Source: Deltaproteobacteria bacterium (GTDB taxonomy: Bacteria > UBA10199 > DSSB01 > JACPFA01). Taken from it: a stretch of 33,283 bases of DNA. This document shows, one piece after another, positions 1 through 33,283 of this stretch (positions are counted from its first letter, which is position 1; each line of letters starts with the position of its first letter). The position numbers were made by a program, and so were the translations under genes. Where the stretch lies: the NCBI GenBank assembly GCA_016183235.1, contig JACPFA010000026.1:1-33283 (forward strand), in the 5' to 3' direction. The notes beneath the pieces are model-generated. The model saw nothing but the letters and a program-made list of their open reading frames with translations, was not told the DNA's origin and searched no databases.

Positions 1-13
1 AGAGTTAAATAAC

Positions 14-55
14 GAAGATTGCCACGCGAGCCTTCAGCTCGCTCGCAATGACATC
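14..55. repeat. Family A short palindromic repeat
   Basis: This copy has the family hallmarks: GAAGATTGC at one end, GCAATGACA at the other, and a self-complementary middle (GCGAG...CTCGC). Similar copies recur near 1443, 1512, 12937, 13929, 13971, 14934 and 18558. It lies just downstream of the PIN toxin gene that reads leftwards. It may be a mobile palindromic (REP/MITE-like) element; no transposase is present in the window. Confidence 0.7.
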
Positions 56-158
56 TTTTTTAAAAATGTTAACTCAATATGAAAACTGCCTACTGACATT
101 TTCACGTAGCAGTTAACTGACATATTGACGGAGCTTGTACACCCCACTTCGTTTGATT

Positions 159-551
159 TTAGTAGGAAGTTACAAATTGAAATGAATTTAATTTTTTTAA
201 ACTTTTATCAAAAGTTAGGGTTGTCTCACAATCATGGCTTTGATTAAGCCTGCCAATGAGGCAATCAGCAAAATCAACGCTATTAACCTTAAAATCATCT
301 AACGCGCCCCAAATCGTATCCCTTTTCTCAAAAGTAATTTCCCGCGTGGTTAGCAATTTCTCAATAATGAGAATGATGTCTTTCTTATTGAGTTCATAAC
401 AAGAATCCAACACCCAAACAAGTTCGCATATAACGATGAGATTGATAAAAAATTCATCCCCCGCCTCAATAATCTTTGCTGCAGTTTTAGCCTGCAAGTC
501 GTCATCTTGCACTAAATAACGCACTAAAACATTCGTATCTAAGCCAATCAT
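159..551 (-). CDS. PIN-domain toxin, VapC-like
   Basis: A 130-residue PIN-fold ribonuclease, the usual toxin of VapBC modules. The N-terminal strand with Asp5 (LDTN), Glu43 in CELVW, Asp93 and Asp96 in the VDFADC stretch, and Asp115 in LTFD match the acidic metal-binding cluster of the family. The start codon overlaps the stop of the upstream antitoxin gene by four bases (ATGA), which implies translational coupling. Its RNA target cannot be read from sequence. The family assignment is firm; the toxin role is inferred from the gene pair. Confidence 0.88.
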   Translation of the reverse strand: MIGLDTNVLVRYLVQDDDLQAKTAAKIIEAGDEFFINLIVICELVWVLDSCYELNKKDIILIIEKLLTTREITFEKRDTIWGALDDFKVNSVDFADCLIGRLNQSHDCETTLTFDKSLKKLNSFQFVTSY

Positions 552-793
552 AGTTTCCTCTTAAATCTAGATTTAACGGCTTGATTCATGGCTTCTATCG
601 TAACCGATTTTTTAGAAAAAGGTTTTAAGATTCCCTTAAGCTCTCTTACTGAAATCATAGCGGGTTTTAGCATCACACTTCCATCTTCCTTGATAATAAA
701 ATCGATACGGTCGCCTGTTTCGATCTTTAACAATTTACGAACGTCTTTTGGAATGGTGGTCTGGCCTTTACTAGTTAAAACGGAGGTCGGCAT
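548..793 (-). CDS. AbrB/MazE-type antitoxin
   Basis: An 81-residue protein with the swapped-hairpin AbrB signature near the N-terminus: SKGQTTIPKDVRKLL, then GDRIDF and a VMLKP strand. Such proteins bind DNA through this N-terminal fold and neutralise the toxin with the C-terminal tail. The start at 793 is preceded by AGGAAT at a suitable distance. It precedes and overlaps the PIN toxin gene. A perfect inverted repeat lies about 20 bases upstream, so autoregulation is likely. Confidence 0.88.
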   Translation of the reverse strand: MPTSVLTSKGQTTIPKDVRKLLKIETGDRIDFIIKEDGSVMLKPAMISVRELKGILKPFSKKSVTIEAMNQAVKSRFKRKL

Positions 794-811
794 TAAATTC
801 CTTTCTTAATA

Positions 812-843
812 TTATTTTCCTTACCTTATAGTAAGGAAAATAA
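812..843. promoter_or_regulatory. Operator-like palindrome of the AbrB/PIN module
   Basis: Perfect 13-bp arms (TTATTTTCCTTAC at 812-824 and its complement at 831-843) flank a 6-bp spacer. It lies directly upstream of the antitoxin start at 793, where an AbrB-type dimer or toxin-antitoxin complex would bind to repress the operon. The function is inferred; the symmetry is seen directly. Confidence 0.75.
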
Positions 844-884
844 ACGGCCTCTGTCAAGGGGCGTTCCAAAAAATCACCAATTCC

Positions 885-1157
885 TTACAAAATAATCAAA
901 GGTTTCAATATGGCAAACTGCTTAGGCCCTATCCCCTTAATTTTTAAAAGATCTTCTTTACGCTTAAAGGGCCGCTTTTGCCGCCATTGAATGATCGCCT
1001 CAGCCCTTTTAGGGCCAATGGCAGGCAGCTTTATCAATTCTTCTTTAGACGCAAGGTTTAGATTAATCACTCCTACAAATTCTTTCGCAAGAATTTGGGA
1101 AGGCAAGGCCAGCAAGAAAAAGCCTAAGATCAAAACAAAAAATATTTTTTTGATCAT
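885..1157 (-). CDS. ComEA-like helix-hairpin-helix protein
   Basis: A 90-residue exported protein. A hydrophobic signal segment (about residues 5-24, ending LAK) is followed by tandem helix-hairpin-helix motifs: INLNLASKEELIKLPAIG and LLKIKGIGPKQ. This is the compact single-domain ComEA type, which binds incoming DNA in the periplasm during natural transformation. The start overlaps the stop of the upstream 66-residue gene (ATGA). The sigma-54-type promoter at 1385-1401 would drive both. Other exported HhH proteins are possible, so the competence role is inferred. Confidence 0.8.
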   Translation of the reverse strand: MIKKIFFVLILGFFLLALPSQILAKEFVGVINLNLASKEELIKLPAIGPKRAEAIIQWRQKRPFKRKEDLLKIKGIGPKQFAILKPLIIL

Positions 1158-1354
1158 GACACGGCCTCCTTCGCAGGAGCTGCGGCTTGCCTAGGTTTGC
1201 GTTTGCGAATATGGATTTTCCCCGTAAAAGGCAGGGCATCGAGCAGCACATTAATCGATTGATCACGATTAATAAAAGCAACCCCAATTTTAGCCCAGGG
1301 CCGATCTTGATCTTCAGGGGTAATGGCAAATACATCTAAAATTTCTAACGACAT
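1154..1354 (-). CDS. Small conserved protein of unknown function
   Basis: A 66-residue protein with no signal peptide. The stretch WAKIGVAFINRDQSINVLLD followed by a LPFTGKIHIR strand resembles short proteins I recall as common in Deltaproteobacteria with a W-x-x-IG-A-F...S-I-N-V-LDALP pattern. That family has no assigned function that I know of. An excellent AGGAGG lies five bases before the ATG. The gene is translationally coupled to the ComEA-like gene and follows a sigma-54-type promoter. Confidence 0.75.
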   Translation of the reverse strand: MSLEILDVFAITPEDQDRPWAKIGVAFINRDQSINVLLDALPFTGKIHIRKRKPRQAAAPAKEAVS

Positions 1355-1384
1355 GCGAACCTCCTATATTTGCCAAAAGGAGAA

Positions 1385-1401
1385 AGCAAAAACAGTGCCA
1401 A
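1385..1401 (-). promoter_or_regulatory. Sigma-54-type promoter for the ComEA unit
   Basis: Read on the minus strand the sequence is TTGGCACTGTTTTTGCTT. It has the invariant GG (1399-1398) and GC (1387-1386) exactly ten bases apart and matches TGGCAC-N5-TTGC closely. Transcription would begin near 1374, about 20 bases before the AGGAGG-led start at 1354. No activator gene is in the window. Confidence 0.65.
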
Positions 1402-1411
1402 AATCGCTAAG

Positions 1412-1852
1412 TTAAAATTTCTGAATGGAATTATAATAATTTGTCATTGCGAGCGAGCCCTGAGCCTGCCCCGGCCCACGAGCCGGGGTGGCAATCTCAC
1501 CAGTTAAAACGGAAGATTGCTTCACCCCTAAAGGGGTTCGCAATGACAGATTACTTTGATAATAAACGGATCTCATAATAAGACGCCTTGTTTCAATCTG
1601 AGACTCATCTTCGTCGTCTGTTTCGTTTTGATCTTCTTCGACTGGGTCTTCTTCTTCACCAGCCTCTTCATCATCAGGCTTACTCGCGGATACATCAGGT
1701 GCTGCCTCAGACAAATCGCCGCTAGAAGCCGGGGCCGGATTCCCAACATCAACCACCGTGATTGGGGGAGTGGGGTTGCCTACATCCACAACCTCACCCC
1801 CACAACCCGCTAACATTAAAAACAAACTTAAGATTAACGCCCACTTTTTCAT
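1412..1852 (-). CDS. Small acidic lipoprotein with repeat-derived C-terminus
   Basis: A 146-residue predicted lipoprotein: MKKWALILSLFLMLAGC has the lipobox LAGC. The body is very acidic (a run rich in Glu and Asp around residues 60-85) and starts with a duplicated VDVGNP motif. The start at 1852 is preferred over 1858 because AGAGG lies six bases before it. The last ~50 residues are translated from two family A palindromes (1512-1549 and 1443-1497), so the original stop was probably earlier. It starts ten bases after the beta-propeller gene and belongs to the same unit. Function unknown. Confidence 0.72.
   Translation of the reverse strand: MKKWALILSLFLMLAGCGGEVVDVGNPTPPITVVDVGNPAPASSGDLSEAAPDVSASKPDDEEAGEEEDPVEEDQNETDDEDESQIETRRLIMRSVYYQSNLSLRTPLGVKQSSVLTGEIATPARGPGQAQGSLAMTNYYNSIQKF
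1443..1549. repeat. Head-to-head pair of family A repeats
   Basis: Two family A copies face each other: 1443-1497 (TGTCATTGCGAG...GCAATCTC, with an inner CCCCGGC...GCCGGGG hairpin) and 1512-1549 (GGAAGATTGC...GCAATGACAG, with an inner CCCCT...AGGGG hairpin). Both lie in the 3' coding part of the acidic lipoprotein gene and are translated. Confidence 0.75.
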
Positions 1853-1861
1853 GATCATCCT

Positions 1862-3847
1862 CTACCATACATAAGATTTAAGCATGCTCAATTGCCCATC
1901 TAACTGGTGCAGGCTCAAACCCTCGGTGGTTAACAAAATCAACACCTTGGTTTTACTATCCCCTAAAAAGATACTGCGTTGAACATGCTCAAGATCAGGC
2001 CCATATCCATATTCATTGGCATTGGTGCTCAATTGATAAGTCCCGGCCAAGGTAAAACTATTATCGGCATTGAGTTTATAAAGTTGCACTCCACTGTAAA
2101 GAAAAGGCCCATACTGGCTGCCACCAGCCGAGGGCCCATGCAAATCAATGGGTAAAGCTAGCATGGATAGAGTTGGATCATAGGTAAAGGCATGGGGTTC
2201 ATACAATGCTATCGAATCAGTGCCCCGCCCCCCTATGACGGAGGAAGAATCCTCTAATGGATCTGAAGGGTTAGTGACATCAAAGACCGAAAGCTTTAAC
2301 CCCTGAAACCAGGCAAAATCACCCATGTCTTCAGCATCGTTGCCCAAACCGATCAAATGGTTTTCATCAATAGGATGCAAATAGGTCGAAAAACCTGGCA
2401 CCTTGAGTTCACCCGCCACTTTAGGGTTCTTTGGATCTGCCAAATCAATCACAAAAAGTGGGTCCACTTTTTTAAAAGTCACCACATATCCCTTGGGGCC
2501 AATGAATCTTACGGCATAGATCTTTTCGCCTTTGGCAAGACCTTCTACTTTACCCAAAAGCTTTAACCCAGAATCTTGGGTATCTAAGGTGTAGACCTGG
2601 TTAACGGCCGAATTGTTACTCCCAAAACCACCGATGTCACCTTGGGTCGTCGCCACCCGTAAGGCCCCTTGCCATTCGCCCATGGCATATTCATTGAGCA
2701 AATGCCCATCAACTTGGCCACTACCGGTGTAAATTGGTTTTTCGGCCAAAGCAAAGCGATGAATAGCGGTTTGATCTTCACCCAACACACCCTCACTCAC
2801 ATAAAGGGCGCGCCCGCTGGCATAGATTAGATCGCTCAATCCCAACACCAAAGCATGTTGATCGGCTACAGTTACATCGGCAAAAGATACTGTGGTTACA
2901 TCCACCAAGAACTTCGCTGTATTATTAGAAGAGGCATAAAATTCAGTGCATTGGGCAGGATCTTCTGTAATAGCCCCATTAGCAGAAAGAGAATGGTAGG
3001 CTCTAGCCTGATAAGTTTTAGAAAAATCAAATTGATCGATCTGTTCTAAATTTTCTTTTTTCAGTTTTTCAATATACTTTACTAATTTTTCTTTACCCAA
3101 TACGGTGGCTTTTTCTTCTGCACAATCCACCAAATCATAGGGGATTGAATAACTCATGTTGGGTATCGACAATCCCACATTTGAAATCAAATGGATTTTA
3201 TCTCCAATCCGTCGATCGGCTGATAAATGGCCCGGATAATAAGACTCTCGCAATACCTTGGGGCTTTTGGGAGCACTTATATCTAAAACGGTCATTTGAG
3301 TAAAACCAGCTCCACTGTTTACTGGGCTTGTCTTAACTCCCACGGGTAACTGGTTATTCCAAACTTTGGATAGGATCACGACCTTGTTTTGAGAAAGATA
3401 GAGGGCCTCGGCTTCTCCATCAACAGCAAGACTCGCCAATAAAGTAAATTGGCTAACTGGCCATACTTGAAAGATATAAAATTTATTTTGACTCAAGGCA
3501 TAAACGTATTTGCCATCTGTTTTGATAAGATCGGATTCATCCACGCCTTTTTCCTGAACGTTCGTAGGGGTAAAAGTCGCAGCTTCACTCGCGGGAGAAG
3601 AAGCCAAAGATGGCGTAACGTCATAATAATATTTTACACAAAATTGATCCGGCTCTTTGAGATAGGCATCTAAGGGGTCATTCATTTGTTGAACGGCGCT
3701 GGTTTTGAGATAACTATTAACCTCGTCACAACTTTGCATCGGGGTCAGGCCTATTTTTTTCTGGAATGATCCGACAGGATCTTCGGCTGTACTTTGGCAA
3801 CCCACCCCTAATAAACTCAAAGCAATTAATAAGTAGAAGCGTTTCAT
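1862..3847 (-). CDS. Secreted beta-propeller lipoprotein (COG4880-type)
   Basis: A 661-residue predicted lipoprotein. The signal peptide ends in LGVGC, so Cys17 would be lipidated. The stretch NVQEKGVDESDLIKTDGKY is the hallmark of the beta-propeller domain family distantly related to WD40 repeats. Later blade-like repeats include MTVLDISAPKSPKVL, FVIDLADPKNPKVAGELKVP and LSVFDVTNPSDP. The family is exported and mostly uncharacterised; binding or scaffold roles are usually assumed. The start overlaps the TIGR02147 gene by four bases and is preceded by AAGGAC. The co-expression with a regulator-like gene is notable. Confidence 0.85.
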   Translation of the reverse strand: MKRFYLLIALSLLGVGCQSTAEDPVGSFQKKIGLTPMQSCDEVNSYLKTSAVQQMNDPLDAYLKEPDQFCVKYYYDVTPSLASSPASEAATFTPTNVQEKGVDESDLIKTDGKYVYALSQNKFYIFQVWPVSQFTLLASLAVDGEAEALYLSQNKVVILSKVWNNQLPVGVKTSPVNSGAGFTQMTVLDISAPKSPKVLRESYYPGHLSADRRIGDKIHLISNVGLSIPNMSYSIPYDLVDCAEEKATVLGKEKLVKYIEKLKKENLEQIDQFDFSKTYQARAYHSLSANGAITEDPAQCTEFYASSNNTAKFLVDVTTVSFADVTVADQHALVLGLSDLIYASGRALYVSEGVLGEDQTAIHRFALAEKPIYTGSGQVDGHLLNEYAMGEWQGALRVATTQGDIGGFGSNNSAVNQVYTLDTQDSGLKLLGKVEGLAKGEKIYAVRFIGPKGYVVTFKKVDPLFVIDLADPKNPKVAGELKVPGFSTYLHPIDENHLIGLGNDAEDMGDFAWFQGLKLSVFDVTNPSDPLEDSSSVIGGRGTDSIALYEPHAFTYDPTLSMLALPIDLHGPSAGGSQYGPFLYSGVQLYKLNADNSFTLAGTYQLSTNANEYGYGPDLEHVQRSIFLGDSKTKVLILLTTEGLSLHQLDGQLSMLKSYVW

Positions 3848-4686
3848 ACTTGTCCTTTCTCTTTCGCATCCAAGCGAAAAAGTTGAAGATTGAATTGATA
3901 AACCCCGGTGGGCTTCCCCTCAGGTTTCGATAAATAATGGATAACGAGTTTACGAAAATCTCGAATCATCCCTTTGACCTTACTCAATTGCCCAAGACTT
4001 AAGGCCATGGTCATGCCCCCAAATTCGCGTTCTTCGGGGGTTTGCTCGGTTAAGGCCACCCGAGCCCGAGCGATAACTTGCTCATGATAGGAATAAGCTG
4101 CCAAAAATTGGGCTTCTTCCCCGGTGGTAATTGGCTGATCTGAAATTTGTAATTTCCCCTGTTCATCACGAACTAATAATTTTAATTTGAGGAGTAACTC
4201 GATGGCCTCGCGAGCTTGTTTAGGAGTCACCGCATGATCCAATCGCCCGGCAATCCAAGCAGGGTCTTCTTGAAATTCAGCCAAACGCACTAATTCTAAA
4301 ATAGCGGGATAATACCAAGTAGAAAGAAACTCATATTGCTCTTTTTCTAACTGTCGCACTCGCTCACATTCTGGAAAAGCCAAGAGTTGTTGATAATAAT
4401 TTTGTTTACGTTCAGCATCTTTGGCCTGAGCGTAGTTCACCAACAATTCAAAAAACTTAGTCTCACGAGCGCTTAATTTTAAAGCCTGACTAAACCGGTC
4501 GATGCTCTCCTCGGTTAAATTGCGCTTGCCTTGAATCACCAACATCAAAAAATTGGGGGAACTGTAACCCGCACGTTTAGCAAAATATCGATAAGAAAAG
4601 GCTGGGCTAGCCGCTTTGGCCTGTTGAAAGCGATCTTTTAAAAACATTCGATAGTCCCGATAGGTATAAATGGGTTCGATCTGCAT
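3844..4686 (-). CDS. TIGR02147/DUF4423 family protein, probable regulator
   Basis: A 280-residue protein. The N-terminal pattern YTYRDYRMFLKDRF...FSYRYFAKRAGYSSPNFLMLVIQGKRNL is diagnostic of TIGR02147, which has an HTH-like N-terminal half and an all-helical C-terminal half. The family is frequent in Bdellovibrio, Fibrobacter and related bacteria and is thought to be regulatory. The start at 4686 has AAGGA upstream. The alternative at 4710 lies in the loop of a hairpin and has no ribosome-binding site. It is the first gene of a coupled unit with two lipoprotein genes. DNA binding is inferred. Confidence 0.82.
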   Translation of the reverse strand: MQIEPIYTYRDYRMFLKDRFQQAKAASPAFSYRYFAKRAGYSSPNFLMLVIQGKRNLTEESIDRFSQALKLSARETKFFELLVNYAQAKDAERKQNYYQQLLAFPECERVRQLEKEQYEFLSTWYYPAILELVRLAEFQEDPAWIAGRLDHAVTPKQAREAIELLLKLKLLVRDEQGKLQISDQPITTGEEAQFLAAYSYHEQVIARARVALTEQTPEEREFGGMTMALSLGQLSKVKGMIRDFRKLVIHYLSKPEGKPTGVYQFNLQLFRLDAKEKGQV

Positions 4687-4699
4687 GATGTCCTTTCTT

Positions 4700-4721
4700 G
4701 ACTTTAGCATCGGCTAAAGTC
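4700..4721. promoter_or_regulatory. Leader hairpin before the TIGR02147 gene
   Basis: A perfect 9-bp stem (GACTTTAGC and GCTAAAGTC) closes on a four-base loop, a few bases upstream of the ribosome-binding site of the gene starting at 4686. It could be an operator or an RNA structure in the leader. There is no U-run to suggest termination. Confidence 0.45.
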
Positions 4722-4884
4722 CACAGATGGTTGTTTGATTTTAGTAAATTTCGTATTCTTATAGAATACATATCAAAATATTTATTTTTAATAACTTATT
4801 AAAATTATTAATCTATTAATAATTTTTCACTTACTAATGAATTACATTTCATATTTATCAAATATATAAGAATACATCTTGGGC
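4722..4884. other. AT-rich intergenic region with operator-like palindrome
   Basis: No gene is seen. The stretch is very AT-rich and holds a 7-3-7 palindrome at 4753-4769 (GTATTCT, TAT, AGAATAC). The half-site AGAATAC recurs at 4869-4875. It lies upstream of the minus-strand TIGR02147 gene, so these could be binding sites of that protein. The rest shows only AT-rich sequence. Confidence 0.4.
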
Positions 4885-5159
4885 AGTAATGCCTCAGTTT
4901 TAGGGGTTTAACTTTCCTCAACCCGCGCGGAATTTATCCTGAGGCTCGGCGAAGGACTCCTCGTATTCGCACTTAAAAAACATTAGTTTGTTTGGAAGCT
5001 TGTCCCGAGGTTTTACGAGGGATCTCCTCGTTCGTAGGAGATCCTTCGCTAAGGCTCAGGACAGGCTTCTACAAACTATATGTTTTTTAAGTGCTCATGA
5101 CTCGTCGTTCTCGCGCAAAGGGTTTCGGAAAGCTAAACCCCTAAAACTGAGGCATTACT
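4885..5159. repeat. Large nested fold-back palindrome 1
   Basis: Outer arms 4885-4910 and 5134-5159 are perfect 26-bp inverted copies. A second arm pair lies at 4969-4991 and 5071-5094 (15 bp perfect, one extra T, then 8 bp), and a central hairpin GGATCTCCT/AGGAGATCC at 5020-5044. Between these the two halves still pair imperfectly. It fills the space between the TIGR02147 promoter region and the RHH/PIN module. No coding region is convincing inside it. Confidence 0.8.
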
Positions 5160-5213
5160 ACGAAGGCTTAAAAAGTATTGATTTTTTTGTTTAATAAATA
5201 TATGCTTATTCAT

Positions 5214-5456
5214 ATGGAATCTATATTGACTTCACTTAGCTTGCCTAAAAATTTAGAAATTAAAATTAAAAAACTTGCGAAAAGTCGTGGTCAACCTAAG
5301 AGCAAACTTATTCAAGAAGCTCTCTTCCAATATGTGCAAAGACAAGAGTTAGAAGAAATTGAAAGGAAAATGCAGCAAAAGGCCAGGCAACTAGGCATTG
5401 AATCGGATGAAGATGTGGTAGAAATGATTCACGAATTACGGAAAAGCAAGTCGTGA
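5214..5456 (+). CDS. Ribbon-helix-helix antitoxin-like protein
   Basis: An 80-residue protein. The N-terminal TSLSLPKNLEIKIKKLAKSRGQPKSKLIQEALFQYV fits a CopG/RHH fold (strand, helix, turn, helix), and the remainder is a charged helix typical of toxin-binding tails. ATG 5214 fits best at the fold boundary; ATG 5202 is possible, and neither has a clear ribosome-binding site. The stop overlaps the GTG start of the PIN toxin gene by four bases. The pair makes a second VapBC-type module. Confidence 0.75.
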   Translation: MESILTSLSLPKNLEIKIKKLAKSRGQPKSKLIQEALFQYVQRQELEEIERKMQQKARQLGIESDEDVVEMIHELRKSKS

Positions 5457-5875
5457 GGGTGGTATTTGATACAAACATTTTTATTTCAGGTTTACTTTTT
5501 AAAGGAGGCATCCCCTCAAGACTTATAGACTTAGCTCACGACAAAAAATTCGATCTCTTCTTTTCTCCCGAAATTTTGGAAGAAATAAAAAGGGTCTCTC
5601 AACTGAAGTTTGAGTTAACCCTCCATGAAAGAGATCGTTTGTTAAGTTTTATCGAAAAGCTAGGTGCTAAAGTTTATCCATCCCAAGAAGTTAGCTTGAT
5701 CAAAAATGACTGGACCGATAATCGTATTTTGGAATGTGCTCTGGAGGCAGAGGCTGATTATCTGGTTACGGGAGACAAAAAACATCTTCTCCATCTTACC
5801 CATTCCTTTTCTTTCCAAATTGTACTACCCACTCATTTCTACAAAATTTACTATACTAACAAGTCCTCTGTATAG
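5453..5875 (+). CDS. PIN-family putative toxin (TIGR00305-like)
   Basis: A 140-residue PIN protein of the family annotated as putative toxin component. RVVFDTNIFISGLL carries the first aspartate (Asp6), SPEILEEIKRV the conserved glutamates, and DNRILECALEAEADYLVTGD the later acidic cluster. It starts at GTG 5453, overlapping the RHH gene stop. The last residues, TNKSSV and the stop codon, lie inside the left arm of fold-back palindrome 2. The convergent gene ends in TNKSSI from the mirror arm. Confidence 0.85.
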   Translation: MRVVFDTNIFISGLLFKGGIPSRLIDLAHDKKFDLFFSPEILEEIKRVSQLKFELTLHERDRLLSFIEKLGAKVYPSQEVSLIKNDWTDNRILECALEAEADYLVTGDKKHLLHLTHSFSFQIVLPTHFYKIYYTNKSSV

Positions 5876-6030
5876 GCTACAGATTGCGAGGATTATGTGG
5901 CGAGAGAAGGAAGATGAGCAAAAAGCCCGCAGGCGTACCTTAGGGTACGTCGAGGACTTTTTGCGAAATCTGACGCGCTCGCAGCCCATAAACCGAAGCA
6001 AGCTGTAGCCTATATAGAGGACTTGTTAGT
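5855..6030. repeat. Large nested fold-back palindrome 2
   Basis: Outer arms 5855-5882 and 6003-6030 match at 27 of 28 positions. An inner pair GCAAAAAG (5918-5925) and CTTTTTGC (5957-5964) and a central GCGTACC...GGTACGT hairpin (5933-5950) share the same centre. The stop codons of two convergent genes lie in the two arms, so it may act as a bidirectional transcription end. The loop, with GCGTAC...GTACGT followed by GAGGA, resembles the loop of fold-back 5. Confidence 0.8.
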
Positions 6031-6426
6031 AAGATTGCCTTGCCACTGCTCAATTTGTTGGCGGTATTGAAGATAAGTTTCTGCAGCCAAAGATGACAAG
6101 CTTTCTTGATCTTTAAGCATCTCTAATTTTCGAATGATCTCTTTAAAGAGATGTATCTCTTCATTCCTTTTTTCGTGGGCAGGTTGCCAATCAACCACGC
6201 TTGAATTGCCTAAGGCGTTAAGCTCCCGGTCAAGTTCTGAAAAAATATTTTCTAAAATTTTTATATGAAGCAAGATGGATTGAAGCCCCTCTTCAAATGG
6301 CAAGGTGTCGGGGGCCCTGGCTTCTGAGAGTGGAACCAAAAATTCATACAGTTCACTGGCCAAATAGGCCCAGGTGATTTCGAACTGTTTTTCTAAGTCG
6401 GTTATGGTTTCGAATTGTTCGTTCAT
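6010..6426 (-). CDS. Small helical protein of unknown function
   Basis: A 138-residue soluble protein with no signal peptide or membrane segment. It is rich in Glu, Leu and Gln and reads as helical throughout (for example LFKEIIRKLEMLKDQESL). I do not recognise a family; chaperone-like or flagellar FliT-like helical bundles are possible but unsupported. There is no clear ribosome-binding site before ATG 6426. The C-terminal TNKSSI is encoded by the arm of fold-back 2 and nearly matches the C-terminus of the convergent PIN toxin. Confidence 0.6.
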   Translation of the reverse strand: MNEQFETITDLEKQFEITWAYLASELYEFLVPLSEARAPDTLPFEEGLQSILLHIKILENIFSELDRELNALGNSSVVDWQPAHEKRNEEIHLFKEIIRKLEMLKDQESLSSLAAETYLQYRQQIEQWQGNLTNKSSI

Positions 6427-6445
6427 AAAATGGAAGATTCTTCAC

Positions 6446-6477
6446 CATCATGGGTCCCTGCCTTCGCAGGGATGACA
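6446..6477. repeat. Family B-like short palindromic repeat
   Basis: TCATGGGTCCCTGC, a short loop, then GCAGGGATGACA: a self-complementary element related to family B (see 26717, 29197 and 30126). It lies between the end of uvrA and the small helical gene. It could form a hairpin after uvrA, but no T-run follows. Confidence 0.6.
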
Positions 6478-6491
6478 TTGTTCATTTATAA

Positions 6492-9341
6492 TTAGGCAAC
6501 GCTGCGTTTTTCTTTTTCCAACAATAACCTTGCTAAATATTGGCCCGTATAAGATTTTCGGTTTTTGCTAATTTCTTCAGGCGTCCCTTCCGCCACTACA
6601 TAACCACCTAAGTCACCGCCCTCTGGGCCCAAATCAATAAGATGATCCGCCGTTTTGATCACGTCTAAATTGTGTTCGATCACCACCACCGTATTACCTT
6701 GATCTACCAAGCGCTGTAAAACTTCAATGAGATTATGAATGTCTGCAAAATGTAAACCAGTCGTGGGTTCGTCTAAAATATAAAGGGTGCGACCAGTGGC
6801 ACGCTTGGCCAGTTCCTTGGAAAGCTTAATGCGCTGGGCCTCTCCACCTGAAAGCGTTGTGGCCGATTGACCTAATTCAATATAACCTAACCCCACATCT
6901 AAGAGCGTTTGTAAAATCTTGCGAACGGTAGGGATATTCGCCAAAACTTCCATCGCCTTTTTGATATCCATGGCCAAGATATCAGCGATGGAATAATTTT
7001 TGTATTTAACTTCTAAAGTTTCGCGATTGTAACGGGTGCCATGACATTCATCACATTCCACATACACATCCGGCAAAAAATGCATCTCAATACGCAGCAA
7101 TCCATCCCCTTCACAAGCCTCGCACCTTCCACCCTTCACGTTAAAAGAAAATCGCCCTGGTTTATAACCACGCACCTTGGCCTCTTGGCTCATGGCAAAC
7201 AAATCCCGAATCGGCGCAAACAACCCGGTATAGGTAGCGGGGTTGGAACGTGGGGTACGGCCAATGGGCGACTGATCAATATTAATCACCTTATCAATAT
7301 ATTCCAAACCATTCACTTTGCTGTGTTTGCCCGGGATATCTTTTGAAGAAAAAAGATATTGCATCAATGCCTTGTAAAGCGTCTCACTAATTAAAGTTGA
7401 TTTGCCCGATCCCGAAACTCCCGTAATACAAGTAAAGGTTCCCAAGGGGATTTTGAGATTAATATTTTTTAAATTATTCTGCGTACAACCCAAAAGTTCT
7501 AAAAAATTCCCATTCCCGGGGCGGCGCTCTTTGGGAAGCGGAATCATCTTTTTTCCGGATAAAAATTGCCCTGTCAAAGATTTAGGGTGGTTGGCTACTT
7601 GTTGGGGCGTGCCTGCCGCCACCACATAGCCACCCTGGATCCCAGCCCCCGGCCCCATGTCGATCACATAATCGCTCGAACGAATGGCATCTTCATCATG
7701 TTCCACTACCAACACCGTGTTGCCAATATCCCGAAGCCTTTTTAACGTATCAATGAGTCGTTGATTATCGCGTTGATGAAGCCCAATGCTGGGCTCGTCT
7801 AAAATATAAAGCACGCCCACTAAACTTGAGCCAATTTGGGTAGCCAAACGAATACGTTGGGCCTCACCTCCGGAAAGGGTCCCCGCGGTACGGTCTAAAC
7901 TCAAATAACCTACTCCTACATTCACTAAAAATCGCAATCGATCGGTTATTTCTTTTAAAATCCGTTCAGCTATTTTGCTGTCTTTACGCCCTAATTTTAA
8001 TTTTTGAAATTCTTCTAAACAAGTTGTGATCGACAGTTGGGTCCATTGATAGATATTTTGGTCCCCCACTTTAATGGCTAAGGCCTGGCGATTAAGCCGC
8101 CCCCCCATACAAGTTCGACAGGGCTGAGTATTCATGAAGCGTTCAATATCTTCTCGAACTAAATCGCTATCGGTCGTTTTAAAACGACGTTCTAAAATCG
8201 GAACCACCCCTTCAAAAGGCGCTACATAAAAATCTCTGCCCTCCCCGCGTTCATAATAAAAACGAATTTTTTCACCATGAGAGCCCCACAAAATTATTTT
8301 TTGAAGTTTTTCAGGTAAGTCTTTGAACGGGGTATAAAGGTCAAACTTATAATGCTTCGCCAGTGCTTCCATGATGCCATGATAATAAAGCGAATGACGA
8401 CCTGCCCAAGGAATGACGGCCCCTTCCCGGAGTGACAAATTAGGATTGCCAATCACCAATTCAGAGTCAATGAACATCTTGCTCCCAATCCCATCGCAAG
8501 TTTCACAGGCCCCATGCGGGCTATTAAAACTAAACATGCGGGGGGCAATTTCTGGATAGCTAATGCCGCATTCGATGCAGGCAGATTTTTCGCTGAATAA
8601 AATTTCAGCGTTTTCCTTCCCATCGAGAATTTCTATTTTGGCCAAACCTTCTGAAAAGTTGAGCGCTGTCTCTAGGCTATCCGCCAGCCGGGTTTTAATA
8701 TCGGGTTTGATCACCAAACGATCCACCACGATATCAATGTTATGTTGTTTGTTTTTATCGAGGGCGGGCAGCGATTCTAAATTGTAAACCTGCCCATCGA
8801 TGCGCACCCGCACAAACCCCTTTTTTTGAAATTCAGCTAACTCTTTTTGATGTTCCCCTTTACGCCCTCTCACAATGGGGGCCAATAAATGAATGCGCGC
8901 CCCTTCTGGCAATTTTAAAACCCGATCCACCATTTGCGATAAAGTTTGGGCCACAATATCACGCCCACATTGATAACAGGTGGCCTTACCCACGCGGGCA
9001 AAAAGCAACCTCAAATAATCATAAATCTCAGTCACGGTGCCAACGGTTGAGCGAGGGTTACGGCTGGTAGTCTTTTGTTCAATGCTGATGGCAGGCGATA
9101 GGCCTTCGATCGTGTCTACATCGGGCTTACCCATTTGTTGCAAAAATTGCCGGGCATAAGAAGAAAGCGATTCAACATAACGCCGCTGCCCCTCCGCATA
9201 AATCGTATCAAAAGCTAAAGATGATTTGCCCGAACCTGATATCCCAGTAATCACCACCAACTGATTGCGCGGAATTTGCACGTCAATATTTTTGAGATTA
9301 TGCTGCCTGGCACCTTTGATGAGAATAGATTGTGGTTCCAT
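6492..9341 (-). CDS. uvrA: Excinuclease ABC subunit A
   Basis: A 949-residue UvrA, the DNA damage sensor that loads UvrB in nucleotide-excision repair. Visible features: first Walker [10 protein letters not shown] at residues 33-41, zinc-binding cysteine pairs (CYQCG, CIECG, CETC, CRTC), ABC signature [14 protein letters not shown], second Walker [10 protein letters not shown], the C-terminal zinc module CEACEGDG...[10 protein letters not shown], and signature [15 protein letters not shown]. The length is normal for the family. ATG 9341 matches the usual start just before the [12 protein letters not shown] motif. No Shine-Dalgarno is evident. An 18-bp palindrome lies about 80 bases upstream. 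Confidence 0.97.
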
Positions 9342-9422
9342 AGAGGGCGGCAATCTAACACGCAAATTTAAAAAAAGTCTATCCCTGCGCTTAATCCAGT
9401 TTCTTGATTGAAAAATGTAAAT

Positions 9423-9440
9423 TATTTTTGTACAAAAATA
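9423..9440. promoter_or_regulatory. Perfect 18-bp palindrome upstream of uvrA
   Basis: TATTTTTGTACAAAAATA is exactly self-complementary and sits about 80-100 bases upstream of the uvrA start. It could be an operator, for example for an SOS-type repressor, but it does not match a LexA box I can name with confidence. Confidence 0.4.
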
Positions 9441-9604
9441 GCTAAGTCATTTCAGTGGGTTGATCCGCCCTCACGTTTTTTATGTTGCAGTGTAATCATA
9501 GTTGCTGCACAATTTTACTTGTAGATCACAGAAATGGCATGGGGGAATTGAAAATCAAAAACCATGCCAGAAAATAGAGGGAAGGGAAAATGGTAGTGGA
9601 ATTT

Positions 9605-9815
9605 AAAAATGACTTTGACCCCTTGAGCAAATCCTCATTTAACCCTTTCCGAACTGAAGCTGTTGAGTTGGTAGCAACCCCCCTGGTTACCACCTCAAGC
9701 ATCCAACTATTTGGAAAGATTGTCATCTCGCTTCAGTTGGCAAGTCACCCTTGACCTAATTTTACCCCCGATAGGTCAAGTTATTTAGAAAGCAAGAGGG
9801 GTCAAAGTCATTTTT
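9605..9815. repeat. Large nested fold-back palindrome 3
   Basis: Perfect 19-bp outer arms (AAAAATGACTTTGACCCCT at 9605-9623, complement at 9797-9815). Inside are a 9-bp pair (AACTGAAGC near 9652, GCTTCAGTT near 9731) and a central hairpin around 9668-9700 (TTGAGTTGGTAGCAACC against GGTTACCACCTCAA). Its organisation matches the other fold-backs, but its arm sequence is unrelated to theirs. Confidence 0.72.
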
Positions 9816-9845
9816 TCTTTAATCAATTGATTGACTCAAAACAAC

Positions 9846-9885
9846 AAATACCTTTATCATTAGGGTGATAAGGGTATTTTTTGTT
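9846..9885 (+). terminator. Terminator-like hairpin
   Basis: A 14-bp stem (AAATACCTTTATCA and TGATAAGGGTATTT, one wobble pair) closes a six-base loop and runs into TTTTTTG. The shape fits an intrinsic terminator for plus-strand transcription, yet no plus-strand gene precedes it in this region. Confidence 0.55.
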
Positions 9886-9918
9886 TCCATAACTCAAGAT
9901 CTCGGTTCACAGGGAGGA

Positions 9919-9950
9919 GGGGAGAATGTGTGAAAGCATTCTCCCCTTTT
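9919..9950 (+). terminator. Strong intrinsic terminator
   Basis: A perfect 10-bp GC-containing stem (GGGGAGAATG at 9919-9928, CATTCTCCCC at 9937-9946) has an 8-base loop and is followed by TTTT. It is the second terminator-like hairpin within 105 bases, downstream of a region with no visible protein gene. Confidence 0.65.
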
Positions 9951-10074
9951 CTGCTTAAGTTGTTCAGGGCTTGTACAAACTAAGGTGACCAAACCCCTTT
10001 CTGTCATCCTTACAAATCACCCCATCACTACTTCAACCAATTGAAATTATTAACATAAATAGATTTAAGCCATC

Positions 10075-10092
10075 TTGGTACGATCCTTGCTA
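10075..10092 (+). promoter_or_regulatory. Sigma-54-type promoter of the L-domain lipoprotein
   Basis: TTGGTACGATCCTTGCTA has GG at 10077-10078 and GC at 10089-10090 with exactly ten bases between, and fits TGGCACG-N4-TTGC at nearly all positions. Transcription would start near 10102, about 30 bases before the ATG at 10133. Confidence 0.68.
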
Positions 10093-10132
10093 CATTCTAG
10101 GGTCAGGGCACACCTTTTGGGGAGATACTCAC

Positions 10133-11506
10133 ATGTTAAATAAAATAAAGAATTATTTGTTCCTAGGGTTAATTTTCACCTGCGTGGCTTGTGGCGGTGG
10201 ACAAAGCAACAATAATAACCCTGGGAACAACCCTACACCACCACCGGCATCTCCTCCTCCGCCACCTCCTATGAGTGACTTTGATCAAGATGGGGCGCCT
10301 GACGACGTGGATAGTGATGATGACAACGATGGCTTTTCCGATGAACAAGATGCCTTACCCTTCGATGCCAACGAATGGGTAGATACCGATGGTGATGGCG
10401 TTGGGAATAATGCCGATACCGATGATGACAATGATGGCATCGAAGACCTAAACGATCCCTACCCCAATTGCGATGACCATGTGGCAAAAGTTTATCGTGG
10501 TAACCTTACCGCACAAACTCTGGATATATTGGCCAATGGAAATTATTGCGCCATTGATGGTGATGTCATGCTTCGAGAATCCCCCATCAATAGTTTAGCA
10601 CCCCTGGCAAAAATCACTCAGATTACGGGGCACCTCACTATTGGAAGAACGCCCAATTTGCATTCTTTTGAAGGTCTCAATAATTTAATCATCGTGGGAA
10701 AGGATCTCGTCATTGGACCTTTTAATACGATTGACTCACTCGATGCCTTTCAAAATTTGAACTTAGTGCAGGGGAATCTTTATATCGGCGAAAACATTCT
10801 CACGTATGCTGGCCAATTTCCTTCTTTAATCTACGTAGGAAAAGATTTGCAGATACTTGGCAATTCTAATTTAACCACGCTTTCAGGGTTTAATCGATTA
10901 TTAACCGTTGGCGAAACCATGGGCATTTTCAATAATCCTCACCTCCAAGAAATCAGTGGGTTCAATCAGCTCAACACATTTAAAGGTGATCCCAATTTTT
11001 TGCCCTTTATCAAAGGGGAAGTTGCTATCGCAGGAAATCCACAATTGACAAGTGTCAGCGGGTTTTCTCAGACAGCTAGCCTAACCCGACTGGATGTATC
11101 TAGAAATCAAGCACTTATTGAAATAACCGGCTTTACTTCTCTCAAAAAGGTTCAGAATCGATTGCGCATCTCTTATAATGACAATCTCGCGCACTTTGAT
11201 GGATTGGGCCAGCTCACCACGGTGGGAGGTGAAGGAGACGCTGGCAACGGACAAAAATTTTATTTTGGCAAGTTAATCATTGAAGAAAACAGGCAATTAA
11301 CCAGCTTAGCTGGTTTAAGAAACCTAAGCTATGTGGGACAAGAACTGACCATTTATGAAAATCGCTCACTTGGTATTGGAACGAGTATTTTTGTTGATCC
11401 TATTAGAGGCGATCTAGCCGCAGGGTTAGCTACTCTACGTACCATGCCGCAATTTTTAGACAATATCGTGGTGGGAGAAAAAATTCTCTTAGAAGACAAT
11501 AGATAA
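10133..11506 (+). CDS. Lipoprotein with calcium-type repeats and L-domain-like repeats
   Basis: A 457-residue exported lipoprotein. The signal peptide ends CVAC, followed by a Gly/Asn/Pro-rich linker. Residues about 48-110 hold thrombospondin-type-3-like repeats (DFDQDGAPDDVDSDDDNDG and DTDGDGVGNNADTDDDNDG), which usually bind calcium. From about residue 140 there are repeated strands of receptor-L-domain or leucine-rich style (ITGHLTIGRTPNLHSFEGL, ISYNDNLAHFDGL, LIIEENRQLTSLAGL). A surface or ligand-binding role is likely; the ligand is unknown. GGGGAGA lies before the ATG and a sigma-54-type promoter upstream. Confidence 0.83.
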   Translation: MLNKIKNYLFLGLIFTCVACGGGQSNNNNPGNNPTPPPASPPPPPPMSDFDQDGAPDDVDSDDDNDGFSDEQDALPFDANEWVDTDGDGVGNNADTDDDNDGIEDLNDPYPNCDDHVAKVYRGNLTAQTLDILANGNYCAIDGDVMLRESPINSLAPLAKITQITGHLTIGRTPNLHSFEGLNNLIIVGKDLVIGPFNTIDSLDAFQNLNLVQGNLYIGENILTYAGQFPSLIYVGKDLQILGNSNLTTLSGFNRLLTVGETMGIFNNPHLQEISGFNQLNTFKGDPNFLPFIKGEVAIAGNPQLTSVSGFSQTASLTRLDVSRNQALIEITGFTSLKKVQNRLRISYNDNLAHFDGLGQLTTVGGEGDAGNGQKFYFGKLIIEENRQLTSLAGLRNLSYVGQELTIYENRSLGIGTSIFVDPIRGDLAAGLATLRTMPQFLDNIVVGEKILLEDNR

Positions 11507-11508
11507 AT

Positions 11509-12924
11509 CTACTTGGCTATTTGTTGAGCCATAGCAAAACCGATACTCAATAATTTTTCAGTGTTAAGTTCATCGTGAGTTTCAGCATAAATGCGTAGCA
11601 AGGGTTCCGTTCCCGAGGGGCGAATAAGTAACCAACTGTCGTCGGCCAAAATAAATTTAAAACCATCCACAAAGTTAGTATGCTGAACTTTAAAATCACC
11701 CAATTGGTTAGGAGGATTTTTTTGCAATGTCTGTCGTAATTTTGTGATTCGCTCTACACCCATGTGCACATCTTGACGTTGAAAATACCAAGGCCCAAAT
11801 TCTTTTTGTAATTGCGCAATAATTTTAGAAAGCTCAAGTTGATAAGTCGCCACAATTTCACAGAGCAACAATCCACACAATAGCCCATCGCGCTCATACA
11901 CATGATCGGCAATGCCTATCCCGCCCGACTCTTCTCCACCCATTAAAGGTTTTGTGACTAAAAATTTTGCACAAATATGTTTAAACCCAATCGGGGTTTC
12001 ATGCAGGGGTAGATCATATCGCTTGGCAATCGAGCTTACCATTTGAGTGGTAGAAACCGTCTTGACCACATCACCCCTTTTGCCTTTTTGTGTTACCAAA
12101 TGTCTTAGGATAAGCGAAAAAATTTGATGAGAATTAACAAAGTTACCACGTTCATCAACCGCCCCAATGCGATCGGCATCGCCATCAGTGACCAAAGCAA
12201 GGTTGGCTTTTTGTTCGAGCACGGTTTTAAAAGTTAAGGCCATGTTTTTATCGATGGGTTCAGGATTTATTCCACCAAAACTTGGGTTTTCTTCGTGTCG
12301 AATTTCATAAACTGAATCGTTTAAGATTTTTTTTAAAAATCCTGACCCGGCACCATACATCGAATCAACCACTACTTTTAAATTAGCTTGTTGAATTTTT
12401 TTAAAATCAACAAAACTTTTGAGCTGCTCAACATAACGTTCATAGGGGGAAAAATATTTTAACTGACCATTGTCTTGCGCTTTTTTAAGGTCGCCCAAGG
12501 GAATAGCATTGCCTTCATTTTTTTGAATTTCTTTTTCAACAGCCGTGCAATATTCTGGGCTGGCTGACCCACCATAGGACTCTTTGAATTTTACCCCATT
12601 CCATTGAAAGGGATTATGACTTGCGGTAATCACTACCCCGCTTTGGGCCTTTAAAGTTTTAACCATCCACGAAATGCAGGGGGTGGGGCAAAAGGAATCA
12701 GACATTAACACTTCAAAACCATGGGCTAACAAAATTTTTGCAGCATGTTCGGCAAATAATTTTGAGCTGAAGCGACGATCGTAGCCTAAAACGACCGGGC
12801 CTTGGGCCGACTTTTGTTGTTGCAACAGGCAAAAGGCATTAAGAACTTGGGCTACGTTATCATAAGTGTAATCGGCACCGATAATCGCTCGCCAACCATC
12901 CGTGCCAAATTTAATTTGGGCCAT
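11509..12924 (-). CDS. Phosphoglucomutase/phosphomannomutase family protein
   Basis: A 471-residue alpha-D-phosphohexomutase, which interconverts hexose 1- and 6-phosphates. All four family motifs are present: the phosphoserine loop TASHNP, the magnesium site DGDADR, the sugar-binding GEESGG and the phosphate-binding RPSGTEP. Length and order are normal. AGAGGA precedes ATG 12924. Glucose, mannose or glucosamine specificity cannot be settled from these motifs. Its stop lies two bases from that of the convergent lipoprotein gene. Confidence 0.93.
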   Translation of the reverse strand: MAQIKFGTDGWRAIIGADYTYDNVAQVLNAFCLLQQQKSAQGPVVLGYDRRFSSKLFAEHAAKILLAHGFEVLMSDSFCPTPCISWMVKTLKAQSGVVITASHNPFQWNGVKFKESYGGSASPEYCTAVEKEIQKNEGNAIPLGDLKKAQDNGQLKYFSPYERYVEQLKSFVDFKKIQQANLKVVVDSMYGAGSGFLKKILNDSVYEIRHEENPSFGGINPEPIDKNMALTFKTVLEQKANLALVTDGDADRIGAVDERGNFVNSHQIFSLILRHLVTQKGKRGDVVKTVSTTQMVSSIAKRYDLPLHETPIGFKHICAKFLVTKPLMGGEESGGIGIADHVYERDGLLCGLLLCEIVATYQLELSKIIAQLQKEFGPWYFQRQDVHMGVERITKLRQTLQKNPPNQLGDFKVQHTNFVDGFKFILADDSWLLIRPSGTEPLLRIYAETHDELNTEKLLSIGFAMAQQIAK

Positions 12925-12936
12925 AAAATATCCTCT

Positions 12937-13064
12937 CTGTCATTGCGAACTCTGTCATTGCGAGGCAAGCCAGCCGAAGCAATCTCCTCTGTTTAACCGA
13001 TGGGATTGCTTCACCCTGCTGGGTTCGCAATGACAGAGGGGGTGGCTAGCCTCGCAATGACAGA
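12937..13064. repeat. Cluster of family A repeats
   Basis: At least three partial or complete family A units are packed together: CTGTCATTGCGAAC, CTGTCATTGCGAGGC...GAAGCAATCTC, GGGATTGCTTC...GTTCGCAATGACAG, and a final CTCGCAATGACAG. Orientation alternates. The distal unit supplies the last six codons and the stop of pdxA. Confidence 0.75.
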
Positions 13065-13918
13065 AGGTCCCTATTCTTCACAATTTCAATTGCCATCTCA
13101 ATCGCGGCAATCATGCTCGATGGATCCGCAATTCCTTGACCTGCAATGTCAAAAGCCGTTCCATGGTCTGGGCTAGTACGCACTAAAGGTAACCCTAAGG
13201 TTACATTGACTCCATCTTTAAAATGCAAAAGCTTAAACGGAATGAGCCCCTGATCGTGGTACATACACACCACTGCATCATATTTTCCATCAACCGCCTC
13301 ATGAAAAATCGCATCCGGCACCTTGGGCCCAACACAGGCTACACCTTGAGCCTGGCAAATTTCAATAGCAGGAGCAATGATTTCGATTTCTTCTCGACCA
13401 AATTTGCCTTTCTCTCCTGCATGCGGGTTAAGCCCGCATACCGCTAGCCTAGGTTTTTCAATATTGAAATCTTTTTTGAGGCCGGCATGGGTTAATTGGA
13501 TGGTTTTGATAATTTTTGCTTGGGTCAAAAGACTTGGCACCTTGGATAAAGGCTCATGGATGGTTACCAAGGCCACTTTCAAATTAGTCGCGGCCATCAT
13601 CATTAAAAAATCGGCAGTGTTTGTTTTGCTCGCCAAATATTCGGTGTGCCCAGGAAAACCAAAGCCCGCCAGGCTTACATGTTCTTTGGAAATAGGGGCG
13701 GTTACTAGGGCATCAAATTGACCCGTAGAATAATCTTGCATAGCCGCTTCAAGAAATTCGATCGAAGCCTTGCCGGCGGAACGTGCATCTAAAGCCTTGC
13801 CTTGTTCTCCATAAACTTTAAATTGAACGGGGGCGTTGGAATAATGGGGTAGGGCTTTGGCCACAATCTCTGGGCCTATGCCAAGCGGGTCTCCGATTGT
13901 AATAGCGATGCGTATCAT
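13046..13918 (-). CDS. pdxA: 4-hydroxythreonine-4-phosphate dehydrogenase
   Basis: A 290-residue PdxA, an NAD-dependent enzyme of the DXP-dependent pyridoxal phosphate pathway. GDPLGIGPEI, FPGHTEYLA (metal His), LNPHAGE (metal His) and MYHDQGLIPFK (metal His) are all intact. It is about 35-40 residues shorter than most homologues; the missing part lies after VYGEQGKALD, before the VTAPISKE strand. The C-terminal LLSLRG is encoded by a family A repeat. ATG 13918 is preferred to a preceding TTG; no clear ribosome-binding site. It follows the surA-like gene with an 89-base gap full of repeats. Confidence 0.93.
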   Translation of the reverse strand: MIRIAITIGDPLGIGPEIVAKALPHYSNAPVQFKVYGEQGKALDARSAGKASIEFLEAAMQDYSTGQFDALVTAPISKEHVSLAGFGFPGHTEYLASKTNTADFLMMMAATNLKVALVTIHEPLSKVPSLLTQAKIIKTIQLTHAGLKKDFNIEKPRLAVCGLNPHAGEKGKFGREEIEIIAPAIEICQAQGVACVGPKVPDAIFHEAVDGKYDAVVCMYHDQGLIPFKLLHFKDGVNVTLGLPLVRTSPDHGTAFDIAGQGIADPSSMIAAIEMAIEIVKNRDLLSLRG

Positions 13919-13928
13919 CAATTATGGT

Positions 13929-14002
13929 GTCATTCTGAGCATAGCGAAGAATCTTCCACTTAATAATATCGAAGATTGCTTCGCTCTCGCTCGCAATGAC
14001 AT
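13929..14002. repeat. Two family A repeats between surA and pdxA
   Basis: A degenerate copy (TGTCATTCTGAGC...GAAGAATCTTCC) is followed head-to-head by a typical copy (GAAGATTGCTTCG...CTCGCAATGACA). They fill nearly the whole gap between the two genes. Confidence 0.72.
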
Positions 14003-14007
14003 TAAGT

Positions 14008-14982
14008 TTAAATCTTAACCTCAATATAAGCCGACTCGCGAAGTTTTTCTAAATATTTTTTCAACTCTTCTTGCATTTTATATTCCATAACCTTTTCGCG
14101 AATCTGCCCTTTGATTAAATTACGATCGACGTCTGACAAACCACTTTGTTCCACCAAGAAAATCAAATGGAGCCCATGCTCCGAACGAATGGGCTTGCTT
14201 ACCTGGCCTGGCTTTAAACCAACCAGGGCTTCTTTGATGCTGGGGTTGAGTGAACTCACCGTATATTTTTCAGGTTTGGCCAAACCAGGATCCATCGAAT
14301 ATTTTTCAGCTAACTTCGCAAAAACCTTAAAGCTGGTGGATTGCTTTTGAATCGCAATGGCCTGATCAATGGCGTGGTTAAGCTGCTCATCATTGGCACT
14401 AGCCGGCAGAGGCAAAATGAGTTGGGCTAATTTGACTTCGCCTACCGATTGTAAAGCCTGCCCATGTTGGTCTAGAAAACGATTATAGTCTTCTTCGGTC
14501 ACGGTCACCGAGTTTGCCAAAACCTTATTAAAAAATTTAAACCGGGTTAACTGCTGACGCAGCTGATTTTGATAACTGACAAACGGTGTGCCTTTTTTAG
14601 CTAATTCTTTTTTTAATTGATCTACTGTAATCCCATTATTTTTAGCCACGCTGGCAACCGCTTCGTCAACTTCTTGCTCAGTCACCTCAATTTTTTTATT
14701 CTTAATTTCTTGGTTAAAAAGTTTTTCTTCAATGAGGAACCGCAGTGCGGCCTGTTTTAGGTTGTCACCCGCAGCTATTTTTTGATGAGCAAGACTATTA
14801 ATAACTCGTTTCAAATCTAATTCTGTAATAATTTCAGAATTTACAATGGCCACCACCCGATCAACGGTTTCGGCCTTAGCCACATATGCAAATAAAAACA
14901 TACAGAGTACTAAGGTAGTAAAACTAATTCTTTGAGATTGCTTCGGCTTCGCCTCGCAATGACAGGGAATGCATTTTTTCAT
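14008..14982 (-). CDS. SurA-like periplasmic peptidyl-prolyl isomerase
   Basis: A 324-residue exported foldase. After a hydrophobic signal segment (about residues 19-37, ending AKA) comes the SurA-type N-domain (VDRVVAIVNSEIITELDLKRVI), then a single parvulin-like domain (about residues 175-285, ending SEHGLHLIFLVE). Such proteins help outer-membrane proteins fold. The start overlaps the upstream parvulin gene stop (ATGA). Residues about 5-17 (IPCHCEAKPKQSQ) are translated from a family A repeat, which lengthens the region before the hydrophobic core of the signal peptide. Confidence 0.88.
   Translation of the reverse strand: MKKCIPCHCEAKPKQSQRISFTTLVLCMFLFAYVAKAETVDRVVAIVNSEIITELDLKRVINSLAHQKIAAGDNLKQAALRFLIEEKLFNQEIKNKKIEVTEQEVDEAVASVAKNNGITVDQLKKELAKKGTPFVSYQNQLRQQLTRFKFFNKVLANSVTVTEEDYNRFLDQHGQALQSVGEVKLAQLILPLPASANDEQLNHAIDQAIAIQKQSTSFKVFAKLAEKYSMDPGLAKPEKYTVSSLNPSIKEALVGLKPGQVSKPIRSEHGLHLIFLVEQSGLSDVDRNLIKGQIREKVMEYKMQEELKKYLEKLRESAYIEVKI
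14934..14965. repeat. Family A repeat inside the surA-like signal peptide
   Basis: GAGATTGCTTCGGC...GCCTCGCAATGACAG lies in frame just after the start codon of the surA-like gene and encodes the N-terminal part of its signal peptide. Confidence 0.75.
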
Positions 14983-15932
14983 AACGTTACCTTTTTCAAG
15001 ATATTTTGAAAAATGACTACTTTGTTTTCTTGCCTAACTTTTAAAACGTAGTCTTTAAATTTCTGTTCCTTTTTTTCTAATTCAAGTTGCTGCCTAATTT
15101 TAGGGGCAACTTCTTCTAAACTTTTTCGCGTGGCTGGCCTAAAGGCAATCACTTTAAAAACATGAAACCCATAACTGCTGGGAATGATCGGCGAAATTTC
15201 GCCTGGTTTCATAGTAAAGCACACATCATAGACCTTAGGAAAGGTGCCTTTGGGAATAAATCCCAAATCTCCCCCCGCTTTTTTTTCAGGAGAAATCGAC
15301 AAATTGCTGGCTAGGCTTGCAAAGTTTTCACCTTTCATCAAACGATCGTGGATATTTTGCGCCTTTTCTTGAGTATCCGTCACAATTTGACGAATATGAA
15401 CCGATTCGGGCACATTCCATTCTTGATCATGTTGCTGATAATAATTTTTGATCTCCTCTTCGGTAACCACCCCATCACCTAACACCCCACTATTGAGAAA
15501 TTTCGCCACTAAGAAATTTTCTTTTTTAATGGCCTTCCATACATGATAGTCAATCCCGCGTTTAGCCAGCATGGCTTGAAAATCTTTTTCGCTATAGCCA
15601 CTTTTGTATTTAGAAACTTCTTGCTCTAATTCTGCATCACTCACCACAAAGCCCTGGTCTTGCGCCTTCTGCACCATAAGCCGTTTATTGATTAAATCCT
15701 CTAAAGTTTTTTCTTTAAGCTTGGCAAATTCGGCCCGTTGTTCAAATTTTTCCGGTGGCAAAATCCCCTTTTGCCGATTGAGACTATCCCGCAACTCCCC
15801 CACCGAAATACGCTCCTCCCCCACCATCGCAAGTGTGTCGGAATCAGAAACTCTTGCACATGAGGAGAAAAGAAAAACCTGCAGAAAAATAAGAATGGTC
15901 TGCATAAAGAGGTGGTGACTACGTCTTTTCAT
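14979..15932 (-). CDS. PpiC/PrsA-like parvulin lipoprotein
   Basis: A 317-residue predicted lipoprotein isomerase. MKRRSHHLFMQ is followed by a hydrophobic stretch ending in the lipobox-like FSSC. The SurA-type N-domain (VGEERISVGELRDSLNR) precedes a complete parvulin domain (VHIRQIVTD, KAGGDLGFIPKGTFPKVYD, SYGFHVFKV). The start at 15932 has a GAGG upstream; the open frame runs further but overlaps mfd and reads through a palindrome. The start and first codons lie inside an arm of fold-back 4. It follows mfd and is coupled to the surA-like gene. Confidence 0.88.
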   Translation of the reverse strand: MKRRSHHLFMQTILIFLQVFLFSSCARVSDSDTLAMVGEERISVGELRDSLNRQKGILPPEKFEQRAEFAKLKEKTLEDLINKRLMVQKAQDQGFVVSDAELEQEVSKYKSGYSEKDFQAMLAKRGIDYHVWKAIKKENFLVAKFLNSGVLGDGVVTEEEIKNYYQQHDQEWNVPESVHIRQIVTDTQEKAQNIHDRLMKGENFASLASNLSISPEKKAGGDLGFIPKGTFPKVYDVCFTMKPGEISPIIPSSYGFHVFKVIAFRPATRKSLEEVAPKIRQQLELEKKEQKFKDYVLKVRQENKVVIFQNILKKVTL

Positions 15933-16098
15933 TGGCCTCGCCGAAGCGGCGGGCCCTTCATGCGAGTCAGTGGGCATGGAAAGCCGCGGCCCGCCGTAGG
16001 CGGGAACGCGGAAGGCTTCCATGCCCACTGGCTCCATGAAGGTCGCCGCGAGAGGCGCCAGCCAATGAAAAGACGTAGTCACCACCTCTTTATGCAGA
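15899..16098. repeat. Large nested fold-back palindrome 4
   Basis: Perfect 38-bp outer arms (15899-15936 and 16061-16098). The interior pairs imperfectly (CAGTGGGCATGGAA against TTCCATGCCCACTG) down to a central CCCGCC/GGCGGG hairpin at 15990-16004. The mfd stop (16090-16092) lies in one arm and the start of the parvulin lipoprotein (15932) in the other. Transcripts through it would form a long stem that hides the second gene's start. Confidence 0.85.
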
Positions 16099-19000
16099 TA
16101 TTGACAATAGAAATTTCTGCAGGCTTTCAAACGCCATCTCCTCTTTTCCCTCTTTAAAACCCATAGCAAGCTCATGCGGCGAAATCCATTTAAAACGCCC
16201 CGGTTCTTTATCACAACGGGCATGTAAACTCTTGGTATTAATAGGAGTACGTGGGTCAAAGGCCATCACAAAACGTGTTTTTTCTTGCCGCAACAAACGA
16301 AGCCAGGCCTTTTTGGCCAACACTTTTAAGACCATGGTTTTGGCCAAAGCTGCAAGGGAGGTGGGTGGCGTGCCAAAGCGATCGCGCATCTCTTGTAAAA
16401 TGCCTTCAATTTCTTCGGGTTGATTGGCCATGGCCAAACGGCGATACAACGTTAAACGCAAGGTGGTCTCGCTCACATATTCTGCTGGAATAGTTGCATC
16501 CAAGCGCAATTTTAATTCGGGTTCTGGTGCAAGCGCAGCCTCTTCTCCCTTCAATTCGCCAATCGCCTCTTCTAAAAGATGACTGTACATTTCATAACCA
16601 ATGGCTGCTAAATTTCCTGATTGATCTTCGCCCAACAAATTTCCAATCCCGCGAATTTCCATGTCGTGAGCGGCTATTTTAAAACCCGAACCCAATTCTA
16701 CATAGCGCGCAATCACGGTTAACCGCGCCCTCGCATCGCGGGTAAGGCTGCGTTGATCAGGGGCCTGCCCCTGGCCTTGAACAGGGGTTAACAAATAGGC
16801 ATAGGCACGCACATTCGAACGCCCCACCCGCCCCCGCAACTGGTACAATTGCGCCAGCCCCATTTGGTCTGCCCGATCGATGATGAGGGTGTTGGCGGTA
16901 GGAACATCTAAACCTGATTCAATGATGGTTGTGCATAACAACACATTGACTTCATGATTGACAAACTTCACCATCATTTCTTCTAAATCACCCTCATCCA
17001 TTTGCCCATGCGCCACCGCAATTTTTGCCTCAGGGATAATTTTTTTAAGCTGTTCATAGACACCTGCAATCGATTGCACGCGGTTATGCACAAAATACAC
17101 CTGACCCCCACGCGCAATCTCTCTTAAAATAACTTCACGAATCAAGGCTTCGTTATAAGGGCACACGTAAGTGCGAATACTGAGGCGGTCCTCGGGAGGA
17201 GTGCTAATGATGCTCAAATCGCGAATCCCCGAAAGGGCCATGTTAAGCGTGCGCGGAATGGGGGTTGCGGTCATGGCCAACACATCGACTTGTTTGGTTA
17301 ATTTTTTTAATTTTTCTTTTTGCAAAACCCCAAAGCGATGTTCTTCATCGACCACCACTAAACCTAAATCTTTAAAATTGACATCGGGTGATAACAAACG
17401 ATGCGTTCCAATGATAAGATCGATTTTTTGATCAGACAATTTTTGTAAAACTGCTTTTTGCTCGTGTGGGTCAATGAATCGAGACAACATGCCAATCTGC
17501 ACACCCGTATCTTTAAAGCGCTGTCTAAAACTTTGAAAATGTTGATGCGCCAAAACAGTAGTAGGAACGATCACGGCAACTTGCTTGCTGTTTAAAATCA
17601 CTTGATAAGCGGCGCGCATCGCAACTTCGGTTTTGCCAAAACCTACATCGCCACAAAGCAAACGATCCATGGGGTAAGATTTTTGCAAATCTTCCGCTAC
17701 CTCACGAATGGCGCGCCCCTGATCGGGGGTTTCGGTAAAGGGAAACTCAGATTCAAATTCTTCCATCAACACGCCCCCCAAGGGATAAGCATGGCCCGGC
17801 AGAGTGGCGCGTTCGGCATAAAGCCGCAACAGTTCGCCGGCTATGGCCTTGATAGAATTTTTTGCCTTAGCAAGGGTCTTTTGCCAATTGAACCCACCCA
17901 GTTTGTCTAGCACCGGGATTTGGGACTCGCCCGATAAATAGCGATGCAACAGGTTGAGCCGATACACGGGCAAATAAAGTTTGTCGCCCCCCAAATATTC
18001 TAAAAGCAGATAGTCGTTGCCAATGCCTTCGAGTTTAAGCTGAACCAAACCTTTATAAATACCCACCCCGTGATCAGCATGAATGACATATTGCCCGGGA
18101 GTTAGTTCATCAAAGGTATTTAAAATTTGTTCTTTTTTGAATTTGGCAGAAACCCGTTTGGCTTTGCGACCAAAGATTTCTTCATCGGTCACTAAAACAA
18201 TTTTTTTGGCTGGCCACACAAACCCGGTCGAAACGACGGCTTCAAATAAATTGATTTTTTGAGGGGATTTTACACCAGCCTGCCAATCAAGAAAACTCTT
18301 CTGTTGGCGGGACACTTCAAACCCCAAGCGTTCTAATAAATCTTCTAAGCGTAAACCCTGGCTTTGGCCACTTGCCGTAAAATTTAAAAAATATCCTTGG
18401 GTTTGCCATTGCTGAATCTTTGCTTTCAGAGGATCCAGAAAATGCTCATCGATGGGATGCCCTTTGAGCAGCACTTTGAGATCATCATGGGTTTGAACGG
18501 CATCTTCCGAAATTTCAGAGCTGGTGTTTAAACTTTCAATACAAATATCTTCAAATAGAGATTGCTTCCCCCGGCTCGGAAGCCGGGGTCGCAATGACAT
18601 GCGCTGTTGAAAATCTGTTTCGTGCCAATAGAGCTGAGTTGGTAAAATTAGTTTTTCCAAAGTTTCACTGCGACTCGCTGCATGTTCAATATTTTCTTTT
18701 AATTCTTGCCAATGCTGCTTTAGCTCGGTGGGTTCAAGGTGAATTAGGGTTGTCCTTGCAGGCAAGTAATCTAGCAAAGAATTTAGCTTTTCGTAAAAAA
18801 GCGGCAAGTAGGCTTCGAGGTTAGCTAAGCTCCCGCCTTCTTTCAGGGGATCTACAAATACGGCCCGCTTCGGTTTAGGAATATCGGCTTCATCGGCCAA
18901 GGTGCGAAATTTTTTTAAGGCTCGTTCAACATTTTCGGGTTTTAATAAAACCTCACGGGCCGGGATCAGTTGAAATTCCGAAAGCTCGGTTTGCGAACGT

Positions 19001-19560
19001 TGATTTTCAGGATTAAAATAACGGATGCTCTCAATCACATCGCCAAAAAATTCTACCCGCACCGGCCATTCAAGGTGAGGAGGGAAAATATCCATAACCC
19101 CACCTCGCTTTGAAAAACTCCCCACATCTTCTACCAACGAAGTCTCATAATAACCCAATTGCAAAAGCTGAAGAGTTAGTTCGTCTCGCGCAATGGATGC
19201 GCCTACCGCAAGCGTAAACTTTGAATCTTTCAACCAACCAACCGGCGGCAAAAGTCGCATCAAGGCCGCCACCGGAACAATTAAAATAAAGGGATCTCGG
19301 GTGTGTAAAAGATGAAAAAGGATTTTGATGCGACCGGCCAGGAGCAGGGGATTGGGATTTAAACCATAATAAGGCAAGACATCATAACTAGGAAAAGAAA
19401 GTACCGGCGCATCGCTGCCCAGAAAAAATTCAAGATCCATTTTAAGATTGTCAGCCACAACCCCCGTGCGCGCTAAAACCAGCAGCGGTTTTTGTTCACG
19501 CCTAAAATGCTCAGCCATGGCAAAGGGAATGCTTGAGCCAACGAGTCCAGACCAGTTCAT
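16090..19560 (-). CDS. mfd: Transcription-repair coupling factor
   Basis: A 1156-residue Mfd, normal length. It removes RNA polymerase stalled at lesions and recruits UvrA. Visible in order: the UvrB-like N-terminal region (FPSYDVLPYYGLNPN), the CarD-like polymerase-interacting domain at about 484-550 (GQYVIHADHGVGIYKGL), Walker A GDVGFGKT at 637-644, DEEH at 738-741, TATPIPRT around 764-771, and the C-terminal regulatory domain (TLRLTLYRRLA). Residues 321-335 (MSLRPRLPSRGKQSL) come from a family A repeat inserted in frame in the linker before the CarD-like domain. Confidence 0.96.
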   Translation of the reverse strand: MNWSGLVGSSIPFAMAEHFRREQKPLLVLARTGVVADNLKMDLEFFLGSDAPVLSFPSYDVLPYYGLNPNPLLLAGRIKILFHLLHTRDPFILIVPVAALMRLLPPVGWLKDSKFTLAVGASIARDELTLQLLQLGYYETSLVEDVGSFSKRGGVMDIFPPHLEWPVRVEFFGDVIESIRYFNPENQRSQTELSEFQLIPAREVLLKPENVERALKKFRTLADEADIPKPKRAVFVDPLKEGGSLANLEAYLPLFYEKLNSLLDYLPARTTLIHLEPTELKQHWQELKENIEHAASRSETLEKLILPTQLYWHETDFQQRMSLRPRLPSRGKQSLFEDICIESLNTSSEISEDAVQTHDDLKVLLKGHPIDEHFLDPLKAKIQQWQTQGYFLNFTASGQSQGLRLEDLLERLGFEVSRQQKSFLDWQAGVKSPQKINLFEAVVSTGFVWPAKKIVLVTDEEIFGRKAKRVSAKFKKEQILNTFDELTPGQYVIHADHGVGIYKGLVQLKLEGIGNDYLLLEYLGGDKLYLPVYRLNLLHRYLSGESQIPVLDKLGGFNWQKTLAKAKNSIKAIAGELLRLYAERATLPGHAYPLGGVLMEEFESEFPFTETPDQGRAIREVAEDLQKSYPMDRLLCGDVGFGKTEVAMRAAYQVILNSKQVAVIVPTTVLAHQHFQSFRQRFKDTGVQIGMLSRFIDPHEQKAVLQKLSDQKIDLIIGTHRLLSPDVNFKDLGLVVVDEEHRFGVLQKEKLKKLTKQVDVLAMTATPIPRTLNMALSGIRDLSIISTPPEDRLSIRTYVCPYNEALIREVILREIARGGQVYFVHNRVQSIAGVYEQLKKIIPEAKIAVAHGQMDEGDLEEMMVKFVNHEVNVLLCTTIIESGLDVPTANTLIIDRADQMGLAQLYQLRGRVGRSNVRAYAYLLTPVQGQGQAPDQRSLTRDARARLTVIARYVELGSGFKIAAHDMEIRGIGNLLGEDQSGNLAAIGYEMYSHLLEEAIGELKGEEAALAPEPELKLRLDATIPAEYVSETTLRLTLYRRLAMANQPEEIEGILQEMRDRFGTPPTSLAALAKTMVLKVLAKKAWLRLLRQEKTRFVMAFDPRTPINTKSLHARCDKEPGRFKWISPHELAMGFKEGKEEMAFESLQKFLLSISA
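18558..18599. repeat. Family A repeat inside mfd
   Basis: GAGATTGCTTCCCCC...GGGGTCGCAATGACAT, with an inner CCCCGGCT...AGCCGGGG hairpin, lies within the mfd coding sequence and is translated without breaking the frame. Confidence 0.8.
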
Positions 19561-19632
19561 AAGTGACTTTCTATAGAACTAGCCCGTTCTTTTAATCAAC
19601 GCAAAAGATGGAACTGCAATTTTATCAAAATC

Positions 19633-20985
19633 TTAAATCTTTTCGGGGTTGACCGATCTTAATACTTCTAGAACTGATTCCCAACCCACTCTATTGTTGT
19701 GAAGGGAGAAAGAAATTTCTTTGAAATTGTCATCGGATGCAGACATGATCCATTCTCCTTGGGCCATCAGCTCACGACAGTTGGGATTTAAAATATAGAG
19801 AATTAAATCATATTTGATTCGATCGCTAAAAGAAGAATGTCGATCCTCAAAGGCTTTAAGGTAATTGCTTCGCGCCGCAAAAATTAAATCAGCATCTCGG
19901 TAATAATTAGCAACATAAAGATATGCCGCTGTTACCCATTTTGATTTAGGGTATTCTTTGGTAAGACGAAGCATATAAGTGGCACCCCATTTGTTTTTCC
20001 CCAAGTCCAAAAGCATCTCTCCCCATCGATACATAACTTCATCCATTCGACTATAGGATGGGTGATCCTGCAAAATGCTCTGATAAGTATTGATCGCCTT
20101 TTGATAAGTTTGATGAAGGGGAATAGTAGGATCCAACCCTGAACTTGTGACTAAGGCTTCCTCTCTAGCCCCCAGAGAGATGGCAAGGGCTCGTTGATAC
20201 TCGGCTTCTGCACGATAAAGTTCTGCCAAGCGAAATAGACGATCAGGAAGCGTTGGATGAGTAGGCGCTTGCTCAATGAACTTTTCAATTTCAGCAATCT
20301 GCCTTAATCGCAAGACGTGAAGGGCCGTTTCGGATGCTTTAGCCAATCTTTCTGATAAAGCTTGAAAACGATTTTGTTTCGCTAGTTGACGTAAAGTTTG
20401 GTCCTCTGTTTTAAGTTGCTCAACTTGGGAAAGTAATACCGAATCTTCGCCGGCAAGAAGCTTCAGCTCTTCAAAAAGTACCCCAAGGGAAGGAAATGTT
20501 TCGGCGTGAATACCCCACTGTTTTTCCAACTCTAAAAATTTGTGAGCAATTTCTACGCGGTCCGTAAAATCTTGAAGATTGGTCAACTCAAGATTATTCA
20601 CTGCCTTTTGGGCGATGGCCTCCCCCGATTCAGCTAATCTTCTGCCGTTTTTAATAAAAGCCTGAACTCGCTGGGCAAATTGGGTAGGATCACGAGTCAC
20701 AGCGGTGCCCATAGCCTTTAATTCTTGATAAGCCTCTTCATAGGATTCAAATGTCGCCACCCGTAGGCCACTTAAACCGCTGGGGTCTTCGAGGCCCAAC
20801 AAAGCTAAATTTTTGGATTTCCATCGCGCTTGTTTTTCAGGATCAGCTGGAGGAGAAAGATAAATTTCAATGGGGTCTGAACAATTTGTGGGAGTCTCAC
20901 AGCTTCTAGAAACGACAATTCTGTCCTGTGAATCAATGATTCCCTGTGTTCCTCTATCCTCAACTCGAACATTTACTTGAGACAT
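19633..20985 (-). CDS. TPR-like repeat protein of unknown function
   Basis: A 450-residue protein with no signal peptide. The C-terminal half has helical pairs of TPR type (PDRLFRLAELYRAEAEYQRALAI, YQKAINTYQSILQDHPSYS, YMLRLTKEYPKSKWVTAAYLYVANYY). The N-terminal half is helical and charged, with a small Cys-containing strand region at the start. The start at 20985 has GGAGGAAATT directly upstream. It is divergent from the AAA ATPase gene. The name-giving fold is clear, the function unknown. Confidence 0.7.
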   Translation of the reverse strand: MSQVNVRVEDRGTQGIIDSQDRIVVSRSCETPTNCSDPIEIYLSPPADPEKQARWKSKNLALLGLEDPSGLSGLRVATFESYEEAYQELKAMGTAVTRDPTQFAQRVQAFIKNGRRLAESGEAIAQKAVNNLELTNLQDFTDRVEIAHKFLELEKQWGIHAETFPSLGVLFEELKLLAGEDSVLLSQVEQLKTEDQTLRQLAKQNRFQALSERLAKASETALHVLRLRQIAEIEKFIEQAPTHPTLPDRLFRLAELYRAEAEYQRALAISLGAREEALVTSSGLDPTIPLHQTYQKAINTYQSILQDHPSYSRMDEVMYRWGEMLLDLGKNKWGATYMLRLTKEYPKSKWVTAAYLYVANYYRDADLIFAARSNYLKAFEDRHSSFSDRIKYDLILYILNPNCRELMAQGEWIMSASDDNFKEISFSLHNNRVGWESVLEVLRSVNPEKI

Positions 20986-21064
20986 AATTTCCTCCAACAC
21001 CCCCGATTACCTTGTGGTATCGTCACTTTTCATCGTCAGTTGTTAGATAATTGATTAAAAGTAT

Positions 21065-21082
21065 AAATTTTGATCAAAATTT
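21065..21082. promoter_or_regulatory. Perfect 18-bp palindrome in divergent intergenic region
   Basis: AAATTTTGATCAAAATTT is exactly self-complementary and lies about 80 bases upstream of the TPR-like gene and 125 bases upstream of the AAA ATPase gene. It may be an operator. Confidence 0.4.
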
Positions 21083-21143
21083 TTGATTTTAATGATTATT
21101 TTAGAAACAATTTGTCTTATCTTTTCTAAGTTTGGGCGGCGTT

Positions 21144-21190
21144 AAAGTATAACAAAGTTATCTTATCCGTTGATAACTTTATTATACTTT
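21144..21190. promoter_or_regulatory. Long inverted repeat at the AAA ATPase promoter
   Basis: Arms AAAGTATAACAAAGTTATC (21144-21162) and GATAACTTTATTATACTTT (21172-21190) pair at 18 of 19 positions around a 9-base spacer. A further GATAACTT follows at 21191-21198. It ends 16 bases before the ATPase ATG, so it overlaps the likely promoter (TATACT at 21183-21188) and fits a repressor operator. Confidence 0.65.
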
Positions 21191-21206
21191 GATAACTTCA
21201 ATATAT

Positions 21207-22406
21207 ATGGACCCTCTTAAAAATCCTTTTAGTCCTGGAGCTGGAACGCCACCGCCGGCTTTGGTGGGCCGCCAATCTATTCTAGATCAAGCTAAAATCA
21301 CTTTGGCCCGTATCAAAAATGGCCGCTCAGAAAAGAGCCTATTATTAGTAGGGTTGCGGGGTGTTGGCAAAACGGTACTACTAAGAACCATTTACGATCA
21401 AGCTCATGCCCTTAATTACGAAGCATGCTTCATAGAGACACCAGAAAATAAAAGGCTTTCTCAATTGCTGATCCCACCTTTAAGACAAATATTATTCAAA
21501 CTGGATCGAATGGAAAAGTTAAATCAATATGTAAAACGGGCAATGCGTGTACTCAAAAGTTTCCTTAGTACGATTAAGGTGGGAAATGATGAATTCAATA
21601 TAAGTTTGGACATTGAACCCGAAGTGGGCACGGCCGACAGCGGGGATCTTCAAGCCGATCTTACATCCCTATTGATTGCCATTACAGAAGCAGCTGCAGA
21701 AAGAAAAACCGCAATAGCCCTTATTATCGATGAGCTTCAATATATTAGTGAAGAAGAATTTGGCGCTTTGATTATGGCTATTCACTCAGTCGCTCAAAAG
21801 CAACTTCCACTCGTCTTAATAGGAGCAGGCCTTCCTCAATTAGTCGGATTGGCAGGAAAAGCCAAATCCTACGCAGAACGTTTATTTAATTATCCTAAAA
21901 TAGGTTCTCTTAATACTAAGGACGCCAAGGATGCCATTTGTGTTCCCGTCCAAAAAGAAGGCGTAGAATTTGATCAAGAAGCTATTGACAACATTTTACA
22001 AACAACGCGGGGTTATCCATATTTTCTCCAAGAATGGGGTTATGAAACATGGAATTTTGCGCAAAGCTCACCCATCCTTCTCAAGGATATTATAGAGGCT
22101 ACTCCCCAAATTATAAAAAAACTGGACGAGAATTTTTTTCGAGTGCGTTTTGATCGTGTTACTTCGAGTGAAAAAAATTATCTCCGAGCTATGGCAGAAT
22201 TGGGACCTGCCCCCTATCGATCAGGTGATATTACTGCCGTTTTAGGAATCAAGGTACAATCAGGCGCGCCGGTCCGTAGTTCACTTATTAAAAAAGGGAT
22301 GATTTATAGCATAGCACATGGGGACACCGATTTTACGGTACCTCTTTTTGCAGATTTCATGAAACGCACAATGCCCAAACCCACGAGGAAAAATAATAGT
22401 AATTAA
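21207..22406 (+). CDS. AAA-type ATPase of the NPF-PGAG family
   Basis: A 399-residue ATPase. The N-terminus MDPLKNPFSPGAGTPPPALVGR is typical of a widespread family of archaeal-Orc/STAND-like AAA proteins. Walker A is GLRGVGKT (49-56), Walker B ALIIDE (171-176). An all-helical lid and a winged-helix-like C-terminal domain (LRAMAELGPAPYRSGDITAVLG) follow. Roles in DNA-level regulation or defence have been suggested for relatives; none is proven here. ATG 21207 is preferred to TTG 21189; no Shine-Dalgarno is visible. A strong inverted repeat lies just upstream. Confidence 0.85.
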   Translation: MDPLKNPFSPGAGTPPPALVGRQSILDQAKITLARIKNGRSEKSLLLVGLRGVGKTVLLRTIYDQAHALNYEACFIETPENKRLSQLLIPPLRQILFKLDRMEKLNQYVKRAMRVLKSFLSTIKVGNDEFNISLDIEPEVGTADSGDLQADLTSLLIAITEAAAERKTAIALIIDELQYISEEEFGALIMAIHSVAQKQLPLVLIGAGLPQLVGLAGKAKSYAERLFNYPKIGSLNTKDAKDAICVPVQKEGVEFDQEAIDNILQTTRGYPYFLQEWGYETWNFAQSSPILLKDIIEATPQIIKKLDENFFRVRFDRVTSSEKNYLRAMAELGPAPYRSGDITAVLGIKVQSGAPVRSSLIKKGMIYSIAHGDTDFTVPLFADFMKRTMPKPTRKNNSN

Positions 22407-22607
22407 TGTCACTGGTCAACGCAATTTTCCGTTCATTGCATAAACGCGGCTAGTTTTCCCTCGAACAATCCTTTCAGAACATCCGCATGAATGAATTTTA
22501 CAATCACAACCTTGTAATTTCATAGATTTAAAACTCCAAATTCCGTAAAATAGCCTTAAGACGCAACTTGCATTAGCTAACCCATCGAAAACATTAAAGA
22601 GTTAACT

Positions 22608-24452
22608 ATGGTCGCTCCTATCTCGCATAATCCGCCTGCTGAACGCCCGGTTGAAAAAAAAGATAATACCACGACGGTCTTTGAAACCGTTAAGGGCAAG
22701 ACCAAGGGGCAAGAGATCGAGGCCGCTAAACGACTACAAGAGCAGCAAAAACAACAAGCGCTTCGCAACCAAGGCCAACCTCACGAAAATGAAACGCTGG
22801 AAAAAAGTTTGGCTGATGATCGCCATACGGCAGAACAGCTTGAAAATAAGTCGGCTGAAAATCAAGCGCAAATGGAACATCTGCTGGCCAAACATGAAAC
22901 TCAAGAGAGCGTCAAAACCCAACGCGAGGCCGTACAAAAAACGGTTTTCTTGTCCAAAGACAATCCTATGGAAAAGGCAAGAAAACAAACCACTGAACAA
23001 AGTAAAGCCGCGCAAGATAAATTTTTAGGCAAAACCGCAGCCGGCGGGTGGACCCCACTCAGTAGCAAACACACCCCTCCCCCCTTGCGTAATCCAGAAA
23101 ACGTGGCCAAGCTACAACAATTTTTACCTCCTTCCGTTACACCAAAATCAGTTGCCCCAAAAACACCCGTTATTAAAAATCCTGAAACTCTGGTATTACG
23201 TTATTTACCCAAGACAACCCAACCCCTCATCAAAAACCATTTCTCCGCCGCAACTCATTTCCCCCGGGGCGCTACTAACACGCGCTTTACGGTCAAAGAA
23301 GATTTTCGTCCCCGCATGCTCTTTCAACCCCGACAAATTTTACGCTCCCTTGAACCTGCCCGACTCATGCAATTGGCACAAAAGGTCGAGGGAGAAGGCA
23401 ACCCGACTTTTAAAGATTCTACTCATAAAACTAAAATTGCCGTCGTAATTCGCAGCCCTTTGGTCTTTGTTAAAGATGGTTCTCAATTGCGCGCCTTTCG
23501 AATTTTAAAAGATGGTTCGCTAGAAGAAATTCCTTCGCCCGATGCCAGTGAAAAAGAATTAAGCCCCGAGGCCAAAGCTGCTTTGCAAAAGGCCTTAGCT
23601 AAAAAAAACTTGGGCTCTAAGTTGGCAAGCAGTGAGGAAGAAGCCCTTGCCCACCTGGAAGGCGAACAAACTGAAGCGCTAGCCAAAGAACTTTCTATGC
23701 CCGAACAGGCCCTCGATTTTGAAACTAAATTCACCCTCATGCTCTATGAAGTTTTAGAAAAAGAACGGCAAGTGGCCAAAATGCTTGAAGGTGCCGACCC
23801 CGAATTTTTAACCAAAGAAGATTGGAATACCTTTTTTCAAAAATTGATGAACGCAGGCAATCAAGAAAAAAATGCCAAAAACACGCTTGATAAAATCATT
23901 TCGTTATTATTTCGCGGTTCGTTTAAAAAAGAAACGGGCCAAGATTTTTTAGTAGGTGATTTAAAATTTTTAAAAGGCACCAAAGCCCGCGAAGAAAAAT
24001 TTACCCAAATCCCGCTCACCACAGAAACGATTGAAGCCATGCTCAAAGAACTTCAACCTGGCAAAACCCTCTCGAAAGAAACTTTGCAAAAAATGTTTGG
24101 CGACGAAATTGCCTTTATTAAAATGTCCCACGTGGAACTTTCGGAATTTGCCATCGCCTCGGGGGCCGAAGCAAAAATACAATTTGACCCCAAAAAATCT
24201 ACCGACCCTTATTTACAAGCCCGCATTGAACAGCACATTTTTAAAAATAAAGATTCCGCCAAAGCCCCTCCACTATTTCTTGGCCAAGAAGACCCGATGA
24301 TTTTAAATCAAGGCCGCCATGGTTTCATCGCTAATATTTATGAATTAATTAATATCAAACGCCGCTTCCCCGGCAAGCCCCGGATATTAATTTTCTTAGC
24401 CTATCTTTTAGGGTTCGTTACTTTAGCGATGATTATATCCTACTTTCTTTAA
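22608..24452 (+). CDS. Large tail-anchored protein of unknown function
   Basis: A 614-residue protein I do not recognise. The first ~140 residues are Gln/Glu/Lys-rich and probably coiled coil (AAKRLQEQQKQQALRNQ), followed by a Pro/Thr-rich linker and a mixed region with VVIRSPLVFVKDGSQLRAFRIL. Another helical part follows, and a single C-terminal membrane segment (about 591-614) after a basic KRRFPGKPR. No signal peptide, so it would be tail-anchored with most of the protein in the cytoplasm. The SD is weak (AAAGAG). It stands alone, convergent with a PIN toxin gene. Confidence 0.7.
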   Translation: MVAPISHNPPAERPVEKKDNTTTVFETVKGKTKGQEIEAAKRLQEQQKQQALRNQGQPHENETLEKSLADDRHTAEQLENKSAENQAQMEHLLAKHETQESVKTQREAVQKTVFLSKDNPMEKARKQTTEQSKAAQDKFLGKTAAGGWTPLSSKHTPPPLRNPENVAKLQQFLPPSVTPKSVAPKTPVIKNPETLVLRYLPKTTQPLIKNHFSAATHFPRGATNTRFTVKEDFRPRMLFQPRQILRSLEPARLMQLAQKVEGEGNPTFKDSTHKTKIAVVIRSPLVFVKDGSQLRAFRILKDGSLEEIPSPDASEKELSPEAKAALQKALAKKNLGSKLASSEEEALAHLEGEQTEALAKELSMPEQALDFETKFTLMLYEVLEKERQVAKMLEGADPEFLTKEDWNTFFQKLMNAGNQEKNAKNTLDKIISLLFRGSFKKETGQDFLVGDLKFLKGTKAREEKFTQIPLTTETIEAMLKELQPGKTLSKETLQKMFGDEIAFIKMSHVELSEFAIASGAEAKIQFDPKKSTDPYLQARIEQHIFKNKDSAKAPPLFLGQEDPMILNQGRHGFIANIYELINIKRRFPGKPRILIFLAYLLGFVTLAMIISYFL

Positions 24453-24461
24453 AGACCCCCT

Positions 24462-24887
24462 CTAAAAAATCTTTAGCCCAAACTTATCGGCTACATCCTT
24501 CTGTTGAACATCATAAGAAACAAAAGTAACTGTGGATTTCACCATACGTTTAATAAGCAAAGCACTAGCTACGTGAAGAGAATCAAGGGTTTTTAAAGTT
24601 GTCTTCTGAATGATTTTTTGAGCCAAGCTAATAATTTTTTCACTGCTATTCACAATTTTAAATCCCCTTAGATCTTTCTGGAATTGCTTGATCACTTTTT
24701 GAATAATAGCATTTGAAAGACTACCTTCTTTCTTTTTTCGATAAATCCCATGATAACCTTCAACTGAGGTAATAAAACAAGTACAGACAATGGGCCCCCT
24801 CTCAGCAAAAAGACCCATGACTTGAGGGGTACCTTCTTCTAAAAAATACTTTTTAAGAAGAGCCGAAGTATCAAAATAATAAATCAC
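24462..24887 (-). CDS. PIN-domain toxin, VapC-like
   Basis: A 141-residue PIN protein. YFDTSALLKKYFLEEG carries the first Asp, TSVEGYHGI the conserved Glu, TLDSLHVASALL the next Asp, and VSYDVQQKDVADKFGLKIF the last. These are classic VapC positions. It starts at GTG 24887, four bases after the Phd-type antitoxin stop. A ribonuclease toxin role is inferred from the pair. Confidence 0.9.
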   Translation of the reverse strand: MIYYFDTSALLKKYFLEEGTPQVMGLFAERGPIVCTCFITSVEGYHGIYRKKKEGSLSNAIIQKVIKQFQKDLRGFKIVNSSEKIISLAQKIIQKTTLKTLDSLHVASALLIKRMVKSTVTFVSYDVQQKDVADKFGLKIF

Positions 24888-24891
24888 GAAC

Positions 24892-25176
24892 TTATTCTCT
24901 TGATTCGATGACTAAGAGAGACACGCTTTTCCCGATTGCTTTGACAGGTTGCATGCCCGAGTCTATTCTGCCGCTTCCACTGCTGATAAGATTTTGCTGT
25001 TCAAGTTTTTTGAAAGCAAGCTCTGTAGCATGAGCCATTTTGCCCTTTTTATAAAGGCTACGAACGACCCCCAATGGTTTGCCCCGATATTTTAGGATGA
25101 TTGATTCGCCTTGTTTCAATTTTAAAACGAAGGCCCCTATATTTTCTTTTAATTCTCGCATACCAACCTGAACCAT
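24892..25176 (-). CDS. Phd/YefM-type antitoxin
   Basis: A 94-residue protein starting MVQVGMRELKENIGAFVLKLKQGESIILKYRGKPLGVV, the standard Phd/YefM (prevent-host-death) N-terminal fold that binds DNA. The tail is the toxin-binding part. ATG 25176 has AGGAG at the right spacing; the longer open frame starting at 25197 begins inside a palindrome. A promoter and two inverted repeats lie upstream. Confidence 0.88.
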   Translation of the reverse strand: MVQVGMRELKENIGAFVLKLKQGESIILKYRGKPLGVVRSLYKKGKMAHATELAFKKLEQQNLISSGSGRIDSGMQPVKAIGKSVSLLVIESRE

Positions 25177-25187
25177 AAATTCTCCTA

Positions 25188-25229
25188 ATGTGTACACATA
25201 ATCTATAATGAGTGAACATTATAAGTCAA
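25188..25229 (-). promoter_or_regulatory. Promoter and operators of the Phd/PIN module
   Basis: On the minus strand TTGACT (25229-25224) and TATAGA (25207-25202) are 16 bases apart and fit a housekeeping promoter. Two symmetric sites overlap it: the perfect ATGTGTACACAT (25188-25199) and TATAATG/CATTATA (25204-25210 and 25217-25223). Autoregulation by the Phd-type protein is likely. Confidence 0.6.
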
Positions 25230-25276
25230 TACAAGATCCCGCATGTGTGGTAGCTAAATGAAAATGTCAGTTTAAC

Positions 25277-25318
25277 AACAAACATGACGAAGGTACTAAA
25301 CAAACATGACGAAGGTAC
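25277..25318 (+). promoter_or_regulatory. Tandem 20-bp direct repeats (candidate operator)
   Basis: AACAAACATGACGAAGGTAC occurs twice, at 25277-25296 and 25299-25318, a 22-bp period that puts both copies on nearly the same DNA face. They lie between divergent toxin-antitoxin operons, about 45 bases upstream of the HTH-MNT gene, and could be sites for its HTH domain. Confidence 0.6.
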
Positions 25319-25329
25319 AATAATTTTAT

Positions 25330-25363
25330 TGATTTATATAATAATATTGTATAAAATTACAGA
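25330..25363 (+). promoter_or_regulatory. Candidate promoter of a leaderless HTH-MNT transcript
   Basis: TATAAA at 25350-25355, with a TTGATT about 15 bases upstream, would place transcription start within a few bases of the ATG at 25364. No ribosome-binding site precedes that ATG, so a leaderless message is plausible. Confidence 0.4.
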
Positions 25364-25915
25364 ATGTTTGTGCTTGATCAATCGATCTTTATCCAGGCCT
25401 TGAGAAAAAGCCCTTATAAATCTATTCAAGGGTTGGCCGATGCTTTAGGCATACACCGCAATACCATCCATTATTATTTGACCGAGCATCCGGTCATACC
25501 TACAAAATTGACCGAAATTTTTGATGCCCTCGATCTTGTACCGGGCGACTGTATCAAAAAGAAAACCGCTTCTGCTCATTTAAGACTTGAACCTATTGCA
25601 CCCATCATCGATGCCTTGCATCGACAATTCCCCGAAGTTTCTTTTTGTCTGTTTGGTTCGCGAAGCAAAGCGAAGCCCCACGCCTACTCCGATTGGGATA
25701 TCGGCGTTTTTGCAAGTAAGGAAATTTCTCATGCTCTTTTTCGACAAATCCGAAAGGCTTGCATTGAACTTACCGAAAATTTCCCCTATTTTGTTGAACT
25801 CGTAAATTTAAACCAAGCAGATTATCTTTTCTTAAAAGAAATTTCTAAAACCTGGAAATTCCTAACCGGTCATTTACAAGACTGGTTAGCTTTGCAAAAA
25901 AAGGTTTTAACATGA
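25364..25915 (+). CDS. HTH-fused MNT nucleotidyltransferase (type VII antitoxin-like)
   Basis: A 183-residue protein in two parts. Residues about 18-58 form a helix-turn-helix (IQGLADALGIHRNTIHYYL). Residues about 75-175 form a minimal nucleotidyltransferase with the exact GSx10DxD motif (Gly98-Ser99, Asp110, Asp112). MntA-type antitoxins with this motif AMPylate and silence their HEPN partner. Typical MntA lacks a fused HTH, so this copy may also repress its own operon. The stop overlaps the HEPN gene start (ATGA). Confidence 0.85.
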   Translation: MFVLDQSIFIQALRKSPYKSIQGLADALGIHRNTIHYYLTEHPVIPTKLTEIFDALDLVPGDCIKKKTASAHLRLEPIAPIIDALHRQFPEVSFCLFGSRSKAKPHAYSDWDIGVFASKEISHALFRQIRKACIELTENFPYFVELVNLNQADYLFLKEISKTWKFLTGHLQDWLALQKKVLT

Positions 25916-26280
25916 CCGAACAGAAAAAATTGCCCGAATCGATCAAAGCCCTCGAACATGCATTAACTTTCTTGAAGCTTGCGCAAAAAGATCCCTTTTA
26001 CTTTGCTGGCATTTCGAAAACTTTTGAAACTTGCTTAGAATATGCGTGGAAATACTTAAAACAAAGATCAACCGAGGAAGGGCTCGAAGCCTATAGCCCC
26101 AGGGAAGCAATTAAAATCGGTGGGCGATTAGGCCTCATTGATAATGTTGAAAAATGGCTCGATTTTTTAGAAGACCGCAATCTTGCCGTCCATGATTATT
26201 TAGGAATTGCCGACGAAGATTATTTAAAAACCATCCAAGACTTTGTGACTGAAGTCAAAAAACTTCCCCAACCAAAATAA
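25912..26280 (+). CDS. HEPN toxin-like protein (HepT/HI0074 family)
   Basis: A 122-residue all-helical HEPN protein resembling the nucleotidyltransferase-partner family HI0074 (SPREAIKIGGRLGLIDNVEKWLDFLEDRNLAVHDY). The RNase motif Rx4HxY is intact: Arg89, His94, Tyr96. In type VII systems the tyrosine is the residue AMPylated by the MNT partner, so an active and regulated toxin is expected. It is coupled to the MNT gene and followed by an intrinsic terminator. Confidence 0.87.
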   Translation: MTEQKKLPESIKALEHALTFLKLAQKDPFYFAGISKTFETCLEYAWKYLKQRSTEEGLEAYSPREAIKIGGRLGLIDNVEKWLDFLEDRNLAVHDYLGIADEDYLKTIQDFVTEVKKLPQPK

Positions 26281-26306
26281 AAAAGCCCTCCGTAGAGGGC
26301 CTTTTT
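26281..26306. terminator. Bidirectional intrinsic terminator
   Basis: GCCCTC (26285-26290), loop CGTA, GAGGGC (26295-26300), flanked by A and T runs on both sides. It lies between the convergent HEPN and atpE genes and can end transcription from both directions. Confidence 0.8.
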
Positions 26307-26329
26307 GCAAATAAGATTTTTCGAAATAA

Positions 26330-26650
26330 CTACACCTTGCTGTAAAGCAGGTAGGCGATTAACATCGCAAACAGCACCAATGATTCCATGAGTGCCAAAC
26401 CGATGATCATGGGGCCTTGGATTTTACCGGCAGCGCCGGGGTTGCGGCCAATGCCTTCGAGGGCTGCAGCAGCAGCTCGGCCTTGACCAAGCGCTCCACC
26501 TAACACAGCGATGCCCATACATAAACCCACGGCTAAGCCTACTAATTGATTGTGACCGCCGGCTGGGGCAGCAGCTTCTTCAGCCATGGCCAAAGCTGGC
26601 ACGAAGAAAGATAATAATGATGCATAGATTGCATAGAGTACTTTTCGCAT
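26330..26650 (-). CDS. atpE: ATP synthase F0 subunit c
   Basis: A 106-residue c subunit, the rotor ring of ATP synthase. It has a cleavable-looking signal peptide (residues 1-23, ending ALA-MA), as in several deltaproteobacterial subunits c. Two membrane helices flank the polar loop GRNPGA. The ion-carrying Glu lies in LALMESLVLF. The first helix has GQG as in sodium-type rings, but the second lacks the Thr and Tyr of the sodium signature, so proton coupling is more likely. AAGGAG precedes the start. Confidence 0.94.
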   Translation of the reverse strand: MRKVLYAIYASLLSFFVPALAMAEEAAAPAGGHNQLVGLAVGLCMGIAVLGGALGQGRAAAAALEGIGRNPGAAGKIQGPMIIGLALMESLVLFAMLIAYLLYSKV

Positions 26651-26716
26651 TTTTTGCTCCTTGATTATAATTTCATGAACCTCATGCCACCTTCAAAAAG
26701 TGACTAGACAAATCCC

Positions 26717-26750
26717 ATCATGGATCCCGGATCAAGTCCGGGATGACGGG
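26717..26750. repeat. Family B short palindromic repeat
   Basis: ATGGATCCCGGATC, short loop, GTCCGGGATGACG. Related copies stand at 29197 and 30126. This one sits between atpB and atpE, so it would form a hairpin within the operon transcript. Confidence 0.75.
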
Positions 26751-26758
26751 GAATACCA

Positions 26759-27463
26759 TCAATGTTCGTGGGAAGTTGCCAACCCAACGTACACCGACGA
26801 TAGCAGGGTAAACACAAACGCCTGCACAAAAGACACAAAGATGCCAAAGGCCATGAAAATCACAGGTACCACCCATGGTACCATGTCAGAAAAAAGACTT
26901 AACACCATGTGATCGGCTGTCATGTTGCTTAAAAGCCGGACCGACAAGGTGATGGGGCGAACACAGTGCCCAATAATCTCGATCGCCCCAATCAAAGGTG
27001 CCATCACCCAAATGGGCCCCAAAAAGTGCTTTAAGTAGCCAATCCCATGGGCTTTAAAACCATAAAAATTGTAATAAAAAAAGATGATGATCGCGATGCC
27101 TAAGTTGGTATTCATGTGATCGGTCGCCGCATGAACCCCTGGAATCAATCCTAAGATGTTATTCACAAAAATATAAAAGAAGATCCCACCCAAAAGTGGC
27201 ATGTGCTTTTTGGCATCGTGGCCTAAAATGCCTTCAAACAAACCATAAAGACTCTCCACCCCCACTTCGAGAATGTTTAATAAATTAACCTTGGGGCTAG
27301 GGGTAACAGCCGCTTCTAATTGAAACAATTCTCTTTTAACATAAAACCCTATCGAAACCAGCAAGACCCCCGACAAAAGCGCTGAATACACGTAGTAATA
27401 TTTGGGATTCAAGGCCGGTAAAAAATAACCGATCCAAGTAAAATGTTCGGCAGCGACGATCAT
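26759..27463 (-). CDS. atpB: ATP synthase F0 subunit a
   Basis: A 234-residue membrane protein with five to six hydrophobic helices. The essential arginine is in RPITLSVRLLSNMTADHM, the equivalent of E. coli Arg210, and the later helix FVQAFVFTLLSSVYVG is the conserved C-terminal signature. It forms the ion half-channels facing the c ring. GAGGAG precedes the ATG. Gene order atpZ-atpI-atpB-atpE is the split F0 arrangement common in Deltaproteobacteria. Confidence 0.95.
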   Translation of the reverse strand: MIVAAEHFTWIGYFLPALNPKYYYVYSALLSGVLLVSIGFYVKRELFQLEAAVTPSPKVNLLNILEVGVESLYGLFEGILGHDAKKHMPLLGGIFFYIFVNNILGLIPGVHAATDHMNTNLGIAIIIFFYYNFYGFKAHGIGYLKHFLGPIWVMAPLIGAIEIIGHCVRPITLSVRLLSNMTADHMVLSLFSDMVPWVVPVIFMAFGIFVSFVQAFVFTLLSSVYVGLATSHEH

Positions 27464-27488
27464 GCAGCACTCCTCAACAACTAAAAAA

Positions 27489-27842
27489 CTAAAACTTAAA
27501 CGCCTGGGCTAAAAAACTTAGGGGCAAAGTACTAGCCCCTAGGATTAGCCCCAAGATATCCATCTTGAGTAGGCTTGCCAATACCCAAAATCCACCAAAT
27601 AACAAGCTTAATTTTAACAAAAAAACGGCGGCTAATTTAAAACGGGGAATTTCTGCAATGCCTGCGATTTTTCTAACTAGCCATGTCCAACCTACCAAAT
27701 TAAGCGTCATTAATAATGAAGCCAATAACGTTGCAACTCCCAACGATGAACTGCCAAAAACCCAACTAGCCACCACCAATATCAGGGCAACCACCAATTG
27801 GGTTATGATTAATGAAAACTTGGCCGTAGATTGTTCACTCAT
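27489..27842 (-). CDS. atpI: ATP synthase subunit I-like membrane protein
   Basis: A 117-residue protein with four hydrophobic helices (LIITQLVVALILVVASWVF, LGVATLLASLLMTLNLVGW, FKLAAVFLLKLSLLFGGFWVLA, ILGLILGASTLPLSFLA). Size, topology and place between atpZ and atpB fit AtpI, which assists c-ring assembly. It overlaps the end of atpZ by eight bases. The sequence of this family is poorly conserved, so context carries the call. Confidence 0.78.
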   Translation of the reverse strand: MSEQSTAKFSLIITQLVVALILVVASWVFGSSSLGVATLLASLLMTLNLVGWTWLVRKIAGIAEIPRFKLAAVFLLKLSLLFGGFWVLASLLKMDILGLILGASTLPLSFLAQAFKF

Positions 27843-28056
27843 GGTTTTTATTTTTAACGATTTTTATCAATTGATAGAAACTTGCAACCGCTCCCAGAAC
27901 TAAGCCGGTCAACGCTAACCAAGGTTGGGTTGAAAATTGCCGGTCTAAATAATCACCTAACCACAGGCCGCCACCCACTAATACGGCTAGTTGCACCCCT
28001 AGCCCAGAATAAAGCCCTAGTTGCGACCAGCGATCATTAGATCTCTTTTCTATCAA
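27835..28056 (-). CDS. atpZ: AtpZ/AtpI-type small ATP synthase accessory protein
   Basis: A 73-residue protein with two membrane helices (LGVQLAVLVGGGLWLGDYLD and WLALTGLVLGAVASFYQLI), the AtpZ pattern. The start is taken as TTG 28056, since AGAGG lies five bases upstream and family homology begins there. The open frame continues upstream only through a fold-back palindrome. The ribosome-binding site is part of that palindrome's arm, so the hairpin could hide it. Confidence 0.78.
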   Translation of the reverse strand: MIEKRSNDRWSQLGLYSGLGVQLAVLVGGGLWLGDYLDRQFSTQPWLALTGLVLGAVASFYQLIKIVKNKNHE

Positions 28057-28181
28057 GGGGACCTCTAAAAAGGGCCCAGATGCAAGGCGCCCGCAAAGAC
28101 GCGACCGGAGCGTATATGGAAATACGTGAGGATCGCGTCTTTGTGGGCAACGCAGCAGATGGGCCCTTTTTAGGGGTCCCC
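28057..28181. repeat. Large nested fold-back palindrome 5
   Basis: Outer arms 28057-28078 and 28160-28181 match at 21 of 22 positions. Inner arms 28089-28106 and 28131-28148 match at 16 of 18. The centre is CGTAT...ATACG followed by GAGGA. All share one centre at about 28119. It fills the gap between the 330-residue lipoprotein gene and atpZ and carries the atpZ ribosome-binding site. Confidence 0.83.
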
Positions 28182-28190
28182 CCAAGGTAT

Positions 28191-29183
28191 TTATTGCACC
28201 GGCACAGGGGGTGGCTCCTCATTCCCCTTAGGAGGAATCGCCTTTTGACTTAAGGCTTCAACCGTTGCCTTGTCGACATTGAGTGAAAGCGTGATGCGGT
28301 CTTTGGTGGAACCTATGGTAAGGCCCTTAAGGAGTTTATCCATGTTGGGATCTTGTTGGGCCATGGCTGCACCTATCATGGTGATAAAAGTATTGATGCT
28401 CCCAACAATCTTTTTTGCTGAGTCTTCATTGGCCGTTAAAGCACCCACATCTAAGAGAAATTTATCGGCCGTAAAATCTAAGGCAAAATCAATGGCCGAA
28501 ACCTTGTTTAAATCGGCAAGGGGGTTGTTGGCGCCACCGGATGGGTCTTCAGGGATCGCCCCGGCTGGGATTTTGCTAACTCCCCAAACCATTTTCTCTT
28601 TATTCATGCCCTTAATTAAATTCATCATGTCACCATTGGCCTCAATGGATTCTGCTTTTTTGGCCGCCGTGTCGATGGTGGCCTGAACCGAACCTGTGTC
28701 TCCAATCACAATATTATTGGCGTCAAGGATGGCAAAACCCTCGTTGGGTTTTTTGCTGTTGGTGTAAATCTTTTTACCGCCATGTTCTTGCGAGGTCACT
28801 TCCCCACCGCTCTTTTGAGCCATATCACGGATGGAATTTAAAATGGCGGCCTCTTCAAAACTGCCGGTCAACAACACGGCTGGTTTGGGTTCAACGCCTG
28901 AGCCTTTAAAATTCAAAAACACATAAAAGCTCTCGACCTTGTCGCTGACCTGTTTGACTTGTTCGGGCATTTGAGTGATGATTTGCGCCCCAAAAGGTGA
29001 GGTTAAGATTTTTTTCCAATTGCCAGAAAGAACAAAATTGGCATCTTTGGAAATGTAACTGATCCCTTTGGCCGCTTGACCAACCCCCTCGGGTTTTTTA
29101 CCACAGCCCTTCCCGCATTGCACAAAAGTTAATGCAACGATGAGCAACAAAGAAACTTTAAAAACTTGAGAAAATCTTTTCAT
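28191..29183 (-). CDS. Hypothetical lipoprotein
   Basis: A 330-residue exported protein. The signal peptide ends in a lipobox-like FVQC, followed by GKGCGKK. The body has alternating strands and helices with two similar-looking halves (YISKDANFVLSGNWKKIL near the start, KIPAGAIPEDP and FALDFTADKFLLDVG later) and a Pro-rich tail. I recognise no named family; similar Cys-anchored proteins with an SKDA-F-V-L-S motif occur in Myxococcota. GGGAGTT precedes the ATG. It lies upstream of the F0 genes on the same strand. Confidence 0.7.
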   Translation of the reverse strand: MKRFSQVFKVSLLLIVALTFVQCGKGCGKKPEGVGQAAKGISYISKDANFVLSGNWKKILTSPFGAQIITQMPEQVKQVSDKVESFYVFLNFKGSGVEPKPAVLLTGSFEEAAILNSIRDMAQKSGGEVTSQEHGGKKIYTNSKKPNEGFAILDANNIVIGDTGSVQATIDTAAKKAESIEANGDMMNLIKGMNKEKMVWGVSKIPAGAIPEDPSGGANNPLADLNKVSAIDFALDFTADKFLLDVGALTANEDSAKKIVGSINTFITMIGAAMAQQDPNMDKLLKGLTIGSTKDRITLSLNVDKATVEALSQKAIPPKGNEEPPPVPVQ

Positions 29184-29196
29184 ATAAATAACTCCC

Positions 29197-29228
29197 TATG
29201 GATCCCGGGTCTTAGCCCGGGATGACGT
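29197..29228. repeat. Family B short palindromic repeat
   Basis: TATGGATCCCGGGTC, loop TTA, GCCCGGGATGACG. It lies upstream of the hypothetical lipoprotein gene. It matches the copy at 30126 almost exactly. Confidence 0.78.
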
Positions 29229-29269
29229 TTGATTAAAAATCGCATCTGAACTGAACACATTGCAAAAAA

Positions 29270-30004
29270 TTACTCAACTTTAAAATAGGCCCCTATCCAT
29301 TGGCGTAAACTTGCTTGAGCTTGCTGGGCCAGGGCTTTTAAATGGGGCAATTTAAACAAAAACGTAGGTTGCTCACTTAAAGTTTTTAAAATTTTTAAAG
29401 GCCGCGGCCTGCCATCAGCCCCCATCCATTCTGTAACGTTTTCTAAACTCTGAGCCTGTTCATCATAAACAAACCGTACGGCTGAAAAGGGAATGCCCGC
29501 TTTAATTAGAGGTGGGGCCCAAACCAGGCTTTCCATGTCTACCCCAAAGGCATGGGTGTTCATAAAAGCCGCCTGTTTCTGTTGCAGCGTTACCAGAGGG
29601 GCCGCTACGGTCAAAAGCGGGGCTTTATGATATTGAAGCGCGGCGATTTTGAGTGCCTTTTCTACTTTCAAATCAAGGGAAGCCCAAGAAGTCGTGAGGC
29701 TTGGCAAAATAGTTTGAGCTAGGATGGCCTCGCCTCCTTTAATATGTGGGCTCAAAGCCCCACAATAACCGGTCAGCAAAGCGCTTTGGATAGGCCATTG
29801 TTGCAAAAGGCTTGGTAAGCAAGCCACACCCCTTCCAATGCCGGTTTTTAAAAGTAAAACTGGTTTTTTAAAAATAAGCCCACGATAAAGCAGGCCTTGG
29901 GTCAATTTTATTTTCTCCTCTACTTTAAGCCAAGCAAGCACAGCCTTGGCCTCATGGGGCATGGCCACAACAATCAGGGTGAAGGGATCGTTTTGATACT
30001 GCAT
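29270..30004 (-). CDS. Nucleoside phosphorylase superfamily protein
   Basis: A 244-residue protein of the MTA/SAH nucleosidase - purine phosphorylase fold. Visible: LIVVAMPHEAKAVLAWL, the phosphate/ribose loop LLLKTGIGRG, TGYCGAL, AFGVDMESLVW (the ribose-binding Met-Glu pair) and a late Asp in RFVYDEQ. It resembles the HpnG-like branch (hopanoid-associated phosphorylase), but no other hopanoid gene is near. ATG 30004 is chosen because homology starts there; upstream codons lack a ribosome-binding site. Confidence 0.8.
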   Translation of the reverse strand: MQYQNDPFTLIVVAMPHEAKAVLAWLKVEEKIKLTQGLLYRGLIFKKPVLLLKTGIGRGVACLPSLLQQWPIQSALLTGYCGALSPHIKGGEAILAQTILPSLTTSWASLDLKVEKALKIAALQYHKAPLLTVAAPLVTLQQKQAAFMNTHAFGVDMESLVWAPPLIKAGIPFSAVRFVYDEQAQSLENVTEWMGADGRPRPLKILKTLSEQPTFLFKLPHLKALAQQAQASLRQWIGAYFKVE

Positions 30005-30097
30005 AGTCTCTTTTTCAAACACCTTTACCCCCTCACCTACCCCGGTGTTTTTGGCAAACTCAAGTGAATTCAAGGGGATCTTTTAGCCCGCCTCACC

Positions 30098-30114
30098 TTG
30101 GCACGAGTTTGGCA
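30098..30114 (+). promoter_or_regulatory. Sigma-54-type promoter of the cationic protein gene
   Basis: TTGGCACGAGTTTGGCA has GG (30100-30101) and GC (30112-30113) ten bases apart and a perfect TTGGCACG upstream half; the downstream half is TGGC instead of TTGC. Transcription would start near 30125 and include a family B hairpin before the ribosome-binding site of the gene at 30187. Confidence 0.52.
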
Positions 30115-30125
30115 ATTGCTTGACT

Positions 30126-30159
30126 ATCATGGATCCCGGGTCACAAGCCCGGGATGACG
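30126..30159. repeat. Family B short palindromic repeat
   Basis: ATCATGGATCCCGGGTC, loop ACA, AGCCCGGGATGACG. It would lie in the 5' leader of the gene that starts at 30187. Confidence 0.78.
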
Positions 30160-30186
30160 CAGATGTCATTAAAAAAAGGAGCTTTT

Positions 30187-31032
30187 ATGTCTATTTCAGC
30201 CTCAGTTATTCAAACTGTTTGCCAATTTTTACCAAAACCTAAAATTGTTCTGCCTCCTCCTCGTAATATCCTTCTCCCCCTACCTTCGCCTAAGTTAGAT
30301 CAATATTCCCCACCTAAGGTTGGAAATGATGCCGCGTCAAAGATTGCGTCCATCAAAACCGATTTGCGTCAAAAATTGGCCCAGCTTGATGAAAAAACTC
30401 AACAAGAATTAACCAAAATAAATAGTAAGCGGCAAAGCAAGGGGCAAGCACCCATTGATTTTAAAAAGATCAACGAAGCCATGTTGCAAATCATGGAAAA
30501 TTTTCGCCTGAGCCCCGATGAAAAGAAACAGGCCATTGAGGCCTTGCGCAAAGAATATGGGCTTTCGAAAAAAGAAATGAAAAACTTGTTTACCAAACGT
30601 TTTCAGGCCCATTATCAAGCGGCAAGTCGTGAATTACAAAATTATTCTTCAGAAAAAGAACGTGCTTTAACCCAAAGTATAGAACAAGCCCAACGCACCT
30701 ATGGTGTAAATTCTGGGCAAGCCTTAAGCCTACAAAATCAACTGAATCAACTCAAAGCCACCACGGCCACGGCTCAAAATCAGTTCAATCAACAAGCCAA
30801 CACCACTGGTTCAATGTACAAGGGGGGCTTTTGGAGCAAACTCAAGGGCGCCTTTAAAAAGATCGGTGGTTTTTTAAAGAAGGGCATTGGAGCCCTCGTG
30901 AAAAAGGTATGGCTCCCCGTAACCAAAGCTGCGTTAAAGATTGCGTCAAAAGTAGCCCCGTTTATCCCGGGGCCTTGGGGAAAATTGGCAAGCCTTGCTC
31001 AGCCATTTTTCAATCTGATGACTCAACGCTAG
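30187..31032 (+). CDS. Cationic amphipathic C-terminal protein, unknown function
   Basis: A 281-residue protein I do not recognise. The N-terminus is Pro-rich (residues 17-45), the middle helical and charged (50-200), with a Gln/Asn/Thr-rich hinge. Residues 212-268 form a Lys/Gly-rich amphipathic segment (KLKGAFKKIGGFLKKGIGAL) reminiscent of membrane-active peptides and of some phage or secreted structural proteins. There is no signal peptide. AGGAG precedes ATG 30187. The 3' end overlaps the convergent large gene by 23 bases. A sigma-54-type promoter lies upstream. Confidence 0.72.
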   Translation: MSISASVIQTVCQFLPKPKIVLPPPRNILLPLPSPKLDQYSPPKVGNDAASKIASIKTDLRQKLAQLDEKTQQELTKINSKRQSKGQAPIDFKKINEAMLQIMENFRLSPDEKKQAIEALRKEYGLSKKEMKNLFTKRFQAHYQAASRELQNYSSEKERALTQSIEQAQRTYGVNSGQALSLQNQLNQLKATTATAQNQFNQQANTTGSMYKGGFWSKLKGAFKKIGGFLKKGIGALVKKVWLPVTKAALKIASKVAPFIPGPWGKLASLAQPFFNLMTQR

Positions 31033-33283
31033 CCAAAGCAATTTCCTCCATGAGTTCTAAATCCCAGCTTTGAGTGCCTTGAATGGCCATGTAGGCTAAT
31101 AAATAAGGTTTGTTTTCGTTGTCCGCTTCGGGATTGCTTTCAAAATGGTTGGCGATTCGCTTTAGAACCTCATAGGCTTGATTCACGTGAGTGTAAAATT
31201 GCCGATGCATCTCTCTGAGTTGGGCTTGGGCATAGGCCAATAATTCAGGATTATCAGCATACTGCAACGCAAAATAGGCGTCTAATCCCAAATTTTCCCT
31301 GGGATCATAAAGGGGGCTACCCAATTCCAGGGGATTGTTGTTAATCAAACGCTGGTGTTCCCTTAAATATTGAATGTACTCCGTATGCATGGAACGAATG
31401 CCATTCCTGAAGAAAACTAAGGCTAAAAAACCACGGATCTTTCCTTTTTCTTGATTTGGATCCTCCGCCCTATCTTCCAGCATAGCCCAAGGGCTTCTAT
31501 AATCTTCAAAGGACGGATGGATGGAATCGTCTTCGTGGCCTTTTTCATGGGCATCGATTTTTTCGTTTTCTGCTTCACCAAAATTACGAATAATGGTCAT
31601 ACCCTTTCCAAACGACATGCCTGCCGTTCTAAGAGCAAATTGACGCAGAAGTTCATATTGTTTTTGATCGTGTTCTGTCCATTTTGCACGATCTGTACTC
31701 CACAAGGAATGTTTGGGCGAAACTGCTTTGACATAATCATCTTGGTCATGAAAAATGATGGCAATATTAACATCGTGAATGATCACTTCAACCCTACCGC
31801 TAGGGGTAAAACCAAAATGATCCTCAATATATTCCATTAATTTGTCGGACCTAACCACACACTTGCCATCGACCTCTTCGCAAATTCCGCGAAGGGTCTT
31901 TTTAATTTCTTCGACTCGAACAAAATAATTGCGCGCCAACTTGAGAAAACCAAGGCGCACCTTTAAATCACTGATCCCATTGTTGTTGAGTAGGTCGACT
32001 AAATCACTTGCCTTAATGGATTTGCCTTTTTGTTCGGCCTTATCCCTTAGCTTAATAAATTCGGCATACAAACGAGCCTGTTCCACTTTTTTACCATCGG
32101 TAACCAATTTGTTAGTGAATTCATGTTTGGAATTAGTTTTGAGCGTCCTTAAACTTTTTTCTAAATTTTCGATATATTCATCGATGCCTCGTAAAGTATC
32201 TTCATGCAGATTGAAGGGATTTACGAGATTGGGTTTTCGGCCGGGCCCCCAAATAAAATAGGCTGCTACTGCACCTGCCGCCACCGTAGCTCCAACTGTG
32301 GCTATGGCAATACGCTTGGGACGACTTTTTTTATCATATTTGGCCCTAATTTCTCTGGCCCGCTCGGCACCAAACAGCTCTGTCATCTCTCCAGGGGTAT
32401 CGGCTGGCGCGGGTTTGGGTTTGCGCTGGAGGGCCTTGGGTGGTTTTGGAGGTTGACGCTCAGCCATCATCTTTTGGAATGCTGCCACTTCTTCTCGACT
32501 GATGTCCTGACAATGCTGCAAAGGATCATCATAAGGATGTTCTGGCTCAGGCTTAGGTGGAGGTTGAGAGGCTTTAGATGGCTTGGCTTCGCTAGCTGCC
32601 CTGTTTTTTTCCCAGAGTGCTCGCGCTTTCGGTGGAAAATCGCTTACCTTCCACATACCTCCATTTTCAGGTCCATCACAATAAAGTGGCCCTTGCTCAG
32701 CAGGAGGGGATGGCTCTGGTACTCTTGTAGGGCCTTTAACACGCGTTGGTTTTGCAACGGGTGCTGGTTCGTATTCGCTGGCCTTGGGACCACGAGGTCG
32801 GTAAGACGTTCTAGGTGGCCGATCAAACAATTGATCTGGCCGAATGACTTCAGTTTCAGGATTTGAAAAATGGTCATTGGGGTTAAAATCATCAGGTGGC
32901 TCTTTGCTCGAGGCCATGGCCACAAGCCCAGGCTCCGGTGTTGGAAAGGTAGTCCTTATGCTCGGCACCCCAACGGCAACTCCATCCCCCACGGCCACCA
33001 CTGCAGGTTCTACCTGAAATTTTGGCCCTCCACCCTTTGGCAATGACCCTTTAACTCCTTTTACCGTAAAAAAGATCATGAGTGCTGTCCCAAGGGTATC
33101 GACGACTTGGTCCACACTCTCGTCTAAGGTTTTACCTTCAAAGCCATTAGTAACCATGTCGTACGTATTGTCGGCCACATAAACGACAGAGTCCCCTACA
33201 CCCACAACCAAATCACCTGCCAAACCCCCAGCCCCGGTAACTAACGATTCAACCGCTTGGTCAACTTCTCCCGAGACCGCATG
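31010..33283 (-). CDS. Large protein with HEKGH motif, 5' end outside window
   Basis: A partial gene; the frame stays open to the window edge (757 codons visible). From the visible N-terminus: a Gly/Val/Asp-rich hydrophobic segment (DLVVGVGDSVVYVADNTYDM), a long Pro-rich region (about 85-275, numbering from codon 33223), a single membrane segment (about 305-325), then a helical C-terminal domain. That domain has HEKGH at 559-563 and Glu583 exactly 20 residues later, the spacing of thermolysin-like zinc peptidases. Peptidase activity is inference; I know no homologous family. It is convergent with the cationic protein gene. Confidence 0.65.
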   Translation of the reverse strand, partial: HAVSGEVDQAVESLVTGAGGLAGDLVVGVGDSVVYVADNTYDMVTNGFEGKTLDESVDQVVDTLGTALMIFFTVKGVKGSLPKGGGPKFQVEPAVVAVGDGVAVGVPSIRTTFPTPEPGLVAMASSKEPPDDFNPNDHFSNPETEVIRPDQLFDRPPRTSYRPRGPKASEYEPAPVAKPTRVKGPTRVPEPSPPAEQGPLYCDGPENGGMWKVSDFPPKARALWEKNRAASEAKPSKASQPPPKPEPEHPYDDPLQHCQDISREEVAAFQKMMAERQPPKPPKALQRKPKPAPADTPGEMTELFGAERAREIRAKYDKKSRPKRIAIATVGATVAAGAVAAYFIWGPGRKPNLVNPFNLHEDTLRGIDEYIENLEKSLRTLKTNSKHEFTNKLVTDGKKVEQARLYAEFIKLRDKAEQKGKSIKASDLVDLLNNNGISDLKVRLGFLKLARNYFVRVEEIKKTLRGICEEVDGKCVVRSDKLMEYIEDHFGFTPSGRVEVIIHDVNIAIIFHDQDDYVKAVSPKHSLWSTDRAKWTEHDQKQYELLRQFALRTAGMSFGKGMTIIRNFGEAENEKIDAHEKGHEDDSIHPSFEDYRSPWAMLEDRAEDPNQEKGKIRGFLALVFFRNGIRSMHTEYIQYLREHQRLINNNPLELGSPLYDPRENLGLDAYFALQYADNPELLAYAQAQLREMHRQFYTHVNQAYEVLKRIANHFESNPEADNENKPYLLAYMAIQGTQSWDLELMEEIALASVESSD

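Follow-up and report, generated by a model that had tools for sequence, protein, structure and literature searches.

The CGTC-tagged REPs described by Di Nocera, De Gregorio and Rocco in 2013 (PMC3733652) are placed in five phyla, mostly in alphaproteobacteria, and include a documented TGTC variant. Their unit comprises a stem of 8-9 bp, a loop of 4-5 nt and a short tail that is often CCA, and the units occur mostly as head-to-head dimers. According to the same paper, REPs can lie within coding sequence or where ORFs end, stop codons can come from GTAG REPs, and RPE-4 and RPE-6 are classed among the CGTC REPs, which are said there to be without a dedicated transposase. Rickettsia palindromic elements (RPEs), first described as sequences of about 150 bp with a conserved peptide (PMC10969869), are translated in frame inside unrelated proteins (PMC10969869, PMC3733652). 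In Coxiella burnetii, QMITE1 and QMITE2 overlap the 3′ ends of functional genes by 1-50 bp, with six such genes named for QMITE1 and five for QMITE2; the enhC gene of this species carries a 33-residue element-derived tail in one strain and an indel-made stop before the element in another (PMC5896051).

The window analysed here, the whole stretch of 33,283 nucleotides, contains an acidic lipoprotein gene whose tail is a fresh example of the repeat-derived C-termini already in print. The tail resembles that of Coxiella enhC in having an element-derived C-terminus and in sharing the same ambiguity between insertion and indel, while the Coxiella QMITE is a different element from the REP of the window (PMC5896051). 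The features of the locus are as follows.

1412..1858, minus strand: lipoprotein ORF of 148 aa, with signal peptide, lipobox LAGC, two DVGNP motifs, acidic tract and repeat-derived tail
1412..1441, minus strand: codons after the dimer, NYYNSIQKF and the stop TAA
1442..1548, no strand: head-to-head REP dimer, 107 bp core to core, encoding residues 104-139 (36 aa, 24% of the protein)
1442..1498, plus strand: second arm, TGTCATTGCGAG ... GGCAATCTC, with an extra G+C-rich hairpin
1499..1511, no strand: central dimer spacer, 13 nt
1512..1548, minus strand: first arm in gene sense, TGTCATTGCGA ... GAAGCAATCTTC
1550..1591, minus strand: codons between the acidic tract and the dimer, TRRLIMRSVYYQSN, with weak coding signal
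1862..3847, minus strand: upstream neighbour of the lipoprotein, encoding a secreted beta-propeller protein (PF09826), which a GNP-motif lipoprotein adjoins in many relatives

The N-terminus of the lipoprotein ORF, MIMKKWALILSLFLMLAGCGGEVVDVGNP, is a lipoprotein signal by reading, as is the assignment of the LAGC lipobox, and is followed by the acidic stretch and then the tail. The 3′ part of the gene crosses two inverted repeat copies, which run in gene sense (1548 to 1442) as TGTCATTGCGAACCCC...GAAGCAATCTTC, the 13-nt spacer and an inverted arm ending ...CTCGCAATGACA. Tail residues LSLR...LAMT are read from the dimer and the stop lies 27 nt beyond. Judged from its letters, the lipoprotein tail is a REP dimer readable as coding sequence.

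The sequence-only reading had described two head-to-head copies in the 3′ part of the gene. The inverted copies are real, and they make up one composite unit, a 107-bp dimer with a longer second arm, since head-to-head dimers recur in the genome sample (48 found). Its estimate of about 50 repeat-derived residues shrinks to the 36 (residues 104-139) supplied by 1442-1548, because the span it took as repeat, 1412-1560, also includes NYYNSIQKF after the dimer and a few codons before it. The low complexity that it attributed to the tail belongs to the acidic tract ahead of the repeat.

The predicted RNA fold of 1430-1560, computed for the whole dimer, in which the inner part of the arms is variable, reached -58.5 kcal/mol (z -5.81, with 0 of 200 shuffles as good). 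Searches found no intrinsic terminator within 1300-1900 and no Rfam family at gathering score within the window, and inspection of the dimer flanks by eye revealed no clear target-site duplication. The larger palindrome GGCCTATGA...TCATAGGCC was tried as a source of empty copies; both of its matches in a 796-kb sample contain the core, so neither is an empty site.

Copy-number analysis placed these arms in an abundant family. The window holds 13 sequences that match TGTCATTGCGAG with at most two mismatches, whereas 100 shuffles averaged 1.99 and never exceeded 6, and the 11-nt core TGTCATTGCGA has 464 exact copies in the 2.61-Mb genome, against 0 for its reversed control. With up to one mismatch allowed, the 796-kb sample holds 206 cores (reversed control, 2) and a 1.12-Mb sample holds 256 (reversed core, 3). 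Head-to-head dimers in the 796-kb sample measure 40-135 bp, most commonly 82 bp, and contain 96 of the 206 cores, a count that misses partners with more than one core mismatch. An open frame across a dimer is unremarkable: the LSLR frame, which is that of the lipoprotein, runs without a stop through 36 of 96 dimer strands, compared with 28 for the CHCE frame and 38 for the SVIA frame. Core counts in relatives of the same class reach 207 in G035, 189 in G021, 142 in G020 and 84 in G009, and the core is absent or nearly so in seven genomes of the same order (0-3 each).

By description, the repeat resembles the TGTC variant of the CGTC REP superfamily. Like the CGTC REPs of PMC3733652, it is a short high-copy palindrome with a terminal motif that is often TGTC and a stem starting with AT, and it forms head-to-head dimers near 3′ ORF ends, with some copies inside ORFs. 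Unlike the CGTC REPs, which that paper describes as predominantly dimeric, about half of the cores in the window's genome lie in head-to-head dimers. Unlike RPEs as the cited papers present them, the repeat uses more than one frame, and the counted cases are at gene ends. A literature search by the repeat's letters returned no relevant title.

An intact Y1_Tnp (RAYT-like) ORF, L032:1456-1956, was considered as a mobiliser. It is flanked by two cores of like orientation (from 1403 and 1994; span 1403-2004), an arrangement found among the fetched loci in the window's genome alone: 27 of 29 fetched Y1_Tnp loci of relatives contain no core, and two contain one each. Y1_Tnp counts correlate weakly with repeat counts across 46 genomes (Spearman 0.37, p 0.011, uncorrected for phylogeny), G035 has its 207 cores and no Y1_Tnp match, and the ORF is a doubtful candidate. 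A comparison with solved structures gave two matches that are not meaningful (E 0.77 and 0.8). Where the HUH pair of histidines is expected, the ORF reads GYHLL by eye, so it may be inactive.

To place the repeat relative to genes, we applied our own simple hexamer gene caller to 1,122,668 bases (43% of the genome), which yielded 995 genes at 89% coding. In this sample 74 of 256 cores fell inside called genes, the distribution of a high-copy, mostly intergenic repeat. Among 902 genes of at least 100 aa, a core starts 0-9 nt past the stop in 43, 10-19 nt past it in 8 and 20-29 nt past it in 11; the corresponding bins upstream of starts hold 10, 9 and 6. The repeats thus crowd onto gene ends, as PMC3733652 describes for other REPs, and the commonest arrangement is a stop, 0-9 nt and a core.

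In the 43% sample a core falls in the final 160 nt of eleven genes, one of them the lipoprotein gene. They come from 14 listed ORFs, of which C1:1326, C11:18979 and C14:8695 were dropped as chance cores on a by-eye judgement that the protein looked ordinary; two of these three are in the LSLR frame. The ORF at C13:67717, whose stop falls within a core, was left out because that core is not wholly inside the ORF. The eleven genes are listed with the residues from core to stop.

1412..1858, minus strand: lipoprotein, 45 residues
L037:7910-8869: LipA, 38 residues
L045:11679-13274: NuoM, 35 residues
Transketolase N-terminal half: 18 residues
MMPL-family protein: 17 residues
Thrombospondin-type-3-repeat protein: 16 residues
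Radical-SAM protein: 14 residues
L045:5972-7441: NuoG, 14 residues
Folate dehydrogenase/cyclohydrolase: 6 residues
13046..13921, minus strand: PdxA, 5 residues, with LSLRG and the stop within a repeat copy (13046-13067)
HMGL-like protein: 3 residues

NuoG is shorter than its profile (489 aa versus 606) and may have been truncated by the repeat.

The tails of these eleven genes use the LSLR frame in nine cases, the CHCE frame in two and the SVIA frame in none. This bias was noticed post hoc and would arise about once in 700 with equal frames, before allowing for the choice of frame; such a bias was not met in the cited passages of the REP, MITE and RPE literature. It is improbable, in our estimate, that stop codons are a favoured landing zone where insertions gave about 1% of proteins, central enzymes included, tails that are mostly in the LSLR frame (9 of 11). 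If that were true, the bias would reflect insertion chemistry or selection against other tails, for example via C-terminal degradation signals. The NuoM tail of G009 uses the SVIA (third) frame and counts against a general LSLR rule.

For LipA, detected in 41 of the 46 genomes of the class (own included), and for PdxA, the repeat core lies beyond every listed profile match. All 10 listed NCBIfam matches to LipA stop at or before residue 280, with the core from 282, and all 11 listed matches to PdxA stop at or before residue 284, with the core from 287. The 29 fetched LipA homologues show no core in the 160 nt that precede the stop or the 150 nt that follow it, and they end 11-37 residues from RSSY (counted from R), versus 52 in the window's genome. 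In six genomes (G001, G007, G014, G015, G017 and G019) the LipA alignment passes residue 281 by 1-16 residues; three of these alignments cross a stop codon, and all four loci fetched from this group are free of the core. The LipA tail also matches C15:21328-21423 of the same genome (32 residues, 78%); this second site contains a stop and has a core nearby. LipA of the window's genome combines a stop in or after the element with a tail that is absent from the fetched homologues.

NuoM is a weaker control than LipA, because two models pass the core and some repeat-free homologues have long tails. The five best NCBIfam models end at 483-497, with the core at 497, and of the 25 models shown two extend beyond the start of the core, to residues 499 and 505. 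Among the matches listed, alignments continue past residue 497 in G009 (to 510), G019 (504), G040 (502), G014 (501) and G001 (500), and a distant relative in G002 aligns to residue 516. The anchor was located in 28 of 29 fetched NuoM homologues, of which that of G009 alone has cores near its stop; in the repeat-free homologues the tail after the anchor spans 66-129 residues (129 in L150), versus 110 in the window's genome.

The NuoM gene of G009 (L147) carries a dimer directly ahead of the old stop region, in the SVIA frame (...SNRGVIARTPSVARRTK...), and is read nearly through it, stopping at a TGA in the last arm. Its counterpart in G020, a genome of the same genus, reads STENFVKLVKR and then a stop, without a repeat (L149). 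These two genes provide the clearest filled-and-empty comparison of the analysis, although the genomes are too diverged to delimit the insert exactly. Given its different frame, the G009 nuoM dimer is probably independent of that in the window's genome.

Comparisons of the lipoprotein itself gave no family in Pfam or NCBIfam, and among 60 genomes (own included) it matched only itself, with 0 matches in the 59 others. The search for homologues and their stop positions that the sequence-only reading had proposed as a check therefore returned no close homologue; it uncovered neither the same tail without a repeat, which that reading had named as grounds for refutation, nor a homologue marking the former end of the protein. 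Relative to an enhC-type tail, the stop after the element is present and no homologue spans the C-terminus. The lipoprotein itself ranks among the weaker examples.

The genomic neighbourhood supplied more distant relatives. The propeller gene is present in 21 of 46 class genomes (own included), a small GNP-motif lipoprotein adjoins it in many fetched loci, and a scan of the genome contigs with the propeller protein gave one distant locus. Across the class, short lipoproteins with a GNP motif just past the lipid cysteine (TETGNP, TDVGNP, TEVGNP) adjoin PF09826 genes on either side, for example at L055, L056, L060, L061, L064 and L067. The nearest syntenic lipoproteins, those of G009 and G035, share signal peptide, lipobox and DVGNPT with that of the window (E 3e-07 and 2e-08, each a single comparison); they continue, by eye, for about 100 residues that the window's lipoprotein lacks. 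Their alignments span 28-29 residues at the N-terminus alone, and the two give no ancestral stop. No repeat core was found in 26 other fetched propeller-gene loci, several of which are overlapping fetches of one gene.

We give an even chance to an insertion ahead of the stop as the event that created the lipoprotein tail. A mobile or once-mobile TGTC-type palindrome would insert mainly in intergenic DNA, very often at 3′ gene ends; a dimer would have landed just upstream of the original stop codon, and the frame would then run through 36 repeat residues (LSLR...LAMT) before stopping 27 nt beyond. The proposal that a new tail arose from noncoding repeats by insertion is supported as to its source. 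The repeat lies mostly outside genes and abuts stops, ten other sampled genes end in or beyond copies, and the fetched LipA and NuoM homologues have no end repeat, save one NuoM with its own dimer. Its other half, insertion in the lipoprotein gene itself, finds neither a close homologue nor an empty site, and the frame analysis leaves room for an indel or stop loss.

Elsewhere in the window, a single in-frame copy sits near the start of another gene.

14008..14982, minus strand: SurA-like gene, with a single repeat at 14934-14964 in frame near the start (CHCEAKPKQSQ; MKKCIPCHCEAKPKQSQRIS...)

The copy occupies part of the first 20 codons, after MKKCIP and ahead of the signal peptide's hydrophobic stretch, and the profile match starts at residue 22 (profile position 5). 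Going by this gene model, in-frame insertion of the repeat is tolerated in the window's genome. The start of the SurA-like gene overlaps an upstream stop (ATGA).

A serious rival to insertion, to which we assign somewhat less than an even chance, holds that the dimer already lay in the 3′ flank after the original stop and that a small indel or a stop-loss substitution opened the frame into it; the tail would still be repeat-derived, and the gene end would not have been created by repeat insertion. This possibility gains weight because the coding signal fades some 40 nt ahead of the dimer and another frame reaches a stop 2 nt short of it. The in-frame hexamer score per 60 nt is 10-16 over the acidic tract and drops past about 1590, to 3.0 at 1618-1559 and -1.6 at 1588-1529. 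Over the 39 nt before the dimer it is -0.6, versus 2.3 (sd 3.1) for gene ends and -6.7 (sd 6.0) for 3′ flanks of 211 genes. Over 36 nt the actual frame scores -0.6 by hexamer and -1.7 by codon, compared with 2.0 (sd 3.0) and 1.8 (sd 2.1) for 672 gene ends and with -1.4 (sd 3.4) and 0.1 (sd 2.2) for 1086 open flanking stretches, so that its codon score is 1.7 sd under gene ends.

The other frame over 1550..1591 reads KASYYEIRLLSK with gene-end-like hexamers (2.7; codon score -0.1), and its closing TAA is 2 nt from the core, at the spacing usual for this repeat: a stop, 0-9 nt and a core is the arrangement seen in dozens of other genes. Coxiella enhC offers a precedent, as an indel there puts the stop right before the element in one strain (PMC5896051). 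Against this, the scores cover 36-39 nt and differ by about one to two standard deviations, AT-rich DNA could well have a near-core stop in one of its two other frames, and just upstream the KASYYEIRLLSK frame meets two TGA codons, so any shift must be confined to a short stretch. The frame scores weakly favour an indel or stop loss.

An error of sequence or assembly, in which a spurious indel, close to the acidic tract or within the repeat, hides a real protein end before the dimer, is very unlikely. The same frame evidence would fit it, the genome is a draft in 51 contigs, and short high-copy repeats are prone to misassembly; the anatomy of the dimer is normal, however, and ten other sampled genes run into repeats, so an open frame into a repeat requires no error. 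That the ORF is not a real gene, and hence has no tail to account for, is less likely still: it has no Pfam or NCBIfam family and no match outside its own genome, but it carries a signal peptide and lipobox, shares DVGNPT with the lipoproteins that adjoin this propeller gene in two relatives (E 3e-07 and 2e-08) and has positive in-frame hexamer scores from 1858 to about 1590.

The window holds further inverted repeats. In a perfect 38-nt inverted repeat (15899-15936 and 16061-16098, 124 nt between the arms), the stop of an mfd-like gene (identified by reading; 16090) falls inside an arm; this may thus be a gene ended by a second repeat family. Two more inverted-repeat pairs of 34-40 nt, 93-94% complementary, lie at 4885-5159 and 5854-6031, near small ORFs that read as toxin-antitoxin-like.

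Returning to the tail as an insertion product, we infer that it would be translated and that the cell tolerates it as a probably neutral extension of a lipid-anchored acidic protein, which is probably unstructured elsewhere. The tail most likely has no specific function, the repeat being what looks like a remnant of mobile DNA. By analogy, the dimer hairpin may influence how the mRNA decays from its 3′ side, an effect hypothesised for REPs (PMC3733652). Collectively, these observations add a lineage to the bacteria whose palindromic repeats make coding sequence, and the conserved enzymes, LipA above all, serve as internal controls for the lengthening of proteins by repeats at stop codons.
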